Source: Desulfarculus sp.
GTDB taxonomy: Bacteria > Desulfobacterota > Desulfarculia > Desulfarculales > Desulfarculaceae
Direction: 5' to 3'
Length of the DNA: 64,000 nucleotides
Assembly: GCA_003605055.1 (NCBI GenBank)
Contig: QZKP01000053.1
Location: 1-64,000 of the forward strand
The notes under the pieces were generated by a model, which saw only the letters and a program-made list of their open reading frames with translations, searched no databases and had not been told where the DNA came from. Made by a program: the position numbers and the translations under genes. Positions within the stretch are counted from its first letter, which is position 1. Each line of letters opens with the position of its first letter. Positions 1-64,000 of the stretch are shown piece by piece.

Positions 1-140
1 AGAAGGCCCTGCTCAAGCGGGTGCCCAGGGGCACCGAGGATCTGAACAAGAAGGCCCTGGCCGCCGGCGTCAAGCTGGCCAAGGACTGGCAGGCCCAGGC
101 GATGGATGCGCCCCCAGAGATGGATGCGGCGGATGTCTAA
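1..140 (+). CDS. C-terminal end of a truncated gene, possibly a 2-oxoacid:acceptor oxidoreductase gamma subunit
   Basis: The first open frame (codons from base 3) runs to a TAA at 138-140 and gives about 45 residues, the C-terminus of a gene starting before the window. The stretch VPRGTEDLNKKALAAG resembles the C-terminal end of 2-oxoacid:ferredoxin oxidoreductase gamma subunits, which often read like VPxGTEELNLKAL. This is a weak resemblance. A TRAP permease follows 41 bases later, so it could also be an unrelated upstream operon member. No domain can be proved from so short a piece. Confidence 0.4.
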   Translation, partial: KALLKRVPRGTEDLNKKALAAGVKLAKDWQAQAMDAPPEMDAADV

Positions 141-181
141 CCAGGCAGCCACCGTGCTTTAACTAGAAAAAGGTATTGAAT

Positions 182-2113
182 ATGGCCGCACAGGACTACC
201 TGAAACTCAAGACCAGCGCGCCCCAAATTCCCATGCTGGTCAGGATCATCGCCGTGGCTATGAGCCTGTTCCAGCTATACACGGGGCTTTTCCAACTGAC
301 CGCCATGAATCAACGGGTGACCCACGTCACCTTCGGTCTGGTCTTGATCTTCCTTATCTACGGCTGGGATCAAGGGAGGAAGAAAAAGATATCCTGGGAT
401 GGCTACCTGTTGGCCGCGGCGGCCCTGGGCCTGGGCGTCTATGTCCTGGCCACTTGGTTCCACAAGGTCGGCGCCGCGGGCATGAGCCCGCCCATCTACG
501 AGTTGGTGCTGGGGACCATCTTCCTGGCCCTCTGCGTGGAGGCGGCGCGCCGCACCCTGGGTTGGGCGTTCCCCATCATCGCCGTCGTCTCCATTGCCTA
601 CGCCCGCTTCGGCGAATTCCTGCCTAATATAATCGCCCACAAGAACTACCCCTTCGAACGCCTGGTGGACAGCATGTTCATCACCACCGAGGGCGTGTTC
701 GGCATGCTGGCCGGCATCTCGGCCACCTACATCTTCCTGTTCATCCTCTTCGGGACCATGCTGCGCGAGGCCGGCGGCGGCGAGTTCTTCATAAACCTCT
801 CCTTCAGTCTCTTCGGGCACGTGCGCGGCGGGCCGGCCAAGGTGGCGGTGGTGGCCAGCTCCCTGTTCGGCATGCTCTCGGGCAGCGGGACGGCCAATGT
901 GGCCGGCACGGGCCAGATAACCATCCCCCTGATGAAACGCACCGGCTACCCCTCCACCTTCGCGGGGGCGGTGGAGGCGGTGTCCAGCGCCGGCGGGCTC
1001 TTGATGCCCCCCATCATGGGCAGCGCGGTGTTTATCATCATGGAGATACTGGGGGTCAACTATCTGACCATCATGAAGGCGGCCGGCCTCTCCGCCCTGC
1101 TTTACTACACCGGCCTGTTCCTGATGATCGACATCGAGGCCCAAAAACGGGGCATGATCGGCCTGCCCAAAGATCAATTGCCCAGCTTTGTTAAGACCAT
1201 GAAGGAGGGCTGGTATTTCCTGCTGCCCATAGGGGTGCTCATCTTCTTCCTGGCTTATTCCAAGGTGTCGGTGACCCGGGCGGCCTTCTGGGCCACCGTG
1301 GCGGTGCCCCTGTGCACCATCCTGGGCGGGCGCAAACGGATGATGCGACCAAGCCAAATCATACGGGGCCTGCAGAACGGCGCCCTGACCGCCCTGCCGG
1401 TGGTGGCCATACTCGCCCTGGGCGGCGTGGTGCTGGGCATGATCACCCTCACCGGCCTGGGCCTGATGATGTCCAGCATGCTGATCGATCTGTCCCAGGG
1501 CAACCTGCTCCTGTTGCTGCTGCTGACCATGGTGGCCTCGATCATCCTGGGCATGGGGGTGCCCCCGGTGGCGGCCTACATCGTGCTGGCCATCCTGGTG
1601 GTGCCAGCCTTGATCAAGTTGGGCGTCTACCCCCTGGCCGCCCACTTGTTTGTCTTCTACTTCGCCACTATAGCCGGCATCACTCCCCCCATGGCCCCGG
1701 ACGCCTTTGTGGCCGCGGGCATATCCGGCGCCCCCATGATGCGCACCGCCCTGACCGCCTGCCGGCTGGCCCTGGTGATTTTCATCGTGCCCTACATGTT
1801 CGTGTACAACAACGCCCTGCTCTTGGTGGGCAGCCTCGGCCAGATTTTGCAAGTATGCATAACCGCGTTCCTGGGGGTGGTGGCCCTGGCCTACGCCACC
1901 CAAAACTACCTGGGCGGCAAGCTCAATTTGTTTTATCAACTGCTGCTTTTTTTGGGCAGCGGGCTGTTGATCTATCCTGGCTGGACCAGCGACATTATCG
2001 GAGCCGTCTTGCTGGCGGGGGTCTACGCTCTCCGCTCCCCGACACTCTTGGGGAAGTTGGGGTTGCTCCGGACGCGGTGGGGTCAGGCCCAGGCGCCGTC
2101 GGAAAGGAACTAG
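182..2113 (+). CDS. TRAP transporter fused permease (DctQ-DctM fusion, TAXI type)
   Basis: A polytopic inner-membrane protein of 643 residues, mostly hydrophobic segments. The small 4-helix DctQ-like part (about residues 15-140) is fused to the large DctM-like part, the architecture of TRAP permeases that work with TAXI-type periplasmic receptors. Glycine-rich signatures LSGSGTANVAGTGQITIPLMK and GMGVPPVAAY in the DctM part are typical. Such permeases import organic acids using an ion gradient. ATG at 182 is preferred because AAAAAGG lies 8 bases upstream; a TTG at 176 is in frame. No receptor gene follows, so it may lie upstream of the window. It heads the catabolic operon 0.2-8.4 kb, whose next start is one base after its stop. 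Confidence 0.9.
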   Translation: MAAQDYLKLKTSAPQIPMLVRIIAVAMSLFQLYTGLFQLTAMNQRVTHVTFGLVLIFLIYGWDQGRKKKISWDGYLLAAAALGLGVYVLATWFHKVGAAGMSPPIYELVLGTIFLALCVEAARRTLGWAFPIIAVVSIAYARFGEFLPNIIAHKNYPFERLVDSMFITTEGVFGMLAGISATYIFLFILFGTMLREAGGGEFFINLSFSLFGHVRGGPAKVAVVASSLFGMLSGSGTANVAGTGQITIPLMKRTGYPSTFAGAVEAVSSAGGLLMPPIMGSAVFIIMEILGVNYLTIMKAAGLSALLYYTGLFLMIDIEAQKRGMIGLPKDQLPSFVKTMKEGWYFLLPIGVLIFFLAYSKVSVTRAAFWATVAVPLCTILGGRKRMMRPSQIIRGLQNGALTALPVVAILALGGVVLGMITLTGLGLMMSSMLIDLSQGNLLLLLLLTMVASIILGMGVPPVAAYIVLAILVVPALIKLGVYPLAAHLFVFYFATIAGITPPMAPDAFVAAGISGAPMMRTALTACRLALVIFIVPYMFVYNNALLLVGSLGQILQVCITAFLGVVALAYATQNYLGGKLNLFYQLLLFLGSGLLIYPGWTSDIIGAVLLAGVYALRSPTLLGKLGLLRTRWGQAQAPSERN

Positions 2114-2114
2114 C

Positions 2115-2909
2115 ATGAAAGAGGGAGAGGCCCCCAAATCCTTTTTAATGGATATGACCTGGCAGGAGTTTAAGCAGGCGGCGGGCCCCCACGCGGTGGT
2201 GGTGATCCCCCTGGGCTCGGCGGAGCTGGAGGGCGCCCACCTGCCGGTGGGGGTGGACACCATCGCCGCCGAAGGGGTGGCCCGGATGTTGGCCGGGCTG
2301 GAGAACGTCATCATCGCCCCCACCATCCCCATCGGTTACTCCAAGTGGTTCCTGCCCTACCCGGGCACCATTTCCCTGGAGCAAGAGACCCTGCTCAGCC
2401 TGCTGCGCGACTACTGCCTCAGCCTGGTGCGCCACGGCATCAAGCGCATCGTGTTTCTCAACTCCCACCGCGGCAACAACGCGGCGGTGGAGGTGACCGC
2501 CCACGGCTTGATAGACGCCCATCAGATCAAGGTGGGCATGCTCAATCTCTGGAAGCTGGCCAATGACCTGATAAGCGGTCAGGACATTATCTCCGAGGGC
2601 CGCTTCACCCACGCCGGCGAAATCATGACCTCGGTCATCATGGCCCTGCGGCCCGAGACGGTGGTGAGCCGAGAGATTAAGGCGGGCCAAGTAAGGTCGC
2701 CCGAGGGCTCGGCCTTCCGCTGCCGCAACTCCCTGGGCGACGCCGAGCTGAACGGAGTGGTCCAGACCCTCTACCTAGACATCCGCCAGATAACCGATAC
2801 CGGCGTCATGGGCGACCCCACCACCGCCTCGGCCGAGAAAGGCCGGCGGGTCCTGGAGCTGCTGGCCGCCTACGCCCGCCAGTACTTGAGCGAATTCGCC
2901 CGGCTTTAA
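2115..2909 (+). CDS. Creatininase-family amidohydrolase
   Basis: 264 residues of the creatininase (creatinine amidohydrolase) fold, a metal-dependent cytoplasmic amidase family that also includes mycofactocin MftE and formamide hydrolases. Visible motifs are GSAELEGAHLPVGVDT (residues 34-49), LNSHRGNN (115-122) and FTHAGE (164-169). In typical members the first motif reads GSxEQHGxHLPxxTD with Glu, His and Asp binding metal. Here Glu37 and Asp48 are kept but the EQH His is Glu39. It starts one base after the TRAP stop, with GGAAAGGAAC upstream, so the two are likely coupled. The substrate is probably an amide or cyclic amide imported by the transporter, but this is inference. Confidence 0.8.
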   Translation: MKEGEAPKSFLMDMTWQEFKQAAGPHAVVVIPLGSAELEGAHLPVGVDTIAAEGVARMLAGLENVIIAPTIPIGYSKWFLPYPGTISLEQETLLSLLRDYCLSLVRHGIKRIVFLNSHRGNNAAVEVTAHGLIDAHQIKVGMLNLWKLANDLISGQDIISEGRFTHAGEIMTSVIMALRPETVVSREIKAGQVRSPEGSAFRCRNSLGDAELNGVVQTLYLDIRQITDTGVMGDPTTASAEKGRRVLELLAAYARQYLSEFARL

Positions 2910-2928
2910 ACACCATGATGATTGGATA

Positions 2929-4320
2929 ATGAGCATGCCCAGCAATCCTGGCCCCAGCGGACTTACCGAGGCCCTGGTGGATTTCGCCGCCCGTCTCAAG
3001 TTCGATGACCTGCCGCCCCAGGCGGTGGAATCCTGCAAGCTGCTCATCATGGACACCCTGGGGGTGTCCCTGCCCGGCCGCCTGGCCCCGGGCTGCCCCG
3101 AGGTGGCGGCCTTGGTGGGCCAATGGGGCGGCGCTCCCCTTTCCACCCTGTTGTTCCAGGGCCGCAAGCTGTCGCCGCCCCTGGCCGCCCTGGCCAACAG
3201 CATGATGATGCACGCCCTGGACTTTGACGACACCCTGGACGCCTCGGCCCTGCACTGCATGGTATCGGTGCTGCCGGCGGCCCTGGCCACGGCCGAGGCG
3301 AGCGCCCCGGTGGACGGGCGCCGCTTCATCACCGCCTGCGTATTGGGGGTGGAGATGATCTGCCGCCTGAGCCTGGGCCTAAGCAGCCCCCTCTCCTGGA
3401 TTCGCACCGCCACCTGCGGCTCCTTCGGGGCGGCGGCGGCCGCGGCCAAGGTGCTGGGCCTGGACCGGGACGGGCTCTGGAACGCCCTGGGCGTGGTCTA
3501 CGCCCAGACCGCGGGCAACGCCCAGGGACTCATCGAGGGCCGCCTGATCAAGCGCATGCAGCCGGGCTTCGCCGCCCAGGCGGGGGTGGAGGCCGCCTAC
3601 CTGGCCCGGGCCGGCATCTCCGGCAGCCGCGAGTTCCTGGAGGGCCCTTATGGATTTTACAATCTATACGAAAGGGGTGCCTATGATCCGGGTCCGGTGC
3701 AACAAGGGCTGGGCCGGGGTTTTCTGATCAGCCAGTTGAGCATCAAGCCCTATCCCTGCTGCCGCATGACCCACTCCTCCATTGACGCCGCCCTGGCCCT
3801 GCACCCCCAGGTGGCCGGCAGGCAGCAGAAGATTCAGCGGGTGGAGGTGCGCGCCTCCAGCATGGTCACCGAGATGGTGGGCAAGGCCTTTGTCCTCGGC
3901 GACGACCCCCAGGTGGACGCCCAGTTCAGCATCCCCTACACGGTCAGCGCCGCTCTGTTGCGGGGGGACGTGTTCCTGGGCGACTTCGAGCCGGCGGCCA
4001 TACAGGACCCCGCGGCCAGGGAGCTGGCCCGCAAGGTGGCGGTGACCAGCGACCCCGGCCTGGCGCCCAAGGACATCCTGCCGGCCGCCATGGCCATCAC
4101 CCTGCCGGACGGCGAGCGCCTGAGCGCAGAGGTGCGGGCCCCCCTGGGCAATCCGGCCCGGCCCATGAGCCGGGCCCAGTGCCGCGAGAAGTTCAACAAG
4201 TGCCTGGCCTACAGTGGATTGCCCCGCGAGCGCGCCTGGGTGGAAGAGGTATTAACCTTTATCGAAAACCTGGAACGGGCCCCGGACGCCGCCCACTTGG
4301 CCCCCTTGATCTCGGATTGA
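2929..4320 (+). CDS. MmgE/PrpD family protein
   Basis: 463 residues over the full length of the MmgE/PrpD fold, a cytoplasmic dehydratase/decarboxylase family including 2-methylcitrate dehydratase and cis-aconitate decarboxylase. Family features include the N-terminal helical LADTLGV-like segment (MDTLGVSLPGR, about residues 41-51), MMMHALDFDDTLD (about 94-106) and the KPYPCCRMTHSSIDA segment (about 274-288) near the domain boundary. It follows the creatininase gene by 19 bases. The start has no strong ribosome site; a second ATG lies two codons later. Many catabolic operons carry PrpD homologues for compounds other than methylcitrate, and no prpB or prpC is nearby, so the substrate is open. 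Confidence 0.85.
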   Translation: MSMPSNPGPSGLTEALVDFAARLKFDDLPPQAVESCKLLIMDTLGVSLPGRLAPGCPEVAALVGQWGGAPLSTLLFQGRKLSPPLAALANSMMMHALDFDDTLDASALHCMVSVLPAALATAEASAPVDGRRFITACVLGVEMICRLSLGLSSPLSWIRTATCGSFGAAAAAAKVLGLDRDGLWNALGVVYAQTAGNAQGLIEGRLIKRMQPGFAAQAGVEAAYLARAGISGSREFLEGPYGFYNLYERGAYDPGPVQQGLGRGFLISQLSIKPYPCCRMTHSSIDAALALHPQVAGRQQKIQRVEVRASSMVTEMVGKAFVLGDDPQVDAQFSIPYTVSAALLRGDVFLGDFEPAAIQDPAARELARKVAVTSDPGLAPKDILPAAMAITLPDGERLSAEVRAPLGNPARPMSRAQCREKFNKCLAYSGLPRERAWVEEVLTFIENLERAPDAAHLAPLISD

Positions 4321-4608
4321 GCCCTGGATTGATGGCGTCCTGTCCCTGACGCCGCCTGGGGCGCCGGTCATGGGCCGGGGTCGCCGCGGGCAAAAGGAGA
4401 GCTGCCGGCGCAGGAAGTTAGCCCGGCCCGGTCCTGAAGGAGCCGCCAGGCTGGCTGCGGCGGGCCGGATACTTGGAGGAGGAATGAGGCTGCAAACACA
4501 ACCACCTCACGGTGCATTCGGTCGCACGGCCCTAAACAGACATCCCGCGCCGCCCCGCGGTCAGCGAGGAGCGGCGATGACAAGTACCTGCGGCCAGGCG
4601 AGAGAAGC
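4321..4608 (+). other. 288-base leader upstream of glcD-like gene, unassigned
   Basis: This GC-rich spacer between the PrpD-family and FAD-oxidase genes interrupts an otherwise tightly packed operon. It has several GC-rich inverted segments but no recognisable riboswitch core. I looked for the cobalamin B12-box and c-di-GMP motifs and did not find them. A strong ribosome site, GGAGGAGGA at 4475-4483, is placed for the short frame at 4484. Confidence 0.4.
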
Positions 4609-4612
4609 ATGA
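4484..4612 (+). CDS. Possible 42-residue leader peptide coupled to the FAD oxidase gene
   Basis: A short frame opens with ATG directly after GGAGGAGGA, the best ribosome site of the region, and ends in TGA overlapping the ATG of the next gene (ATGA). The peptide begins MRLQTQPPHGAFGR and is rich in Arg, Pro and Gly, with no recognisable domain. The arrangement fits a translationally coupled leader peptide. It may equally be chance in high-GC sequence, since the composition looks non-protein-like. Confidence 0.2.
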   Translation: MRLQTQPPHGAFGRTALNRHPAPPRGQRGAAMTSTCGQAREA

Positions 4613-6021
4613 GCGTGAACCCCAAGAAATTGCACAAGGCCCTGGCCGGGATCGTTGGCGGGGCCAACGTCTTCACCGACCCGCCCACCAACCTGGTCTA
4701 CGCCAAGGACGTGATGCCCTACGACCTGGAGGAGCACAACATCCCCTATGCCGTGGTGCGGCCGGCGGGCAGCGCCGAGATCGGGGAGGTGCTCAAATAC
4801 GCCAACCAGTGCGAGCTGCCCGTGCATATCCACGGCTCGGGCACCTCCCTGGTGGGCCTGGCCCGGCCCAAGGCCAAGGGCATCGTCCTGGACACCGCCC
4901 GCCTGCAGGAAATCGAGATATTTCCCGAGCGGGGATACTTCGAAGCCGGCGCCGGGGTGCATCTGGCCAAACTGCGCAAGGCCCTGGCGCCGCACAAGGC
5001 CCTGCTGCCCATCTTCCCGGGCAGCGAGCTGGTGGCCACCATAGGCGGCTCGGTGGCGGTCAATACCAGCGCCCACGCCGTGGACGCCGCCCTGGGCAAG
5101 CCGGGCGACTACGTGCTGGGGCTGGAGGCGGTGCTGCCCACCGGCGAAGTGATCCAAACCGGTACCCATTCCCTGCGCAAGCCGGCCGGAGTGGAGGCCA
5201 CCAAGCTGCTGGTGGGCTCAGAGGGGCTGTTGGGCGTTATCACCAAGCTGCGCATGCGGCTGGTGCCCGCGCCCCACACCGCCAACCTGGTGGCCTATTA
5301 TCGCCGGACCGAGGACATCCTGCGCACCGTGATGGCAATGTATGGCCAGGGCCTCAACCCCCCCATGTTCTTCGAATACCTGGACGAGGAATCGGCCCGC
5401 ATCGGCTTTGAGGCGGTGGGCCTCCACCAGCCCCGCGGCGCGGTGGCCATGATGAGCCTGCACGCCGAAGGGCCGGCGGGCTGCCGGGAAAAGGCCGCGC
5501 GCTTCCTGGAGTTCCTGCGCCAGGGCCCCGCCCTCGAGGCCCATATCGTAGAGGGCGCCGCCGAATGGGACCAGGTGTGGAGCTCCCGGGCGGAGGCCGG
5601 CAACTATGTCTATCGCCGCGGCTCCACCTTCGGCAGCGAGGTGACCCCCCGGGTGGACAAGCTGGAGGAGGCGTTCCAAGAGACGCGCGCCTTCATCCTG
5701 AACCTGGAAAGCTACCCCTCGCCCCAGTTCATCTCCTTCGGCCATATCGGCGCCCCCACCATTCACGGCTATGCCTTCATACCCACCAAGGACATCCCCA
5801 GCGAGGTGAAAAAGGCCATCACCCTGGAGGTGCGGGAAAAGTCCGAGGCCATCAACGTCAAATACGGCGGCTGCGGTGGCGAGTGGGGCCTCACCGCCCA
5901 GCGAGCCTCCTTTCTCCGCCTGCGGTATGGCCAGGCCTACTACCAGATGCTGGTGAATATAAAAAAGGCCCTGGACCCCAAAAACATCCTGAACCGCGGC
6001 AACCTCGAGGGACTGCTTTGA
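4609..6021 (+). CDS. FAD-linked oxidase, GlcD / D-lactate dehydrogenase type
   Basis: 470 residues with an N-terminal PCMH-type FAD domain (about 45-225) and a C-terminal FAD-oxidase domain (about 225-470). The diagnostic HIHGSGTSLVGLARPKAKG segment near residue 74 is the PCMH pyrophosphate-binding region, and GGSVAVNTSAHAVDAALGKPGDYVLGLEAVLPTGE follows. The ending KKALDPKNILNRGN is typical of the GlcD family, which oxidises 2-hydroxy acids such as glycolate or D-lactate and passes electrons to Fe-S partners. The next two genes encode such a partner in two pieces, starting with a 4-base overlap. The hydroxy-acid substrate is not determined. Confidence 0.88.
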   Translation: MSVNPKKLHKALAGIVGGANVFTDPPTNLVYAKDVMPYDLEEHNIPYAVVRPAGSAEIGEVLKYANQCELPVHIHGSGTSLVGLARPKAKGIVLDTARLQEIEIFPERGYFEAGAGVHLAKLRKALAPHKALLPIFPGSELVATIGGSVAVNTSAHAVDAALGKPGDYVLGLEAVLPTGEVIQTGTHSLRKPAGVEATKLLVGSEGLLGVITKLRMRLVPAPHTANLVAYYRRTEDILRTVMAMYGQGLNPPMFFEYLDEESARIGFEAVGLHQPRGAVAMMSLHAEGPAGCREKAARFLEFLRQGPALEAHIVEGAAEWDQVWSSRAEAGNYVYRRGSTFGSEVTPRVDKLEEAFQETRAFILNLESYPSPQFISFGHIGAPTIHGYAFIPTKDIPSEVKKAITLEVREKSEAINVKYGGCGGEWGLTAQRASFLRLRYGQAYYQMLVNIKKALDPKNILNRGNLEGLL

Positions 6022-6365
6022 GCAAGGGCGCAGAACTTAAGCGGGAGCTGCTGGCCGAGTTGGCCAAGTGCCGGGCCTGCCGTTTTTGCGTGGACGTGTG
6101 CCCCACCTACCAGGCCAGCCAGGGGGTGGAGCCGCTCTCCTCCTTTGGCCGCTTGCAGATCATAAGGCATCTGCTCACCGGGGTGTTGCAACTGGATGAC
6201 GCCCTGAGCTACGCCCTGTACTCCTGCTTGCAGTGCCGCCGCTGCGAAAACGTCTGCCAGAGCAAAGGGCAGGCCCTGGAGATCTGCCGCACCATCCACC
6301 AGGGGCGGGTCTACCTATCGCCCAGCTACGTCAAGGGGGTGGAAGAGGTGGAAGGCGATGCCTAG
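6018..6365 (+). CDS. Two [4Fe-4S] ferredoxin-domain protein, N-terminal half of a split GlcF
   Basis: About 115 residues with two ferredoxin-like clusters, CRACRFCVDVCPTYQ near residue 17 and CLQCRRCENVCQSKG near residue 75. In the second, the Pro after the last Cys is missing. This is the electron-transfer N-terminus normally fused to CCG domains in GlcF-type glycolate oxidase subunits. The likely start is TTG at 6018 overlapping the upstream stop as TTGA; no ATG lies before the first cluster. It overlaps the downstream CCG gene by 8 bases, so the three genes are tightly coupled. Confidence 0.75.
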   Translation: MSKGAELKRELLAELAKCRACRFCVDVCPTYQASQGVEPLSSFGRLQIIRHLLTGVLQLDDALSYALYSCLQCRRCENVCQSKGQALEICRTIHQGRVYLSPSYVKGVEEVEGDA

Positions 6366-7389
6366 GACCCGTCTGATCGTCTCCCAGGCCCTGACCACTT
6401 TGGAGCGCAACCTGCGCCGGGACGGCGACCCCCTGGGCTTTCGGGGCAACTATTGGATTGACTGGAGCCAGGGCCTGGACCTGCCCTCCCAGGGACCGCG
6501 CTGCCTCTACACCGGCCGCATGTATCAGATGCTCCCCTATGTGGCCCAGACCAGCAAGCTGGTGGCCCGCTACCAATCCTGGCTGGCCTGCCCCGGCCTG
6601 GCCAAGCTGCTGGAGCTGGGCGGCCGCCTGGCCGGCGAGGCCACCCTGCGGCGCCTGGCGCGCGCGGCCGGAGAGATCGAGCAGCGGGCCAGGGACAGCC
6701 TGCGGGGCATTTGGGCGGGGCTTTGCGCCGTAGGGGCCCAACCGGCCTTTCTGCAGCAACAAGAGCCCTACAGCGGGGTGCTCCTGTACGACCTGGGGAT
6801 GGAGGACGCGGCCCGTGGCCAGGCCGATAAGCTGGGCGCGCTTTTCAGCTCCCAGGGCTTCAGCGAGGTCATCGCCGTGGACCCGCACAGCGTGCATCTG
6901 CTGCGCGGGGCCTTTCCCGAGGCCCTGCGCCGCCGCGGGGTGTCAATACGCCACTACCTGGAGCTGCTGGCGCCGGCGCGGGAGAGGATCGCGCAGCGCC
7001 GGCGCCTCCTGCCCATCCAGGAGGTGGTGGTGCATGACTCCTGCGTCATGGCCCGGGAGCTGGGCCTCATGGACCAGGTGCGCCAGGTGGCCCAGGCCCT
7101 GGGCCTGGCGGTCAAGGAGCCGGCTGACACCCGGGAAAACACCGCTTGCTGCGGGGGGCCCATTGAATACGCCTTTGGCGAGCTCAGCCAGCAGGTGTCG
7201 CGCCTGCGGGCCCAGGAGTTGGCCCGGGTCTCCGAACAGGTGCTGGTCACCTGCCCCATCTGCCTGCTCAACCTCAGCCCTTACGAGAGCGAGCTGGGCA
7301 TAAGGGTCTGGGACCTGGGCGAGCTGCTGCACCGGGCGCTGGGTGCGGAGTTGAAACCTGATGATCAGCGGCAAGGAAATCATGGATAG
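6358..7389 (+). CDS. CCG-domain protein, HdrB/GlcF C-terminal half
   Basis: 343 residues with the cysteine-rich CCG architecture of heterodisulfide reductase B and GlcF. The C-terminal repeat is complete: VVVHDSCVMARELG, then TACCGGPIEYAFG, then TCPICLLNLSPYES. The N-terminal repeat is degenerate, RCLYTGRMYQMLPY, where homologues often show FTGCMYQ. CCG domains bind an unusual Fe-S cluster used in quinone or disulfide redox. With the preceding ferredoxin-like gene it reconstitutes a GlcF-like partner of the FAD oxidase. Its last 8 bases overlap the chosen start of the next gene. Confidence 0.8.
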   Translation: MPRTRLIVSQALTTLERNLRRDGDPLGFRGNYWIDWSQGLDLPSQGPRCLYTGRMYQMLPYVAQTSKLVARYQSWLACPGLAKLLELGGRLAGEATLRRLARAAGEIEQRARDSLRGIWAGLCAVGAQPAFLQQQEPYSGVLLYDLGMEDAARGQADKLGALFSSQGFSEVIAVDPHSVHLLRGAFPEALRRRGVSIRHYLELLAPARERIAQRRRLLPIQEVVVHDSCVMARELGLMDQVRQVAQALGLAVKEPADTRENTACCGGPIEYAFGELSQQVSRLRAQELARVSEQVLVTCPICLLNLSPYESELGIRVWDLGELLHRALGAELKPDDQRQGNHG

Positions 7390-8434
7390 CAAACGACGGG
7401 TGGAGTGTTTGTTCAGCGGCCGCCGGCCGGACCGGGTGGGCCTGCACGCCCTGAGCAACGCCTTCAACAGCGTCAACGCCGGCTGTGAGGCCAGCGCGGC
7501 CTATACGGAGCCGGCCAAGGCCTTCGAGGCCATGCTCTGGACCTATGAGCAGTACGATTGGGACCTCTACATCCAGTACTGCCTGCACTCGGTGACCGCG
7601 GTGATGGATTTCGGGGGTCGGGTGCGCATGCCCAAGGGGCCCTACGAAGGGGCCCTGGTGGTGGAGGCCCACCCCATGACCACGGCCGCGGATTTCGATT
7701 GCCTGGCTCTGCCCGATCCCCGCACGGCGGGCCGGATTCCGCAGGCCCTGGCCTACGCCCGCCTGCAGTACGCGCACGGCCTGCCGGTGACCTTCTTCGC
7801 CCGCTCGCCCTTCACCTTCGCGGCCAACCTCTGCGGCCTGGAGACCTTCGCCAAATGGCTGTTCCGGGACAAGGAGCTTTGCCACCGGATGATCGCCCTG
7901 TCCCTGGAGCACATAATCAAGGTGCTGGCGGTGTGGTGCCAGGAATTCGGAGCGGACCGGGTGTGGATGTGGACCAGCTCGCCCAGCGAATCCAACCAGG
8001 TTCTCTCCCCCAAATTCTTCGAGCAGTTCGCCCTGCCCTACCATTTTGAGCTGCACGAGCGGATCCGTAAGCTGGGCGTGAACAGGTTCGGCTTCCACAT
8101 CTGCGGCGACCAGAACAAGAACCTGCCCGCCCTGGCCGCGGCCCAGCCTTGGAGCCACCCCTCCCTGCTGAGCTTTGGCCACGAGGTGGACCTGGAAACC
8201 GCGGGCCGCAGCTTCCCCCAGGACATCATCTACGGCAACCTGGAGCCTTCCTTTATACAGACAGGCTCCCTGCCGGCGATTTATGAGCTGGCGCGAGAGG
8301 CCATAGCCAAGGGCAAAAAGGCGCCCGGGGGCTTTGTCCTGGGCACCGGCTGCGGGTTGCCGGCCACGGCCCCGGCGGCCAAGGTCTTCGCCCTGACCAA
8401 GGCGGTCAGGGATCACGGGGGCTACCAAGATTGA
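7382..8434 (+). CDS. Uroporphyrinogen decarboxylase-like (MtaA/CmuA-type) protein
   Basis: About 350 residues of the UROD superfamily, which includes porphyrin decarboxylases and Zn-dependent corrinoid methyltransferases. The start RRVECLFSGRRPDRVGLHA matches the common xERVLAALxGxxPDRVP opening. Candidate zinc ligands of the methyltransferase branch are visible as FGFHICGDQ and GTGCGLPATAP. The active-site arginines of true HemE are not evident, so the MtaA/MtbA-like branch is favoured. ATG at 7382 has AAGGAA 3-8 bases upstream and gives the family-typical start; ATG at 7361 is in frame. It closes the catabolic operon, perhaps linking it to a methylated substrate. Confidence 0.75.
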   Translation: MDSKRRVECLFSGRRPDRVGLHALSNAFNSVNAGCEASAAYTEPAKAFEAMLWTYEQYDWDLYIQYCLHSVTAVMDFGGRVRMPKGPYEGALVVEAHPMTTAADFDCLALPDPRTAGRIPQALAYARLQYAHGLPVTFFARSPFTFAANLCGLETFAKWLFRDKELCHRMIALSLEHIIKVLAVWCQEFGADRVWMWTSSPSESNQVLSPKFFEQFALPYHFELHERIRKLGVNRFGFHICGDQNKNLPALAAAQPWSHPSLLSFGHEVDLETAGRSFPQDIIYGNLEPSFIQTGSLPAIYELAREAIAKGKKAPGGFVLGTGCGLPATAPAAKVFALTKAVRDHGGYQD

Positions 8435-8633
8435 TCCGCCGCCTGTGTCTCGGCCCGGTATCTGCTCCCCTCAAAAGGCGCTTCCACAGCCTCGAGGCTA
8501 CGCATGCCCTGCCCGCCAGCGGGTAGGGCGCAGGGCCACGGCGCCGCGCCAGCTCCCCAGGGCAGCCCACCCTCGCCTGAGCCTTGCGCGATGGTCCCCC
8601 TTAATCTTAGAGCAGAGCCAAAGGACAGGCCAT

Positions 8634-8662
8634 CCGGGGTCGGGCTTACTCCCGGCTTTTTT
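8634..8662 (+). terminator. Intrinsic terminator candidate
   Basis: CCGGG at 8634-8638 pairs with CCCGG at 8651-8655 across a 12-base loop and is followed by a run of six T (8657-8662). It lies 200 bases after the UROD-like gene and before the respiratory promoter. The stem is short, so efficiency is uncertain. Confidence 0.45.
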
Positions 8663-8791
8663 GGGGTGGCTCCTCTCGGACCTTGGCTTTAGGGTCGAGG
8701 GTGGACAAACTGTATTAAAATAATGTTTACAGATACTTAATGCGAAGTGCCGTGCGGTCATATTTTTATATAAACATATGTACATTTATAC

Positions 8792-8821
8792 TTGACATCC
8801 AAAACCAGCCCAAACTATAGT
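8792..8821 (+). promoter_or_regulatory. Sigma70-type promoter for the respiratory operon
   Basis: A perfect -35 TTGACA (8792-8797) and a -10 TATAGT (8816-8821) are separated by 18 bases. It is the only convincing promoter in front of the 13-kb operon beginning at 9009 and predicts a leader of about 180 bases. An AT-rich interrupted palindrome abuts its upstream side. Confidence 0.6.
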
Positions 8822-9008
8822 AAGCCCATCGTTAACCTAGGTAATAGTTGCAGACGGTGTTTGGCACCGAGTTTGATGCCGTGGGCATGCACCCAACCAT
8901 GGGCACTGAGTCGGCCAGGCCAGTCGTGTTAACCAGTCAGGGGATATGGGCATCCGGGGTGATGGGTGTTTCGGCCGGGCCGCGCAAGAAACTGGGCAAG
9001 GGTAACCA

Positions 9009-9578
9009 ATGAGTCCTTTCCGAACCGATTCCGAAAAAGTTGCGGCCGCCAGAGGTCGAATCAGGCTTTTGGTGGTTGTTCTTTTGGTGGTGGCCGCTGG
9101 CCTGGCGCTAAACCTTTTTAAAGGGCAGCAGGTCTTGGGGCAAACCAACGAATATCGGGTCCCTCCCCCAGCCTTGTCAAAAGACATTTATCCCTGTTCC
9201 CGGTGCCATCAAAACCTCCCGGTCAACACCACCAAACGCAAGCTCGTAAAATTTCATACCGACATCTTACTGGAACCTCCGACCATGCAAATGTGGTGCA
9301 CGGACTGCCACAATCCCACCAACCTGGACAAGTTAAGACTAGCCAGCGGAGAGGCGATCGAGTTCGATCAAGTCTATCGTCTTTGTGGACAATGCCACGG
9401 CACAATTTATCGGGACTGGAAGGTGGGGATACATGGGAAAAGGGTCGGGATGTGGAAGGGTGATAAGCTCTACCGCCTTTGCATAAGCTGTCATAACCCC
9501 CACCAGCCAGCGTTTAAGGCAATCGCTCCAGAAGCTCCGCCTTTTAGGCCAATGAACATTCAAACATCTATCAAGTGA
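9009..9578 (+). CDS. Membrane-anchored tetraheme cytochrome c
   Basis: 189 residues with one N-terminal membrane anchor (about 19-38) and four CxxCH heme sites at residues 63-67, 97-101, 126-130 and 158-162. The size and single anchor suit a NapC/NrfH-like or cytochrome c3-like periplasmic electron carrier. It opens the molybdoenzyme operon and probably connects the menaquinol module (HmcB-like and NrfD genes) to periplasmic partners. The ATG has AAGGG about 8 bases upstream. Bases are less GC-rich than in the flanking catabolic genes, as elsewhere in this operon. Confidence 0.88.
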   Translation: MSPFRTDSEKVAAARGRIRLLVVVLLVVAAGLALNLFKGQQVLGQTNEYRVPPPALSKDIYPCSRCHQNLPVNTTKRKLVKFHTDILLEPPTMQMWCTDCHNPTNLDKLRLASGEAIEFDQVYRLCGQCHGTIYRDWKVGIHGKRVGMWKGDKLYRLCISCHNPHQPAFKAIAPEAPPFRPMNIQTSIK

Positions 9579-9590
9579 GGATAAGCAGAG

Positions 9591-10514
9591 GTGGCGGATA
9601 AAAAGGGCCATAACATTGTGGATCTCGAATTTGGCCGGAGATCTTTCGTAAAAGGTCTTGCCTTGGGAATAGCGGGGGCGCTCCTTCCCCTGTCATCCGC
9701 TGAGGCATTCAGCTTTAGTGCTTTTTTCCAAAAGCACTTCAAAGAGATGAGCGATGAGGAAATAAAGAGAGTCATCAAAAGGCTGGAGGAGGAAGCCCTT
9801 AAGGATTACAAGAAGAAAATTAGCATAAGCGCCACGAAGCCACTGCCCGGGGTTAAATTCGGTTACGGTCTTGACCTGTCGCGCTGTATCGGATGCAGAA
9901 GGTGTGTTTACGGTTGCGTGGAGGAAAATAATCTTTCCCGAAACCCCCAGGTGCAATGGATAAGCGTTTTAAAATTAAAAAAAGGCAAAAAGTGGATAGA
10001 TCTCGAGGGCGCAGAGCGTTACTACGATCCCAAGAAGGTTCCAGAACAAGATTACTTTTACGTGCCCGTCCAGTGCCAGCAATGCGAGGACCCGCCCTGC
10101 GTGAAAGTATGCCCTACGCAGGCCACCTGGAAGGAGCCGGACGGCATCGTGGTGGTCGATTACAACTGGTGCATTGGCTGTAGATATTGCATGGCCGCCT
10201 GTCCTTATGGCGCCCGTCATTTCAATTGGTCCAAACCCACCATATCCCCCGATGAAATAAACACCGATACCCACTACCTAGGCAATAGGCCGCGCTATGA
10301 AGGCGTGGTGGAAAAGTGCACCTTTTGCGTCCAGAGGACCAGGGTCGGACGGTATCCCGCTTGCGTGGAAGTCTGTCCAGCAGGGGCCAGAAAATTCGGC
10401 AACCTTTTGGACCCGGAGAGTGAAATTAGAAAGGCTATCCAGAATAAGAGGGTCTTTAGATTAAAGGAAGACCTCAACACGAGTCCCACCTTCTTCTACT
10501 TCTTTTCCATTTAG
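9591..10514 (+). CDS. Tat-exported four-cluster ferredoxin subunit (HmcB/DsrO type)
   Basis: 307 residues starting at GTG. A twin-arginine signal GRRSFVKGLALGIAGALL (residues 15-32) sends it to the periplasm with its cofactors. Sixteen cysteines are arranged as four [4Fe-4S] sites, beginning CIGCRRCVYGC, CQQCEDPPCVKVCP, CIGCRYCMAACP and CTFCVQ...CVEVCP, the layout of the DMSO-reductase-type electron-transfer subunit. Tat-bearing versions such as HmcB or DsrO pair with NrfD-type membrane proteins, and the next gene is one. It probably carries electrons between the quinone pool and the cytochromes or catalytic subunit. Confidence 0.88.
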   Translation: MADKKGHNIVDLEFGRRSFVKGLALGIAGALLPLSSAEAFSFSAFFQKHFKEMSDEEIKRVIKRLEEEALKDYKKKISISATKPLPGVKFGYGLDLSRCIGCRRCVYGCVEENNLSRNPQVQWISVLKLKKGKKWIDLEGAERYYDPKKVPEQDYFYVPVQCQQCEDPPCVKVCPTQATWKEPDGIVVVDYNWCIGCRYCMAACPYGARHFNWSKPTISPDEINTDTHYLGNRPRYEGVVEKCTFCVQRTRVGRYPACVEVCPAGARKFGNLLDPESEIRKAIQNKRVFRLKEDLNTSPTFFYFFSI

Positions 10515-10549
10515 AGGACATTCTTGTTTATAGCAAAGGGCTTGAACAG

Positions 10550-11728
10550 ATGATTAAGAACGGAAAGTTATTCGGCGTCTGGATGGCGTTCCTGATTGTT
10601 TTGATCGTCGTGGGAATAGTTGCCTACGCCCGTCAGACTGGGGTGGGACATATCAGCAGCGCCATGCGCGATCAGGTGTCGTGGGGCTTTTTCATCTCCA
10701 ATTATGTGTTCTTTGTAGGCGTAGCCGCCGCGGCGGTGCTGCTGGTCGTGCCGGCCTACATTTATCATTTCAAGCCATTAAAAGAGATCGTTCTGTTCGG
10801 TGAGATGGCGGCCATAGTCGCGGTGATCATAGCCATATTAAGCGTTATCGTTGACTTGGGGCACGCCTCCCGGCTGTGGCACATCCTTCCCTTGATCGGG
10901 AAGATGCACTTCCCCAACTCTCTGTTGGTTTGGAACGTCTTATTCCTGAATGGTTATTTGATCATAAACCTGGTTTTAGTCGGTTATGCCTGGTACATGA
11001 TGTCCCAGGGCAAGGAATATAATCTGGCCTTGGTGTGGCCCCTGATCTTGCTGTCCATCCCCTGGGCGGTTAGCATCCATACCTCAACGGCCTTTGTCTT
11101 CAGCGGCGTCGTGGCTCGGCCGTTCTGGAACGCCTCCATCCTGGCCCCGCGATTCCTGGCCTCTGCTTTCTGCTCGGGGCCAGCCATCATGCTGATCGTT
11201 TTCCAACTCATCCGCAAGTATTCAAAGGTTGAGATTGAAAACCGCGCCCTGTTCAAGGTCGCGGAATTGATAGCCTATGCCATTGGTATAAACTTGTTTT
11301 TACTCGGCGCGGAAATATTCAAAGAGTTTTATTCGGGCAGCATACACAAGGCCCCCTTGCAATATCTCTACTTCGGCCTGCACGGCAACTATCAACTAGT
11401 GCCTTGGATTTGGATCGCTCTGCTGTTCAATAGCACAGCCTTTGTTCTATTCCTGTTGCCCAAAACGCGCGAAAAATTGCTGACCATGAATATCGGCGCG
11501 GCCTTGGTGATAATAGGCGTGTTTATAGAAAAAGGGATCGGCTTTGTGATCCCGGGCTTCATACCCGATACGCTGGGCGAGATATACCAGTATTGGCCCA
11601 CTCTTTCCGAGTTCATGATAACCGTGGGAATTTGGGCGTTTGGAGCCTTGCTTTACACCCTGATGGTGAAATTCACCCTACCCGTGTATTCAGCGACTCT
11701 GTTGTCGGCGGAAAAGCAATCGCGCTGA
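10550..11728 (+). CDS. NrfD/PsrC/HmcC-family quinol-reactive membrane subunit
   Basis: 392 residues, almost entirely hydrophobic helices (about ten), matching the NrfD/PsrC family of integral membrane subunits that oxidise or reduce menaquinol and have no heme. The DLGHASRLWHILPLIGKMHFPNSLLVWNVLFLNGYL region is typical. It sits between the periplasmic Fe-S subunit and the molybdenum catalytic subunit, the standard order for Psr, Ttr and Hmc-like complexes. It anchors the complex and couples it to the quinone pool. Confidence 0.88.
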   Translation: MIKNGKLFGVWMAFLIVLIVVGIVAYARQTGVGHISSAMRDQVSWGFFISNYVFFVGVAAAAVLLVVPAYIYHFKPLKEIVLFGEMAAIVAVIIAILSVIVDLGHASRLWHILPLIGKMHFPNSLLVWNVLFLNGYLIINLVLVGYAWYMMSQGKEYNLALVWPLILLSIPWAVSIHTSTAFVFSGVVARPFWNASILAPRFLASAFCSGPAIMLIVFQLIRKYSKVEIENRALFKVAELIAYAIGINLFLLGAEIFKEFYSGSIHKAPLQYLYFGLHGNYQLVPWIWIALLFNSTAFVLFLLPKTREKLLTMNIGAALVIIGVFIEKGIGFVIPGFIPDTLGEIYQYWPTLSEFMITVGIWAFGALLYTLMVKFTLPVYSATLLSAEKQSR

Positions 11729-11778
11729 CATTGGAGTCCGCAAAGAACGCAAATAGATAGTCGAGAGGGAAGGATAAC

Positions 11779-14703
11779 ATGGAAAGAAGGACCTTCTTAA
11801 AGCTATCTGCGGGTGCGGCCGCAGCGGTTACCGTCCTGTCAAATTTTAAACCGGCCAAGGCTGACGATTGGAAAAAGCAGGTAGGCAAGGCGGGCTCCCA
11901 GCCCGACCCCGTGGATGAGAAGGCCAAGCTGGTCAGGAGCGTATGCCTGATGTGCCACGGGGGTTGCGGATTGCAGGCCAAGGTGGTGCGCGGCGAGCTG
12001 GTCAAGCTCAACGGCAATCCCTACCACCCCAACACCTATGATTATGTGGCCAGGGGTGAGCTGGTCCAGGAGTCGGATCTGGACGGTGGCCTGACCGGCA
12101 AGGATGTGGGCACCCTATGCCCCAAAGGGCAGGCGGGCATCTACGCACTCTACAGCCCCTTCCGCCTTCAGCACCCGCTCAAGCGCAAAGGCCCCCGTGG
12201 TTCCGGCAAGTGGCAGAGGATCAGTTGGGAGCAGGCCATCAAGGAGATATGCTACGGCGGCTACCTCTTCAAGGGCCTCAAGGGTGAGGAGAAACGCTAC
12301 GTCCAGGGGCTCAAGTCCATCCTGAACAACGACAAGCCCATCGGACCGGCGGACTCCAAATTCATGGATGAGGCGCCCCCCGGCGGCTGGGGTCCCAAGA
12401 GAAACCAGTTCGTGTGGGCCCACGGCCGCAACGAGCAGTCTCCCCTCACCCCGAGGTTCGCCGTGGGGGCGGCCGGCGTCCCCAATATGCTCAACCACTG
12501 CAGCCGCTGCGCGGGCACCTTCTACAACGTCGTGGAGGACGTGCTCAACCTGCCCCCCTACGAGATCGGCGCCTATGCCGACTATGAATACTGCACCTAC
12601 CTGATCAGCATCGGTTCCAACGTCACCCAGGCCGACTACCCCATGCAGACCCGGGCCCGCTATCTCCAGAAGTTCGGCAAGCGCAAGGGCCCCCTATCCA
12701 GGGAATTCAAGCACGTGGTGGTGGACCCCCGCTATTCCAACGCCGCAGCCAAGGCCACCCATAACGGCGTGGGCGAGTGGGTCCCCATTCTGCCCACCGC
12801 CGCCGCCTACTTCCTGTTGGGCATGATGCGCTGGATCGTTGACAACAGGAAATACAAGAAAGACTACCTCTCGATCCCTAACGAGGTCGCGGCCAAGAAG
12901 CTGGGCTACCGCAACTGGACGGATATGACCTACCTGGTCAGCACCAAGTCGCCCAAAAGGTATTTGACCGGAAGCCAGGCCGGGCTGGGGCAGAGCGACT
13001 TCGTGGTGCTGGTGGACGGCACCCCCAAGAGGTTCCATGAGGTTCAGGGCCGCGCCGACCTTGACGCTGGCATCAGCATCAAGGGGGTGGCCTACAAGAC
13101 GGTGTTCCGAATGCTCAAGGAGCGGCTGCACGAGAAATCTATCAAGGAATGCGAGGCGCTCTGCGATATTCCCGCCGGCACCATCTCCCGCGTGGCCAGC
13201 GAATTCGCCGCGGCCAAAAAGCCGGTGATCGAGATGTTCCGGGGGCCGGTGCAACAGGCCAATGGCTACTGGAACGGGCAGGCGGTCTGCATCATCAACA
13301 TGCTGATGGACAACATCGACCGCCGGGGCGGCTTCATACCCGGACACAAGAGTTACAGCGGCGGCGTCAAGGGCAATCTGAGAAAGCCGTCCGGCGTCTC
13401 GGTCTGCCGCCACAAATCCAAGTACGAGGGCAAGAAGCCTGTGGCCACGCGGCCCTGGTACCCCCTGGCCCGCCGGACCGTGACCCCGGAGTTCTTCTCC
13501 TCGGTGCGCAAGGGCTACCCCTACCGGATCAAGGCCTACCTCAACTACTACAACAATCCTTATTACACCACGCCCTACAACGCGGAGATACGCAAGGCCC
13601 TGCTGGACCTGAAGGCCATGCCCCTGACCTTCTCCATCGATGCCTACATGGGCGAGACCAGCATGCTCTGCGACTACATCCTGCCCGACACGGAATACCT
13701 GGAGCGCCTGGGCGGCTTTAAGACCTATCCCCCGGTGAAGACCAGGGTCTGGGGCCTGCGGCAGCCGGTGGTGGGCTCCTTTGACCCCGTCACCCACGAT
13801 TACCGGCCCATCCGCCCCAACACCAAAATGGCCGATGACGTCTTGATCATGCTCGCCAAGGAATGCGGCCTGCCCGGCTTCGGCAAGAACGGCGGCGGTC
13901 CCGGCGTGCACATCAACAACTCCTGGGACTTCTGGAACGAGTATTACAAGCACAAGGATTTCAAGGAGGGCTTGGATCCCAAGGGCAACCTGGTGAAGCT
14001 GGGAGGCCAGTTCCAAAACCCGGCCAAGCAATACACAAACGAGTACTCATCGGGCACCTACGTCATCTTCCCCGGCGGCAGGCCGGTGCGGGGCCTGTTC
14101 GCCTACCAGGAAAAGGTGGCGGCCAACAAGAACAGCATGACCGGCAGAAACTTCGACGGCCTGCCCTTGTACCGGGGGCTGGTGGATTGCAAGGAGCAGC
14201 CCCTGGATCCCAAGATTTGGGAGATGTACCCCTTTCAGCTGCATACCTGGAAAGACGCCTTCCACACCCAGTCCCGGACCATGAACAACCTGTGGCTGGC
14301 CTCCATCAAGCCGCAGAACTACGGCGAGGTTAACCCCGCCGATGCCCAGAAGTTGGGTATCACCACCGGGGACTGGGTGAAGGTCAAGTCCCCCAGCAGC
14401 GAGCACGATCCGTATTACGACAACTCCATAGGGGACGGGTGGTTCAAGTTCCAGGTGCGGGTGTCCAGCCGGATTCGGCCGGGGCTTTTCTCGGTGTGCA
14501 ACTCCTTCGGCCGCTTCGGCGCCGGCGGCAAAAAGTGGTACCTGGACGGCATGGAGCAGCCCTGGGACGAAAGGGTGGGGGCGGGATTCTCCCTGAACCC
14601 TCTGTACATGGCCGATCCGGTGCTGAAAAACGTGGTGATGATTGACCCCGTGGGTGGGGGGACCCAGAGCTACGGCACCCCACTCAGGGTGGAAAAACTA
14701 TAA
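11779..14703 (+). CDS. Molybdopterin oxidoreductase catalytic subunit (TtrA/ArrA/PsrA-like)
   Basis: 974 residues of the DMSO-reductase superfamily. A Tat signal RRTFLKLSAGAAAA starts at residue 3. The [4Fe-4S] binding set is Cys56, Cys59, Cys63 and Cys114 (CLMCHGGCG, then GTLCPKG). The likely Mo ligand is Cys244 in NHCSRCAGTF, by alignment with the usual NHxSxCxxS segment; Cys241 is a neighbour. The ending FxxCNSFGRFG and DPVGGGTQSYGTPLRVEKL is of the molybdopterin-binding C-terminal domain. Length, Tat export and NrfD partner fit the tetrathionate, arsenate, selenate or polysulfide reductase branch. The substrate cannot be told from sequence alone. A dedicated TorD chaperone and moaA in the same operon support a working Mo cofactor. 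Confidence 0.85.
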   Translation: MERRTFLKLSAGAAAAVTVLSNFKPAKADDWKKQVGKAGSQPDPVDEKAKLVRSVCLMCHGGCGLQAKVVRGELVKLNGNPYHPNTYDYVARGELVQESDLDGGLTGKDVGTLCPKGQAGIYALYSPFRLQHPLKRKGPRGSGKWQRISWEQAIKEICYGGYLFKGLKGEEKRYVQGLKSILNNDKPIGPADSKFMDEAPPGGWGPKRNQFVWAHGRNEQSPLTPRFAVGAAGVPNMLNHCSRCAGTFYNVVEDVLNLPPYEIGAYADYEYCTYLISIGSNVTQADYPMQTRARYLQKFGKRKGPLSREFKHVVVDPRYSNAAAKATHNGVGEWVPILPTAAAYFLLGMMRWIVDNRKYKKDYLSIPNEVAAKKLGYRNWTDMTYLVSTKSPKRYLTGSQAGLGQSDFVVLVDGTPKRFHEVQGRADLDAGISIKGVAYKTVFRMLKERLHEKSIKECEALCDIPAGTISRVASEFAAAKKPVIEMFRGPVQQANGYWNGQAVCIINMLMDNIDRRGGFIPGHKSYSGGVKGNLRKPSGVSVCRHKSKYEGKKPVATRPWYPLARRTVTPEFFSSVRKGYPYRIKAYLNYYNNPYYTTPYNAEIRKALLDLKAMPLTFSIDAYMGETSMLCDYILPDTEYLERLGGFKTYPPVKTRVWGLRQPVVGSFDPVTHDYRPIRPNTKMADDVLIMLAKECGLPGFGKNGGGPGVHINNSWDFWNEYYKHKDFKEGLDPKGNLVKLGGQFQNPAKQYTNEYSSGTYVIFPGGRPVRGLFAYQEKVAANKNSMTGRNFDGLPLYRGLVDCKEQPLDPKIWEMYPFQLHTWKDAFHTQSRTMNNLWLASIKPQNYGEVNPADAQKLGITTGDWVKVKSPSSEHDPYYDNSIGDGWFKFQVRVSSRIRPGLFSVCNSFGRFGAGGKKWYLDGMEQPWDERVGAGFSLNPLYMADPVLKNVVMIDPVGGGTQSYGTPLRVEKL

Positions 14704-14722
14704 GTAAGGGGAAGATGAAGCC

Positions 14723-15340
14723 ATGTCCGAAAGAGATCCGATCATAGCCCAAGAGGTCATAGACAGGGCCTTCCGGAAAAAGGGTCCCAAGCAATACACC
14801 CTCTGGGTGGACCTGGAATATTGCATCGGCTGCCATGCCTGCACCATGGGATGCAAGGCCGAAAACAACACGCCCGTGGGTGTGGACTACAACCGCGTGA
14901 TCGAGGTGGAGGAGGGGCTGTTCGACAACCCCAAGCAGAGGCCCGAACTCCAGGTCTATTTCGTGGCCATGCCCTGCATGCACTGCGGCAAGCCCGCCTG
15001 CATGGCCGCCTGCCCAGTGGGCGCCATCACCAAGCGCCAGGAAGACGGCATAGTGCTGATCAACAAGGACCGCTGCATCGGATGCCGGTACTGCGCCTGG
15101 GCCTGCCCCTACGGCGTGCCCACATTCAACGCAGAGGCCAAGGTCATGGAGAAGTGCACCCTGTGCGTCCACAGGGTCACCAAGGGCCTGCTGCCGGCCT
15201 GCGTGGAGACCTGCGTGGCCAAGACCCGTTTCTTCGGGGAGATGAACGACTTGGTCAACCTGATCAGGGAGCAGAGGTCCAAAAGGGTCTTCCTGGGCGG
15301 GGCCAGCAGCACCGTACCTTCGGTGGTGTACACCAAATAG
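14723..15340 (+). CDS. Four-cluster ferredoxin subunit (PsrB/DmsB type)
   Basis: 205 residues with four [4Fe-4S] sites (CIGCHACTMGC, CMHCGKPACMAACP, CIGCRYCAWACP, CTLCVH...CVETCVAKTRFFG) and no signal peptide, as expected for the electron-transfer subunit carried to the periplasm together with its Tat-bearing catalytic partner. It begins 19 bases after the Mo subunit. The operon therefore has two different four-cluster subunits, this one close to the active site and the Tat-bearing one at 9591 close to NrfD. Confidence 0.9.
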   Translation: MSERDPIIAQEVIDRAFRKKGPKQYTLWVDLEYCIGCHACTMGCKAENNTPVGVDYNRVIEVEEGLFDNPKQRPELQVYFVAMPCMHCGKPACMAACPVGAITKRQEDGIVLINKDRCIGCRYCAWACPYGVPTFNAEAKVMEKCTLCVHRVTKGLLPACVETCVAKTRFFGEMNDLVNLIREQRSKRVFLGGASSTVPSVVYTK

Positions 15341-15351
15341 GTGATCCGGAC

Positions 15352-16497
15352 ATGACCAAAGAGGCCAGCCACTCCAGCGTTCGTCCGCAAGTCGCGGGCT
15401 CGTTGTGTTCGCGTTTTCGAACCACCAAGTCCGACTGCGCCTTGTGCGAAGAGGTGTGCCCCAAACAAGCCGTGCGCCTTTCCAATGAGGGCCCGGTCAT
15501 ATCTGAGCAGTGTGTTGGCTGTGGAGCCTGTTACGCGATCTGCCCCACGGCCGCGTTTGATCTGCCGGCCCGGGCGGATCTGGCGATCATCGAGGAGATG
15601 AGGGATTCGGATGACCCCAGGCCGGAGCAACCCTATGCCATCTCCTGTAGGCGGGCGGACACCACCGCTGAGCTGGTTCTTCCCTGCCTGGGACGCTTGA
15701 CCGAGGCGCTGCTCGTCGAGCCGATGGGCTTGGGGGCCTCTGCCGTGGAGATTCGGCGGCCCGCCTGTGAAAAGTGCTCGCTGACCAAAGCGGTCACCTC
15801 CCTAGACCTGGTCCTTCAGCGGGCGCGTGGTCTTTATGAAATGGTGGGCCTGGCCGGCGGCCAGCTCCGGGAGAGAAGGGTCGCCCTGCGGGCCGCCAAG
15901 CAATCCGCTCCGCCAGACGTGTCTCGGCGCGGATTCGTCGGGGCGTTGGGCAAGGGGGCCCTGGGGCTGGCGTCCCTGGCCATCCCGACCCCTGAAGCCA
16001 AGCAGGCCCAGCCACCGGCGGACTTCCGGAAAATCCTGGCGGAGCGGCCGGAGAACCGCAAGCGCTCGGCCTTGCTGGAATCGCTCAAGGGCTTTTCACC
16101 GGCGCGGACAATGGCGGTCCCTGCTCAAAATGCCTTGCTGGCGGACATAGTGGTAAGCCGCAAATGCTCCGCTTGCGGCACCTGCGTGCTCCTTTGCCCG
16201 ACCATGGCCATCAGCCTGATTGAGCGGGAGGAGAGCTTTTGTCTAACGTTCAGGCCCGCCCAATGCGTCAATTGCCGGGTGTGCCGCCAAGTCTGTAATC
16301 AAGAGGCCCTGGACTTTAAGGCCGAGGCGACGCTGAATTCGTTGTTAGGCGACCGCGAGAAGACTCTGTTGCAGGCCCCCCAGAAAACCTGTCCCGTTTG
16401 CCGGGGCCGTTACCTGGGAGGGGATGACATGGAGTTTTGTCCCCTCTGCCTGGATAGGGTGCGAAAGCAGCAGTCCATGCTGGCCAAACTGGGTTGA
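15352..16497 (+). CDS. Polyferredoxin with an internal twin-arginine motif
   Basis: 381 residues from the ATG at 15352; upstream codons in the frame belong to the previous gene in another reading. Ferredoxin sites come in two blocks: CALCEEVCPKQA and CVGCGACYAICPTAA near the N-terminus, and CSACGTCVLLCPTMA, CVNCRVCRQVC and the zinc-ribbon-like CPVCRGRY...CPLCLDRV near the end. Between them is SRRGFVGALGKGALGLASLAIP (about residues 188-209), which looks exactly like a Tat signal but is internal. It may be a fusion of a cytoplasmic ferredoxin to a Tat-exported one, or the motif may act as a membrane anchor. Its role with the Mo enzyme is unknown; an assembly or electron-input function is plausible. 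Confidence 0.75.
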   Translation: MTKEASHSSVRPQVAGSLCSRFRTTKSDCALCEEVCPKQAVRLSNEGPVISEQCVGCGACYAICPTAAFDLPARADLAIIEEMRDSDDPRPEQPYAISCRRADTTAELVLPCLGRLTEALLVEPMGLGASAVEIRRPACEKCSLTKAVTSLDLVLQRARGLYEMVGLAGGQLRERRVALRAAKQSAPPDVSRRGFVGALGKGALGLASLAIPTPEAKQAQPPADFRKILAERPENRKRSALLESLKGFSPARTMAVPAQNALLADIVVSRKCSACGTCVLLCPTMAISLIEREESFCLTFRPAQCVNCRVCRQVCNQEALDFKAEATLNSLLGDREKTLLQAPQKTCPVCRGRYLGGDDMEFCPLCLDRVRKQQSMLAKLG

Positions 16498-16513
16498 AAC
16501 GCAGGTGCGAGAA

Positions 16514-17185
16514 ATGATGAAGGATCATGTACTGGCCGAAAAACGCAGCAAAATGTACGGCTTTCTGGCCAGTATCTGCCTCCAGCCTCCTTCGGAATCG
16601 CTGGCCGCAATGATTAGGGACGGTAGCATCTTGAAGATGTTTGACGCCAACCAAGAGGAGTTTTGGCTTTCCCGACTAAAGGGCTATGTCGATAGGGCCG
16701 CTGAAGACCCGGAGCTAATTGAAGATCTGACCGCGGAACATGCATCCTTTTTTGTGCTGCCCAGCGGCGTCATTCCTCATGAGGCCGTGTACAAGGACAA
16801 GAAGAAGCGGCTGGGGGGACGCGACACGATGGATGTGGCCAGATTTTACCAGCTAGCCGGAGCAGAAATTACTGAAGAATGCATTGAAATGCCGGACCAC
16901 TTGGGAATCGAGCTGCAGTTTATGGAATTCCTGTGTGGAATCGAAAAGGAACTGGCCGCAAAGGACGAGGCGGATGGGCTGCGCGAGTGCCATCGGTTAC
17001 AGAATGAGTTTCTGAACCAGCACCTTTTGCAGTGGGCGTTTCAATGCTGTGAGGACATTTTCCGGGAAAGCGAAAAAGGATTTTACGGTGCGGTCGCCAA
17101 TTTAGTGAGTGATTTTTTAAGCAGCGAGAAGCAATACATGGCAAAGCTTACTGCCGAATATGCCGAGGGAAGGAAACAGCAATGA
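16514..17185 (+). CDS. TorD/DmsD-family molybdoenzyme chaperone
   Basis: About 223 all-helical residues with the TorD-family signature, here EHASFFVLPSGVIPHEAVY (about residues 77-95) and the later EMPDHLGIELQFMEFLC. Such cytoplasmic chaperones bind the Tat signal and apo-form of a Mo catalytic subunit until cofactor is inserted; the partner here is the 974-residue protein. Two adjacent ATG codons (16514 and 16517) follow the ferredoxin gene by 16 bases without a clear ribosome site. The stop overlaps the next start. Confidence 0.85.
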   Translation: MMKDHVLAEKRSKMYGFLASICLQPPSESLAAMIRDGSILKMFDANQEEFWLSRLKGYVDRAAEDPELIEDLTAEHASFFVLPSGVIPHEAVYKDKKKRLGGRDTMDVARFYQLAGAEITEECIEMPDHLGIELQFMEFLCGIEKELAAKDEADGLRECHRLQNEFLNQHLLQWAFQCCEDIFRESEKGFYGAVANLVSDFLSSEKQYMAKLTAEYAEGRKQQ

Positions 17186-18114
17186 AGGGCCGGCGCTGGA
17201 TTGGTCTCCTATTGGTGTTGGCGCTTACTTTTACCTGCTCAACGGTAGGCGCCGTTGAAACATCGGATGGCAAGAAGTATCCAGACCCCCATGACATTCA
17301 TCTGGGGATGTATAAAAGTATTCCCTCCGTGGGCTTTTCCGTGCGGATGATAAAAAACTGGCCCGTTTTTATGCGATCCCTGCGAGACAAGATAGACAAG
17401 CTGCCCGTGCGTCATGAGATCAAGTTGTTTGTAAAGAGCTTGATGCCTAATCTGCTAAGCGATGATGACAAGGCTATCGTGGTTAGCGAGCTCAATAAGC
17501 TTCTCGGCGATGTGAAATTATATGCCAAAATGGAAAGCAGCACGAAATACAGCAAGACCACTAATACCCTGTTGGCCAACTACAATAAAACCAAAGTAGC
17601 TGAAGACCTGGAATGGTTAAACCGCAGCGTCTTGTCGGATGTCATTACGGCCGCTCCTACCGCGGATTATGCCGAGGGCTTGAAGTACAAGAAGCTGAGA
17701 AACATAAGCTGCACCACCTGCCATGAGGACTGGGCGAAAAGTGTAAAGCCTGCCTCGACCATGGCTCTGCGCGCAGCAGTAGCGCCGCCTTCCCGCCTTG
17801 CAGGATTAAAGATATACGCCAGCCAGGGGGGGCCGGTTGTCGCTGACGAAGAATACATGAGGAATTACGAGAATCTTAAGAAACTTATCGTAAGGACGGA
17901 CGTGGTTGGAAAACCGTTTCTCCTGGAAGGGGTCCGTCCGGATAGCCCCTACACCTTCAAGCCCCTTTTAAAGCGCCTCGTCTGCGTGGAGTGTCATGGC
18001 TACGACCGCCCGGTTAAGGCCCTGATCAAGGAAGACGGGAAAAAAGACGTAGTGAAGGTTTTTTACGGACCTATCGAAGAAACGTTGCCCAAGGTCTATC
18101 CTGCGCCCAAGTGA
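17182..18114 (+). CDS. Exported diheme cytochrome c
   Basis: 310 residues with a cleavable signal (about 1-25, ending TVGAVE) and two CxxCH heme sites, CTTCH at 177-181 and CVECH at 268-272. The rest is not a familiar cytochrome fold to me. Its N-terminal 150 residues are helical and free of hemes. It overlaps the chaperone gene by 4 bases and precedes the porin-like gene by 10, suggesting a periplasmic electron carrier that could meet an outer-membrane component. A/T content is higher than in the flanking catabolic regions. Confidence 0.78.
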   Translation: MKGRRWIGLLLVLALTFTCSTVGAVETSDGKKYPDPHDIHLGMYKSIPSVGFSVRMIKNWPVFMRSLRDKIDKLPVRHEIKLFVKSLMPNLLSDDDKAIVVSELNKLLGDVKLYAKMESSTKYSKTTNTLLANYNKTKVAEDLEWLNRSVLSDVITAAPTADYAEGLKYKKLRNISCTTCHEDWAKSVKPASTMALRAAVAPPSRLAGLKIYASQGGPVVADEEYMRNYENLKKLIVRTDVVGKPFLLEGVRPDSPYTFKPLLKRLVCVECHGYDRPVKALIKEDGKKDVVKVFYGPIEETLPKVYPAPK

Positions 18115-18124
18115 GAGACACCCC

Positions 18125-19909
18125 ATGTTCGTCCGGATAACAGGCGTAATCCTGTTTTTTGTAGGTTTGGCGCTCCTGCCATTGGGAGCCCGCGCCGAGT
18201 CTGCCGCGCCTGCCAAATCAAAGGACGAGCAAACCCAAAAATATATTAAACAACTTGAAAAAAGGGTCTCGGATCTCGAGGCGATAGTCGTCAAGCTGCT
18301 GAAAGAGAAGGCACCTGCCGGCACCGTTTCCGCGCCGGAAAAAGAACCGGCAAACGGGCCGGCTAAAACTTTAAAGGGAACCGCCGAACCAGCTTCCGAA
18401 GCGGGCGATTGGGACGAGCCGTCTATTAAGAAGAGCGCCGGGGGTAGAGACGAAGATGCCCGGCGGCGTGTTTCGGAGTTGGAAACCTGGCGGAAGAAAC
18501 TAGAAGCTAAAATCACCAAGAAGGAAGAAGAGGAAACCAGCAAGGTCAAGTTTGATTTCTCGGGGAAATATAAGCTGCGCCTGAACGTAAAGGATAATAT
18601 AAATTTAAATAACCCTAAACAATTCTGGACCTACGACGACACAACTTATTTTGATCAGAGATTCCAACTTAAAATTGAAGCCACCTATGGCGCCCTTTCC
18701 GCGGTTTTCATGCTGGACAAGGGCAATTTTGTATTCGATTGGAAGGAAGACAGCCAAGGCACTCTTGACCGGTGGGGTGAATTTTTCACGACTGAAGCGG
18801 CTTGGGTGCGAGAATTATATGGCCAATATACAGGCGCTTTTGTTTTTAAGGCAGGCCGCCAGAACATAACAGACCCGAATAAAGGCATGGTCTTAGAAGG
18901 TCCCAGTGACGCATTAAGATTAATTTATCCTTTTGGAAATACGGCGGTCGGGAGGGTTACGGGTTCCCTTTCCTACATTGCGGTGTCAGGCGGATTCAAG
19001 GATTATAAGGCGTTCATTGATTCAGGTGGCCCTCCGGCCGGCGATCGAAGGGCTGTTTTCGGAGTCGATAATAAGCTTGACGCCTGGTACCTGGATTTTA
19101 AAATCAAACCAGCCAAGTTTATAGACATAGGCCTTTATGTCCTCAAGGTATTTGATAAAGGGCATTTCGGGGATCCTGACCTAAACCTGGACAAGGACTT
19201 TAACACTCTGACGCTGCCGCGTGACGGACACTTTGAACCCATGTGGATAGGCGTTGCGCTGTCGGGTAAACGTGGTGATTTCTCTTATGAGGCCGACCTG
19301 ATTTATTTAGGGGGCACCTATAGTCAAGATCGGGACTTGGACGCGCACGCCATTCTACTTAGAGGCGATTACAATCTGAAGAAATTCGGCCGATTTCGTA
19401 ATTTTCAGCTAGGGCTGGAATTCGCTCGCGGCTCGGGGAACGAAGCGGAGGATTCCACGACCCAAGGAACCATGAAAGAATTTAATGGCCTGTGGTTGTG
19501 TAAAGAACGTAGAAAATATGGTGACATCTTTAGTGAGGATTTAAGGGCGGGTTATTTCTTGTGGGACAGCAACATATCCAACGTCACTCTGCTGCGGGGT
19601 ATCGCCAGCTTCGAGCCTATTCCCGATCTTAAGGCCACTTTATCCATATTACGACTTTGGACGACCGAGAGTGTTTTTAAAGGACACGGGCCGGTTCGCG
19701 ACTGGAGCGCGGGTCAAACGGTCACAACTGAAAAAACTAATGATATTGGTTGGGAGATTGATCTGAACTTCGATTTTCCAATTCAAAAAAGATTACGTGG
19801 TTTTATCGAGTTCGGCTATTTCATTCCTGGCGATGTGTATGCGCGATCCGATGGGCAGTCCGCCAACCCTGCTTCCAAGATTGTAATCGGGGCTGAGCTT
19901 GCCTTTTAA
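18125..19909 (+). CDS. Porin-like outer-membrane beta-barrel with N-terminal coiled coil
   Basis: 594 residues: a signal peptide (1 to about 24, GARA-ES), a heptad-like helix (about 38-60, YIKQLEKRVSDLEAIVVKLLKEK), a charged linker, then alternating-pattern beta strands from about 145 to the end, closing on a terminal Phe (IVIGAELAF). This is the make-up of trimeric or OprP-like porins with a periplasmic coiled-coil stem. In this operon it may admit the electron acceptor or its product, or form an outer-membrane conduit with the diheme cytochrome. No heme site is in the barrel. Confidence 0.7.
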   Translation: MFVRITGVILFFVGLALLPLGARAESAAPAKSKDEQTQKYIKQLEKRVSDLEAIVVKLLKEKAPAGTVSAPEKEPANGPAKTLKGTAEPASEAGDWDEPSIKKSAGGRDEDARRRVSELETWRKKLEAKITKKEEEETSKVKFDFSGKYKLRLNVKDNINLNNPKQFWTYDDTTYFDQRFQLKIEATYGALSAVFMLDKGNFVFDWKEDSQGTLDRWGEFFTTEAAWVRELYGQYTGAFVFKAGRQNITDPNKGMVLEGPSDALRLIYPFGNTAVGRVTGSLSYIAVSGGFKDYKAFIDSGGPPAGDRRAVFGVDNKLDAWYLDFKIKPAKFIDIGLYVLKVFDKGHFGDPDLNLDKDFNTLTLPRDGHFEPMWIGVALSGKRGDFSYEADLIYLGGTYSQDRDLDAHAILLRGDYNLKKFGRFRNFQLGLEFARGSGNEAEDSTTQGTMKEFNGLWLCKERRKYGDIFSEDLRAGYFLWDSNISNVTLLRGIASFEPIPDLKATLSILRLWTTESVFKGHGPVRDWSAGQTVTTEKTNDIGWEIDLNFDFPIQKRLRGFIEFGYFIPGDVYARSDGQSANPASKIVIGAELAF

Positions 19910-20276
19910 GGCTCTGTTAGCGGCCTTATTTCTGCTTTTGATCAGCCAGTCAAGTTACATTGGTGGTTTGGATCATGACATTAGTTATGCGGAACCTCAA
20001 ACGGCGAAAACGCAGGCTAGTAGGGTTGAAGTTATTGCAAAGCCAAAGTCTGGCATCGGCCCGTTTACTGTCCATTTCGAGCCTAAAATAGCAAATTTAA
20101 TAGAGCCTTTAAAGTTTAAATGGTTGTTCGGGGACGGGAAAGAGGAAACGCAGAGAACCCCTGCTCCTCATGACTACGATTATGGTAAATTTAATGTAAT
20201 TTTGGAAGTTGTGGACGCTAAGGGAAACACATATACGGCAAGCGTAACCATTGAGGCGTCTTCACCCGGCGGCTGA
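19899..20276 (+). CDS. Small exported PKD-domain protein
   Basis: About 125 residues with an N-terminal signal-like hydrophobic segment and one PKD domain recognised by FKWLFGDGKEETQRTPAPHDYDYGKFNVILEV. PKD domains are extracellular or periplasmic beta-sandwiches for binding or spacing. The proposed TTG start overlaps the porin gene by 11 bases; no ATG gives the signal segment, so the start is uncertain. A similar PKD domain ends the next protein, so both may act together at the surface with the porin. Confidence 0.6.
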   Translation: MPFKALLAALFLLLISQSSYIGGLDHDISYAEPQTAKTQASRVEVIAKPKSGIGPFTVHFEPKIANLIEPLKFKWLFGDGKEETQRTPAPHDYDYGKFNVILEVVDAKGNTYTASVTIEASSPGG

Positions 20277-20305
20277 GGTCTGGTAGATTGCTCCGGGGGA
20301 GTTGA

Positions 20306-21274
20306 ATGACAATGGTTTCAGAACGAAGGAGCGCTGGAAAAATGGCAACCCATGCACGATACTTGGCAGGCGCCATACTGATGTTTATAGGGATTTTTGT
20401 GGTGAGCGGCGTGAGCCTAGCTATAGAAGCCTCGACCATCAGAGCGATTCAGGTAGATGGAAATGTACTCAGAAACGGAAAGGCCTTAAAAGAAGGCGAT
20501 ATTCTGAATCGGGATGACAATATTTCCTGCCAAGGCAAGTCCGCGGCGGTCCTGAAATGGTCCAATGGCAGCATGGTAAAAATGTATCCGGATACCCAGC
20601 TTATCATCCGCGGCGTGGCGTTTGAGAACGACAAAAAATTGGAGAAGAGCTTTGTTTCTCTGAAGAGAGGCAGGGTTTTTATTAAAGCCCAGGTGCCCGA
20701 AAATATCTTCAGTCAGTTTGAAGTCGTTGCCGAAAGCGTGATTATAAGAACCCAGGGCGCGGAATTCGCCCTGAAATACGACCCGGCAAATATGACGCTT
20801 ACCGCCTGGGCTCTCATCGGAGAGGTGACTATTATCAAGGACATCAACAAAACGTTGGTGGGCGAGGGGCAGCAGGCCAAAGTGAAAGTGACCGACAAGC
20901 CCGGGGCTCCCGTGGCCATGGATAAAAGGGTCCTGGGCGCCTTACAGAAGGTCTCCCATGGGCTGGGCGGCAGCCTGCTCGTTGAAGCAACCGGCGGGGC
21001 GGGCGGCCCCCTCAAGGTGAAGATCGGCGGCGTCCGCAACAGACGGGGAGAGGCGCCTTACAAGGTCAACTTCAAGGCCATAGTGAGCGGAGGAAGCGGC
21101 AAGGTTAAAACAATCAAGTGGAGATTCGGCGACGGCGAAAGCGCTGAGGGCAGAAGCGTGCAGCACACCTTCACCCAGGGGGTCTACGGCGTAGTGGTGG
21201 AGGTGGAAGACGACAATGGCCAAAAATCATCGTCCCAGATAAGCATTTCGGCGGAAGAAGACTGCTCCTGCTAG
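20306..21274 (+). CDS. FecR-domain protein with C-terminal PKD domain
   Basis: 322 residues: N-terminal membrane/signal segment (about 18-42), a FecR-like domain (about 45-200; NGSMVKMYPDTQLIIRG, then RGRVFIKAQ and TQGAEFALKYD), and a PKD domain (about 232-315; IKWRFGDGESAEGRSVQHTFTQGVYGVVVEVED). It ends EEDCSC, with two Cys as the penultimate and last positions of a CxC. FecR-domain proteins sense periplasmic signals, but free-standing FecR-PKD proteins in respiratory operons have no established role I can name. ATG at 20306 follows GGGGGAG by 5 bases. Confidence 0.72.
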   Translation: MTMVSERRSAGKMATHARYLAGAILMFIGIFVVSGVSLAIEASTIRAIQVDGNVLRNGKALKEGDILNRDDNISCQGKSAAVLKWSNGSMVKMYPDTQLIIRGVAFENDKKLEKSFVSLKRGRVFIKAQVPENIFSQFEVVAESVIIRTQGAEFALKYDPANMTLTAWALIGEVTIIKDINKTLVGEGQQAKVKVTDKPGAPVAMDKRVLGALQKVSHGLGGSLLVEATGGAGGPLKVKIGGVRNRRGEAPYKVNFKAIVSGGSGKVKTIKWRFGDGESAEGRSVQHTFTQGVYGVVVEVEDDNGQKSSSQISISAEEDCSC

Positions 21275-21285
21275 CAGGCAACCCC

Positions 21286-22374
21286 ATGAGCCGGTCATCC
21301 AAGATAGCCTGCCAGCGGCTCGCGCCCGGTCCGCCAGCCACTGACAGGGCGCTCCAGAACACCTCTGACCCTTTACAGCATCCCACTCCCTGTCCGGGGC
21401 TGGCGGATAATCATGGGCGGGTCGTAAAAACCCTGCGCCTGTCGGTCACGGACCGCTGCAACCTGCGCTGTTTCTACTGCCTCCCAGAGGCCGGCTTCAA
21501 GGCCAAGCCGCGCGAGGATATCCTCACCTTCGAGGAAATCTTGCGTCTGGTCCGCATTTTTCTGCGGCTAAAGATCATAAAAGTCCGGCTAACGGGTGGA
21601 GAACCTCTGGTAAGAGGGGGGATAGTGGAACTGGTCCGTGAACTAAAGCGGGCCCAGGTCCCGGACCTTAGGCTCACCACCAATGGCCTTCGGCTGAGCC
21701 GTATGGCTGAGGAGCTTTTCCAGGCCGGGGTCGGTCGGGTCAATGTGAGCCTGGACACCCTTGAGCCGCACAAGTTCCACACCATCACTGGCGGAGGCCG
21801 GCTCAGCAGGGTGCTGGACGGGATAGAAAAGGCCCTGGCCGCGGGTTTTGCGCCGGTGAAGATCAATGTCGTGGTCATGCGCGGCGTCAACGACAACGAG
21901 ATACAGTCTCTGGCCCGGTTGGCTTGGTCCCGGCCCCTGCAGGTGCGTTTTATCGAGTTCATGCCCATCGGGCGCAACGGTTGGCGGCGCGAACTCTTCT
22001 ACCCCGGTTCCGAAATCATGGCTCGGCTGCACCAAATGGGAACGCTTCAGGAACTCCCCCACGAGCCGGGCGATGGACCGGCCAGACGGTTCCATCTGAC
22101 GGGCTGGGGAGGGGAAGTTGGGCTTATCAGCCCAGTTTCCCAGCACTTCTGCGACCGCTGCGACCGTTTGCGCCTGACCGCCGATGGAAAGCTGTTGAAC
22201 TGTCTTTTCGCCCGGGGGGAGGTGGACATAAAGAAGCTTTTACGGTCAGATGCGGATGACGAGATGCTGCTGGCGCAAATCCAGAGGGTGGTGGCGACCA
22301 AAGCAGCCGTCGGTCCCCCGGCCTGCGGGCAGGGAAATGAAAGAGGCCGGCCCATGACGGCAGTTGGCGGGTGA
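21286..22374 (+). CDS. moaA: GTP 3',8-cyclase MoaA (molybdopterin biosynthesis)
   Basis: 362 residues. The radical SAM cluster site CNLRCFYCLPE (residues 65-75) follows LRLSVTDR, as in MoaA, with LTGGEPLVR after it. The C-terminal second cluster appears as FCDRCDRLRLTADGKLLNCLF, and the protein ends RPMTAVGG, matching the conserved GG tail that binds at the active site. MoaA turns GTP into the first molybdopterin intermediate. The N-terminus is about 30 residues longer than usual and the true start may be later. Placement in the Mo enzyme operon, 11 bases after the FecR-PKD gene, suggests cofactor supply tied to the enzyme. Confidence 0.9.
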   Translation: MSRSSKIACQRLAPGPPATDRALQNTSDPLQHPTPCPGLADNHGRVVKTLRLSVTDRCNLRCFYCLPEAGFKAKPREDILTFEEILRLVRIFLRLKIIKVRLTGGEPLVRGGIVELVRELKRAQVPDLRLTTNGLRLSRMAEELFQAGVGRVNVSLDTLEPHKFHTITGGGRLSRVLDGIEKALAAGFAPVKINVVVMRGVNDNEIQSLARLAWSRPLQVRFIEFMPIGRNGWRRELFYPGSEIMARLHQMGTLQELPHEPGDGPARRFHLTGWGGEVGLISPVSQHFCDRCDRLRLTADGKLLNCLFARGEVDIKKLLRSDADDEMLLAQIQRVVATKAAVGPPACGQGNERGRPMTAVGG

Positions 22375-22582
22375 GCTGGGTCTCAGCGGAGAGATGGTTG
22401 CCCAGGCTATATATTCATAGGGAGAGCGGTGGCTTGAGACTGGCCTGCCGTCTGCTGCCGTGGCAATGCCACCCAGCTTGCCCGTTGTCGCCGATGGGTT
22501 GGCGTGTTCAGGGCTGCTGCTTGAAGTCACTGGAAAGGTCTGATATTTTCGGGCATAATCTGGTACGATTAGGTACAAGCTA

Positions 22583-22933
22583 ATGAAAACGGCGTCTAAT
22601 CAAAATGTAGTGACTGAACAACTGAGCCGCTTACATGCCTTAATTCCGCATTTGACGAGAGCCATCAAGGGGCTGGCGGACGAAAACCGGCTGAGGATTC
22701 TCCTGGTATTGGCCGGCAGCAGAAAATCAGTGGGTCAGATTGTGGAAGCAGTGGAGTTGTCTCAGCCTTTGGTTTCCCATCACCTCAAGGGGCTGAAAAT
22801 CGGCGGGCTGGTTCAGGTGCGAAGAGAAGGCCCCTTTATTTTTTATGAACCGGCTGGGCCGCAAATAATTGACGTGTTAAAATCCTTGGCAGATTTAATA
22901 GCAGAGCAGAGAGCTGCAGACAATGCGTACTGA
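22583..22933 (+). CDS. ArsR-family transcriptional regulator without Cys metal site
   Basis: 116 residues with the winged helix fold: LADENRLRILLVLAG, SVGQIVEAVELSQPLVSHHLKGLKIGGLVQVRREGPFIFYEP. Classical ArsR proteins carry a CxC arsenic site at the start of the recognition region; here that place reads GSRKSVGQIVEAV, and the protein has no Cys at all. It therefore either senses something else or depends on a partner. Its last 11 bases overlap the start of the selenocysteine gene at 22923, implying translational coupling. It heads the 22.6-29.9 kb cluster. A weak -10 (CATAAT, 22553-22558) lies upstream. Confidence 0.85.
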   Translation: MKTASNQNVVTEQLSRLHALIPHLTRAIKGLADENRLRILLVLAGSRKSVGQIVEAVELSQPLVSHHLKGLKIGGLVQVRREGPFIFYEPAGPQIIDVLKSLADLIAEQRAADNAY

Positions 22934-23378
22934 TGAACTACTAAAGGCTTTTTCTCAAGAAGATCCACACCAGGCGGCGTTGACACTGAAAGAGGCCCTC
23001 GCCCAAACCCTTGCCCACTTGGACACAGAGGTTCGCAGGGAAATCCTACTGGGTCTGACCGGGGAGGCGGGGTACGACAAGGTGTCCAGCTTGGTCCATC
23101 TCTGACTGGCTGAATGCCTGGGCGAAGGTGTCGACCCCACGGACATGTGCAAGAACATGATGGCCAAGGTGGCTCAGTCCGAGCAGATAAAGGCCGTTGT
23201 CTCCCCCGAAGTATTGATGCTGTTTGAAGACTGGATGGAAGAACTCGAGCATGAGGCGCTGAGGGCCATTAAAAAAGCCGGCGTGGCCGATCCCATGGCC
23301 TTGGCCGAAGATCTGGGCTTGTCCCGCTCGGGCGCCCAATTTCTGATTGCCAAGCTGAAAAAAGAGCAAAAGCTCTAG
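22923..23378 (+). CDS. Selenocysteine protein with helix-turn-helix-like tail, coupled to ArsR
   Basis: A 151-residue frame with one internal TGA at 23103-23105, codon 61. Both sides are in the same frame, are helical and of similar base use, and no frameshift is needed. Read as Sec the sequence is VHL-U-LAECLGEGVDPTDMC, giving U61 with Cys65 and Cys76. The tail (about 108-150; ALRAIKKAGVADPMALAEDLGLSRSGAQFLIAKL) looks like a small helix-turn-helix. I do not recognise the family. Overlap with the Cys-free ArsR gene suggests it could supply a redox or metalloid sensing site. A SECIS-like hairpin lies 13 bases after the TGA. The alternative is a nonsense mutation. Confidence 0.7.
23119..23139 (+). 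promoter_or_regulatory. Predicted bacterial SECIS hairpin for codon 61 of the HTH selenoprotein
   Basis: TGGGCGA (23119-23125) pairs with TCG and CCCA (23131-23139) with one bulged A, leaving the loop AGGTG (23126-23130). The loop lies 21-25 bases after the UGA, in the range and with the GGU-type loop expected of bacterial SECIS elements. This is a hand prediction without energy calculation. Confidence 0.5.
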
Positions 23379-23421
23379 GCGCAGCCTAAAAAAATGCAGG
23401 CGAGGCGTTAAGTTATGCATT

Positions 23422-23437
23422 ACATATAAATATATGT
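23422..23437. promoter_or_regulatory. AT-rich perfect inverted repeat, candidate operator
   Basis: ACATATA-AA-TATATGT is a perfect 7-2-7 palindrome inside a 45-base AT-rich island in a GC-rich region, just upstream of the rhodanese-DsbD gene. AT-rich ATAT-type palindromes are typical of ArsR-family operators, and an ArsR-family gene lies 0.5 kb upstream. A binding site is inference. Confidence 0.45.
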
Positions 23438-23539
23438 TAATATATTATTAAGCTGGGCTGGCAAGGCAGGCCGGCCGGTAACCAGGCCCGGTTACGTTCG
23501 CTGTCGCCTTCTGGTTAAACCAGGGCGCGGGAGAGGGTC

Positions 23540-25312
23540 ATGTCAAGCTTAAAAAAAATTGTCCTGGCCTGTGCGGCGGTGGCCCTGGTCATCGGGTCTC
23601 TCTGGATCACCAACCGGGTGGTCACGCCCAAGGAAGCCACTTGGGAGGATGTGAAGGCCGAGGCCCAACAAGGAGGCTACCGCCTGCTCACCACCGGCGA
23701 GCTGGCCCAGGCGTATCGGCAAAACCCCGCGGGGATGCTCCTGGTGGACACCCGGCAGGACTGGGAGTATCGCGCGGGACACATCACCGGCGCCCTGAAC
23801 TTCCCCCTAGAGCCCACTTGGTGGTCCCGCTGGCGCAACAAAGGAGACCTGGCCCGCTTCCTGGGGCCGGACAAGAATCGCCTGTTGGTTTTCTACTGAG
23901 CGGGCCTGGCCTGAGTCCGTAGCGACTCGGCGGCCAGGGTGGCCGTCCAGCTTGGCTACAAAAAGGTGTACCGTGACCCCCTGGGCTATCCCGAGTGGAA
24001 GGCCAAGGGCCTGCCCACTGCCGTCTCCCCCCTGCAGGCGGGCCTGTCCGGCCAGCCGCCCGTCACGGCCGGGCCCTTGTATGGTTGGGCCATGCTGGGG
24101 ACCCTCCTGGCGGTGTTTCTGGGCGGGCTGGCCCTGAACCTGACTCCCTGCGTTTATCCCCTCATCCCCATCACCGTGTCCTATTTCGGCGGCCGCAGCG
24201 GCCAGCGAAAAGGGCGCGTCCTAGGGCACGGGCTGCTCTACCTGGGCGGTCTGGTGATTATAAACTCCGCCCTGGGAGTGACCGCCGCCCTCACCGGAGG
24301 CCTGATGGGGGCTGCCCTGCAGAGCCCGTGGGTCCTGTTGGCCGTGGCCGCGGTGCTCGCGGGTTTTGCCCTGAGCATGTTCGGCCTGTGGGAACTGCGC
24401 CTGCCCGCCTTCCTGACCAGGGCCGCCTCCCAGAGCCACGCGGGGTACTTTGGCAGCCTCTTCATGGGCCTCACCCTGGGGGTGGTGGCCGCGCCCTGCA
24501 TAGGGCCTTTCATCCTAGGGCTGTTGACCTGGGTGGCCAGCCTGGGCAGCCCCTGGCTGGGCTTCATCGTATTCTTCACCCTGAGCCTGGGCCTGGGTCT
24601 GCCCCTGTTTGTGCTGGCCCTGTTCTCCGACCGCCTAGAGAGCCTGCCCCGTTCGGGCGAGTGGATGCTCTGGGTGCGCAAGCTCATGGGCTGGGTGCTG
24701 CTGGGCATGGCCGCCTATTTCCTGGGCCCCCTCCTGCCCCACGGCGGCCGCTACCTGCTGCTGGCCGGCGTCGCCCTGGCCGGCGCCGTTCACCTGGGTT
24801 GGCTGGGGCGCAGCCAGCCAAAGGCGGCGGGCTTCGAATGGATGCGGGCCGCGGCGGCGGTGGCGGGCGTGGGGTTGGCCACCTACCTGGCCGGGAGCTG
24901 GCTGATCCTGGGGACCGGGGTGGCCTGGCAGCCCCATTCCGACCAGTTGCTGTCCCAGGCCCGGCAGCAGGGAAAGCCGGTGATAATCGACTTCTATGCC
25001 GACTGGTGCGCGCCCTGCCGGGAGCTGGAGGACATCACCTTTCACGACAAGCAGGTGGTGGGCCTGGCGGATAAGTCTTTTGTGATGATCAAGGTGGACC
25101 TCACTGGGCGGGACGACGCCCTGCACCCCGGGCTATTGCAGAAATATGGCGTGCAAGGCGTACCCACCGTGGTCCTGCTGGATGCACAAGGGCGGGAGCA
25201 GAGGGACCTGCGCCTGGTGGATTTCCTGCCGCCGGATCAATTCCTGGCCAGGATGAAGCGGGCGTTGGAGACACCCGAAAACGTCGAGAAGCGCCCCGGA
25301 CCCAAGAAATAG
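23540..25312 (+). CDS. Rhodanese-DsbD fusion with two selenocysteine codons
   Basis: A 590-residue frame interrupted by TGA at 23897-23899 (codon 120) and 23912-23914 (codon 125). Domains: membrane signal/anchor (about 5-26); periplasmic rhodanese (about 45-155; MLLVDTRQDWEYRAGHITGALNFP, then FY-U-AGLA-U-VRSDSAARVAVQLGYKKVY); DsbD-type eight-helix electron-transfer domain (about 180-410) with Cys204 in TPCVYPLIPITV and Cys320 in AAPCIGPF; C-terminal thioredoxin domain with Cys490-Ala-Pro-Cys493 (ADWCAPC). The first Sec occupies the rhodanese catalytic Cys. DsbD moves reducing power from cytoplasmic thioredoxin to the periplasm; here the usual DsbD alpha domain is replaced by the rhodanese. 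Homology continues straight through both TGA codons in one frame, which supports recoding. Confidence 0.85.
23905..23938 (+). promoter_or_regulatory. Predicted SECIS hairpin for Sec120 (first UGA) of the rhodanese-DsbD gene
   Basis: CCTGGCC (23905-23911) pairs with GGCCAGG (23932-23938) and GAGTC (23913-23917) with GACTC (23924-23928), closing the loop CGTAGC (23918-23923). The loop is 19-24 bases after the first UGA. The second UGA lies inside the stem. This is one of the strongest hairpins in the cluster. Confidence 0.6.
23931..23945 (+). promoter_or_regulatory. Alternative SECIS hairpin for Sec125 (second UGA)
   Basis: CGGCC (23931-23935) pairs with GGCCG (23941-23945) across the loop AGGGT, 22-26 bases after the second UGA. 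It uses bases of the right arm of the first hairpin, so the two structures exclude each other and could form in sequence as the ribosome advances. This is inference from base pairing. Confidence 0.45.
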
Positions 25313-25416
25313 GAGCAAAAGCCTAGGTGGCCAAGCTTTCCAGTGTTTGGATGGTTCCGGGGTCCAGCGGTTAGACGGGCTGGGTAATTTCCGGAAATAA
25401 AAGGGAGCCTTGAATA

Positions 25417-26088
25417 ATGGGCCATTCAACAGTTGTGGAACGAGGCCGTCGCTGGCAAATGCCGCTCGGCATAATCATGGTGTTGTTGCTGTTGGGAGGC
25501 TGGTTTTTCCCGCCTCTTGGATATTTCATGGTTTTCTGCATGGTCATGGCCATGGGTATCGGGATGGTCAAAGGAAGGCACTGGTGTGACTGGATGTGTC
25601 CCCGCGGAAGTTTCTGGGATTTGTTTCTGGTCCGGTTCAGCCGTAATGTCGTGGTCCCCGGATTTTATCGAAGCGTCCCCTTCCGTTTGCTTTGGCTATG
25701 TATCCTGATGGCCATGTTGACCATAAACATAGTCCCGGTATGGGGCGATTTATACCTGATGGGCAAACCATTTGTGCTGGTCCTCACCCTGACCACCGTC
25801 ATCGGACTCGTACTGGGTGTGATTTATCACCCCCGCATTTGGTGCATGTTTTGCCCTATGGGCACGATGGCCAACTGGCTGGGACAGGGCAAAAAGCCTC
25901 TCACTATCGACAAAGGCTGCATCAAATGCGGAATCTGCGAAAAGGTATGCCGGATGCAGATCAATCCTGGGGCCTACCGGGAAGAAGGCCAGGTGAAGCA
26001 TGGCGATTGTCTGAAGTGCGCCTACTGTGTGGAAAGCTGCCCGCAAAAAGCCCTCAGTTTTAAGTCGCCGGAACGACTGGCGGCGTAA
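25417..26088 (+). CDS. NapH-like membrane ferredoxin
   Basis: 223 residues with about four transmembrane helices, two cytoplasmic CxxxCP motifs (WCDWMCPRG near residue 57, WCMFCPMG near 144) and two C-terminal [4Fe-4S] sites (CIKCGICEKVC, CLKCAYCVESCP). This is the NapH/RdxA/CcoG-like polyferredoxin plan, where the protein passes electrons from quinol or cytoplasmic donors across the membrane. It lies 104 bases after the rhodanese-DsbD gene, inside the selenoprotein cluster, and may be an additional electron source. It resembles the cluster's last gene (28854), which is longer. Confidence 0.8.
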   Translation: MGHSTVVERGRRWQMPLGIIMVLLLLGGWFFPPLGYFMVFCMVMAMGIGMVKGRHWCDWMCPRGSFWDLFLVRFSRNVVVPGFYRSVPFRLLWLCILMAMLTINIVPVWGDLYLMGKPFVLVLTLTTVIGLVLGVIYHPRIWCMFCPMGTMANWLGQGKKPLTIDKGCIKCGICEKVCRMQINPGAYREEGQVKHGDCLKCAYCVESCPQKALSFKSPERLAA

Positions 26089-26243
26089 AAAAAGTTTATG
26101 CCTGGGGAACGGTGAGACCGTTAAGGCAAGCAAATGTGGCTTGGAAAAGTCGATCAGCGCGTCCCTCGCTCTGGTTAGCAAGGTTCCAAGAAGGCTTTTG
26201 CTGCCTCTTTCCAAGAGATGTCAACTGATGAAAGGAGATGGAC
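26089..26243 (+). other. Spacer before the twin selenoproteins
   Basis: 155 bases without a gene. It contains an 8-base inverted pair, CTTGGAAA near 26142 and TTTCCAAG near 26205, with a wide loop, and the strong ribosome site AAAGGAG at 26231-26237 for the next gene. I see no promoter. Confidence 0.3.
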
Positions 26244-26564
26244 ATGCTCAAGGTCAGGTTTTTCCTGAACGAGCCCAACGGAAAGCCCTGAATCCACTTC
26301 CAGGAGATGATGCCCAGGTTGGGCGACAAGTACGCGGTGGAGATCGAGGTCATTTCCAAGCCCCGGGCCGAGTACCAGACCGACGAGTACTTCGAACTGG
26401 ACCTGCCCACCGCCCCGGCGGTGATGGTGGCCGAAGAGATCGTGGTGGAAGGCAAGGACGTGAGCGAGGGCGAATTGGAGGCGTTCATCTGCCGGCATTT
26501 GGGCCTGCCCGAGCCCCAGGCAGCCCAGAAGAAGGGCTTCTTGGGCAAATTTTTCAAGGACTGA
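26244..26564 (+). CDS. Thioredoxin-fold selenoprotein, first of a twin pair
   Basis: 106 residues with TGA at 26289-26291 as codon 16: MLKVRFFLNEPNGKP-U-IHFQEMMPRLG. After a first beta strand the Sec sits where thioredoxin-fold proteins place the N-terminal redox Cys. There is no second Cys beside it. The later LPTAPAVMVAEEIVVEGKDV resembles the cis-proline strand and following hairpin of glutaredoxin-like proteins. Cys82 near the end (FICRHLG) is the only cysteine. The ribosome site AAAGGAG is ideal, and a frame starting after the TGA would lack the first strand. I know no named family. Its paralogue follows at 26638 with TGA at the same codon. Confidence 0.8.
26312..26324 (+). promoter_or_regulatory. 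Predicted SECIS hairpin of the first twin selenoprotein
   Basis: GCCCA (26312-26316) pairs with TGGGC (26320-26324), closing a GGT loop 26-28 bases after the UGA. The paralogous gene has a hairpin at exactly the same spacing. Confidence 0.5.
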
Positions 26565-26637
26565 GGCCAGCGCCGCCGGAGCGATTAGTCCGCGGTGGAG
26601 CGCGGCCGGGCCGGGCGGAGAATGACGGAGAACTGAG

Positions 26638-26904
26638 ATGCTTCGCTTGCGTTTTTTCCTTAACGAGCCCAGAGGCAAGACCTGAGGACTTTTTGAGGAG
26701 ATGCTGCCCAGGCTGGGCGGCATGGATGGCGTGGAAGTAGAAGTGGTCTCCAAGCCGCGCAAGGAATTCCAGAGCGAGGTCTATCGCCAAAGCGGCTTGC
26801 CGCCTGCCCCGGCGGTCATGATTGACGATGAGGTGGTGGCCCAAGGAGGTCCCATCACGGAGGAGCGGCTGCGCGAGCTGATAGCGGCTCGGCAAAGCGC
26901 TTAG
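26638..26904 (+). CDS. Thioredoxin-fold selenoprotein, second of a twin pair
   Basis: 88 residues, paralogous to the preceding protein: MLRLRFFLNEPRGKT-U-GLFEEMLPRLGG, with TGA at 26683-26685 as codon 16. The middle (VEVEVVSKPRKEFQSE) and cis-proline region (LPPAPAVMIDDEVVAQGG) align well with the first copy. The C-terminus is shorter. The protein has no cysteine at all, so Sec16 would be its only redox group. GGAG lies 7 bases before the ATG. Retention of an in-frame TGA at the same codon in two diverged copies is strong evidence against random nonsense mutation. Confidence 0.8.
26706..26718 (+). promoter_or_regulatory. Predicted SECIS hairpin of the second twin selenoprotein
   Basis: GCCCA (26706-26710) pairs with TGGGC (26714-26718) around a GGC loop 26-28 bases after the UGA, the same geometry as in the first copy. 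Part of the match follows from shared protein sequence (PRLG), so it is supportive and not independent proof. Confidence 0.45.
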
Positions 26905-26935
26905 CCGCGCCGAACCGGGAAACCGGAGGCCTCAC

Positions 26936-27658
26936 ATGAATGCACCAGAGGTGAAGGTGGGCCCCTCGGCTTATGATCGCTGGCGGGCCTCGGATCTTGG
27001 TGCGCTGACCGAAGAAATTGAGCACCGCCTGCTATGGGAAACGATCGGCGACCCCCGCCGAAGGCTTGTCCTGGACGTGGGCTGCGGCGACGGCCTTCTG
27101 GCGCGCCAGGCCAGCCGAATGGGGGCGAGGGTGGTGGGGCTGGACCCGGACCAGGCCATGTTGGCCGCCGCGGTCGCACATGGCGCCTCAGGGTTGGATG
27201 GGCCCTGGTGGGTGCGCGGCCGTGCGCAGCATTTGCCCATCAAGGATGCTTGTTGCGATCTGGTGGTGGCCGTGACCGTGCTCTGCTTCCTATCAGCTTC
27301 CGAGGCCCGCAAAGCAACGGCCGAGATGGCCAGGGTGCTCAGGCCCGGCGGGCGTTTGGTCCTGGGAGAACTGAGCCCCTACAGCATTTGGGCGGCAAGT
27401 CGAAGGGTACGGGGCTGGCTGGGATCCCGCTTGTGGCGCCGGGCCCGTTTCCACGGCCCGGCAGAGCTCAAAGGTCTGGCCCAGGAGGCAGGCCTTAAAG
27501 CGGAGAGCTTGCAGGGGGCGGTCTATTATCCTCCCTGGTGGTGGGCGGCCCGCCGGCTGGCGACCTGGGAGCGGGCGTTGTCGGCGGTCACCACCCTGGG
27601 CGCGGCCTTCTTGATCCTGGCGGCCTCCAAACCAAGGCGGCCCGCTGTTATCGGATAA
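26936..27658 (+). CDS. Class I SAM-dependent methyltransferase
   Basis: 240 residues with the Rossmann-like methyltransferase core: motif I LVLDVGCGDG (about 44-53), VVGLDPD after strand 2, and VLRPGGRLVLGELS (about 136-149). It belongs to the Methyltransf_11/UbiE-like group. Paired cysteines occur at AC-C in KDACCDLV (about 105-106), which ArsM would place differently; the three-Cys ArsM pattern is absent. The C-terminus has a hydrophobic stretch (SAVTTLGAAFLILAA), perhaps membrane-associated. Lying between the Sec proteins and the ArsC fusion, it may methylate a metalloid, but quinone or other substrates are possible. Confidence 0.75.
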   Translation: MNAPEVKVGPSAYDRWRASDLGALTEEIEHRLLWETIGDPRRRLVLDVGCGDGLLARQASRMGARVVGLDPDQAMLAAAVAHGASGLDGPWWVRGRAQHLPIKDACCDLVVAVTVLCFLSASEARKATAEMARVLRPGGRLVLGELSPYSIWAASRRVRGWLGSRLWRRARFHGPAELKGLAQEAGLKAESLQGAVYYPPWWWAARRLATWERALSAVTTLGAAFLILAASKPRRPAVIG

Positions 27659-27671
27659 AGAAGGAGGCCCC

Positions 27672-28847
27672 GTGTCTAATCAAGAAACTCCCCGGCGGAG
27701 ACGGTCCTGGTTGAGGATCGGTGCCTTGGCCGCGCTGGTGATAGGCGGGCTTGTGGGCCTCCGGGCCAGCGGCTTGTCCCAACATTTGAATTTGGAAAAC
27801 TTGCAGGGTCTTTCCCAAACCGTACGGGACTTGGGCTGGGTGGCGCCGCTGGCCTACGTGCTCTTGTGGGTGGTGGCCTGCCTGTTCTTCTTGCCCGGCC
27901 TGCCCGTCACCCTGCTGGGGGCGGCCGTATTCGGGGCCTGGTGGGGGATGCTGTGGGTGACCATTGGCGCCAACCTGGGGGCGGCTATGGCCTTCCTGGC
28001 CGCCCGCTATGCACTGCGGCCGTTGGTGGAGTCCTGGGCGGCCCAAAACAACCAGTTTCAAAAGATAGACCAGGGCGTGGCCCGCCACGGCTGGCGCATG
28101 GTCATGATCACGCGCCTGGTGCCGCTGTTTCCTTTCAACCTCCAGAATTACGCCTATGGCCTCACCAAGATACCCTTGCGCACCTTTGTGATAGTCAGCG
28201 TTATTTGCATGCTGCCGGCGACCGTAGCCTATTGCCTGGCCGGGGGGGCGCTGGTCAGCGGGCAAGGGGACATAAAAAGGACCTTGCTGTATTTCGCCGC
28301 CGCCGCGGTCTTTTTCGCCTTTGCCTCTTTGCTGCCCGGTTGGATAAAAAAACGCTACCTGAACGCCAGCGCCGCCGCGGGAGAAAAGATACCCGTCCTT
28401 CGGGAGGCCAGGCCTCCCATCAGGGTCCTGTTCGTCTGCGTCCACAACAGCGCCCGCAGCGTGATGGCCGAGCACTTCCTGCGAAGGCATGGCGGCACGA
28501 GTTTTCTGCCCGAGAGCGCCGGCTTCGAGCCGGGCGATGTCTTGCCCGCGGCCGTGGAGGCAATGAAGGAGATCGGCCTAGACATTTCTGCTCATAAAGC
28601 CCAAGGCGTGTATGAGCTGGCCGAGATGGGCAGAACCTACGATTACATCATTGCGGTTTGCAGCGACCTCCACGGGCATTGCCTGCCCGATTTTCCAGGG
28701 GCCAAGATTTTGCATTGGCCCTTCCCGGAGCCTTCAACCTTTGCGGGCTCCTGGGAAGAGAGGCTGGCCCGCACCCGAAACGTGCGGGATCAGATCCAGC
28801 AGGCCACGCTGAGATGGGCCGCGGAACAAAACCCCGCGCAAGGATGA
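27672..28847 (+). CDS. TVP38/TMEM64 membrane protein fused to ArsC-type phosphatase
   Basis: 391 residues from a GTG with AAGGAGG upstream. Residues 1-235 form a DedA-superfamily TVP38/TMEM64 domain (helices; FLPGLPVTLLGAAVFGAWWG, RLVPLFPFNLQNYAYGLTKI). Residues 248-391 form a low-molecular-weight phosphatase domain of the thioredoxin-coupled arsenate reductase kind: VLFVCVHNSARSVMAEHFL with Cys256, then Cys330 and Cys337 in VCSDLHGHC, then HWPFPEP. The three cysteines match the ArsC relay of reduction and disulfide shuttling. The fusion would tether arsenate reduction to a transport-like membrane domain, regenerated perhaps by the cluster's thiol/selenol proteins. Confidence 0.85.
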   Translation: MSNQETPRRRRSWLRIGALAALVIGGLVGLRASGLSQHLNLENLQGLSQTVRDLGWVAPLAYVLLWVVACLFFLPGLPVTLLGAAVFGAWWGMLWVTIGANLGAAMAFLAARYALRPLVESWAAQNNQFQKIDQGVARHGWRMVMITRLVPLFPFNLQNYAYGLTKIPLRTFVIVSVICMLPATVAYCLAGGALVSGQGDIKRTLLYFAAAAVFFAFASLLPGWIKKRYLNASAAAGEKIPVLREARPPIRVLFVCVHNSARSVMAEHFLRRHGGTSFLPESAGFEPGDVLPAAVEAMKEIGLDISAHKAQGVYELAEMGRTYDYIIAVCSDLHGHCLPDFPGAKILHWPFPEPSTFAGSWEERLARTRNVRDQIQQATLRWAAEQNPAQG

Positions 28848-28853
28848 AAGCCG

Positions 28854-29855
28854 GTGTCCTTGACCGCTCAGGTTCGGGCGCGAAGGTGGAACCAAGGCCC
28901 GGAGCCAGAACCCAACTCAAAGAACCTTAAGATGGCCAACCCGTCCTCAAAAGCTATCAGGACAAGAGTGGTCCAAGTCCTCAGCTACCTGGGCCTGGTT
29001 TACGCCGTCCTGGGCTGGTTGAACGAGGTCTGGCTTCACTGGGCCGACAGCGTATTCCTGAGCCACTACTCCGAGTACATGGCCATCGGGATCTTCGGCG
29101 TCTACAGGGTGGCGGTGGAGAAGAACCCCTACACCCGGAAGAGAATAGCCGTGCTGACGGCTATGGTGGTGGGCTTCTGGGGGCTGTTGCCCTATGTCTT
29201 TTCCCTGGCCGAGCCCGCCTGGGGATATTTCAGCGGCCGGGCTATCGTGGGGCGCTCGCTGCACATACCCATGACGCTCACCTTCCTGGTGTCCCTGGCC
29301 CTGGTCTTCCTGTTCGGACGCCGGGCGGTGTGCAGCTGGAATTGTCCCTGTGTGGGGACCAGGGACACCATGGGCGCGGCCTTCCGCAAACAAAGCATCA
29401 AATCCCGGACCGCCTGGAAGCTGAGGCACCTCAAGTGGGTATTGACCAGCGTCTATTTCGCCCTCTTCGCCCTGGTCTTTGTGCCCCTGCCCATCGTCAG
29501 GCCCATCATAGAGGGATTTTTGGGCCTGGTGGGCTTAATATACTTCGGTTCTTTTCTCTTCATACCCTTGACCGGCAACCGCAACTGGTGCCGCTGGCTC
29601 TGCCCCTATGGGGGCACCTTCGGCCTGCTGAACAAGGCCGGTTTTTATAAGATCAAAGCTGAGCCGGACAAGTGCGTGGCCTGCAAAAAGTGCGAACAGG
29701 AATGTGACATGGGCATTCCGGTGCAGCAACTGGTGCAGTCTAAAGGCGAGGTGAAGGTGGTGGACTGTGTGGGTTGTGGCCGTTGCGTGACCAATTGCCC
29801 CAAGGGCGTCCTGAGCTTTCATGATGTCAGGGATATTTTTAAAAGAGATGTCTAG
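28854..29855 (+). CDS. NapH-like membrane ferredoxin, long form
   Basis: 333 residues with about five transmembrane helices, CSWNCPC and CRWLCPYGG cytoplasmic motifs, and two C-terminal [4Fe-4S] sites (CVACKKCEQECDMGIP, CVGCGRCVTNCPKG). This is the NapH/4Fe-4S polyferredoxin plan, as in the shorter protein at 25417, and likely moves electrons across the membrane. The GTG start at 28854 has AAGGA overlapping the upstream stop. The first 26 residues look non-homologous, so ATG at 28932 (MANPSSK) may be the real start. It ends the selenoprotein cluster. Confidence 0.8.
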   Translation: MSLTAQVRARRWNQGPEPEPNSKNLKMANPSSKAIRTRVVQVLSYLGLVYAVLGWLNEVWLHWADSVFLSHYSEYMAIGIFGVYRVAVEKNPYTRKRIAVLTAMVVGFWGLLPYVFSLAEPAWGYFSGRAIVGRSLHIPMTLTFLVSLALVFLFGRRAVCSWNCPCVGTRDTMGAAFRKQSIKSRTAWKLRHLKWVLTSVYFALFALVFVPLPIVRPIIEGFLGLVGLIYFGSFLFIPLTGNRNWCRWLCPYGGTFGLLNKAGFYKIKAEPDKCVACKKCEQECDMGIPVQQLVQSKGEVKVVDCVGCGRCVTNCPKGVLSFHDVRDIFKRDV

Positions 29856-30030
29856 AGGTGAAACCTGCTTCAGGGAGGGCAACGACAAGACCTCACTTCA
29901 TCTTATAATGTCATAGAAAATATTGAGAGGTTATTCGTGATGTAATTTGTGCCATTTCACCTGCGCGTGTTAGGTCAGTTCATTAGTGCACACAGGGCCG
30001 GGCGGCCGGCCAGGCAGGGGAGGTTCAGGC
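29856..30030. other. AT-rich boundary between the selenoprotein cluster and the next gene
   Basis: 175 bases without a gene. It carries an 8-base inverted repeat AGGTGAAA (29856-29863) and TTTCACCT (29955-29962), about 90 bases apart, and an AT-rich tract between. Possibly a regulatory boundary or the remains of an insertion; nothing more can be said. Confidence 0.3.
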
Positions 30031-30885
30031 ATGGAGATAAAAACCGTGGCCGTGGTGGGCATGGGGACCATGGGCAGCCAGATCGGCATCGTCTGCGCGC
30101 GCGGCGGTTTTGCCACCTGCCTGCACGACCAGACCCCGGAGCGCGTGGCGCAGGGGCTGAGGAGCATAGAGGCCTTTGGGGCCGGCCAGATAAAAAAGGG
30201 CAAGGCCGACCAAGAAACTATGCAGGCCGCCCTGGGGCGCATCAGCACGCACACGGACCTGGCCGGCGCGGTGGCCCAGGCCGACCTGGTCATCGAGGCG
30301 GTGTACGAGGAGATAGAGGTGAAAAAGAGGCTCTTTAAGGAGCTGGACCGGCTCTGTGGGCCCCAGGCCATCCTGGCCAGCAACACCTCCACCCTCTGGA
30401 TCAGCGAGATCGCCGCGGCCACGGGCCGCCCGGACCGCTGCATCGGCGCCCACTTCCTGATCCCGGCCGCCCTGACCCCGCTGGTGGAGGTGGTGCGCGG
30501 CCTGGACACCTCGGAGGCCACCCACCAGACGATGGTGGATTTCCTGGGCCAGTGCGGCAAGGAGACGGTCACCGTGGCCGACTCGCCGGGCTTCGTGATC
30601 AACCGGCTGTATCTGCCCATGGTCAACGAGGCCTTCTGCGCCCTGGAGACGGGCCTGGCCACGGCCCAGGAGATAGATCGCAGCTGCACCCGGGGCCTGG
30701 GCCTGCCCCTGGGCCCCCTGGCCGCGGCCGACGCCTTTGGCCTGGACATACTGCTGGCCTGCATGAACACCTTTTACCGGGAGCTGGGGGACAAGTACCG
30801 GCCGGCCTCCCTGCTGGTCAAGCTGGTCAAGGCCGGGCACCTGGGCCGCAAGACCGGCCGGGGGGTGTACGACTACGGCGGGTAG
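30031..30885 (+). CDS. 3-hydroxyacyl-CoA dehydrogenase (Hbd/PaaH type)
   Basis: 284 residues of the NAD-dependent short hydroxyacyl-CoA dehydrogenase family. The N-terminal Rossmann motif is [34 protein letters not shown] follows at the catalytic region, and [14 protein letters not shown] opens the C-terminal dimer domain. In place of the usual catalytic His (IGxHFFNP) the sequence reads [10 protein letters not shown], where His is retained. The reaction is reversible oxidation of 3-hydroxyacyl-CoA to 3-oxoacyl-CoA in beta-oxidation-like pathways. ATG at 30031 is chosen because GGGGAGG lies 7 bases upstream. It stands alone, near a fatty-acid or aromatic transport/ligase operon. Confidence 0.88.
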
Positions 30886-30918
30886 GGATCCAAGGGCCGC
30901 CCGCAGCAGTATTCGGCT

Positions 30919-32328
30919 CTATTGCTGGTTTGAACCCCCCAAATAGCGCATCAGATACAGCAACCGGCCGGACTCGGCCAGGGGCCTGGTTTGCACGACC
31001 TGGAAACAGCGGCCGAAGGCGGCCGCAAAGGCCTCCGGGCCCAGGTCGTGCAGTCCCGCCGCCTCCCGGTTGGCCAGCAGGCGCTGCGCCTGGGAGTCAT
31101 CGGGCGGGATGTACTCCACCACCAGCCAGCGGGCCAGGCGGGCCAGGAGTTCTGCGATGCGGCCGTAAGGCAGGTTGTTGCCGATGGCCAGGTGGTGCAC
31201 CAGGGCCAGGGCCAGGGCCGCGTCGGCCGGGCCCCGGGCGGCCAGGGAGTCGCGCTCGGCAAGGTCCCAGCCCAGGGCCGGGCTGGGGTTGTTCAGGTCC
31301 ATCACCAGGGGCAGGATGCGGCGCTCGCCGTCTTGTTGGCAGCGCCGGTAGTTCTGCTCCACCGCGGCCATGTCCAGGTCAAAGGAGACCACCAGCCCGG
31401 CCTGCTCGGCCGCCACCCGGCTGTAGCGCCCGGTGTTGCCTCCCAGGTCCCAGACCGTCTGCGGGGCGGCCTGAGCCAGCATATCGCGCACCAGCTCGGC
31501 CTTGTGCTGGGCCGCCCGCTCACTGTAGTTGGTGTCCTCATAGTAGGCGGCCCACTGGGTGCCCTGGGGCCGCCAGGAAAGCCCCCGCACGGCCCCGCGC
31601 AGGCTCTCCACTAGGCCCAGCATGGCCCGGCCGGAGAAGGCCTTGTCCTTGACTTCCACCTTGCGGCCGCCGAAGCGGGCCTGGCTCTTGGCGTGCAGCC
31701 CGATGTGCATCAGCAGGCCCGGCCGGAGCAGGGCCCGCCGGGGCAGGAGGGCCTGGGCCAGGTCCAGGGGCAGGCCCTCCAGGTGCAGCCGGGACAGGCG
31801 GCCCAGGCGCCAGTCCCTGAGGGCCATCAGGGCCAGGGGGGCCAGGAAGTGCCGGCAGAACTGCTGGTAGGCCACCCAGGGCCGGCCCTCCTGATAGCGT
31901 TCAAAGGACAGGGTGTCTATGAATCGGGGCCGGCCCTCCAGGAACTGGAGGTTGAAGGCGCTGGCGTCCTTGAGGCACAGGCCGCGGGCCAGGGCCCGTC
32001 GCTGCACCTCCAGGGTGGCCAGGGCCGCGTCCTTGAGCTGCCCGAAGCACCACTCGTAGGGATAGGAGACAAAGGGGACGGCCTGGGGCTGGATGACCTT
32101 GTAGGCCCCCGGCGCCAGGGCCAGCGCCAAGGGGGCCTCCTCATGGGGTATGAGCAGGCCGGCCTGGGCCAACTCCTGATACAGGCCCGAGGACAGCAGC
32201 AGGTCGTAGTCCGCGGCCCCGGCCTGATTCACCTGGCGGTAGACCGTGCCGCCGCGGGCGAAAACGAAGCCGGCCGGGTCCCGGAAGGAGGCCCCCAGGC
32301 GGCGGGGCCCAGAGGGGTTAGCCCCCAT
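30919..32328 (-). CDS. Two-part class I SAM-dependent methyltransferase
   Basis: 469 residues. The C-terminal half has a methyltransferase core (TVWDLGGNTGRYSRVAAEQAG, VVSFDLDMAAVEQNY). The N-terminal half (about 15-270) contains a large kinase-like or fold-unknown region, e.g. FVFARGGTVYRQVNQAGAADYDLLLSSGLYQEL and KDASAFNLQFLEGRPRFIDTLSFE. Homologues of this layout occur in envelope polysaccharide or lipid modification gene sets. It overlaps the preceding small-membrane-protein gene by 11 bases. The substrate is unknown. The ATG at 32328 avoids an unlikely Ser-rich extension. Confidence 0.75.
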   Translation of the reverse strand: MGANPSGPRRLGASFRDPAGFVFARGGTVYRQVNQAGAADYDLLLSSGLYQELAQAGLLIPHEEAPLALALAPGAYKVIQPQAVPFVSYPYEWCFGQLKDAALATLEVQRRALARGLCLKDASAFNLQFLEGRPRFIDTLSFERYQEGRPWVAYQQFCRHFLAPLALMALRDWRLGRLSRLHLEGLPLDLAQALLPRRALLRPGLLMHIGLHAKSQARFGGRKVEVKDKAFSGRAMLGLVESLRGAVRGLSWRPQGTQWAAYYEDTNYSERAAQHKAELVRDMLAQAAPQTVWDLGGNTGRYSRVAAEQAGLVVSFDLDMAAVEQNYRRCQQDGERRILPLVMDLNNPSPALGWDLAERDSLAARGPADAALALALVHHLAIGNNLPYGRIAELLARLARWLVVEYIPPDDSQAQRLLANREAAGLHDLGPEAFAAAFGRCFQVVQTRPLAESGRLLYLMRYLGGSNQQ

Positions 32329-32539
32329 GGCCGTCCTGATCCCTCTTGCGCTGGAAGAAGGACTTGAGGCGGCGCCATTGGGTCCTGAGGAAGAAGGCAC
32401 CACCCAGCAGGGAGGCGATGATGATCTGCAGGGCGTAGCTGCCCGCGCCCGGGTCCAGGTAGGCCCAGGCCGGGCGGGCCCAGATCAGGCCCAGGGCCAG
32501 GGCCAGGACGGACCATGTGCATTTGCGGCGCGCTGACAT
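32318..32539 (-). CDS. Small membrane protein with YLDPGAGS motif
   Basis: 73 residues: signal peptide (about 1-23, ARPAWA), then AYLDPGAGSYALQIIIASLLGGAFFLRTQWRRLKSFF, i.e. a conserved DPGxGS motif followed by one membrane helix and a basic tail. Proteins of this small family are commonly found next to methyltransferase and sulfatase-like genes; that is also the case here. The role is not established. ATG at 32539 has AGGGG 7 bases upstream. Confidence 0.7.
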   Translation of the reverse strand: MSARRKCTWSVLALALGLIWARPAWAYLDPGAGSYALQIIIASLLGGAFFLRTQWRRLKSFFQRKRDQDGHGG

Positions 32540-32588
32540 ACCCAAGCCCCTGCGATTCCGCCGAAACTCTGGATTGTTTTAAGATGCC

Positions 32589-32606
32589 CGGCCCCGAAGG
32601 GGGCCG
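32589..32606 (-). terminator. Hairpin after the sulfatase-like gene
   Basis: CGGCCCC and GGGGCCG arms close a 4-base loop (GAAG on the + strand). It lies 20 bases downstream of the sulfatase-like stop on the minus strand, followed by CATCTTAAAAC without a strong T run. Partial termination or mRNA stabilisation is likely. Confidence 0.35.
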
Positions 32607-32625
32607 ACCCAATTAAACCCGATAC

Positions 32626-34548
32626 TCAGCGAGCGGGCAAGCGCAAATGCCCCAAGGCGTAGCGCAGGTCTCCCTGGCTGGGCAGGACGCGCAGCCGCGT
32701 GAACCCCGCCGCGGCCGGGGGCACGGCCAGCCGGCGCAGCACCATGCCGGACTTGGGCCCGGCGGGCAGGCCGAGGGCGGCCAGCTCCCGGCCCCGGCCC
32801 CAGAAGACCAGACGGTAGGCGTCGTCGCCGTCCAGGGAGATTTCCAGCCAGGGTCCCTGCTGCGGCTGGTCAAAGACGATCTCCGCCCCGAAGCCCAGCA
32901 GCCGCAGGTTGCCCGGCGCGTTCCAGGCCGCACCCGCCCGGCCGGGCCGGTCCAGGCCGGAGCCCGCGTAGCGCACCAAGGGCCGGAAGGAGGCGTAGTC
33001 CGCCTCCAGGCGGTCCGTGACCCTGAGCAGGTTAAAGGGCGTGGGCAGGGCCGAGATGAAGCTCTCGTCGGGCAGCAGGGGCAGCTTGGCCCCCAGGTAG
33101 CGGTCCAGCACCACCCGGAAGCTGTTCACCGGCGAGATGCCGGGGTACAGGGCCGGGCCGCCCGAGCCGGGCAGGCGGTAGGCGCTCAGGATGGTCAGGC
33201 GCTCGGGCAGGAAGCTGCGCTCCAAGTGCTCCCAGTCCAGGGTGCTGCCCGGCCCGTGGTCGCCCTGCAGCAGGATGGCCACCGGCCGGGGGCTGGCGGC
33301 CAGGATGCGGTCTATCACCTGCAGGATGCGGGCCCGCAGGTAGAGCACCTGGTCGCGGTAGCCGGCCACGTACTCCCGCCGCAGCCCCTCCTGGCCGGCC
33401 ACCCGCGAGCTGCCGTCGGCCCAGCCCACCTGGCCCCCCACCACCCGGGGCTGGCCCTGGGGCCCCAGCAAAAAGGGCGGGTGGGGGCTGAGCAGGTGGG
33501 CGAAGACGAAGACGGGCCGGGGCTCCGCGGCCGGGCCGGGCAGGCGCTCCAGCACCCACAGGATGCGGCGGCGCATGCGGTCGGCCTGGGCCGCGTGCAT
33601 GCCCAGCAGGTCCAGCACCGGCTCCAGCAGGCTGTTGCGGATGAGCAGGTCCTGGAACTCGCTGATGCCCCCGAAGTACTGGTCCGCCTGGCGCAGCTCG
33701 GTCTCCGGGCAGCCCGAGGGGAAGGCCACGATGCGGTAGCCGTGGGCCCTGAGCTGCGGGAACAGGCGGTTGTCCTTGATCATCTTGACTAACAGCGCCC
33801 GCCGGGCCGACTGCGGGGCCGGCAGTTCCGCCACCTGGTCCAGATAGGTGTAGTTCAGGGAGCTGGCCAGGGCCAGGTTGGTCTGGGCGTAGTTGGCCCG
33901 GGCCTGCGCGGCCACGTAAAAGCCGCGTTGCTCTAAGGCCCGGGTGAATTCCTGGCCGTCCAGGCCGTAGATGTCGCGCAGAATGTCCGCGCGGCCCATG
34001 CCGTCCAAAACGATGTAGTAGATGTGGGGCAAGGAGGCCTGGGCCGCGGCCGGGGCCCTGGGGGCCGTCTGCGGCGCGGCCGGCGGGGCCAGGGAGGGCG
34101 CGGCCAGCTCCTGGTAGGCGATGCCGCCCACCTGCAGCAGCACCAGGATGGCCCCCACTACGTTCAGGAAGCGGTTGACCGGGGTCAGGTCGCGCCGGAG
34201 CAAGGCCAGGGGCAGGCCCCCGGCGATGAAGGCGGCCAGCCACCAGCGCAGAAGCTGGGCCGAGTCCAGCCCGCCCACCGCGTCCTCGCCCCAGAGGGCC
34301 TTGACGCCCTCCAGGACCGGGCCCAGGGCGAAGAACAACACGATGCCCAGGGACAGGATCAGGTAGGCCTTGGGCCGGTGGCGGAAAGCCAGCCCCACCG
34401 CCAGCATCAGCAGCAAGGACCCGCCCAGGGCCAGGGCCAGGGGCAGCAGGAGCTGGCCCAGAGAGAGGTAGGCCACGTTCTGGGAGAAATAGAACAGGAC
34501 CGGGAAGCAGGCCCAGAGCAGGGGATGGTACACGCGCGGACGGGGCAA
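32626..34548 (-). CDS. Membrane-bound sulfatase-like / alkaline-phosphatase-superfamily hydrolase
   Basis: About 640 residues. Five hydrophobic segments (to about residue 150) precede an extracytoplasmic hydrolase domain: HIYYIVLDGMGRADILRDIYGLDG near the metal site, FVFAHLLSPHPPFLLG and ILLQGDHGPGST. This matches LTA-synthase or sulfatase-like proteins that transfer or cleave phosphate or sulfate groups on surface glycans or lipids. The canonical Cys/Ser-xPxR sulfatase motif is not seen; Thr in the QTNLALASS segment may be the nucleophile. The TTG at 34548 has GAGGAG 6 bases upstream; TTG at 34614 is in frame. Confidence 0.7.
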   Translation of the reverse strand: MPRPRVYHPLLWACFPVLFYFSQNVAYLSLGQLLLPLALALGGSLLLMLAVGLAFRHRPKAYLILSLGIVLFFALGPVLEGVKALWGEDAVGGLDSAQLLRWWLAAFIAGGLPLALLRRDLTPVNRFLNVVGAILVLLQVGGIAYQELAAPSLAPPAAPQTAPRAPAAAQASLPHIYYIVLDGMGRADILRDIYGLDGQEFTRALEQRGFYVAAQARANYAQTNLALASSLNYTYLDQVAELPAPQSARRALLVKMIKDNRLFPQLRAHGYRIVAFPSGCPETELRQADQYFGGISEFQDLLIRNSLLEPVLDLLGMHAAQADRMRRRILWVLERLPGPAAEPRPVFVFAHLLSPHPPFLLGPQGQPRVVGGQVGWADGSSRVAGQEGLRREYVAGYRDQVLYLRARILQVIDRILAASPRPVAILLQGDHGPGSTLDWEHLERSFLPERLTILSAYRLPGSGGPALYPGISPVNSFRVVLDRYLGAKLPLLPDESFISALPTPFNLLRVTDRLEADYASFRPLVRYAGSGLDRPGRAGAAWNAPGNLRLLGFGAEIVFDQPQQGPWLEISLDGDDAYRLVFWGRGRELAALGLPAGPKSGMVLRRLAVPPAAAGFTRLRVLPSQGDLRYALGHLRLPAR

Positions 34549-35051
34549 GAGGCGCTCCTCGCTGGCAAGGCGGGCAGATGCCCTATTGGTACCACCAGCG
34601 GCCCGGCTTGGCAAAGGGGCGGGCCCCCCCTGACCTGAATCCGGACTTGGCCGGGGCCTGGCAAGGGATTGACTCTGGGGGCGCCATTATTCTATAAATG
34701 ACATTCGACGTCGGGACTGAGTGCCATAACTAGCGGATTTTTAGTGCCTTAGAGCAAGGGTTCCCCGGGGCCCGGCAGCGGCCGCCGGAGTCCTTGAGCG
34801 CAGGCGGGCGGCCCCTCCCGGCTTAGGAGCGCCGCCGCCAGGCGGATTGCTGGTCAGGCCGGGCCCAGGGCCAATTCCCCCTGACCCACGCGGCCTTGAG
34901 CGGATAAACCCTGCGCCTGTTGACCTGTGCATGCCGATGCCCTTGCGCCATACCCCGGGAGGGGGCCCCAGGCGGCCCAACTGGGGAGGCCTAACAGAAA
35001 CAGCCGCCCCGGGCCCCTGGCCTCCTGCCAGCCGGGCGGACCTGAGGTGAG
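34549..35051. other. Divergent intergenic region between the sulfatase-like gene and livG
   Basis: Non-coding in the part outside the alternative sulfatase start. It contains the promoter at 34669-34698 facing livG, then about 350 bases of GC-rich leader before 35052 with no convincing gene. The palindrome CGACGTCG is near 34710. The leader has several GC-rich inverted stretches but no riboswitch I recognise. Confidence 0.4.
34669..34698 (+). promoter_or_regulatory. Sigma70-type promoter upstream of the liv operon
   Basis: TTGACT (34669-34674) and TATAAA (34693-34698) with an 18-base spacer. It predicts a leader of about 346 bases before livG. It is the only good promoter match in this region. 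Confidence 0.5.
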
Positions 35052-35828
35052 ATGAGCCTACTTGCCGTGGAAGACCTGTCCCTGTCCTTTGGGGGCCTGA
35101 GGGTGCTCTCCGAGGTGAGCCTGGAGGCGGCCCAGGGCCAGATATTGGCCATCATCGGCCCCAACGGCGCGGGCAAGACCTCCATTCTCAACTGCATCGG
35201 CGGGTTCTACCGGCCCCAGCACGGCCGCATCCTCTTCGAGGGCCGGGACATCACCCGCCTGTCCCCGGACCGCCGGGCGGCTCTGGGCCTGGCGCGCACC
35301 TTCCAGAACATCGCCCTGTACCGGGGCATGACCGTGCTGGACAACATCAAGCTGGGGGCCCACGCCCACCTGCGCACCGGCCTGCTCGGCGGCCTCATGT
35401 ACTGGGGCCCGGCCCAGCGCGAGGAGATGGCCCTGCGCCAGGAGGTGGAGGAGGAGATCATAGACTTCCTGGAGATCGAGTCCATCCGCAAGCTGCCGGT
35501 GGCGGCCCTGGCCTACGGCCTGCAGAAGCGGGTGGAGCTGGCCCGGGCCCTGGCCATGCGGCCCAGGGTGCTCCTGATGGACGAGCCGGTGGCGGGCATG
35601 AACGCCGAGGAGACCGAGGACATGGCCCGCTTCATCCTGGACATCAAGGAGGAGCGGGGCCTGACCGTGGTGCTCATCGAGCACGACATGAACGTGATCA
35701 TGGACATCAGCGACTACGTGGTGGTGGTCAACTTCGGCCAGAAGATCGCCGAGGGCGCCCCCGATCAGGTGCAGGCCCACCCCGAGGTCATCAAAGCCTA
35801 CCTGGGCCAGAAGAGGGCCGGGGCATGA
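35052..35828 (+). CDS. livG: Branched-chain-type ABC transporter ATPase LivG
   Basis: 258 residues: Walker A GPNGAGKT (about 38-45), Q-loop TFQNIALYRGMTVLDNIKLG typical of LivG, the signature region as AYGLQKRVELARAL (the degenerate LSxGQ of this family), Walker B VLLMDEPVAGMNAEET and H-loop IEHDMNVI. It energises import by the LivH/LivM permease. The order livG-H-M-K-F followed by an acyl-CoA ligase is a module seen in anaerobic degraders, where the substrate is often an organic or aromatic acid and not an amino acid. It overlaps livH by 4 bases. Confidence 0.88.
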   Translation: MSLLAVEDLSLSFGGLRVLSEVSLEAAQGQILAIIGPNGAGKTSILNCIGGFYRPQHGRILFEGRDITRLSPDRRAALGLARTFQNIALYRGMTVLDNIKLGAHAHLRTGLLGGLMYWGPAQREEMALRQEVEEEIIDFLEIESIRKLPVAALAYGLQKRVELARALAMRPRVLLMDEPVAGMNAEETEDMARFILDIKEERGLTVVLIEHDMNVIMDISDYVVVVNFGQKIAEGAPDQVQAHPEVIKAYLGQKRAGA

Positions 35829-36709
35829 GCTTCTTCCTGGAGCTGGTGGCCAACGGCGTCGCCGTGGGCGGGGTCTACGCCCTCATCGCCCTGGGCTTCG
35901 TCTTGATCTACAAGGCCACCAGCATCATCAACTTCGCCACCGGCGAGTTCATGATGATCGGGGCCTACTTCTTCTACACCTTCATGGTGCTCTTGGGCCT
36001 GCCGGCGGTGCCCGCCTTCATTCTGGTGATGGCCTGCTCGGCCCTGCTGGGCCTGGTGGTGGAGCGGGCCATCCTGCGGCACATGCTGGGCCAGCCCACC
36101 ATCAGCATCATCATGGTCACCATCGGCCTCAGCTCCATCCTGCTGGGCCTGGCCGAGCTGATCTGGACCTCGGACTTCAAGAGCTTCCCGCCCCTGTTCC
36201 CGCGGGCGCCGGTGATCATCGGCGAGGTGGTGATACGCTCCAACTTCTTCTGGGGCTTTATCATCGCCATGGCCGCGGTGGCGGCGTTCGCCCTGCTGTT
36301 CAAGTACGCCAAAGTGGGCGTGGCCATGCGGGCCACCGCCGACGACCAGATGGCCGCCTTCTCCATGGGCATCAACGTGCGCAGCATGTTCACCGTGGCC
36401 TGGGCCATGGGGGCCATCGCCGCGGCCCTGGGCGGCCTGATCATCGGCAACATCGGCGGCATCCAGCCCAACCTGGGGCACCTGGGCCTGACCATCTTCC
36501 CGGTGGTGATCCTGGGCGGCCTGGACTCCATCGCCGGGGCGGTGGTGGGCGGCTTCATCGTGGGCATCGTGGAGAACCTGGCCGGCGGCTATCTGCACGA
36601 CTACGTGCGCGGGGACGTCAAGGAGCTGGCCCCCTTCGTGGTGCTGGTGCTGATTCTTCTGATCAAGCCCTACGGCCTGTTCGGCAAGCAAGAGATCGAG
36701 CGGCTCTAG
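35825..36709 (+). CDS. livH: Branched-chain-type ABC permease LivH
   Basis: 294 residues with about eight membrane helices and the LivH opening NGVAVGGVYALIALGFVLIYKATSIINFATGEF. The conserved cytoplasmic loop with VGVAMRATADDQMAAFSMGIN contacts the ATPases. It overlaps livG by 4 bases and precedes livM by 18, in a single operon. Confidence 0.88.
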   Translation: MSFFLELVANGVAVGGVYALIALGFVLIYKATSIINFATGEFMMIGAYFFYTFMVLLGLPAVPAFILVMACSALLGLVVERAILRHMLGQPTISIIMVTIGLSSILLGLAELIWTSDFKSFPPLFPRAPVIIGEVVIRSNFFWGFIIAMAAVAAFALLFKYAKVGVAMRATADDQMAAFSMGINVRSMFTVAWAMGAIAAALGGLIIGNIGGIQPNLGHLGLTIFPVVILGGLDSIAGAVVGGFIVGIVENLAGGYLHDYVRGDVKELAPFVVLVLILLIKPYGLFGKQEIERL

Positions 36710-36727
36710 CTCGGTCGGGACGCGGGC

Positions 36728-37771
36728 ATGCGCATCGGTGATTACAAGGTTTCCTACGCGGCCGACGAGGCGGTTTTCCGCAGCGGCACGGTGCGCTTCT
36801 GGCTGGGGGCCCTGTTCGTGGGCCTGGCCGTGTTCCCCTTCCTGGCCGGGGACTATCTGCTCTACATGGCCAACCTCACCGGCATCGCCATCGTGGCCGC
36901 GGTGGGGCTGAACATCCTCACCGGCGCCGCCGGCCAGATCTCCCTGGGCCACGCCGCCTTCGTGGGCATCGGGGCCTACACCGCCGCCCTCTTGATAACC
37001 CGCTTGGGGCTGCCCTTTTTGCTCTGCCTGCCCCTGGCCGGGCTCTCGGCCGCCTTCTTCGGGGTGATCGTGGGCGCGCCCTCCATGCGCATGAAGGGGC
37101 TCTATCTGTGCATCGCCACCCTGGCCGCCCAGGTGATCTTCGAGTATGTGTTCAAGAACTGGGACGGGCTCACCGGCGGCATCCGGGGCATCAACGTGCC
37201 CCCGCCCAGCATCCTGGGCTTTTCCCTGAACAACGAGTTCCGCTTCTACTTCGTCACCGCGCCGGTGGTGATCATCGTGGTCACTGCCGCCCGCAACCTG
37301 TTCCGCACCCGGGTGGGGCGGGCCTTCATTGCCATCCGCGACCGGGACTTCTCCGCCGAGCTGATGGGCATCAGCCTGTTCCGCTACAAGCTCTACGCCT
37401 TCGCCCTCAGCTCCTTCCTGGCCGGGGTGGCCGGCTGCCTGTGGGTGAACTTCATCAAGATCGTCACCCCGGAGCACTTCCCCCTGCACGAGTCCATCCG
37501 CTACCTGGCCATGATCATCGTGGGCGGGCTGGGCAGCGTCCTGGGCTCCATCTTCGGGGCCATCTTCATGACCATCGTGCCCGAGGTGCTCAAAAGCGCC
37601 CTGAACCTGGTGAGCGCGGTCAGCCCCAAGGCCATGGCCTTTCTCTCGCCCCTGCAGACGGTGGTCTTCGGCCTGCTGATCGTGGTGTTTTTGGTCTTTG
37701 AGCCCCACGGCCTGGCCGAGATGTGGCGCCGGGTCAAAAACTACTTCCGCCTCTGGCCCTTTGAGCACTAG
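36728..37771 (+). CDS. livM: Branched-chain-type ABC permease LivM
   Basis: 347 residues, about ten helices; LTGAAGQISLGHAAFVGIGAYTAAL and the loop FIAIRDRDFSAELMGISLFRYKL are LivM hallmarks. Together with LivH it forms the membrane channel. The C-terminus FEPHGLAEMWRRVKNYF is usual for the family. Confidence 0.88.
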   Translation: MRIGDYKVSYAADEAVFRSGTVRFWLGALFVGLAVFPFLAGDYLLYMANLTGIAIVAAVGLNILTGAAGQISLGHAAFVGIGAYTAALLITRLGLPFLLCLPLAGLSAAFFGVIVGAPSMRMKGLYLCIATLAAQVIFEYVFKNWDGLTGGIRGINVPPPSILGFSLNNEFRFYFVTAPVVIIVVTAARNLFRTRVGRAFIAIRDRDFSAELMGISLFRYKLYAFALSSFLAGVAGCLWVNFIKIVTPEHFPLHESIRYLAMIIVGGLGSVLGSIFGAIFMTIVPEVLKSALNLVSAVSPKAMAFLSPLQTVVFGLLIVVFLVFEPHGLAEMWRRVKNYFRLWPFEH

Positions 37772-37887
37772 CCGGGGCCGAGGCGCGGACGAATAGGGGA
37801 CCCCGAGGGAGAGACGGCCGGCGATGCCGCGGGCCAGGCCCGGCGGCCGCGGCCGGAACGGATTCATTTTTAAGGGAGGAGTGACAG

Positions 37888-39072
37888 ATGAAAGCGAGCA
37901 AATGGCTAGTAGTCCTGACCGTGGCGGCCAGCCTGGCCCTGGGGACCGGCCTGGCCCTGGCCGCGGACACCATCAAGGTGACCGCTCAGCAGCCCCTCAC
38001 CGGCCGCTTCGCCTTCGCGGGCAAGCACATCCACCAGGGCCTGATGGACTCCCTGGGCTACGCCAACGAGCAGGGCGGCGTGGGCGGCAGGAAGTTCGAG
38101 TACATCTACGAGGACAGCGGCTACGACCTGCAGAAGGCCATCGCCTCCTTCAAGAAGGCCATGGCCCAGTACAAGCCGCCCATGGACTACGGCGAGTCCA
38201 CCGGACAGGGCAAGGCCCTGGCCCCGGAGATCAACCAACGCTACCACGTGCTCTACGGCTCCACCTCCTTCTCCGCGGAGCTGGCCGACCGCAAGAAGAA
38301 CCCCTACATGTTCGTCTCCGGCCCCACCTATTCCCAGCAGTTCGGCATCCTGCTCAAGTACATCGCGGCCCACCCCAAGAAGAAGGGCCAGGCGCCCACG
38401 GTGGCCTTCTTCTACAGCGACACCGAGTTCGGCCGCGACCCCATCCCCTACGCCCGGGAGATGGCCAAGAAGCTGGGCATCAAGGTGGTGGCCGAGGAGG
38501 TGACCGCGGTGGGCGCGGTGGACGTGACCAGCCAGCTCTTGGACCTCAAGCGCAAGAACCCGGACTACTGCATCTTCCAGGGCTACGTGGTGCCGCCCAT
38601 CCCGGCGGTGATTCGCGGCGCGCGCGATTACGGACTGAAGACCACCTTCATGGGCTCCTTCTGGACCACGAGCAAGATGCTCCTGGACAAGCTGGGCAAG
38701 GACGGCGAGGGCTACATGGGCGTGAACCCCTACGCCTACTGGTACCACACCGAGGTGCCCATGATTAAGATCATCCAGGACTACAACAAGCGGCACCACA
38801 AGGGCGTGGACTACCGGCCCAACAGCTACATGCAGGGCTGGTTCACGGGCATGATCTTCGTCAAGCTGGCCCAGATGTGCCAGGCCAAGGGCCTGCCCAT
38901 CACCGGCGAGAACCTCAAGAACATGATCCCCCAGGTCAAGGACTGGGACACCCAGGGCTTCACGGGCAAGGTGAGCTTCAAGACCACCAACGCCACGGCC
39001 GTGGGCCGGGTCTTCGTGGGCAAGGGCGGCAAGTTCGTGCCGGCCTCGGACTGGATCTACCTGGACGAGTAA
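37888..39072 (+). CDS. Periplasmic branched-chain-type substrate-binding protein LivK-like
   Basis: 394 residues with a signal peptide (1 to about 25, LALAA) and the two-lobed type I periplasmic binding fold (IKVTAQQPLTGRFAFAGKHIHQGL). It delivers the substrate to LivHM. Among relatives, those next to acyl-CoA ligases often bind organic acids, so the substrate could be a fatty or aromatic acid. The ribosome site AAGGGAGGAG is strong, in line with the high expression expected for the receptor. A strong hairpin follows the gene. Confidence 0.85.
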   Translation: MKASKWLVVLTVAASLALGTGLALAADTIKVTAQQPLTGRFAFAGKHIHQGLMDSLGYANEQGGVGGRKFEYIYEDSGYDLQKAIASFKKAMAQYKPPMDYGESTGQGKALAPEINQRYHVLYGSTSFSAELADRKKNPYMFVSGPTYSQQFGILLKYIAAHPKKKGQAPTVAFFYSDTEFGRDPIPYAREMAKKLGIKVVAEEVTAVGAVDVTSQLLDLKRKNPDYCIFQGYVVPPIPAVIRGARDYGLKTTFMGSFWTTSKMLLDKLGKDGEGYMGVNPYAYWYHTEVPMIKIIQDYNKRHHKGVDYRPNSYMQGWFTGMIFVKLAQMCQAKGLPITGENLKNMIPQVKDWDTQGFTGKVSFKTTNATAVGRVFVGKGGKFVPASDWIYLDE

Positions 39073-39086
39073 CCCAAGGCGGCTGC

Positions 39087-39112
39087 GGCCGGGGCCCTGC
39101 CGGGCCCCGGCC
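39087..39112 (+). terminator. Strong stem-loop after the binding-protein gene
   Basis: GGCCGGGGCCC (39087-39097) pairs perfectly with GGGCCCCGGCC (39102-39112) around TGCC. It has no T tract. Stem-loops placed after the receptor gene commonly protect the upstream mRNA and lower expression of the ATPase gene behind it. Confidence 0.55.
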
Positions 39113-39145
39113 CGGCCGAAAAAGCGCACGGAAAGAGGCGGGGCT

Positions 39146-39970
39146 GTGAGCCAAGCCGGGCAGGAAAAGCCGCCCATCCTGGCGGTGAACAACATCGAGG
39201 TGGTGTACAAGCACGTGATGCTGGTGCTCAAGGGCCTGTCCCTCAGGGTGCCCGAGGGCGCCATCGTGGCTCTGTTGGGCTCCAACGGCGCGGGCAAGTC
39301 CACCACGCTCAAGGCCATCAGCGGGTTCCTGCCCCTGGAGGACGGGGAGATCACCGACGGCTGGATCGAGTTCCAGGGCCAGAACCTCAAGGGCCTGCAA
39401 CCGCACCAACTGGTGCGCCGGGGCCTCTTCCAGGTCATGGAGGGCAGACACATCTTCGAGGACCTGACCGTGGAGGAGAACCTGGCCTGCGGGGCCTACA
39501 CCCGCCGCAACCGGGCCCAGGTGCGGGCGGACCTGGAAAAGTGCTTCGACTACTTCCCGCCGCTCAAGGAGCGTTACAAGAGCCTGGCCGGCTACCTCAG
39601 CGGCGGCGAGCAGCAGATGCTGGCCATCAGCCGGGCTCTGTTGGCCCGGCCCCGGCTGATGATGCTCGATGAGCCCTCCCTGGGCCTGGCCCCGCTGTTG
39701 GTGGAGGAGATATTCGAGATCATCGGCCGCATCAACCGCCAGGAGGGGGTGACCATCCTCTTGGTGGAGCAGAACGCCCGGATCGCCCTGTCGGTCAGCT
39801 CCTACGGCTACATCATGGAGAACGGCCGGGTGGTGCTGGACGGGCCGGTGGAGCGGCTCTTAAAGGACCAGGACGTGCAGGAGTTCTACCTGGGCCTGGG
39901 CGCCCAGGGCGGCCGCAAGAGCTACCGCGAGGTCAAGCACTACAAGCGCCGCAAGCGCTGGCTGAGCTAG
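39146..39970 (+). CDS. livF: Branched-chain-type ABC transporter ATPase LivF
   Basis: 274 residues from GTG: Walker A GSNGAGKS, the LivF-type GRHIFEDLTVEENLACGAY, signature YLSGGEQQMLAISRAL, Walker B LMMLDEPSLGLAPLLVEE. It is the second ATPase of the transporter. The C-terminus carries an Arg/Lys-rich tail (YKRRKRW). It is 15 bases from the ligase gene. Confidence 0.88.
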   Translation: MSQAGQEKPPILAVNNIEVVYKHVMLVLKGLSLRVPEGAIVALLGSNGAGKSTTLKAISGFLPLEDGEITDGWIEFQGQNLKGLQPHQLVRRGLFQVMEGRHIFEDLTVEENLACGAYTRRNRAQVRADLEKCFDYFPPLKERYKSLAGYLSGGEQQMLAISRALLARPRLMMLDEPSLGLAPLLVEEIFEIIGRINRQEGVTILLVEQNARIALSVSSYGYIMENGRVVLDGPVERLLKDQDVQEFYLGLGAQGGRKSYREVKHYKRRKRWLS

Positions 39971-39984
39971 GGGGCGAGGGGAGC

Positions 39985-41799
39985 TTGGGCGAGACGGGCA
40001 ACAAGACCCTGGGCCAGTTCTTCCTGGACCGGGTGGCCGAGCGGGGCGACACCGTGGCCCTGCGCGAAAAGGACTTCGGCATCTGGCAGGAGGCGACCTG
40101 GAACCAGTACCTGGAGCACGTCAAGCACTTCGCCTTGGGGCTCAAGGCCCTGGGGTTTGAGCGCGGCGACCACCTGGCCATCCTGTCGGAGAACTGCCGG
40201 GAGTGGCTCTACGCCGAGCTGGCCGCCATCTGCCTGGGCGGCGTCTCGGTGGGGGTGTACTCCACCAGCCCCTACCCCGAGGTACACTACGTGGTCCAGC
40301 ACGCGGACGCGGTCTTGGTGGTCTGCGAGGACCAGGAGCAGACCGACAAGATTTTGCAGGTCTGGGACCAGCTGCCCCTGGTCAAGAAGATCATCGTCAA
40401 GGACATGAAGGGGCTCAGGCACTACCGCAGGGACATCATCATGTCCTTCGCGGAGGTGGAGGAGCTGGGCCGGGAGCTGGCCGCCAGAGAGCCCGGGCTC
40501 TTCCTGGCCGAGGTGGCCCAGGGCCGGCCCGAGGAGGTGTGCATCATGGTCTACACCTCCGGCACCACCGGCCCGCCCAAGGGGGCCATGATCAACCACC
40601 GCAACGTGGAGGCCACGGCCATCGCCACCGCCGAGGCCATCGGCGCCACGGCCAGCGACAGCGTGGTCTCCTACCTGCCCCTGTGCCACGTGGCCGAAAA
40701 GATATTCTCGCTTTTCCTGCCCCTGCACCTGGGCTACACGGTCAACTTCGCCGAGAACATCGCCACCATCCAGGCGGACCTCAGAGAGATCGCCCCCACC
40801 GTGTTCCTGGGGGTGCCGCGCATCTGGGAGAAACTGCAGTCGGCCATCCTGATCACCATCAAGGACTCCAGCCGGCTCAAACGCTGGCTCTTTGAGCGCT
40901 GCCTGGCCCTGGGCTACCGCCTGTCGGAAAAGCGCCTGGCCAACCGTCCCTGGAACCCGGGCCAGAAGCTGGCCTGGTGGCTGGCCTACTGGCTGATGCT
41001 GCGCGCCCTGCAGAACTTCGTGGGCCTGCGCCAGGTGCGCTTCTGCTTCAGCGCCGCCGCGCCCATCAGCCCGGACGTGCTGCGCTTCTTCCACGCCATC
41101 GGCATCCGGGTCAAGGAAGGCTACGGCATGACCGAGACCACGGGCCTGTCCTTCATCCACATGGGCCAGGACATCCGCATGGGCACCGTGGGCAAGCCCA
41201 TCTCCTGCGTCCAATTCAAGCTGGCCCCGGACGGGGAGCTGCTCAAGGGCGGGCCGGCGGTGTTCCAGGGCTACTACAAGAACCAGGCGGCCACGGCCAG
41301 CACCATCGTGGACGGCTGGCTGCACACCGGCGACGTGGCCGAGGTGGACGAGAACGGCCATCTGCGCATCGTGGACCGCAAGAAGGACATCATCATCACC
41401 TCCGGCGGCAAGAACATCGCCCCCAGCGAGATCGAGAACGCCCTGAAGGTCAGCCCCTACGTCAAGGAGGCCATCGTCCTGGGCGACGGCCGCAACTTCC
41501 TGGCGGCCATGATCCAGATAGACTTTGACAACGTGGGCAAGTGGGCCACGGACCGCCGCATTGCATACACCAACTTCAAGAACCTCTCGCAACTGCCCGA
41601 GGTGCGCGAGCTGATCGGCCAGGAGGTGGACCGGGTCAACGCCCAGTTCGCCCGGGTGGAAAACGTGCGCAAGTTCCTGCTCTTGACCAAGGAGCTGGAC
41701 CACGACGACGACGAACTCACCGCCACCATGAAGGTGCGCCGCTCCAACATAAACAAGAAGTTCGCCGCCGAGATACAGGCCATCTACGGCCAGTCCTGA
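39985..41799 (+). CDS. AMP-forming acyl-CoA ligase (long-chain fatty acid or aryl type)
   Basis: 604 residues of the ANL superfamily: P-loop-like YTSGTTGPPKGAMI (about residues 190-203), the YGMTETTGLS A5-type motif and IVDRKKDIIITSGGKNIAPSEIEN near the C-terminal domain. Long-chain synthetases (FadD/Acsbg-like) show the same GKNIAP motif. It activates a carboxylate to its CoA thioester. Its place at the end of the liv operon implies that the imported acid is activated on entry. The proposed TTG start overlaps a GAGGGGAG site too closely, so the start is uncertain. Confidence 0.88.
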   Translation: MGETGNKTLGQFFLDRVAERGDTVALREKDFGIWQEATWNQYLEHVKHFALGLKALGFERGDHLAILSENCREWLYAELAAICLGGVSVGVYSTSPYPEVHYVVQHADAVLVVCEDQEQTDKILQVWDQLPLVKKIIVKDMKGLRHYRRDIIMSFAEVEELGRELAAREPGLFLAEVAQGRPEEVCIMVYTSGTTGPPKGAMINHRNVEATAIATAEAIGATASDSVVSYLPLCHVAEKIFSLFLPLHLGYTVNFAENIATIQADLREIAPTVFLGVPRIWEKLQSAILITIKDSSRLKRWLFERCLALGYRLSEKRLANRPWNPGQKLAWWLAYWLMLRALQNFVGLRQVRFCFSAAAPISPDVLRFFHAIGIRVKEGYGMTETTGLSFIHMGQDIRMGTVGKPISCVQFKLAPDGELLKGGPAVFQGYYKNQAATASTIVDGWLHTGDVAEVDENGHLRIVDRKKDIIITSGGKNIAPSEIENALKVSPYVKEAIVLGDGRNFLAAMIQIDFDNVGKWATDRRIAYTNFKNLSQLPEVRELIGQEVDRVNAQFARVENVRKFLLLTKELDHDDDELTATMKVRRSNINKKFAAEIQAIYGQS

Positions 41800-41865
41800 G
41801 CGCCCGGCCGCCCTGGACCGCAGCGTTGAATTGTGAAACGCTTACTTCCCGGCCCGGCTTTGCGG

Positions 41866-41871
41866 TATAAT
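41866..41871 (+). promoter_or_regulatory. -10 element upstream of the kinase operon
   Basis: A perfect TATAAT with only a weak -35 (near ACTTCC, about 17 bases upstream). With a start site near 41878, the long inverted repeat at 41912-41939 would lie in the leader of the kinase mRNA. Confidence 0.35.
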
Positions 41872-41911
41872 CATCAATAAATTCCCGCGGTTTTTCCTGT
41901 TGGCGCCATCT

Positions 41912-41939
41912 CGGCTGTTGCAACCTGTAACAACAGCCG
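41912..41939 (+). promoter_or_regulatory. Long inverted repeat in the kinase operon leader
   Basis: CGGCTGTTG (41912-41920) pairs perfectly with CAACAGCCG (41931-41939), loop of 10. CCCGCGG at 41884-41890 can instead pair with CCGCGGG at 41937-41943, competing for the same bases, and CTGTTGG near 41898 could also compete. It could be an attenuator-like switch or a protein-binding palindrome. Confidence 0.4.
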
Positions 41940-42141
41940 CGGGAGGCCGGCCTTGGCTTCGCCACTGGTTAGGCCAGCCATATCCACAGGTTGGCCGGGC
42001 GGGCCCTGGCTTGGCACGGATATTACATGCATCAGGGGCATGACCGCCCCAGTTGCGCATAGGCCGGGCACGGCCGGGGCGTCCGGGTGGGCGGCGCCCC
42101 TGGGGGCGCGGCGCAAGGGCCGGGCCGCCGCGGGAGGCGCC

Positions 42142-43584
<1,443 letters not shown>

Positions 43585-43589
43585 GGCCC

Positions 43590-44951
43590 ATGCCTCGCCC
43601 AGCCCGCCTGCTGATCGTGGAGGACGACCACCTGGCCCGGCGCAACCTGCAGCACATCCTGGAGCGGGGGGGCGAGTACCAGGTGACCGCGGCCGGCGGC
43701 GGCCAGGAGGCCCTGGACCTGCTGCGCCACCAGGAGTTCGACCTGGTGCTCACCGACCTGCGCATGGAAAAAGTGGACGGCATGCAGGTGCTGGCCGAGG
43801 CCAAGCGCCTGCAGCCCGACGGCGAGGTGATCATGCTCACCGCCTTCGCCTCGGTGGATTCGGCCATCGAGGCCATGAAGCGCGGGGCCTTCCACTACAT
43901 CGCCAAGCCCTACAAGATAGACGAGGTGCGGGCCCAGGTGGCCCACGCCCTGGAAAAGGCCCGCCTGCGCCAGGAGCTGGCCCGCCTGAAAAGCGAGGTG
44001 CGCGCCCGCGACGGCGTGGGCTCCATCGTGGGCCAGCACCCGCGCATCCAGGAGCTGATCCGCACCGTGGCCCGCATCGCCCCCACGGACTGCAACGTGC
44101 TGTTGGTGGGCGAGACCGGCACCGGCAAGGAGCTTTTCGCCCGGGCCCTGCACCAGGCCAGCCCCCGGGGCGAGGGGCGCTTCGTGGCCTTCAACTGCGC
44201 GGCCCTGTCCGCCGAGCTGCTGGTCAGCGAGCTGTTCGGCCACGAGAAGGGCTCCTTCACCGGGGCCACGGCCACCAAGACCGGCCTGTTCGAGGCCGCC
44301 GACGGCGGCACCATCTTCCTGGACGAGATCGGCGACATGCCCGCGGCCATGCAGGTTAAGCTGCTGCGGGTGATCCAGGAGAAGGCCGTCACCCGGGTGG
44401 GCGGCACCGAGCCCCTGAGCGTGGACGTGCGCATCGTGGCCGCCACCAACCAGGACCTCAAGCGCCTGGTGGAGGAGGGGGCCTTCCGCTCGGACCTGTT
44501 CTACCGGCTCAACGTGGTCTGCCTGGAGCTGCCCCCCCTGCGCGAGCATGGCGACGACATACCCCTGCTGGCCCAGCACTTCCTGCAGAAGCACGCCCAG
44601 AAGCAGAACAAGGACATCAAGGGCATAGCGCCGGAGATGCTGGCCGCCCTGCGCCGCTACCGCTTTCCGGGCAACGTGCGCGAGCTGGAGAACCTCATCG
44701 AGCGGGCGGTGACCCTGGGCCGAGGAGAGCGGTTGGAGCCGACGGACCTGCCCGAGGAGGTGCAAGGGCAGGCGGAGACGGCGCCGGAGGAGGAGGGCGG
44801 CCGTCAGGCCACCCTGGAGGAGAGAGAGTGCGAGTACATCAAGCTGGTGCTGTCCCAGACCGGGGGCAACAAGACCCGCGCGGCGGAGATACTGGGGATA
44901 GATCGGGTGTCCCTGTGGCGCAAGATCAAGAAGTACGGGTTAGCGCAGTGA
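43590..44951 (+). CDS. NtrC-family sigma54-dependent response regulator
   Basis: 453 residues. The receiver domain has phospho-acceptor Asp56 (VLTDLRM), the AAA+ domain has Walker A GETGTGKE and GSFTGA in place of GAFTGA, and the C-terminal Fis-type helix-turn-helix reads [26 protein letters not shown]. It activates sigma54 promoters when phosphorylated by the upstream kinase. GSFTGA still fits sigma54 contact. A sigma54 promoter is present 10 kb away at 54387-54404. It overlaps the SulP start by 4 bases. Confidence 0.9.
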
Positions 44952-47137
44952 AGCAAAACCAAGACAAAGGGCTCCTGGCCCTGGCCAGCCGGATGCTGCC
45001 CTTCCTGGGCTGGTTCAGGGACTACAATGCGGTCAAACTGAGGGTGGACCTGGTGGCCGGGGTCACCGTGGCCCTGGTGTTGATCCCCCAGTCCATGGCC
45101 TACGCCCAGTTGGCCGGCCTGCCGGCCTACTACGGCCTTTACGCGGCCTTCCTGCCCCCCATGGTGGCGGCCATGTTCGGCTCCTCCATGCAACTGGCCA
45201 CCGGGCCGGTGGCGGTGGTCTCCTTGATGACCGCCGCCTCCCTGGAGCCTCTGGCCACCGCGGGCAGCGAGGCCTTCATCACCTACGCCATCCTGCTGGC
45301 CCTGATCGTGGGGGTCTTCCAGTTCCTTTTGGGGGTGCTGCGCCTGGGGCTGGTGGTGAACTTCCTTTCCCACCCGGTGGTCAACGGCTTCACCAACGCC
45401 GCGGCCATCATCATCGCCTCCAGCCAGCTCTCCAAGATGTTCGGGGTGTACGTGGACAAGGCCGAGCACCACTACGAGACCATCTGGCGGGTGCTCCTGG
45501 GCGCGGTGCAATACACCCACTGGCCCACCCTGGCCATGGGGGCGGGGGCCTTCGCCATCATGTGGGGGCTCAAGCGCCTCAACCCCAAGATCCCCTACGT
45601 GCTGGCGGCGGTGGCGGCGACCACCCTGGTCTCCTGGGCCACCGGCTTCCAGCACGACGCCCGGGCGCCGCTGGCGGCCATCATGGAGCCCGCGGTGCAG
45701 GCGGAGATAAAGTCCTACAACCAAGTGGTGCGGCGCATCCAGGAGCTGGGCGAGGCCCGGGCGGGGGCCAACGTGAGGGCCCGTCAGGCCAAAGAAGCCC
45801 AGGGGCCGGACTCCCTGGAGGCCCTGAAGCTGTCGCAGGAGGCCCACCTGGACTCGATGATGATCCAGACCGAGGAGGGCAAGGCCCACCTGCTGCGCGA
45901 GCGCCTGCGCTCCTACAAGTTCATCGGCGTCAAGGGTCCGGACGGCTCCCTGCGCTTCCAGCGCCTGGGCCAGGCCCCGGCCGGCGCCGACGGCGACGGC
46001 CGCACCTGGCGCCTGCGGGTGGGCAACCGGGCCCTGGAGGAGAACAAGCTGCGCCTGGAGGGCGGCGGGGCGGTGGTGGGCGACATCCCGCCGGGCCTGC
46101 CCACCCTGAGTCTGCCCACCCTGGACTGGGGGGTGGGGCTGCAACTGTTCCCCTACGCGGTGATCATCTCCCTGCTGGGCTTCATGGAGGCCATCAGCAT
46201 CGCCAAGGCCATGGCCGCCAAGACCGGCCAGCGCCTGGACCCCAACCAGGAGCTGATCGGCCAGGGCCTGGCCAACATGCTGGGCTGCCTGGGCAAGAGC
46301 TACCCGGTCTCGGGCTCCTTTTCCCGCTCGGCGGTGAACCTGCAGGCCGGCGCCCAGACCGGGCTGTCCAGCGTGGTCACCAGCCTGATGGTGGTGATCG
46401 TGCTCCTGCTGTTCACCCCCCTGCTCTACCACCTGCCCCAGGCGGTGCTGGCCGCGGTGATCATGATGGCGGTGGTGGGGCTGATCAACGTCAGCGGCTT
46501 CGTGCACGCCTGGAAGGCCCAGTGGTACGATGGGGCCATCAGCATCATCACCTTCCTGTGCACCCTGGCCTTCGCCCCCCACCTGGACAAGGGCATCATG
46601 GTCGGGGTGGTGTTGTCGCTGTTGGTGTTCCTCTACAAGAGCATGCGCCCGCGGGTGGCGGCCCTGTCCATGCACCCGGACTGCTCCCTGCGCGACGCCG
46701 CCCACTACAAGCTGCGTCAGTGCGAGCACGTGGCGGTGGTGCGCTTCGACGGGCCTTTGTTCTTCGCCAACGCCAGCTTCCTGGAGGACCAGATAGACGA
46801 GCGCATCCGCCACATGCCCAAGCTGAGGCACATCCTGGTGGTGGCCAACGGCGTCAACGACATAGACGCCTCCGGCGAGGACACCTTGTCCTTGATCGTG
46901 GACCGGGTGCGCAGCGCCGGCTACGACATCAGCTTCAGCCACATCAAGGAGAACGTGCTGGAGGCCATGAAGCGCACCCATCTGCTGGCCAAGATCGGCG
47001 AGGATCACATCTACCCCCTGGCCTCGGTGGCCATCGGGGCCATTCACGAGTCGGCCCACCGCGACTCGCGGGAGGAATCCTGCCCCCTGGTCAACGTGTG
47101 CCCCCTGGAGGCGGTGCACGAGTCGGGAGGAGAGTAG
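44948..47137 (+). CDS. SulP-family anion permease with STAS domain
   Basis: 729 residues starting at a GTG overlapping the regulator stop. The SulP membrane domain is clear (DLVAGVTVALVLIPQSMAYAQLAGLPAYYGLYAAFLPP; later SYPVSGSFSRSAVN). The C-terminal STAS domain (about 585-700; VRFDGPLFFANASFLEDQI, VANGVNDIDASGEDTLSLIVDR) follows. A charged, helical insertion of roughly 130 residues (about 250-380) splits the membrane domain and is unusual. The family includes sulfate and bicarbonate transporters. A carbonic anhydrase in the same gene block makes bicarbonate a live alternative to sulfate. Confidence 0.88.
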   Translation: MKQNQDKGLLALASRMLPFLGWFRDYNAVKLRVDLVAGVTVALVLIPQSMAYAQLAGLPAYYGLYAAFLPPMVAAMFGSSMQLATGPVAVVSLMTAASLEPLATAGSEAFITYAILLALIVGVFQFLLGVLRLGLVVNFLSHPVVNGFTNAAAIIIASSQLSKMFGVYVDKAEHHYETIWRVLLGAVQYTHWPTLAMGAGAFAIMWGLKRLNPKIPYVLAAVAATTLVSWATGFQHDARAPLAAIMEPAVQAEIKSYNQVVRRIQELGEARAGANVRARQAKEAQGPDSLEALKLSQEAHLDSMMIQTEEGKAHLLRERLRSYKFIGVKGPDGSLRFQRLGQAPAGADGDGRTWRLRVGNRALEENKLRLEGGGAVVGDIPPGLPTLSLPTLDWGVGLQLFPYAVIISLLGFMEAISIAKAMAAKTGQRLDPNQELIGQGLANMLGCLGKSYPVSGSFSRSAVNLQAGAQTGLSSVVTSLMVVIVLLLFTPLLYHLPQAVLAAVIMMAVVGLINVSGFVHAWKAQWYDGAISIITFLCTLAFAPHLDKGIMVGVVLSLLVFLYKSMRPRVAALSMHPDCSLRDAAHYKLRQCEHVAVVRFDGPLFFANASFLEDQIDERIRHMPKLRHILVVANGVNDIDASGEDTLSLIVDRVRSAGYDISFSHIKENVLEAMKRTHLLAKIGEDHIYPLASVAIGAIHESAHRDSREESCPLVNVCPLEAVHESGGE

Positions 47138-47140
47138 CTC

Positions 47141-48364
47141 ATGTGCGTGGTCAACATATTCAGTGGTTCATTCTGCGGGGCCGAGGAGGTGGCTCAGGGG
47201 GTGGCCTCCCGCCTGGGGTATCCCCTGCTGCGCGACGAGGACCTGATCGGCCGCCTGGCCCGCGAGGGCTCTCCCGGCGCCGGCGCCCTGCGCCGGGCCA
47301 TGTACGGACGGCCCTCGGTCTTCAATCAGTTCTCCCACGAGCGCGAGCGGGCGGTCAGCCGCCTGAAGATCGGGGTGGCCCAGCTCCTGGCCTCGGAAAA
47401 CCTGGTGCTGCTGGGCTTCGCTTCCCACCTGGTGCCGCGCACCATCTCCCACGTGCTGGACGTGTGCCTGATCGCCGAGAGCAAGCGCCGGGCGGTGCAG
47501 GCCGCCCGCGAGCTGGGCCTGAGCGAAAAGGACGCCCTGGCCCGGGTGCACAAGGACCACGAGGCCGCCATCCGCTGGGTGGAGTATTTGCGCGACCGGG
47601 AGCCCTGGGACCCGGAGCTCTACGACGTGCGCCTGGCCATGGACCAGACCACGGTGGAGGATGCCGTGGAGCTGATCTGCGACAACGCCGCCAGCGACAT
47701 CCTGGTCCCCAACCAGGCCTCCCGCCGGGCGGCGGCCGACTTCTACCTGGCGGCCCGGGTGGAGGCGGCCCTGCTGGCCCAGGGCCACAACTCCCGCGAC
47801 GCCCAGGTCAGCGCCCAGGACGGCCAGGTGAGCATCCTGGTCAACAAAAAGGTGATGATGCTGGGCCGGCTCAGCGAGGATCTGGAGCGCCTGGCCCAGG
47901 GCGTGGAGGGGGTGGCGGGGGTGAAGGTGGAGCCCGGCCCGGGCTACTACCAGGCCGACGTGTACCGCCGGGCCGACTTCCAGCTCCCCTCCAAGGTGCT
48001 CCTGGTGGACGACGAGCGCGAGTTCGTGCAGACGCTGTCCGAGCGCCTGCTGCTCCGGGAGATAGGCTCGGCGGTGGTCTACGACGGCGCCGAGGCGCTG
48101 CGGGTGGTGGCCGAGGACGAGCCGGACGTGATCGTCCTGGACCTGAAGATGCCGGGCATAGACGGCGTGGAGGTCTTAAAGCGCATCAAGCAGGACCACC
48201 CCGAGGTGGAGGTGATCATCCTCACCGGCCACGGCTCGCAGCAGGACCGGGAGGTGTGTTTGCAACTGGGCGCCTTCGCCTACCTGGAGAAGCCGGTGGA
48301 CATCAACGAGCTCTCCCGGGCCATGCAGGGGGCCTATGACAAGATACGGGCCCGGCAGGAGTAG
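47141..48364 (+). CDS. Cytidylate-kinase-like domain fused to a response-regulator receiver
   Basis: 407 residues. The N-terminal half (1 to about 195) resembles the cytidylate-kinase-2-like family (IFSGSFCGAEEVAQGVASRLGYPLLRDEDL), but the P-loop lacks the Lys, so catalysis is doubtful. A small middle domain (about 220-275, IVNKKVMMLGRLSEDLERLAQGVEGVAGVKVEP) is BON-like. The C-terminal receiver (about 284-403) has VLLVDDE, VIVLDLKMPG and ILTGHG. This combination would let phosphorylation control a nucleotide-kinase-like module. The stop codon lies in the left arm of the palindromic element. Confidence 0.75.
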   Translation: MCVVNIFSGSFCGAEEVAQGVASRLGYPLLRDEDLIGRLAREGSPGAGALRRAMYGRPSVFNQFSHERERAVSRLKIGVAQLLASENLVLLGFASHLVPRTISHVLDVCLIAESKRRAVQAARELGLSEKDALARVHKDHEAAIRWVEYLRDREPWDPELYDVRLAMDQTTVEDAVELICDNAASDILVPNQASRRAAADFYLAARVEAALLAQGHNSRDAQVSAQDGQVSILVNKKVMMLGRLSEDLERLAQGVEGVAGVKVEPGPGYYQADVYRRADFQLPSKVLLVDDEREFVQTLSERLLLREIGSAVVYDGAEALRVVAEDEPDVIVLDLKMPGIDGVEVLKRIKQDHPEVEVIILTGHGSQQDREVCLQLGAFAYLEKPVDINELSRAMQGAYDKIRARQE

Positions 48365-48622
48365 CCCGCATATTTCATGAGGGTTGGGCGGTATCAAACA
48401 ACGATTTAGTATTCATGGGAGCCATATGAAAAAGGTGCCGACATTATCAGGGTACGGTTTGCACCCAAGCCCGGCACAGCCAGCCACCGGCAGACAAGGC
48501 GTCTGGCAAGTGAGGGCCGCAGGCGTAGCCAAAGCTACGTCGAGGCGCGAGCGCAGCCAGCAACGCAGTGTGCCGGTGGCTGGCGCAGCCGGACGCACAG
48601 CCCTCATGAAGTATGCGGGCTA
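48362..48622. repeat. 261-base long palindromic element (MITE-like) between two genes
   Basis: Outer arms 48362-48390 and 48594-48622 match in about 26 of 29 positions as inverted repeats (TAGCCCGCATA...TTCATGAGGG). Inside is a second perfect pair, GCCAGCCACCGGCA at 48479-48492 with its complement at 48571-48584, and a central stem CGTAGC-CAAA-GCTACG at 48524-48539. The whole can fold into one long hairpin. No protein is encoded in it. Its ends provide the TAG stop of the upstream gene and the ATG of the downstream kinase. This resembles a miniature palindromic mobile element or REP-type structure; other genomic copies would be decisive. Confidence 0.75.
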
Positions 48623-50367
48623 ACTTGCAGCTCTGGAGCAAAATAAAGCCCGCCTTCTGGGACCGGCGCGACTCGGACCTGGAGCTACTCAACTACCGGC
48701 GGCTGTGGCGCACCACCTTCTGGCTGGCGGTGGCGGTGACCCTGACCCCCCTGATGTTTCTGGCCCTGATCAACCTCTATCAGTTCCAGCAGCAGTACCA
48801 GATGCAGCACGGGGAGATAACCAGCCATCTGCAGCGGCTCATGGCCATCAGCCGGGTGCAGATATCAGACTTCCTGGACGAGCGCCGGGCGGCCCTGACC
48901 TACGTGAGCCTGGCCAACACCTTCCAGGAGTTGGCCGAGCACAGACATCTGGCCCGGGTTTTCTCGCGCCTGCGCCAGTCCTTCGGCGGCTTCGTGGACC
49001 TGGGGCTCATAGACGCCGCCGGCATCCAGCGGACCTACGTGGGCCCCTACAACCTGCAGGGCCGCGACTACAGGGACCAGGACTGGTACAAGGAGGTGCA
49101 GATCCGGGGCATCTACGTCAGCGACGTGTTCCTGGGCCACCGCAACTTCCCCCACTTCGTCATCGCCGTGCGTCACGAGCGGGCCGGCGAAGAGCCCTAC
49201 GTGATCCGGACCACCATTGACACCGGCCGGCTCAACGAGCTGCTGCGGGCCACGGACCTGCAGCCCAGCGGCGACATCTTCCTGGTCAACCAGCAGGGCG
49301 TGCTGCAAACCCCCTCCCGGCTCTACGGCGGGGTGCTGGCCGGCTTCTCCCTGCTCAGCGGCCCGCCGGCCGAGTGGCACGGCATACGGGAGGTGGCCGA
49401 CAACCAGGACCGCAGGCTGCTCCTGGGCCTGGCCCGCATCCAGGGCACCCCCCTGACCCTGGTGGTGGTCAAGCAGCCCCAGGCCCTGCTGCACAAGTGG
49501 GACCTGCTGCGCATCAACGTGATCGTCATGGTGGGGCTGAGCGTGGTGGCCATTTTGGTGGTGATCTGGTGGGTCTCCTCCACCCTGGTTAACCGCATCT
49601 ACGATGCCGACCTGCGGCGGGCCTCCATGCTGCACGAGGCCGAGTACACCAACAAGCTGGCCTCCATCGGCCGCCTGGCCGCGGGCGTGGCCCACGAGAT
49701 CAACAACCCGGTGGCCATCATCAACGAGAAGGTGGGGCTGATGCGCGACCTACTGGGCGTGAGCCAGGACTTCGCGCACAAGGAGAAGTTCCTGCAGCAG
49801 GCGGCGGTGATCCAGGACTCGGTGCGCCGGGTCAGCGAGATCACCCACCGGCTCTTGGGCTTCGCCCGCCACCTGCCGCTGAGGAACGAGGAGATTTATT
49901 TGGAGGCCCTGATCCGCGAGGTGCTGGGCTTCCTGGGCAAGGAGGCCGAGTACCGCAACATAGACATAAACCTGATGATCCCCAAGGAGATCGCGCCCAT
50001 CCAGGCGGACAAGGGCCAGTTGCAGCAGGTGCTGCTCAACATCATCAACAACGCCCTGGCCGCTCTGGAGAGCGGCGGGGAGATCAACATCTCGGTGGCC
50101 GAGCAGCCCGGGGACAAGGTGGCCATCAGCATCGCCGACAACGGAGAGGGCATCCCCAAGGACCATCTGCAGCGCATATTCGAGCCTTTCTTCTCCACCA
50201 AGGGAGAGAAGGGCACCGGCCTGGGGCTGTCCATAACCTACGGCATCGTGCGCAAGATGGGCGGGCGCATCGAGGTGGAAAGCGAGCCGGGCGAGGGCAC
50301 CACTTTCACCGTGATCCTGCCCCGCAGACAACCGACCTCCAACCAGCCGGCGCCGGCGGCGGTCTGA
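48613..50367 (+). CDS. Membrane sensor histidine kinase with dCache-like sensor
   Basis: 584 residues: helix (about 35-58), periplasmic sensor of about 230 residues (ending near GTPLTLVVVKQP), second helix (about 300-322), His361 in GVAHEINNPVAIINEKVG, and HATPase ([36 protein letters not shown]). The periplasmic part (GRDYRDQDWYKEVQIRGIYVSDVFLGHRNFPHFVIAV) is of the dCache type that binds small ligands. The start codon ATG at 48613 lies within the right arm of the palindromic element and has no good ribosome site, so the start may have been altered by its insertion. It is followed by its receiver partner. Confidence 0.85.
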   Translation: MRANLQLWSKIKPAFWDRRDSDLELLNYRRLWRTTFWLAVAVTLTPLMFLALINLYQFQQQYQMQHGEITSHLQRLMAISRVQISDFLDERRAALTYVSLANTFQELAEHRHLARVFSRLRQSFGGFVDLGLIDAAGIQRTYVGPYNLQGRDYRDQDWYKEVQIRGIYVSDVFLGHRNFPHFVIAVRHERAGEEPYVIRTTIDTGRLNELLRATDLQPSGDIFLVNQQGVLQTPSRLYGGVLAGFSLLSGPPAEWHGIREVADNQDRRLLLGLARIQGTPLTLVVVKQPQALLHKWDLLRINVIVMVGLSVVAILVVIWWVSSTLVNRIYDADLRRASMLHEAEYTNKLASIGRLAAGVAHEINNPVAIINEKVGLMRDLLGVSQDFAHKEKFLQQAAVIQDSVRRVSEITHRLLGFARHLPLRNEEIYLEALIREVLGFLGKEAEYRNIDINLMIPKEIAPIQADKGQLQQVLLNIINNALAALESGGEINISVAEQPGDKVAISIADNGEGIPKDHLQRIFEPFFSTKGEKGTGLGLSITYGIVRKMGGRIEVESEPGEGTTFTVILPRRQPTSNQPAPAAV

Positions 50368-50387
50368 GGAGCGGGCGGAAGGAAGCC

Positions 50388-50741
50388 ATGAGGGTTTTAC
50401 TGATAGACGACGAGAAGGAGCTGGTCTCCACCCTCTCCGAGCGGCTGGACCTGCGGGGCATAGCCAACGACTGGGCCACCAGCGGCGAGCAGGGGCTGGA
50501 GCTGCTGGCGGCCAAGAACTTCGACTGGGTGGTGGTGGACCTGAAGATGCCCGGCCTGGGCGGCGTGGGCACCATCCAGGCCATCAAGCGCCGGCAGCCC
50601 CAGGCGAGGGTGATGCTGCTCACCGGCCACAGCGCCGCCGAGGACCTGAAGCAGGCCCTGGAGATGGGCGCGGACCGCTACCTGGTCAAGCCGGTGGACA
50701 TTGACGACCTGCTGGCCTTGATGCAGCAGGGCCGGGACTAG
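50388..50741 (+). CDS. Single-domain response regulator
   Basis: 117 residues, a bare receiver: Asp7/Asp8, phospho-acceptor Asp51 in VVVDLKMPG, Thr79 and Lys101. No output domain, so it works by protein contact or as a phosphate relay. It follows the kinase by 20 bases and precedes the kinase-like gene at 50753 by 11 bases. Confidence 0.9.
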   Translation: MRVLLIDDEKELVSTLSERLDLRGIANDWATSGEQGLELLAAKNFDWVVVDLKMPGLGGVGTIQAIKRRQPQARVMLLTGHSAAEDLKQALEMGADRYLVKPVDIDDLLALMQQGRD

Positions 50742-50752
50742 GAGGAATTACG

Positions 50753-51406
50753 GTGTCGCAACCGCCGGGACGGGAGCAGGAGGGCCGGGCGCTGGACTTC
50801 TTCGGCGCGGTGACCGCCAGCGCCACCCATGAAATCAAAAACGAGCTGGCGGTGATCAACGAGCAGAGCCACCTGATGCTGGAGATGCTGCAGATGGCCG
50901 CCCAGGGCCGCCAGCCCGACCCCCAGCGCCTGGCGGACCTGACCGGCCGCATCATCGCCCGGGTGGGCCAGGCCGACCAGGTGGTCCGGCGGCTGAACAC
51001 CTTCGCCCACAGCGCCGAGAAGCAGCGCGACCGCTGCCTGGTGGCCCCGGCCCTGGAGCTGATCGTGCGCTGCTATGTGCGCCTGGCGGCGCTGAAGGGC
51101 GTGAGCCTGGAGTTGGCGCCCCTGGCCGGCCGGGAGACCCTGGAGATCAAGGCCCCGCCCATCCTGCTGGAGCAGGCGCTCTGGGCCGCCTTGCAGGCGG
51201 CGGTGGCCGCGGCGGCCTCGGGCAGCCGGTTGCAGGTGGGCCTGGAGCAGGCCGGCGGGGTATTGCGCCTGCGCCTGGCCGGCGAGCTGACCGCCCCGCC
51301 CGCGGCCTTGCCGGATCAGGTGCTGGCCCCGCTGGGGGCCACGGCCCGCGCCGAGGACGGGGCCCTGGTCCTGGAGATACCCCTCAGCCCGCCCCCGGCG
51401 GCCTAG
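50753..51406 (+). CDS. Histidine-kinase-like protein with degraded ATPase, possible phosphotransferase
   Basis: 217 residues from a GTG with GGAGGA upstream. The dimerisation helix has an H-box, TASATHEIKNELAVINEQ, with His26 followed by Glu27. The C-terminal region aligns only loosely with a HATPase fold: there is no N-box Asn, no DxGxG, and no lid glycines. It has no sensor or membrane segment. Such proteins (compare Spo0B) can pass phosphate between receivers. Lying between two single-domain receivers, that role is plausible but inferred. Confidence 0.65.
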   Translation: MSQPPGREQEGRALDFFGAVTASATHEIKNELAVINEQSHLMLEMLQMAAQGRQPDPQRLADLTGRIIARVGQADQVVRRLNTFAHSAEKQRDRCLVAPALELIVRCYVRLAALKGVSLELAPLAGRETLEIKAPPILLEQALWAALQAAVAAAASGSRLQVGLEQAGGVLRLRLAGELTAPPAALPDQVLAPLGATARAEDGALVLEIPLSPPPAA

Positions 51407-51420
51407 ATAAGGAAGCGGCC

Positions 51421-52116
51421 ATGAAGACGCACCCGGCCCGCAAACCGCCACCCAGCGAATTCAAGCCCAGCGCCGAGCAGGTGCTGGCCGCCCTGGACCA
51501 GGGCAACCGCCGCTTCCGGGAGGACCGGCCGCGCCACCCGCGCACCGGGCCCCTGCGCCGCCGGCTGGCCCACTACGCGGACCAGGCCGAGCACGCCCTG
51601 GCCACGGTGCTGGCCTGCTCGGACTCGCGGGTGCCGGTGGAGCGCATCTTCGACGCGGGCATCATGGACCTGTTCGTGGTGCGGCAGGCGGGCAACGTGG
51701 TCAGCCAGGACACCGCCGCCTCCCTGGAGTACGGCGTGCTGCACGTGCACACCCCCCTGGTGGTGGTGCTGGGCCACACCGGCTGCGGGGCGGTGACCGC
51801 GGCCTGGCAACGGCAGAGCCAGGGGGCCGGCGGGCTGGGGCCCAACCTCGACCGCCTGCTGGCGTACATAGAGCCGGCCCTGGCCCGCATGCCGCAGCCC
51901 TTTCCCGGGGCCGGCCAAGAAGAGCAGATCGCCGCGGCGGTGGAGGAGAACGTGTGGCAGGCCCTGGCCGACCTGGGACGCCTGAGCCCCGAGGTGCGGC
52001 GGGCCCACCAGGAGGGGCGGGTGGCGGTGGCGGGCGCGGTGTATCAATTGGCAGACGGCGGGGTGCGCTGGCTGGACCGGCGGCGGGCCCAGGAGGCCCT
52101 GCAGGGACGGCCCTAG
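51421..52116 (+). CDS. Beta-class carbonic anhydrase
   Basis: 231 residues. Zinc-binding residues of the beta class are present: Cys66 and Asp68-Arg70 in ACSDSRVPVERIFD, and His119 and Cys122 in GHTGCGAV. The fold is complete. It interconverts CO2 and bicarbonate in the cytoplasm. Its place among two-component genes and near a SulP permease suggests a link to inorganic carbon sensing or uptake. The ATG has AAGGAAGC upstream. Confidence 0.88.
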   Translation: MKTHPARKPPPSEFKPSAEQVLAALDQGNRRFREDRPRHPRTGPLRRRLAHYADQAEHALATVLACSDSRVPVERIFDAGIMDLFVVRQAGNVVSQDTAASLEYGVLHVHTPLVVVLGHTGCGAVTAAWQRQSQGAGGLGPNLDRLLAYIEPALARMPQPFPGAGQEEQIAAAVEENVWQALADLGRLSPEVRRAHQEGRVAVAGAVYQLADGGVRWLDRRRAQEALQGRP

Positions 52117-52153
52117 CGGCCCCGCCTTAAGAGGGGGATACAAGGAGACGGTC

Positions 52154-52585
52154 ATGGTAGAGGCCTACGTGCTGATCGTGGATGACGAAAAGGAGTTCCT
52201 GGAAGGCATCAGCGAGCGCCTGCGCAACCGCAACTTCGTGGTGGACACCGCCACCAGCGGCGACGAGGCCCTGCAGAAGATACAGGGCCGCATCTACGAC
52301 GCGGTGGTGCTGGACCTGAAAATGCCCGGGCTGGACGGCCTGGCCACGCTGCGCCAGGCCCTGGCCAAGAAGCCGGACCTGCAGATCATCCTGCTCACCG
52401 GCTACGCCACGGTGCAGAGCGGCATAGAGGCCATCCGCGAGGGGGCCCTGGACTTCCTGGAGAAGCCGGTGGACCTGGACACCCTGGTGGCCAAGATCTG
52501 CCAGGGCAAGGAGCGGCGCCTGGAGCTGGACGCCCAGAGCCGCGAGGATGCGGTGCGCGAGGCCCTCAAGCGCTACGGCTGGTAG
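52154..52585 (+). CDS. Response regulator, receiver with short C-terminal extension
   Basis: 143 residues: Asp10/Asp11, phospho-acceptor Asp54 in VVLDLKMPG, LLTGYATV, and KPVDLDTL. A short helical tail after the receiver has no known output motif. It is the last gene of the plus-strand signalling block, and its end overlaps the convergent lgt by 20 bases. Confidence 0.88.
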   Translation: MVEAYVLIVDDEKEFLEGISERLRNRNFVVDTATSGDEALQKIQGRIYDAVVLDLKMPGLDGLATLRQALAKKPDLQIILLTGYATVQSGIEAIREGALDFLEKPVDLDTLVAKICQGKERRLELDAQSREDAVREALKRYGW

Positions 52586-53390
52586 CGCCCCGGCGGCGGG
52601 CGGCCCTGCCCGGGCCGGCGGCCGGCGGCTGGCCGCCCCGGCGCCGGAGCGCCAGATAGACCGCCAGGCAGGCCGCGGCCATCAGGGCCGCGAACAGGCC
52701 GGTGGGGGTCAGCCAGCCCCACAGGGGCTCGCCGCGCCAGTCGCCGCGCAGGGGCTCGATGATCAGCCGGGCCACGCCGTGCAGCAGGCCGTAGAGCAGG
52801 ATGAGCTGGCCGCCGAAGCGCCGCCGCGGCCACAGCCACCACAAAAAGGCGAAGATCAACAACAGGGCCCCGGTGATGTAGAGCTGGGTGGGGTGCAGGG
52901 GCACGCCCTGGGGCGCGATGGCGTGGGGGTCGCTGAACACCACCGCCCAGGGGCCGTCCCAGGGCCGGCCGTAGCTGTCCCCGGAGAAAAAGCAGCCCAG
53001 GCGGCCGAAGGCCTGGCCCAGGGCCATGGCCGGCGCGGAGATGTCCAGCAGGGTCAACAGCGGCAGGCCGTAGCGCCGGGCCAGCCAGAGGCCGACCGGC
53101 ACGGCCAGGGCCAGCCCGCCGTAGAAGACCAGCCCGCCTTGCCAGATCATGAAGAACTGCTTTAGCTGCGGCCCCAGCGGCCCCGGCTCCAAGACCAGGT
53201 AGGCCAGCCGGGCGCCGGCCAGGCCGGCCAGCAGGGTCCACAGGGCCAGGCTCAGCACCCGGTCCTGGTTCAGGCCGGCGCGGCGGGCCAACACAGCCAG
53301 GGCCCAGGCCCCCAGGGCCACGCCCAGGGCCAGCATCACGCCGTAGGTGTGGATGGTCAGCGGGCCCAGGTGAAACAGGATGGGATACAT
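52566..53390 (-). CDS. lgt: Prolipoprotein diacylglyceryl transferase
   Basis: 274 residues with about seven membrane helices. The Lgt signature region reads GQAFGRLGCFFSGDSYGRP, keeping the catalytic Arg-containing GRxG motif. PxHPTQLY is present in the later family motif HPTQLYITGA. It attaches diacylglycerol to the lipobox Cys of prolipoproteins in the inner membrane. The basic C-terminal tail (RRRGGQPP...TSRSA) is longer than usual. The operon also has small metal-related proteins upstream. Confidence 0.88.
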   Translation of the reverse strand: MYPILFHLGPLTIHTYGVMLALGVALGAWALAVLARRAGLNQDRVLSLALWTLLAGLAGARLAYLVLEPGPLGPQLKQFFMIWQGGLVFYGGLALAVPVGLWLARRYGLPLLTLLDISAPAMALGQAFGRLGCFFSGDSYGRPWDGPWAVVFSDPHAIAPQGVPLHPTQLYITGALLLIFAFLWWLWPRRRFGGQLILLYGLLHGVARLIIEPLRGDWRGEPLWGWLTPTGLFAALMAAACLAVYLALRRRGGQPPAAGPGRAARRRGATSRSA

Positions 53391-53423
53391 ACCCGTGGTC
53401 CCTCGGAGTTAGGCCAAAGGCCC

Positions 53424-53642
53424 TTAGTGCAGGGTGACCGCCGGCGGCCGGGCCGCGGCCCAGCGCACCAGGCCGCGGGACAACAGGTCATCCACGGCCA
53501 ACAGCACCGTGTCTTGGTCCTCGGTCAATTCCTGCAGCGACTGAAACAGGTCCCACAGGGTGGCCGGGGCCGCCTCCGGGGGGGAGGATGGGGCGGCCCG
53601 CCGGGCCTTTAGGCGGTTGGGCTCTTGGTGCAGCGTGTTCAT
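53424..53642 (-). CDS. Small hypothetical protein
   Basis: 72 residues without membrane segment, starting MNTLHQEPNRLKARRAAPSS and with a helical part LWDLFQSLQELTEDQDTVLLAVDDLLSRGLVRW. I recognise no family. AGAGGGG lies 9 bases before the ATG and the gene sits 21 bases after the YHS-like gene, so it is probably real and co-transcribed. Confidence 0.55.
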   Translation of the reverse strand: MNTLHQEPNRLKARRAAPSSPPEAAPATLWDLFQSLQELTEDQDTVLLAVDDLLSRGLVRWAAARPPAVTLH

Positions 53643-53663
53643 GCTCTAAGTCCCCTCTCTTGC

Positions 53664-53921
53664 TCAGTGGCACTTGGGGCCCGCGGCCCCGAAGCTCTGC
53701 TGGTTGGCCCGGCCCAGGCGCTCCAAGTAGCGGCCCCACCAGCCCTTGGGCCGCTTGGCGCAGCAGCCCTGGGACAGGAACGCCTGGCGGCAGCCCTCGG
53801 CGCAGAAGAAGTAGGGCCGGCCGTCCCGCTGGGCCACGTACTGGCAGTTCTGGGTGTCCACCGGCATCTGGCAGATGGGGCAGGGCACCGTGCGCGGGGT
53901 GGCGTACGCGGTGTTCTCCAT
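53664..53921 (-). CDS. YHS/TRASH-like metal-binding small protein
   Basis: 85 residues with CPICQMPVDTQNCQYVAQRDGRPYFFCAEGCRQAFL, the CxxCxM...FCxxxC pattern of YHS/TRASH domains that bind copper or other soft metals. More cysteines follow (GCCAKRP) and it ends GPKCH. These proteins chaperone or sense heavy metals. It is in the operon headed by the Met/Gly-rich exported protein. AGGAGAGG precedes the ATG. Confidence 0.75.
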   Translation of the reverse strand: MENTAYATPRTVPCPICQMPVDTQNCQYVAQRDGRPYFFCAEGCRQAFLSQGCCAKRPKGWWGRYLERLGRANQQSFGAAGPKCH

Positions 53922-53963
53922 GGTCCTCTCCTCTGAAGGCGGGTGCGCCTATTGGGCGAGGCA

Positions 53964-53989
53964 GGCCCGCCCCAGGGTCGAGGCGGGCC
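53964..53989 (-). terminator. Stem-loop between the Met/Gly-rich gene and the YHS-like gene
   Basis: GGCCCGCC pairs with GGCGGGCC (8 bp, 10-base loop). No T tract follows on the minus strand, so it is more likely an mRNA stabiliser or attenuator within the operon than a full stop. Confidence 0.4.
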
Positions 53990-54004
53990 CGTCGCTATCC
54001 GGTG

Positions 54005-54343
54005 CTACTCCTGGACCGGCGGGGCCTGCTCAGGCCGGGCCGGGGCCGGCAGGGGCCGCTGCTGGGGCTGACCCCAGCCAGGGGCCGGGGCGTTGGGATT
54101 ATAACCCTGGCCCTGGTTGAAGCAGGCGCCGGGGCCGTAACCCTGGCCGTAACCCTGGCCGTAACCGGGGCCGTAGCCTTGGCCGTTGCCGGGGCCCATC
54201 ATCCCATAGCCGCCGCCCATCATGCCGTAGCCGCCGCCATTGCCGCCCCAACCGCCGCCGCCCATCATGGCGAAGCCGGCGCCGGCCAGCAGCAGGGTGG
54301 CGCTCAGGGCCACGGCCACCGCGATTCCCAGGTTCCTTCTCAT
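54005..54343 (-). CDS. Exported Met/Gly/Tyr-rich small protein
   Basis: 112 residues: a signal peptide (1 to about 25, LAGAGFA), then a low-complexity body of MMGGG, GGGYGMM and GQGYGPGYGQ repeats (about 26-75), one Cys (about 76) and a Pro/Gln-rich end. Methionine-rich exported proteins often bind copper or other soft metals. Its sigma54 promoter and place upstream of a YHS-like gene resemble the zraP type of stress-induced periplasmic proteins, but it lacks ZraP's zinc-binding pattern. ATG at 54343 has AAGGAGG upstream. Confidence 0.7.
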   Translation of the reverse strand: MRRNLGIAVAVALSATLLLAGAGFAMMGGGGWGGNGGGYGMMGGGYGMMGPGNGQGYGPGYGQGYGQGYGPGACFNQGQGYNPNAPAPGWGQPQQRPLPAPARPEQAPPVQE

Positions 54344-54386
54344 GTCACGCCTCCTTGGCTGATTAACCTTGTGTTGCCCTCCAGTT

Positions 54387-54404
54387 AAGCAGGAGGCATG
54401 CCAA
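54387..54404 (-). promoter_or_regulatory. Sigma54 promoter of the Met/Gly-rich gene
   Basis: On the minus strand TTGGCATGCCTCCTGCTT matches the sigma54 consensus (TTGGCACG-N4-TTGCW) at all but two positions, with the -24 GG and -12 GC separated by the required 10 bases. It predicts a start near 54378, 35 bases before the ATG at 54343. This fits activation by an NtrC-type regulator. Confidence 0.6.
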
Positions 54405-54739
54405 CCTGTGGCTGTTGCAAGGCTTATCTTATTTTTAACATAATTCCTACTAATTAAATATGCAATACGCGGCCAGGCGCATGGCCAGGGGCAGGGCAAG
54501 GGTGGGTAATACTTTCGCGGTCCGCCTGGGCAGCGGGTGGTTTCTTCGCGGGGGCCAGGGCCCTCGATAGCGTCCCGGTGGCGACCAACCGCCTGGGCCT
54601 GGGCCGCAAGCGCCTCTTGGGCCGGGCGGCGCCGGCCAAGGTCCCGGACGCGCGTCCTGTCTGCTTTCCCTGAAAAAGCTTTTGACAACCTGGCGGAAGC
54701 GTTATTCTTTTTCCGGGCGATCCGCACTGGGAGGCAGGG

Positions 54740-54880
54740 GTGTTCCGAATCCTGTTGGCGCACCGCCAGCCCCGGAACTGGCAGGGCCTGCAAACCCTGC
54801 TCTATGACCGCGGCCTTCGACTACCTGCTGCGGCCCTTCAGCGACCTGGAGGCGGCCATGGCCCCGGGCCTGGGCCGGGC
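54740..54880 (+). pseudogene. Response-regulator receiver remnant
   Basis: A GTG with GGAGGC upstream opens VFRILLAHRQPRNWQGLQTLLYDR, like a receiver N-terminus. In the next frame follows AFDYLLRPFSDLEAAM, like a receiver C-terminus. The frame shifts between them, and about 50 codons with the phospho-acceptor are missing. The tail runs into the convergent cyclase gene. It is a decayed receiver. Confidence 0.5.
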
Positions 54881-54888
54881 GCCTTTTC

Positions 54889-55512
54889 TCAGCCGCGCAA
54901 CAGCAGCCGGGCCGGCGCGCCGTCGGCCCCCAGCACCTTCAGGGGCAGGCAGAATATCTCGTACACCCCGGCCGGCACCTGCAGCAGGTGGGCGCACTCC
55001 ACCACCACCGCCCCGGCCGTGAGCAGCAGGCGGTGCACCGGCGCGCCCGGGTTCTGGTAGCGCTCGATGGAGCAATAGTCAATGCCCACCAGGAGCACTC
55101 CCCGCTGCACCAGGTAGCGGGCCCCGTCCTCGGTCAGGTACACGTAGTCCGGATGGAACTGGGACTCCAACAACAGCGGCCCGTTGTCGGTCTTGATCAA
55201 CACCCGCACGTGGTCCCCCAGGGGGGCCTGCTCCAGGGCCGCCCGGTCTATGCAGGGCCGGCCGCGCAGGTCCAGCACCACCCCCGGCCCCACCAGGCTC
55301 TCCAGGGGGAGTTGGTCCACGGTGGCCCCGCCCTCCAGGTAATGGGCGGGCGGGTCCACGTGGGTGCCCAGGTGGGTGCCCAGGGACATCAGGGCCAGGT
55401 TGAAGGGGTCGCCCTGGGCGGTGCTGAAAAACGGCTCCAGCTTGAAGGGCGGGTCGCCGGGGAAGGTGACCATGCCCTCCTGGATGGTGACCGTGGCGTC
55501 GTAGAGTTTCAT
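54889..55512 (-). CDS. Cyclase-family (kynurenine-formamidase-like) metal hydrolase
   Basis: 207 residues with the family's metal motif SLGTHLGTHVDPPAHYLEGG (HxGTHxDxPxH type) near residues 43-62, and the later GIDYCSIERY. The family hydrolyses amides and lactams, such as N-formylkynurenine or cyclic imides, in the cytoplasm. It follows an AtoE-type permease on the same strand with a terminator between. ATG at 55512 gives the usual start MKLYDATVTIQEG. Confidence 0.82.
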   Translation of the reverse strand: MKLYDATVTIQEGMVTFPGDPPFKLEPFFSTAQGDPFNLALMSLGTHLGTHVDPPAHYLEGGATVDQLPLESLVGPGVVLDLRGRPCIDRAALEQAPLGDHVRVLIKTDNGPLLLESQFHPDYVYLTEDGARYLVQRGVLLVGIDYCSIERYQNPGAPVHRLLLTAGAVVVECAHLLQVPAGVYEIFCLPLKVLGADGAPARLLLRG

Positions 55513-55585
55513 GCCCTTGCTCTCCCGGGGCCGGGCGCCCCCGGCGGTGTGGTCCCGGCCCATTGTAGGCCGGGCCGCGCCCAAG

Positions 55586-55616
55586 AAAAACCCCGGGGAG
55601 CCGCGGCCCCCCGGGG
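55586..55616 (-). terminator. Intrinsic terminator of the AtoE-type gene
   Basis: On the minus strand CCCCGGGG (55616-55609) pairs with CCCCGGGG (55598-55591) across a 10-base loop and is followed by TTTTT (55590-55586). It lies about 42 bases downstream of the AtoE stop. Confidence 0.7.
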
Positions 55617-55657
55617 TGGTTTGGCCCGCCGCCCCCTAGGAGCGGCTCAGGACCCTG

Positions 55658-57082
55658 CTAAATCCAGGGCAGGATCAGGAAGCCGATGGAGGTTACCACG
55701 AAGTAGGCCAGGAAGATGATCATCAGATAGCCCATGATGTCGCGGAAGTTCAGCTTGGCCACGGCCAGCATGGCGATGGCCCAGAAGGGCTGGATCATGT
55801 CGGTCATCATGTCGCCCCAGGCGTAGGCGATGACGGTCTTGTAGGCCGGCAGCCCCAGGGCCTTGCCCGCGGGCAGCAGGTAGGGCGCGGTCATCAGCCA
55901 CTCGCCGCCGCCGGAGGGCACCAGGTAGTTGAGCACGCCGGCGTACCAGTAGGCGAACATGGGGAAGGTGGCCGCGCTGCTGAAGGCCACGAAGGCGTTG
56001 GTCAAGACCTGGGCCAGGTCGGTGTAGGCGATCAGGCCGTAGATGCCGGCGTAGAAGGGGAACTGGATGATGATGCCCCAGACCGCCTTGCCCGCCTCCA
56101 TGGAGGCCATCAAGAAGGACCAGGGCCGCCAGTGGAACAGGATGCCCAGCATCAGGAAGAAGAAGATCACGTTGTTCAGGTTCAGCCAGGCGCCCAGGGG
56201 CTTGCCCACCAGGAAGGTGTACAGGGCCACCGCGCCGCCGGCCGCGATGATGATGTTGAATCCCCACCACCAGTTCAGGAAGTCGGAGAAGGTCTTGGTC
56301 GCGGAGCGCGTGGGCGGCTCATAGAGCTTCAGGCGCTCCATCAGCTCCGGCTGCACCACGTAGGTGTGCTCCGGCGCCGGGTGCATGCGGGCCATCAGCC
56401 AGGTGACCAGGATGATCACCACCGCGGTCAGGATCAGGTTGAAGGGGTGGAAGATGGTCTCACCGGTGGAGATGGGCCCGGCGATCCAGCCCTTGGCAAT
56501 GGCGGACTTGACCAGGGCGTTGCCCGGCGAGGCCATCATCAGGGTGGCCGAGCCGGTGAGACCCGAGTGCCAGGTGCAGCCCAGGCCCAGGTAGGCGGCG
56601 GCCACCAGCAGGCGGTAGTCCACCTTGGGGTTGCGCCGCACGATGAACAGGGCCAGCACCGCGCTGCCGATGATGGACAGGCCCCAGGAGACCCAGGCCG
56701 AGAGAGTGGAGAACAGGGCCATGACCACGATGGCCTGGCCGGGCCTGTCCTGGTTGGGCAGTCTGGCCAGGCCGTCCAGCAGGCGGCGCACCGGCGGCGA
56801 CAGGGCCAGGATGTAGCCGGTCATCATGATCAGACACATCTGCATGGCGAAACCCAGGTAGGCCCAAAAGCCCTTGCCCCAGGCCACCACGCCCCCGTAG
56901 AGACGGTCCTCGATTTTCATCGCGGGCTTGAAGCCCCAGAGCAGGGCCAGGACGTAGGCCACGATGCTCAGGATGAAGACGATGACCAGGGCGTCGGGGA
57001 TCCACCGCTCGGTCCAGCGGGTGAGGGCCTCGCCGGCGCGCGCCAGACCCCCCTCTTTGATTTGGACTTCGTTCGCTGCCAT
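55658..57082 (-). CDS. AtoE/TIGR00366-type short-chain fatty acid permease
   Basis: 474 residues, about 11-12 helices. Segments WIPDALVIVFILSIVAYVLALLWG, GLGCTWHSGLTGSATLMMASPGN and WGIIIQFPFYAGIYGLI are characteristic of the AtoE family of short-chain fatty acid transporters. It likely imports short-chain acids such as butyrate, used by many anaerobes. ATG at 57082 follows GGGAGGAG. It is a single gene with its own terminator. Confidence 0.85.
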   Translation of the reverse strand: MAANEVQIKEGGLARAGEALTRWTERWIPDALVIVFILSIVAYVLALLWGFKPAMKIEDRLYGGVVAWGKGFWAYLGFAMQMCLIMMTGYILALSPPVRRLLDGLARLPNQDRPGQAIVVMALFSTLSAWVSWGLSIIGSAVLALFIVRRNPKVDYRLLVAAAYLGLGCTWHSGLTGSATLMMASPGNALVKSAIAKGWIAGPISTGETIFHPFNLILTAVVIILVTWLMARMHPAPEHTYVVQPELMERLKLYEPPTRSATKTFSDFLNWWWGFNIIIAAGGAVALYTFLVGKPLGAWLNLNNVIFFFLMLGILFHWRPWSFLMASMEAGKAVWGIIIQFPFYAGIYGLIAYTDLAQVLTNAFVAFSSAATFPMFAYWYAGVLNYLVPSGGGEWLMTAPYLLPAGKALGLPAYKTVIAYAWGDMMTDMIQPFWAIAMLAVAKLNFRDIMGYLMIIFLAYFVVTSIGFLILPWI

Positions 57083-57334
57083 ACTTCTCCTCCCTGAAGT
57101 AGACAAAAACCGTTTTCGACGTGCTGGACGCGGACCGGGCTGAGGAGTCACTGCGGAAGCGGGCCCTGTGGGTGCCTTCTCCTTTGCTTAGGGGCTTCCG
57201 ACGGGTGGCGAAGCTGCCGAGCGCCTCCAGGACACACTAGTTACCCTGTTAGTCCGCGAGGCAATATGACTAGCCGCTGTGCTGGGGCGAGATGCGGGCC
57301 CGGGGGCTGGACAATGGTGCGTTATGCTAACGGG

Positions 57335-57368
57335 CCACGGATTGGCAGTCATGGTTTTTAATCCGTGG
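57335..57368. repeat. Inverted repeat CCACGGATT / AATCCGTGG
   Basis: A perfect 9-base inverted repeat (57335-57343 and 57360-57368) with a 16-base spacer lies about 125 bases upstream of the arsR -35. Either a regulator site or a hairpin. Confidence 0.4.
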
Positions 57369-57491
57369 TTTAGCCGCCAAGGTCTTCCATCAGAGCTAAC
57401 CTAGGTTACTTCGTGGACAATTGTCAAGCTCCTTGGGCGCGGGCAACGGGGCCGGCCGGCGGGCATAGTTTCGATTGTTCTAGAAATGTAG

Positions 57492-57520
57492 TTGACAGCC
57501 TGCGGGCCGGCGGATATATT
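57492..57520 (+). promoter_or_regulatory. Strong sigma70 promoter of arsR, apparently leaderless
   Basis: TTGACA (57492-57497), spacer 17, TATATT (57515-57520). Only six bases separate the -10 from the ATG at 57527, so transcription should start at or next to the start codon and give a leaderless mRNA. No ribosome site lies before the ATG. Confidence 0.65.
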
Positions 57521-57526
57521 GAATCC

Positions 57527-57832
57527 ATGAATCTGGAGCTGACGGCCAAGCGGCTCAGCGAAATGGGCCACCCCCTGCGCCTGCGGGCCCTGCGCCTTTT
57601 GATCAAGGCCGGCCCCCGGGGCCTGCCGGTCAACAAGGTGCAGGCCCACCTGGGCATCCCCCAGTCCACCCTGTCCCACCACCTGGCCCGCCTGAAGGCG
57701 GCCGGGCTGATCAGCCAGGAGCGGGAGGGCCCCAGGCTTTACTGCCGGCCCCAGTATCAGGCCCTGCGCCAGGTGCTGGATTTTTTGCTCCAGGACTGCT
57801 GCGCCGGGGTGAGCGGCCTGGAGGAAGAGTAG
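57527..57832 (+). CDS. arsR: ArsR-family regulator with C-terminal Cys pair
   Basis: 101 residues; winged helix LSEMGHPLRLRALRLLIKAG, LPVNKVQAHLGIPQSTLSHHLARLKAAGLISQEREG. It ends LLQDCCAGVSGLEEE, where the Cys pair could bind As(III), as in ArsR proteins whose site is in the C-terminal helix. It is 74 bases upstream of arsM, which it probably represses. The leaderless promoter fixes the start at 57527; a longer frame reaches to 57413 without similarity. Confidence 0.85.
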   Translation: MNLELTAKRLSEMGHPLRLRALRLLIKAGPRGLPVNKVQAHLGIPQSTLSHHLARLKAAGLISQEREGPRLYCRPQYQALRQVLDFLLQDCCAGVSGLEEE

Positions 57833-57906
57833 GGCGGCTGGTTGGCGCCAAAGCGAGACCATTTCAGCCCCGCCCCGGCCCGGGGGCGGCGCGCGAGGAG
57901 ACAGCC

Positions 57907-58710
57907 ATGAGCGAAGGCAGAAATCAGGAGATACTCTCGGCGGTGCGCGATAGATACCGCCAGGCGGCCCAGAGCGGCGGCCCGGCCCCAGCCGGCTGCA
58001 AGCCCAGCGCCTGCTGCGGCGGGGTCGGCCTCAGCCCCCAGCAGATATCCTCGGCCCTGGGCTATTCGGCCCAGGAGATCGCGGCCGCGCCCGAGGGCGC
58101 CAACCTGGGCCTGGGCTGCGGCAACCCCCAGGCCCTGGCCCAGCTAAGGCCCGGCGAGGCGGTGCTGGACCTGGGCTGCGGCGGCGGCTTTGACTGCTTC
58201 CTGGCCGCCCGCCAGGTGGGGCCGCAGGGGCTGGTCATCGGGGTGGACATGACCCCGGAAATGATCGCCCGGGCCCGGGCCAACGCGGCCAAGGTGGAGG
58301 CGGCCAACGTCTCCTTCCGCCTGGGGGAGATCGAGCACCTGCCCGTGGCCGACGCCAGCGTGGACGTGATTATAAGTAACTGCGTGATCAACCTGGCCGC
58401 GGACAAGCGGGCCGTGTACGCCGAGGCCTTCCGGGCCCTGCGGCCCGGGGGACGGCTGGCCGTCAGCGACGTGGTGGCCTTCGCGCCCCTGCCGCCGGAG
58501 ATGAAGCAGGACCTGTCCCTGTGGGCCTCCTGCGCCGCCGGGGCCGAGTTGGAGGGCGATCTGCGGGCCATCCTGGCCGAGGCCGGCTTCAGGGACATCG
58601 CCATCGAGCTCAACCCGGCCAGCGCCGATTTCATCCGCCAGTGGGCGCCGGGCCGGGGCCTGGAGAACCATTTGGCCGCGGCCCGCATCAGCGCGGTCAA
58701 GCCGGCCTGA
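57907..58710 (+). CDS. arsM: Arsenite methyltransferase ArsM
   Basis: 267 residues. The SAM core is VLDLGCGGGFDCFLAARQVG. The three ArsM cysteine positions are kept: ACCGG near the N-terminus, SNCVINLAADK, and WASCAAGA. These bind As(III) for stepwise methylation to volatile arsines in the cytoplasm. ATG follows GAGGAG. Together with the upstream arsR it forms a compact arsenic locus; the Sec peroxiredoxin is convergent 22 bases away. Confidence 0.9.
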   Translation: MSEGRNQEILSAVRDRYRQAAQSGGPAPAGCKPSACCGGVGLSPQQISSALGYSAQEIAAAPEGANLGLGCGNPQALAQLRPGEAVLDLGCGGGFDCFLAARQVGPQGLVIGVDMTPEMIARARANAAKVEAANVSFRLGEIEHLPVADASVDVIISNCVINLAADKRAVYAEAFRALRPGGRLAVSDVVAFAPLPPEMKQDLSLWASCAAGAELEGDLRAILAEAGFRDIAIELNPASADFIRQWAPGRGLENHLAAARISAVKPA

Positions 58711-58732
58711 GGAAACGAGGCCGGGCCCGGCT

Positions 58733-59224
58733 CTACTGCCGGCTGCGGTAATAGCGGATCAGGCTCAGCACCTGCTCCGCGGCCAAACGGCCAATGGGGC
58801 CTGTGCTGTAACAGGCCACCTCGATGGTCCCGCCGGGCCGCAGCACAAAGCCGGTGGCGTGCAGAAACCGCCTCTCCGGCTCGTAGAAGGCGCCTGTGGC
58901 CCGGCTCACCGCCTCGGCGTCCAGGTTGATGCCCATGGGGAAGGCCACCCCGGCCTTGTCGGCCAGCCTCTGCATCCGCTGAGCACTGTCCACCGAAGCC
59001 GCGATGAGTCCGATGTTCTCGGCCTGGAACTGACCCCAGGCCGCCTGATATTCAGCCACCTGCTGATTGCAGAAGGCTCACCAGTGGCCGCGCAAGAAGA
59101 GAATCACCCCGTAGTCGCGGGCCACGAACTCCGGAAGCCGCGCGCGGCCTCCGCCCAGCATCTCCACTTCCAGGGCCGGGAACGCCTGTCCCTGATCCAA
59201 GGCCCTGGATCCCAGATTGGCCAT
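58733..59224 (-). CDS. Peroxiredoxin-like (AhpC/TSA) selenoprotein
   Basis: 163 residues with TGA at 59078-59080 (minus strand) as codon 49: VILFLRGHW-U-AFCNQQVAEYQ. Related Prx-like thioredoxin-fold proteins read FYRGHWCPFC, so Sec replaces the peroxidatic or first redox Cys while Cys52 remains (UxxC). The start at 59224 has AGGAAAGG upstream. The family's Prx core continues (GLIAASVDSAQRMQRLADKAGVAFP). A SECIS-like hairpin lies 12 bases after the UGA. It likely reduces peroxides or disulfides. Prx-like selenoproteins are known, so the reading is safe. Confidence 0.85.
59052..59066 (-). promoter_or_regulatory. Predicted SECIS hairpin of the peroxiredoxin-like selenoprotein
   Basis: On the minus strand TCAGC pairs with GCTGA around the loop AGGTG, 17-21 bases after the UGA. 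The loop is identical to that predicted for the HTH selenoprotein at 23119. Confidence 0.5.
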
Positions 59225-59571
59225 GCCTTTCCTCCCCGGTGCCGCCAGAGCTGGTCATGAGGCCACCACAAAGGCCGGCCGCCCCCGGCCTTACTCGTCG
59301 CCCAGCACCTGGCGCGCGTCTATGACCCGGCCCCTGCCCCCTGCCGGCCCCCTCCCGCACCCGCAGCAGGGCGCCGGACCGCCGGTGCGGGCAAAGGCCT
59401 CCGCGGGCGTGGGCCGGGGAGGACCCGGGCGCAGAGGGGGGACCGTCTCCCTGCTTCTGATTCAGCAGCCTGGTTTTTATAACCATAGTATAATTTAAGT
59501 TAAGCCGGAGGAGGGACCCCCGGCGTCCAGCCCCGTTTTCCGCGGGGCCGCAGTTTCCCGGGAGGAAGCAC
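59225..59571. other. Divergent region between the selenoperoxiredoxin and a lipoprotein gene
   Basis: 347 bases. A GC-rich hairpin AAGGCCGG / CCGGCCTT is at about 59271-59292. A -10-like TATAAT (59489-59494), without a clear -35, precedes the lipoprotein gene. A minus-strand frame ending at 59290 (GDE-stop) with CCGCG has no start codon and no recognised family, so I do not call a gene. Confidence 0.35.
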
Positions 59572-60030
59572 ATGTCGTCGATGCACAAGCGCAGACTGGC
59601 CGCCGGCCTGGCGGTCCTGTTCTGGCTGGCGTCCTTGGCCGCCTGCGGCCAGGTGTTTCTGGACCCCGGACCCAATCCGGCCCGGGTGCAGGTGAAGCTC
59701 CGGGCCCAGGCGCCCGACGGCCTCAAGCAGTCCCCTGGTGAGCGGGTTTACTGGGACTGGGGGCTGTATCTGGTCACCGGCGGCGGCCCCCTGCCCCTGC
59801 TCCAGCCCACCCAGCCCCAGCAGTTCCAGGTCATCAGCGGCGGGAATTCCCTGGTGCGCGACACCGTGTTCCTGGCCCCGACGGGCCAGCGCACCCTGCG
59901 CCTGCTGGTCTCGGGTTACGTTTTCCGAAGCTCGGGCGAGGGGCAGATCGCGGTGACCCTGGTGAGCTATTCCCAAGACTACAAGCTGAACCTGGCCCCG
60001 GGGGGCAGCTACACCATCCAGATCCCCTGA
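59572..60030 (+). CDS. Putative lipoprotein of unknown function
   Basis: 152 residues; lipoprotein signal with lipobox LASLAAC (Cys about 25) after a hydrophobic helix. The mature part is beta-rich without recognised domain (RVQVKLRAQAPDGLKQSPGERVYWDWG, LVSGYVFRSSGEGQIAVTLVSYSQDYKLNL). It would be anchored in the inner or outer membrane by Lgt-type modification. It stands alone with a terminator-like hairpin after it. ATG follows GGGAGGAAGC. Confidence 0.7.
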   Translation: MSSMHKRRLAAGLAVLFWLASLAACGQVFLDPGPNPARVQVKLRAQAPDGLKQSPGERVYWDWGLYLVTGGGPLPLLQPTQPQQFQVISGGNSLVRDTVFLAPTGQRTLRLLVSGYVFRSSGEGQIAVTLVSYSQDYKLNLAPGGSYTIQIP

Positions 60031-60058
60031 GCGCCGGCCGGCGGGCCTGAAAACTGAG

Positions 60059-60093
60059 CCGCCCCGAAGGCGCCTCCGTGCGCTCCGGGGCGG
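60059..60093. terminator. Bidirectional terminator-like hairpin
   Basis: CCGCCCCG (60059-60066) pairs with CGGGGCGG (60086-60093) in the gap between two convergent genes. TTCTG follows on the plus strand and CTCAGTTTTC on the minus strand. Confidence 0.5.
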
Positions 60094-60115
60094 TTCTGCC
60101 TCCGGCGGCCGCGGC

Positions 60116-61357
60116 TCAGTCTTCCTCGGAAAAGCGCAGGCGGGTGTGGCGGATGGTCTCGTAGGTGGAGAAGAAGGCGTCCACCACCAGGGGGTCGAAG
60201 TGCTGGCCCCGCTCCCGGCGGATCAGGTCCAGGACCCGGTCCTCGGGCCAGGGGTCCTTGTACACCCGCCGGGACATGAGGGCGTCGTACACGTCGGCCA
60301 GGCCGGTGATGCGCGCGCTGATGGGTATCTCCTGGCCCTGCTTGCCCGGGCCCGGGTCGGCAACCTCGGCGTAGATGTCGGCCAGGTGGCCCGGGTAGCC
60401 GCTGCCGTCCCAGTGCTCGTGGTGGTTCAGGGCGATCTCCTGGGCCATCTGGTCCATCTCCGAGGTGGACTCCTTGAACAGCCGGGCCCCCACCACCGTG
60501 TGCTGCTTCATGGCCTGGAACTCCTCTTGGTCCAGGCGGCCGGGCTTTTTCAGGATGGCGTCGCTGATGGCCACCTTGCCCACGTCGTGCAGCATGGCCG
60601 CCAGGCGGATCAGGTCCCGGGTCTTGGCCGCCTCCTCCAGGCGCAGGCCCTGGCTCCGCGCCCAGGCCGCGTAGATATCGGCCGAGTAGCCGCCCACCCG
60701 GTTGACGTGGGCCGCGGTCTCCCGGGGGTCGCGCAACTGGGCCATGCGCATGGTGCGCAGGATGATCTCGCGGGTCATGCTGGCCCGCTCCAGGGCGATG
60801 GCCGCCGCGTTGGCGAAGAAGCCGCCCAGCATCTCGTCCATGGGGCTGAAGGGCACCACCGCCCCGCACTCGTCCAGGGCGTTGATGATCTGCAGCACCC
60901 CGATCACCCGCTGTCTGCGAACCATCAGGGGGACCATGAGGATGGAGCGGGTGCGGTAGCCGGACTTGCGGTCGTAGCTCTTATTGAAGCCGTAGGGGGC
61001 CTCGGGCGGTATCTGGTAGGCGTCGGGTATGGAGAGCACCTGGCCGGTGCTGGCCACGAAGCCGGCCAGGGAGGAGTGGTCTATGGGCATGGGGCGCAGG
61101 GTGTAATCCAGGCGCAGATCGGCGCTGCCCTCGAAGAGCTTGTCGTTCTGCATGTAGGTGAAGTGCAGCCGTTTGTCTTTGACCTGGTAGATGGAGCCGG
61201 CCTCGGCCCGCAGGAAGCGGCGGGCCTTGGTCAGTATCTCGTCCAGCAGGAAGTCTTCGTCGTGGGTGCTGACCAGGTCTTGGGTGATGGCGAACAGCTC
61301 CGCCATCACCTCGGCCTGGGTGTCGCCCCCGCGGCGCACGAGTTCCGGAGATTCCAT
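60116..61357 (-). CDS. GAF/HD-GYP cyclic-di-GMP phosphodiesterase-like protein
   Basis: 413 residues. A GAF domain (about 25-190; RFLRAEAGSIYQVKDKRLHFTYMQNDKL) is followed by an HD-GYP domain: AAMLHDVGKVAISDAILKKPGRLDQEEF and HHEHWDGSGYPGHLAD, so both HDxGK and GYP motifs are intact. It should hydrolyse cyclic di-GMP in response to a ligand bound by GAF. The ATG at 61357 has GGGAGAGG upstream; a longer frame upstream is not family-like. Confidence 0.88.
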   Translation of the reverse strand: MESPELVRRGGDTQAEVMAELFAITQDLVSTHDEDFLLDEILTKARRFLRAEAGSIYQVKDKRLHFTYMQNDKLFEGSADLRLDYTLRPMPIDHSSLAGFVASTGQVLSIPDAYQIPPEAPYGFNKSYDRKSGYRTRSILMVPLMVRRQRVIGVLQIINALDECGAVVPFSPMDEMLGGFFANAAAIALERASMTREIILRTMRMAQLRDPRETAAHVNRVGGYSADIYAAWARSQGLRLEEAAKTRDLIRLAAMLHDVGKVAISDAILKKPGRLDQEEFQAMKQHTVVGARLFKESTSEMDQMAQEIALNHHEHWDGSGYPGHLADIYAEVADPGPGKQGQEIPISARITGLADVYDALMSRRVYKDPWPEDRVLDLIRRERGQHFDPLVVDAFFSTYETIRHTRLRFSEED

Positions 61358-61529
61358 ACCTCTCCCAGGATGGTCCGGCTTACTGGAATCCAATAGTAGC
61401 AGATTATCGGCTAGATATAAAATGCCACCTGGCATGGCGGTTTTTTGGCCGCCCGCACAGGCCCGCAGACGGCCGGGGCCGGGGTGTGCTAAGAATAAAA
61501 AAGGAAGGACAATCAGCCGGGAGGCGCGC

Positions 61530-62009
61530 ATGGGCGACAGGGCCAGAACCGCGGTCAAGAGGGCGGGGGCGATGCTGCTCATCCTGGGCCTGCTTTGGGC
61601 CGGGGCGGCCGCGGGGGCCCCGGCCGTGCAGGAGCAGACGGTGTACGTGCCGGTATTTCAGCGGGTGGTGGTGGATGATCGGGGGCGGGAGATGGTGCTG
61701 ACCGCCAAGCTCAACTTGCGCAACACCGATCCCGCCCGCTCCATTGAGGTGCTCTACGTGGCCCAGTACGACAGCAAGGGCCGCCTGCACAAGCAGTACC
61801 TGCCCAAGCCGCTGGCGCTGGGGCCCCTGGCGGTGGAGCGCATCCAGGCCCAGACCGTGCCCGGGGACAGCGGCGGCTGCTTCCTGGTGCGCTGGCGGGG
61901 GCCGGTTGGGGTCAACCCGCCCTTGATGCAGACCATCATGCTGGGCACCGCCGGGCAGCAGGGCATATCCTTCACGGGTGAGGGCCGGCCCCTGGCCCCG
62001 GCCCGCTAG
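61530..62009 (+). CDS. DUF3124-domain exported protein
   Basis: 159 residues: a signal peptide (1 to about 30, AAAGA) and a DUF3124-like beta-sandwich (TVYVPVFQRVVVDDRGREMVLTAKLNLRNTDPARSIEVLYVAQYDSKGR, GGCFLVRWRGPVGVNPPLMQTIMLGTAGQQGISF). The function of this domain is unknown. Followed by a PpsR-type regulator by 18 bases. Confidence 0.75.
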   Translation: MGDRARTAVKRAGAMLLILGLLWAGAAAGAPAVQEQTVYVPVFQRVVVDDRGREMVLTAKLNLRNTDPARSIEVLYVAQYDSKGRLHKQYLPKPLALGPLAVERIQAQTVPGDSGGCFLVRWRGPVGVNPPLMQTIMLGTAGQQGISFTGEGRPLAPAR

Positions 62010-62027
62010 CCGCGGCTGGGGGAGGCC

Positions 62028-62843
62028 GTGGTGGCGGTCAAGCGCCCGGTCCAGGTCTATGTGATCTCCGACGCCACCGGCATCACCGCCGAGCGGGTGA
62101 CCCGGGCGGTGCTGGTGCAGTTCTCGCGCCAGATTCAGCCGCATATCCAGCGCTTCTCCCACGTCAAGACCACCAAGCAACTGGAGCGCATCCTGGCCCA
62201 GGCCGAGCAGGGCCGGGGCCTGGTGATCTACTCCCTGGTGGCCGAACGCCTGCGCCAGTGGATGGACGAGCAGAAGCGGCGGCGCAGGATCGAGCTGTGG
62301 GACCTCCTGGGCCCCCTGCTGCACCGCCTGAGCCGGCGCTTCCAGACCAGCCCCAGCCTGCACCCGGGCCTCTTGTCGGTGCTGGGCGAGGAGTCCATCC
62401 GCCTGGCGGCCACCATTGACTTCACCCTGCGCCACGACGACGGCAACGGCCTGGCCACCCTGGGCCAGGCCGAGCTGATCATCCTCGGGGTCTCGCGCAC
62501 CTCCAAGACCCCCACCAGCCTGTTCCTGGCCTGCAACCACAACCTGCGGGTGGCCAACCTGCCCATCATCCTGGGCCTGGACCCGCCGGCCAGGCTGTTC
62601 GGCCTCAAGCGGCCGCGCAAGGCGGGCTTCCTCATCGCGCCGGAGAAGCTGGCCCAGATCCGGCGCAGCCGCTACGGCGGCCGGGCCGTGGAGGGCTACA
62701 CCGACATCCGGCTGATCCGCGACGAGCTGGCTTATTCCCAGGAGGTGTTCCAGCGGCTGCCCGGCCTGCAGGTCATTGACGTGACCAACCGCCCCATCGA
62801 GGAGGTGGCCAACCTCATCCTGGAGAGGCAGGGGCTGGGTTAG
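62028..62843 (+). CDS. Pyruvate phosphate dikinase/PEP synthase regulatory protein (PpsR/PDRP type)
   Basis: 271 residues of the DUF299 family: VISDATGITAERVTRAVLVQF near the start and P-loop GVSRTSKTPTS near residue 155. These ADP-dependent kinase/pyrophosphorylase proteins phosphorylate and dephosphorylate a Thr on PEP synthase or PPDK. GTG at 62028 is adjacent to GGGGGAGG, so the in-frame GTG at 62031 may be used. It overlaps the convergent glycosyltransferase gene by 4 bases. Confidence 0.88.
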   Translation: MVAVKRPVQVYVISDATGITAERVTRAVLVQFSRQIQPHIQRFSHVKTTKQLERILAQAEQGRGLVIYSLVAERLRQWMDEQKRRRRIELWDLLGPLLHRLSRRFQTSPSLHPGLLSVLGEESIRLAATIDFTLRHDDGNGLATLGQAELIILGVSRTSKTPTSLFLACNHNLRVANLPIILGLDPPARLFGLKRPRKAGFLIAPEKLAQIRRSRYGGRAVEGYTDIRLIRDELAYSQEVFQRLPGLQVIDVTNRPIEEVANLILERQGLG

Positions 62844-63451
62844 TCCGGCCCCCGCCCTTGCCAGCGGGCCAGGTCCGCGGGGGTGTCCAGGTCGTTTAGC
62901 TCCGGGAGCAGGAAGACGCTCAGGCCCAGCTCCGCGGCCCGGGCCCGCAGGGCGGCTAGGCTCCGGCCGTGGCCCCCCTCCAGCAGCCCCGGCGCTCGCG
63001 CCCGCAGCCCCACCAGGTAGTAGCCGCCGTCCGCGGCCGGGCCCAGCACCAGGTCGTGCTCCTGGAGCGCCTCCAGGGCCGCGGCCAGCACCGCCTGGTC
63101 CAAATCCGGCAGGTCCGTGCCCACCAGCACCACCCGGGGCGCGCCGGCCGCCAGGGCCCGGTGCAGGGCGCGGGCCATGCGCCGGCCCAGGCCGCCCTCT
63201 CCCTGGGACTGGTAGCCGAGCCCGGGGCCCAGCCAGGCCCGGGCCTCCTCAACCTCGCCGTCGGTGAAGCACAGCTCCAGCTCCAGGGGCCGGGCCACGG
63301 CCAGCTCCCGGGCCCGGGCCAGGAGCCGCTCCACCAGCCGGCGCTGCAGATCGGCCGCGCCCTGGGCCCCCAGGGCCGGGATCAGGCGGGTCTTGGCCCG
63401 TCCCGGCTTGGGCAGGCGGGTGAAGATGATCAGGCGGTCCAGGGCGGCCAC
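62840..63451 (-). CDS. TIGR04282-type (ArsG-like) glycosyltransferase/DUF2064 protein
   Basis: 203 residues: IIFTRLPKPGRAKTRLIPALGAQGAADLQRRLVERLL, VVLVGTDLPDLDQAVLAAALEALQEHDLVLGPAADGGYYLVGL and NDLDTPADLARW, all of the TIGR04282 family related to arsenosugar glycosyltransferases and to MobA-like nucleotidyltransferases. The family is found with and without arsenic genes, so the label is only suggestive. The presence of arsM 4 kb away makes it worth noting. It lies 13 bases from the hydrolase gene. Confidence 0.72.
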   Translation of the reverse strand: MAALDRLIIFTRLPKPGRAKTRLIPALGAQGAADLQRRLVERLLARARELAVARPLELELCFTDGEVEEARAWLGPGLGYQSQGEGGLGRRMARALHRALAAGAPRVVLVGTDLPDLDQAVLAAALEALQEHDLVLGPAADGGYYLVGLRARAPGLLEGGHGRSLAALRARAAELGLSVFLLPELNDLDTPADLARWQGRGPD

Positions 63452-63464
63452 GGCGGTCGGTGCC

Positions 63465-64000
63465 TCAGGCCGGACCCAGCAGGGCCAGGAAGCGCTCCAG
63501 CATGGCGTTGGCCTGCTCCGGCACCTGCAGGGTCAGGAAGTGGCCCGAGCCCACCACCTGACCGGTGATCAGCTCCGGCCGCAGCTTTTTCATCTCCGTC
63601 GGCTCGCTGAGGTGGTTGGCGGCGGCCAGGTAGAGCAGGGGGCAGGCGGCCTGGCGCAGGGCCTCGAACAGGGAGACGATCACGTGCTGCGGGGTGGCGA
63701 GCATGGCCGCCAGCACCCGCGCTTTGAGCCCGGCATCGTCGCTGGCCAGGAAGAAGCGGCCGAAGTACTCCCGGAAGGCCTCCCGGTAATCGGGCTGGGC
63801 CATGCGCCGCTGCATGGCCGGCAGGAGCTTCTCTGTGCGCTCCGGGCTGGAGAGCACGGTGGTGTCCAGCACGGCCGCGGCCCGCACCCGCTGCGGGTGG
63901 CGCCGGGCCATCTCCAGGGCCACCGCCCCGCCCATGCTGTGGCCCGCCACCACTGCCGGCCCCAGGCCCAGCTCCTGACAGAGCCAGGCCGTGTCCGCGG
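63465..64000 (-). CDS. Alpha/beta-fold hydrolase, N-terminus outside the window
   Basis: About 178 residues are visible, the N-terminus is cut off by the window edge. The nucleophile elbow GHSMGG (Ser) is followed by VALEMARRHPQRVRAAAVLDT, and the catalytic His lies in VVGSGHFLTLQVPEQANAML. This is a typical serine hydrolase or esterase fold. The substrate is unknown. Confidence 0.8.
   Translation of the reverse strand, partial: ADTAWLCQELGLGPAVVAGHSMGGAVALEMARRHPQRVRAAAVLDTTVLSSPERTEKLLPAMQRRMAQPDYREAFREYFGRFFLASDDAGLKARVLAAMLATPQHVIVSLFEALRQAACPLLYLAAANHLSEPTEMKKLRPELITGQVVGSGHFLTLQVPEQANAMLERFLALLGPA

Follow-up and report, generated by a model that had tools for sequence, protein, structure and literature searches.

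Besides the SECIS, further RNA elements for UGA recoding are known, the SRE recoding hairpins. The TsoB family, covered by NCBIfam model NF045694, was reportedly described by Haft and Tolstoy in 2025. A table row in PMC13188914 gives TsoB as a UxxxxU protein with two selenocysteines (Sec). The bacterial SECIS (bSECIS) model given in the same source has a loop of 3-9 nt, a stem of 4-16 bp, a spacing of 16-37 nt and an energy of at most -7.5 kcal/mol, with a G in the first two loop bases that is mostly, not always, part of G[G/U]. When a UGA occupies the A site, about 11 nt downstream are hidden by the ribosome (PMC4513850), and the upper stem-loop of the E. coli SECIS lies 11 nt from the UGA (PMC8659212). 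In eukaryotic SELENOP, two SECIS accompany ten UGAs (PMC5133445). Where two UGAs stand 15 nt apart, the second either falls inside the ordinary hairpin of the first or comes ahead of it. Among the papers listed in the literature search, none evidently dealt with bacterial genes carrying paired or overlapping SECIS, and the search gave no account of how bacteria handle such close UGAs or of RNA elements of TsoB; the founding Haft and Tolstoy 2025 paper lay outside that search.

The window, a stretch of 64,000 nucleotides, contains a gene of this family; all features described here lie on its forward strand. The reading frame at 23540..25312, 590 residues long, is open throughout in translation of the window except for two in-frame TGAs, and its product scores 957 bits (957.1) to NF045694, for which the cut-off is 805. 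The first TGA (UGA1, 23897..23899) is codon 120, at the rhodanese active-site position, and the second (UGA2, 23912..23914) is codon 125, starting 15 bases after the start of the first. Among 88 distinct NF045694 matches over the cut-off, two TGAs occur in 86, three in one and none in one. The two Sec codons are supported, and both TGAs stand at the places and spacing originally predicted. The protein is laid out as an N-terminal hydrophobic segment, a rhodanese domain (PF00581) with U120-x4-U125, a DsbD membrane domain (PF02683) and a C-terminal, DsbD-gamma-like thioredoxin domain (PF13899). The rhodanese-DsbD fusion that had been proposed is supported by the first two of these domain matches and by the family score. 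On the basis of sequence, the gene is tsoB, for an already known double-selenocysteine membrane protein. Double Sec decoding with switching hairpins was put forward as a novel mechanism; the two-Sec protein itself is in print. It shares with NF045694 the rhodanese/DsbD fusion, UxxxxU, the two Sec and the adjoining TsoA and TsoC, and no difference was found at the protein level.

Both Sec residues probably lie in the active-site loop of the rhodanese domain, where they are predicted to be reduced via a DsbD relay in the cell envelope. An AlphaFold2 model of TsoB, made from 12 sequences, has a mean pLDDT of 70, with residues 31-160 in blocks of 69-91; U120 comes directly after the strand at 115-119, and U125 immediately ahead of the helix at 127-137. 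PDB searches with TsoB matched DsbD gamma, thioredoxins, rhodaneses and CDC25, and among the entries listed none was named a selenoprotein.

A TsoR-like ArsR/SmtB regulator (22583..22933) scores 103 bits to NF045707, under the cut-off of 115. The tsoA gene (22923..23378; UGA at 23103..23105), encoding a LULAxC selenoprotein, is over the cut-off for NF045695 (186 bits; cut-off 170). On the other side of tsoB are a NapH-like membrane ferredoxin without UGA (25417..26088; TIGR02163 E-value 1.8e-13, below cut-off) and two open frames for TsoC, both over the NF045708 cut-off of 45: copy 1 (26232..26564; 153 bits) with a UGA at 26289..26291 and the hairpin loop AGGUU, and copy 2 (26626..26904; 112 bits) with a UGA at 26683..26685 and the loop AGGCU. 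An Rfam scan of 23000-27000 gave no matches up to E 0.5. The same genome encodes SelB (382.9 bits; cut-off 242.25) and, on contig 7, one Cys-x4-Sec rhodanese relative. A family search of the assembly for tRNA-Sec, with 150 of 845 candidates scored and the assembly 93.9% complete, returned nine weak hits, none of them over the gathering score, and ARAGORN called other tRNAs at all nine. Run on the contig that carries selB and at further loci of this incomplete assembly, ARAGORN found no tRNA-Sec, and a hand-written pattern had a single match that was not called as a tRNA. The failure to find tRNA-Sec in an incomplete assembly would fit an explanation without Sec, by which tsoB is a pseudogene or a sequencing error, or TGA is an ordinary stop with a separate gene downstream. 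This is exceedingly improbable, given that open frames flank two TGAs in 86 of the 88 matches, that selB is present, that NF045694 is curated as a selenoprotein and that neighboring TsoA and TsoC have in-frame UGAs.

The primary set for RNA comparisons comprised 104 double-UGA matches, 96 of them distinct, selected for carrying both UGAs; ordinary rhodaneses, a Cys-Cys copy (L118, L132) and one fragment were left out. One sequence with a deletion after UGA2 (L129) was excluded from all RNA counts, leaving 95. The tree represents 91 proteins, with four partial rows excluded and the hairpin region left out of its building. A hold-out set was drawn from at least 34 double-TGA matches, of which 30 had their loci read; setting aside two duplicates and three DGPS-type sequences left 25. 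Pooling gives 120 sequences, among which the stretch between UGA1 and +40 occurs in 119 distinct versions. Twenty of the 21 single-TGA relatives among the matches listed were fetched, and all 20 are Cys-x4-Sec.

The second hairpin of the original prediction, at 23931-23945, recurs throughout the family as H2 (23930..23946), with its stem at 23930-23935/23941-23946 and its loop at 23936-23940 (AGGGU in the window). The loop begins 21 nt past UGA2 and 36 nt past UGA1. All six pairs are kept in 116 of 120 double-UGA sequences. H2 is complete in 91 of the 95 relatives, where shuffling of third bases gave a mean of 13.4 and a maximum of 23 in 200 rounds, and in 25/25 hold-out sequences, which add new UA and UG types. 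Two pairs join silent sites. Pair 23932-23944 is GC in 63 of the 95, AT in 20, CG in 7, GT in 2 and mismatched in 3, and has the top covariation score among 9614 third-base column pairs; pair 23935-23941 is CG in 83, TA in 11, TG in 1 and never mismatched, and its score of 0.43 falls just outside the best 25 of the same 9614. For each, the predicted partner ranks first among 366 third columns. On the tree the two show 11 compensatory double changes (5 + 6), no breaking double changes and two breaking single changes. The four silent sites of the stem, at 6, 6, 7 and 7 changes, are the next slowest of 204 after 23926 and 23917, level with the codon preceding UGA1. When the 95 sequences are folded to a consensus, H2 is recovered and H1, the upstream hairpin described below, is not.

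With a 5-nt loop, 6 bp in 116/120, a G within the first two loop bases and G[G/U] both in 120/120, an energy of -10.2 kcal/mol in the window (family median -9.5) and 21-nt spacing, H2 falls within the published rules for loop, stem, spacing and energy, and does so relative to both UGAs. It has in common with bacterial SECIS, as given by the consensus in PMC13188914 and by the E. coli fdhF type, a small G[G/U] loop and a stem just beyond the ribosome footprint. In the Cys-x4-Sec rhodaneses, too, H2 follows the second active-site codon, in most at the same place: 18 of 20 have five or six H2 pairs, and the other two fold a hairpin in shifted register. Because H2 covaries and is retained in these single-Sec relatives, we read it as a SECIS structure, by its sequence record very probably the SECIS of UGA2, to which SelB would bind. 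Pairing like that of H2 is also seen outside Sec genes: of 19 Cys-x4-Cys relatives, 8 have five or six of the six pairs, two with strong hairpins, although mean energy is weaker in that group (-7.2 vs -10.5 kcal/mol).

Of the first hairpin originally drawn, at 23905-23938, the apical five base pairs stand, and the 7-bp lower stem does not exceed its null. Apical H1 (23913..23928; stem 23913-23917/23924-23928, loop 23918-23923) takes the GA of UGA2 into its stem; the loop is CGUAGC in the window and CGNAGY in most relatives. Its loop starts 18 nt after UGA1, and 13 nt separate UGA1 from the stem. All five pairs are found in 105/120 sequences, with one pair broken in the remaining 15. The 81 complete cases among the 95 compare with a mean of 40.0 and a maximum of 50 in 200 rounds of third-base shuffling, and 24/25 hold-out sequences are complete. 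Of 204 silent sites, none changes more slowly than the paired third bases 23926 and 23917, with 2 and 3 changes against a median of 26; silent sites in the loop rank 57 and 18. Covariation is almost nil, and the case for H1 rests on silent-site constraint, by which the apical hairpin is under selection at the RNA level; its role would be that of an RNA element for UGA1. Cys-x4-Sec rhodaneses, which carry Cys at the first position, are without H1, with at most 3/5 of its pairs in any of the 20 and a mean energy for the segment of -1.5 kcal/mol, vs -5.5 in double-UGA sequences; this absence is confounded because those relatives differ in protein sequence. An extension of H1 by GCC/GGC around a bulged U23912 was considered and rejected, pairs 23911-23929 and 23909-23931 forming in 44/95 and 46/95.

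H1 might be a SECIS in its own right, of divergent form, to which SelB binds for UGA1, as it would to H2 for UGA2, with no shared use of either. In keeping with the bSECIS model, H1 has a 6-nt loop, 5 bp in 105/120, a G at one of the first two loop positions in 120/120 and a spacing of 18 nt, inside the published 16-37 nt; its stem is 13 nt from UGA1, vs 11 nt for the E. coli upper stem-loop (PMC8659212). No silent sites of the gene change more slowly than those of H1, the window's own loop has G then U, and a canonical-loop hairpin occupies the H1 site in 20/120 sequences. However, the G is imposed by an Arg codon, and G[G/U], which the model mostly has, occurs in only 23/120 H1 loops, the window's CGUAGC included, the lowest share among 13 conserved Arg columns. 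H1 alone, at -4.8 kcal/mol, lies above the -7.5 rule, which the window passes only by way of the unconserved lower stem. Loops of the sibling genes tsoA and tsoC are mostly AGG-type, and in three DGPS-type double-UGA relatives H2 is the sole canonical-loop hairpin common to all three. We regard tandem SECIS elements as possible but doubtful.

The lower stem of the extended hairpin (23905..23938), at 23905-23911/23932-23938, is what makes H1 and H2 overlap. All seven pairs form in 1/120 sequences, the window itself, and at least six in 15/120 overall and in 0/25 of the hold-out. The mean over 120 sequences, 4.017 pairs, equals the 4.017 obtained with the codons between the UGAs resampled, and folding energy of the whole segment is -22.03 against a null of -21.90 +/- 0.21. 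When 204 silent sites are ordered by slowness, 23905 and 23908 in the 5' arm take places 147 and 46; 23911, whose residue varies, was left out of the ranking. The proposed check of covariation in homologs goes against this stem, since breaking changes on the tree exceed keeping ones at both 23911-23932 (17 vs 8) and 23908-23935 (20 vs 7). We judge the lower stem coincidental. We reject mutually exclusive hairpins as drawn, given the counts, the synonymous null, the hold-out and the tree.

A switch, strict or relaxed, would have the hairpin with the lower stem and H2 exclude each other while the ribosome toggles between them. Naked window RNA does favor the extended hairpin. Across naked RNAs, pairing of the 5' arm of H2 with the stretch between the UGAs, whatever the register, has a mean probability of 0.48 (above 0.5 in 67/120), slightly above a null with mean 0.42 and maximum 0.47 in 20 rounds, relatedness being uncorrected. 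Sequences with at least six of seven lower-stem pairs are enriched among those with a broken H1 pair (9/15; Fisher p 1.8e-6, relatedness uncorrected), and these nine come mostly from one order. Against a switch stand the results for the drawn stem given above and the fact that 6/7 bases of its 5' arm fall within the 11 nt hidden at UGA1. Supported weakly at best, it is decidedly unlikely.

Folded at minimum energy, 23897-23960 contains the first hairpin as predicted and lacks the second; the stretch as a whole has -31.6 kcal/mol. Probabilities in naked window RNA are 0.98 for H1, 0.94 for the lower stem and 0.03 for H2, which averages 0.23-0.24 over the 95 relatives. When the segment stops at 23951 and the 8, 9 or 11 nt following UGA1 are hidden, H1 plus H2 is the fold of the window, at -20.0 kcal/mol. 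With 11 nt hidden, H1 and H2 each exceed a probability of 0.5 in 96/120 sequences; with the footprint hidden and the 3' end set at +46 or +72, both do so in 37/120 and 42/120. A window segment reaching 23960 has H1 with a competing hairpin replacing H2, and H2 in the window ranges from 0.01 to 0.61 with UGA1 in the A site, varying with the number of hidden bases, and from 0.08 to 0.37 with UGA2 there. In these folding models H1 and H2 can coexist with 11 nt hidden, but other folds compete with them, the window included. What survives of the idea that a ribosome passing the first UGA melts one hairpin and frees the other is a probable successive use of the two; their mutual exclusion as drawn is not supported.

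We think it likely that two adjacent, compatible mRNA hairpins serve the two UGAs of tsoB, the gene of a known double-Sec protein, in succession. The hairpins would probably guide Sec decoding one after the other, not as a rival pair. While UGA1 occupies the A site, the ribosome would hide about the next 11 nt, leaving apical H1 and H2 side by side outside. After insertion of the first Sec, it would advance five codons and melt H1, whose stem includes the GA of UGA2, and at UGA2 would then have H2 at a linear 21 nt. H2 would act as the SelB-binding SECIS for UGA2, and H1 as an RNA element for UGA1. Compared with bacterial SECIS, tsoB adds a mostly non-canonical H1 upstream of H2, containing part of UGA2, and one 50-nt segment would serve two UGAs. 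Several RNA elements for several UGAs are found also with SELENOP and SRE hairpins; in SELENOP, SECIS lie in the 3' UTR, whereas the tsoB hairpins lie inside coding sequence and are themselves translated.

Since the H1 loop mostly lacks G[G/U] and its folding removes 16 nt, H1 may be a collapsible spacer, with one SECIS, H2, decoding both UGAs: looping out 16 nt would shorten the distance between UGA1 and H2 from 36 nt to about 20. H1 would then be a sequence-neutral distance adjuster and no SelB site, its loop tending to avoid the SelB motif. This proposal is tentative; spacer and divergent SECIS are about equally likely roles for H1, the spacer slightly more so. H2 might also serve both UGAs unaided, at 36 and 21 nt, with H1 a structure for pausing or for resisting termination, or its codons kept for other reasons. 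The 36 nt still lies within the 16-37 nt of the model in PMC13188914, and, measured from either UGA, H2 conforms to the rules on loop, stem, spacing and energy. Hairpin loops in the sibling genes, however, cluster at 20-25 nt (TsoA at 20 nt from the UGA in 53/66, TsoC at 25 nt, inner loop, in 78/88), and H2 alone leaves unexplained why it is just the paired silent sites of H1 that are frozen, those in its loop changing more. We consider it unlikely.

What may be new here is an H1 loop mostly without the G[G/U] of H2, together with a possible distance-collapsing role. The locus also illustrates how an overlapping fold, striking in one sequence, can arise by coincidence and yet have real, shorter parts inside it. 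In about 120 natural TsoB sequences, silent-site constraint records a solution to closely spaced UGAs. If the spacer reading is true, a hairpin that re-registers H2 would be a simple rule for placing multiple selenocysteines in one bacterial protein.

The gene tsoB (23540-25312, forward strand) has two in-frame TGA codons, UGA1 at 23897-23899 (codon 120) and UGA2 at 23912-23914 (codon 125). With TGA read as selenocysteine (Sec), its 590-residue product joins a rhodanese domain (PF00581), a DsbD membrane domain (PF02683) and a thioredoxin-like domain (PF13899), and scores 957 bits, versus a cut-off of 805, to NCBIfam model NF045694, "rhodanese/DsbD fusion-like selenoprotein TsoB". An entry in a 2026 review (PMC13188914), citing Haft and Tolstoy 2025, lists TsoB as a UxxxxU protein with two Sec. 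The gene lies in a tso-type cluster (within 21286-29855) that comprises a TsoR-like regulator, which scores below its family cut-off, TsoA, TsoB, a NapH-like ferredoxin, and TsoC in two copies; in-frame UGA codons also occur in TsoA (motif LULAxC) and in both TsoC copies. The genome also encodes selB. Because of the model match, the review entry, the tso neighbors, and selB, the original prediction of a rhodanese-DsbD fusion with two Sec codons is correct, and tsoB is an already known selenoprotein. A search for tRNA-Sec in this genome, whose assembly is 93.9% complete, did not find it.

MoaA is encoded at 21286-22374, immediately upstream of the tso-type cluster. A methyltransferase-like reading frame (26936-27658) and a second membrane ferredoxin-like one (28854-29855) were recognized by eye, while the frame at 27672-28847 matches ArsC-type arsenate reductase in its C-terminal third, below cut-offs. 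A second rhodanese elsewhere in the genome (contig 7, 20044-20370) has Cys-x4-TGA followed by the hairpin GCCGCC-AGGUU-GGCGG, and is probably a further selenoprotein.

In a structural model of TsoB, U120 directly follows the strand 115-119 and U125 comes shortly before the next helix. Rhodanese anatomy, on which placement of the active-site loop relies, would put the two residues at opposite ends of that loop. Across the 12 proteins compared, the CxxC motif of the C-terminal domain never varies, and neither do two Cys in the DsbD membrane domain. The simplest reading would be an extracytoplasmic diselenide or selenenylsulfide center, reduced through a DsbD relay, that acts on sulfane sulfur or a similar putative substrate.

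Among 88 distinct family matches above cut-off, 86 have two TGAs, one has three (genome G455, contig 188), one has none, and no member has a single TGA. The one with none (genome G278, contig 128) is a Cys-x4-Cys copy (CAGPDC) from a genome where the Sec-Sec form occurs too; by eye, the pairs of hairpin 2, described below, remain intact in it. The motif UAGLAUVRSDSAARVAV also occurs in two short frames (188 and 166 codons) that lack the DsbD part and seem to be rhodanese copies standing alone. For RNA analysis we used 96 distinct sequences chosen for both UGAs, reduced to 95 once one with a deletion was dropped; 25 TsoB sequences found later served as a hold-out. In one TsoB sequence (genome G399, contig 195), an in-frame gap after RSD, downstream of UGA2, removes hairpin 2, representing either a real loss or an assembly fault.

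Hairpin 2 (H2, 23930-23946) is very probably the SECIS of UGA2. With 23914, where UGA2 ends, taken as 0, positions 16-21 pair with 27-32 around a 5-nt loop, 21 nt from UGA2. All six pairs are kept in 91 of 95 sequences, compared to a mean of 13.4 and maximum of 23 in 200 rounds of third-base shuffling. Both pairs made of silent third bases vary: 18-30 is GC in 63, AT in 20, CG in 7, GT in 2, and mismatched in 3, while 21-27 is CG in 83, TA in 11, TG in 1, and never mismatched. Among the gene's 9614 third-base column pairs, 18-30 scores highest for covariation; 21-27, at 0.43, falls just below the best 25. A tree of 91 proteins, built with the hairpin region excluded, gives 5 compensatory double changes for 18-30 and 6 for 21-27, no breaking double changes, and two breaking single changes; in that same analysis, the predicted partner of each ranks best among 366 third columns. 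The loop reads G then G/U in 120 of 120 sequences, versus 51% expected from Arg codon use, and the hold-out has H2 complete in 25 of 25 and adds the pair types UA and UG at 18-30. The 20 fetched single-UGA relatives are all Cys-x4-Sec; 18 show five or six H2 pairs and the other two a shifted-register hairpin. Coding constraint contributes some bias toward such pairing, since 8 of 19 Cys-x4-Cys relatives also show five or six pairs, two with strong hairpins; their mean hairpin energy is -7.2, versus -10.5 and -10.6 kcal/mol in the groups compared. Covariation establishes the structure of H2, originally drawn at 23931-23945; SelB presumably binds it.

Hairpin 1 had been drawn across 23905-23938, and its apical part (H1, 23913-23928; positions -1 to 3 paired with 10 to 14, loop 4-9) is selected as RNA. 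The Val codon following UGA2 is GTC in 89 of 91 sequences (1121 of 3978 elsewhere in the gene), and the Asp codon of H1 is GAC in 93 of 95 (776 of 1720 elsewhere). The two slowest-changing of the 204 third positions at conserved residues, as counted on the tree, belong to the H1 stem: position 12 with 2 changes and position 3 with 3, against a median of 26. The four H2 stem sites come next (6, 6, 7, 7). In this ranking the H1 loop sites 6 and 9 come 57th and 18th, the inter-UGA sites -6, -9, and -12 come 46th, 147th, and 135th, and site 33, past H2, is also 135th. H1 is complete in 24 of the 25 hold-out sequences. It shows almost no covariation, a consensus fold of the 95 sequences comes out without it, and none of the 20 Cys-x4-Sec relatives, proteins that also differ in sequence, has more than three of its five pairs. 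The Tyr codon before UGA1 (23894-23896), TAC in 86 of 94 sequences, has 7 third-position changes, tied fifth slowest of the 204, which may reflect an influence of 5' context on how the UGA is read.

The remainder of the drawn hairpin, a 7-bp lower stem (23905-23911 with 23932-23938), is the source of its overlap with H2, and hence of the proposal that the two are mutually exclusive and toggled by the ribosome. That switch is unsupported as drawn. Of 120 sequences, only the window forms all seven pairs; six or more form in 15, and none of these 15 belongs to the hold-out of 25. Mean pairing is 4.017, versus 4.017 +/- 0.075 with inter-UGA codons resampled, and segment energy -22.03 versus -21.90 +/- 0.21. 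Two lower-stem pairs were followed on the tree, and changes that break them outnumber those that keep them, 17 to 8 and 20 to 7. A looser, register-free competition between the inter-UGA stretch and H2 is possible in naked RNA, given three results: over the 120 sequences, pairing of that stretch with H2's 5' arm, whatever the register, has a mean probability of 0.48, higher than in any of 20 null rounds (mean 0.42, maximum 0.47); naked window RNA prefers the extended hairpin 1; and sequences with at least six lower-stem pairs are enriched where an H1 pair is broken (9 of 15, mostly from one order). Such competition would matter less in decoding because the ribosome hides about 11 nt downstream of the A-site codon, as stated in a passage of PMC4513850.

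When 11 nt are masked, the probabilities of H1 and H2 are both above 0.5 in 96 of 120 sequences for a segment ending at +37, and in 37 and 42 for segments ending at +46 and +72. The window segment to 23951 folds as H1 plus H2 (-20.0 kcal/mol); that to 23960 gives H1 plus a competing hairpin (-22.1 to -24.3 kcal/mol). Over -3 to 36, H1 plus H2 lies within 1 kcal/mol of the minimum in 73 of 120 sequences and within 2 in 86. Bases after H2 (23947-23960; CUUGGNUAC in many relatives) compete with it in predicted folds. Because the outcome varies with segment end, folding is compatible with the tandem arrangement but does not prove it; evolution provides the stronger evidence for H1 plus H2.

Two RNA elements in tsoB are real. 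During decoding of UGA1, both hairpins would stand outside the ribosome, and H1 would help delivery of Sec-tRNA to UGA1. Five codons on, by geometry, H1 would be melted, freeing UGA2, with H2 at 21 nt, so that Sec could be delivered there through H2. H1 might itself be a divergent SECIS: a canonical-loop hairpin occurs at its site in 20 of 120 TsoB sequences, and the window's own loop, CGUAGC, contains G then U. Across the family, however, the loop CGNAGY has G[G/U] in 23 of 120, and the G/T share at its Arg column is the lowest of 13 conserved Arg columns (0.17 versus 0.28-1.0), while hairpin loops of fetched TsoA and TsoC genes are mostly AGG-type, 20 nt past the UGA in 53 of 66 and 25 nt past it in 78 of 88 (inner loop), respectively. 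In three DGPS-type double-UGA rhodaneses, moreover, H2 (five or six pairs, loop CGGGU) is the sole canonical-loop hairpin common to all, and UGA1-to-H2 pairing is quite different in sequence from that of TsoB. All three can form CUUCGU/ACGAAG around UGA2. H2 lies 36 nt from UGA1, or 20 nt once the 16-nt H1 is folded, and we slightly favor H1 as a collapsible spacer that brings H2 closer to UGA1 over H1 as a divergent SECIS. Such a distance-adjusting role for H1 would be unexpected, and is testable.
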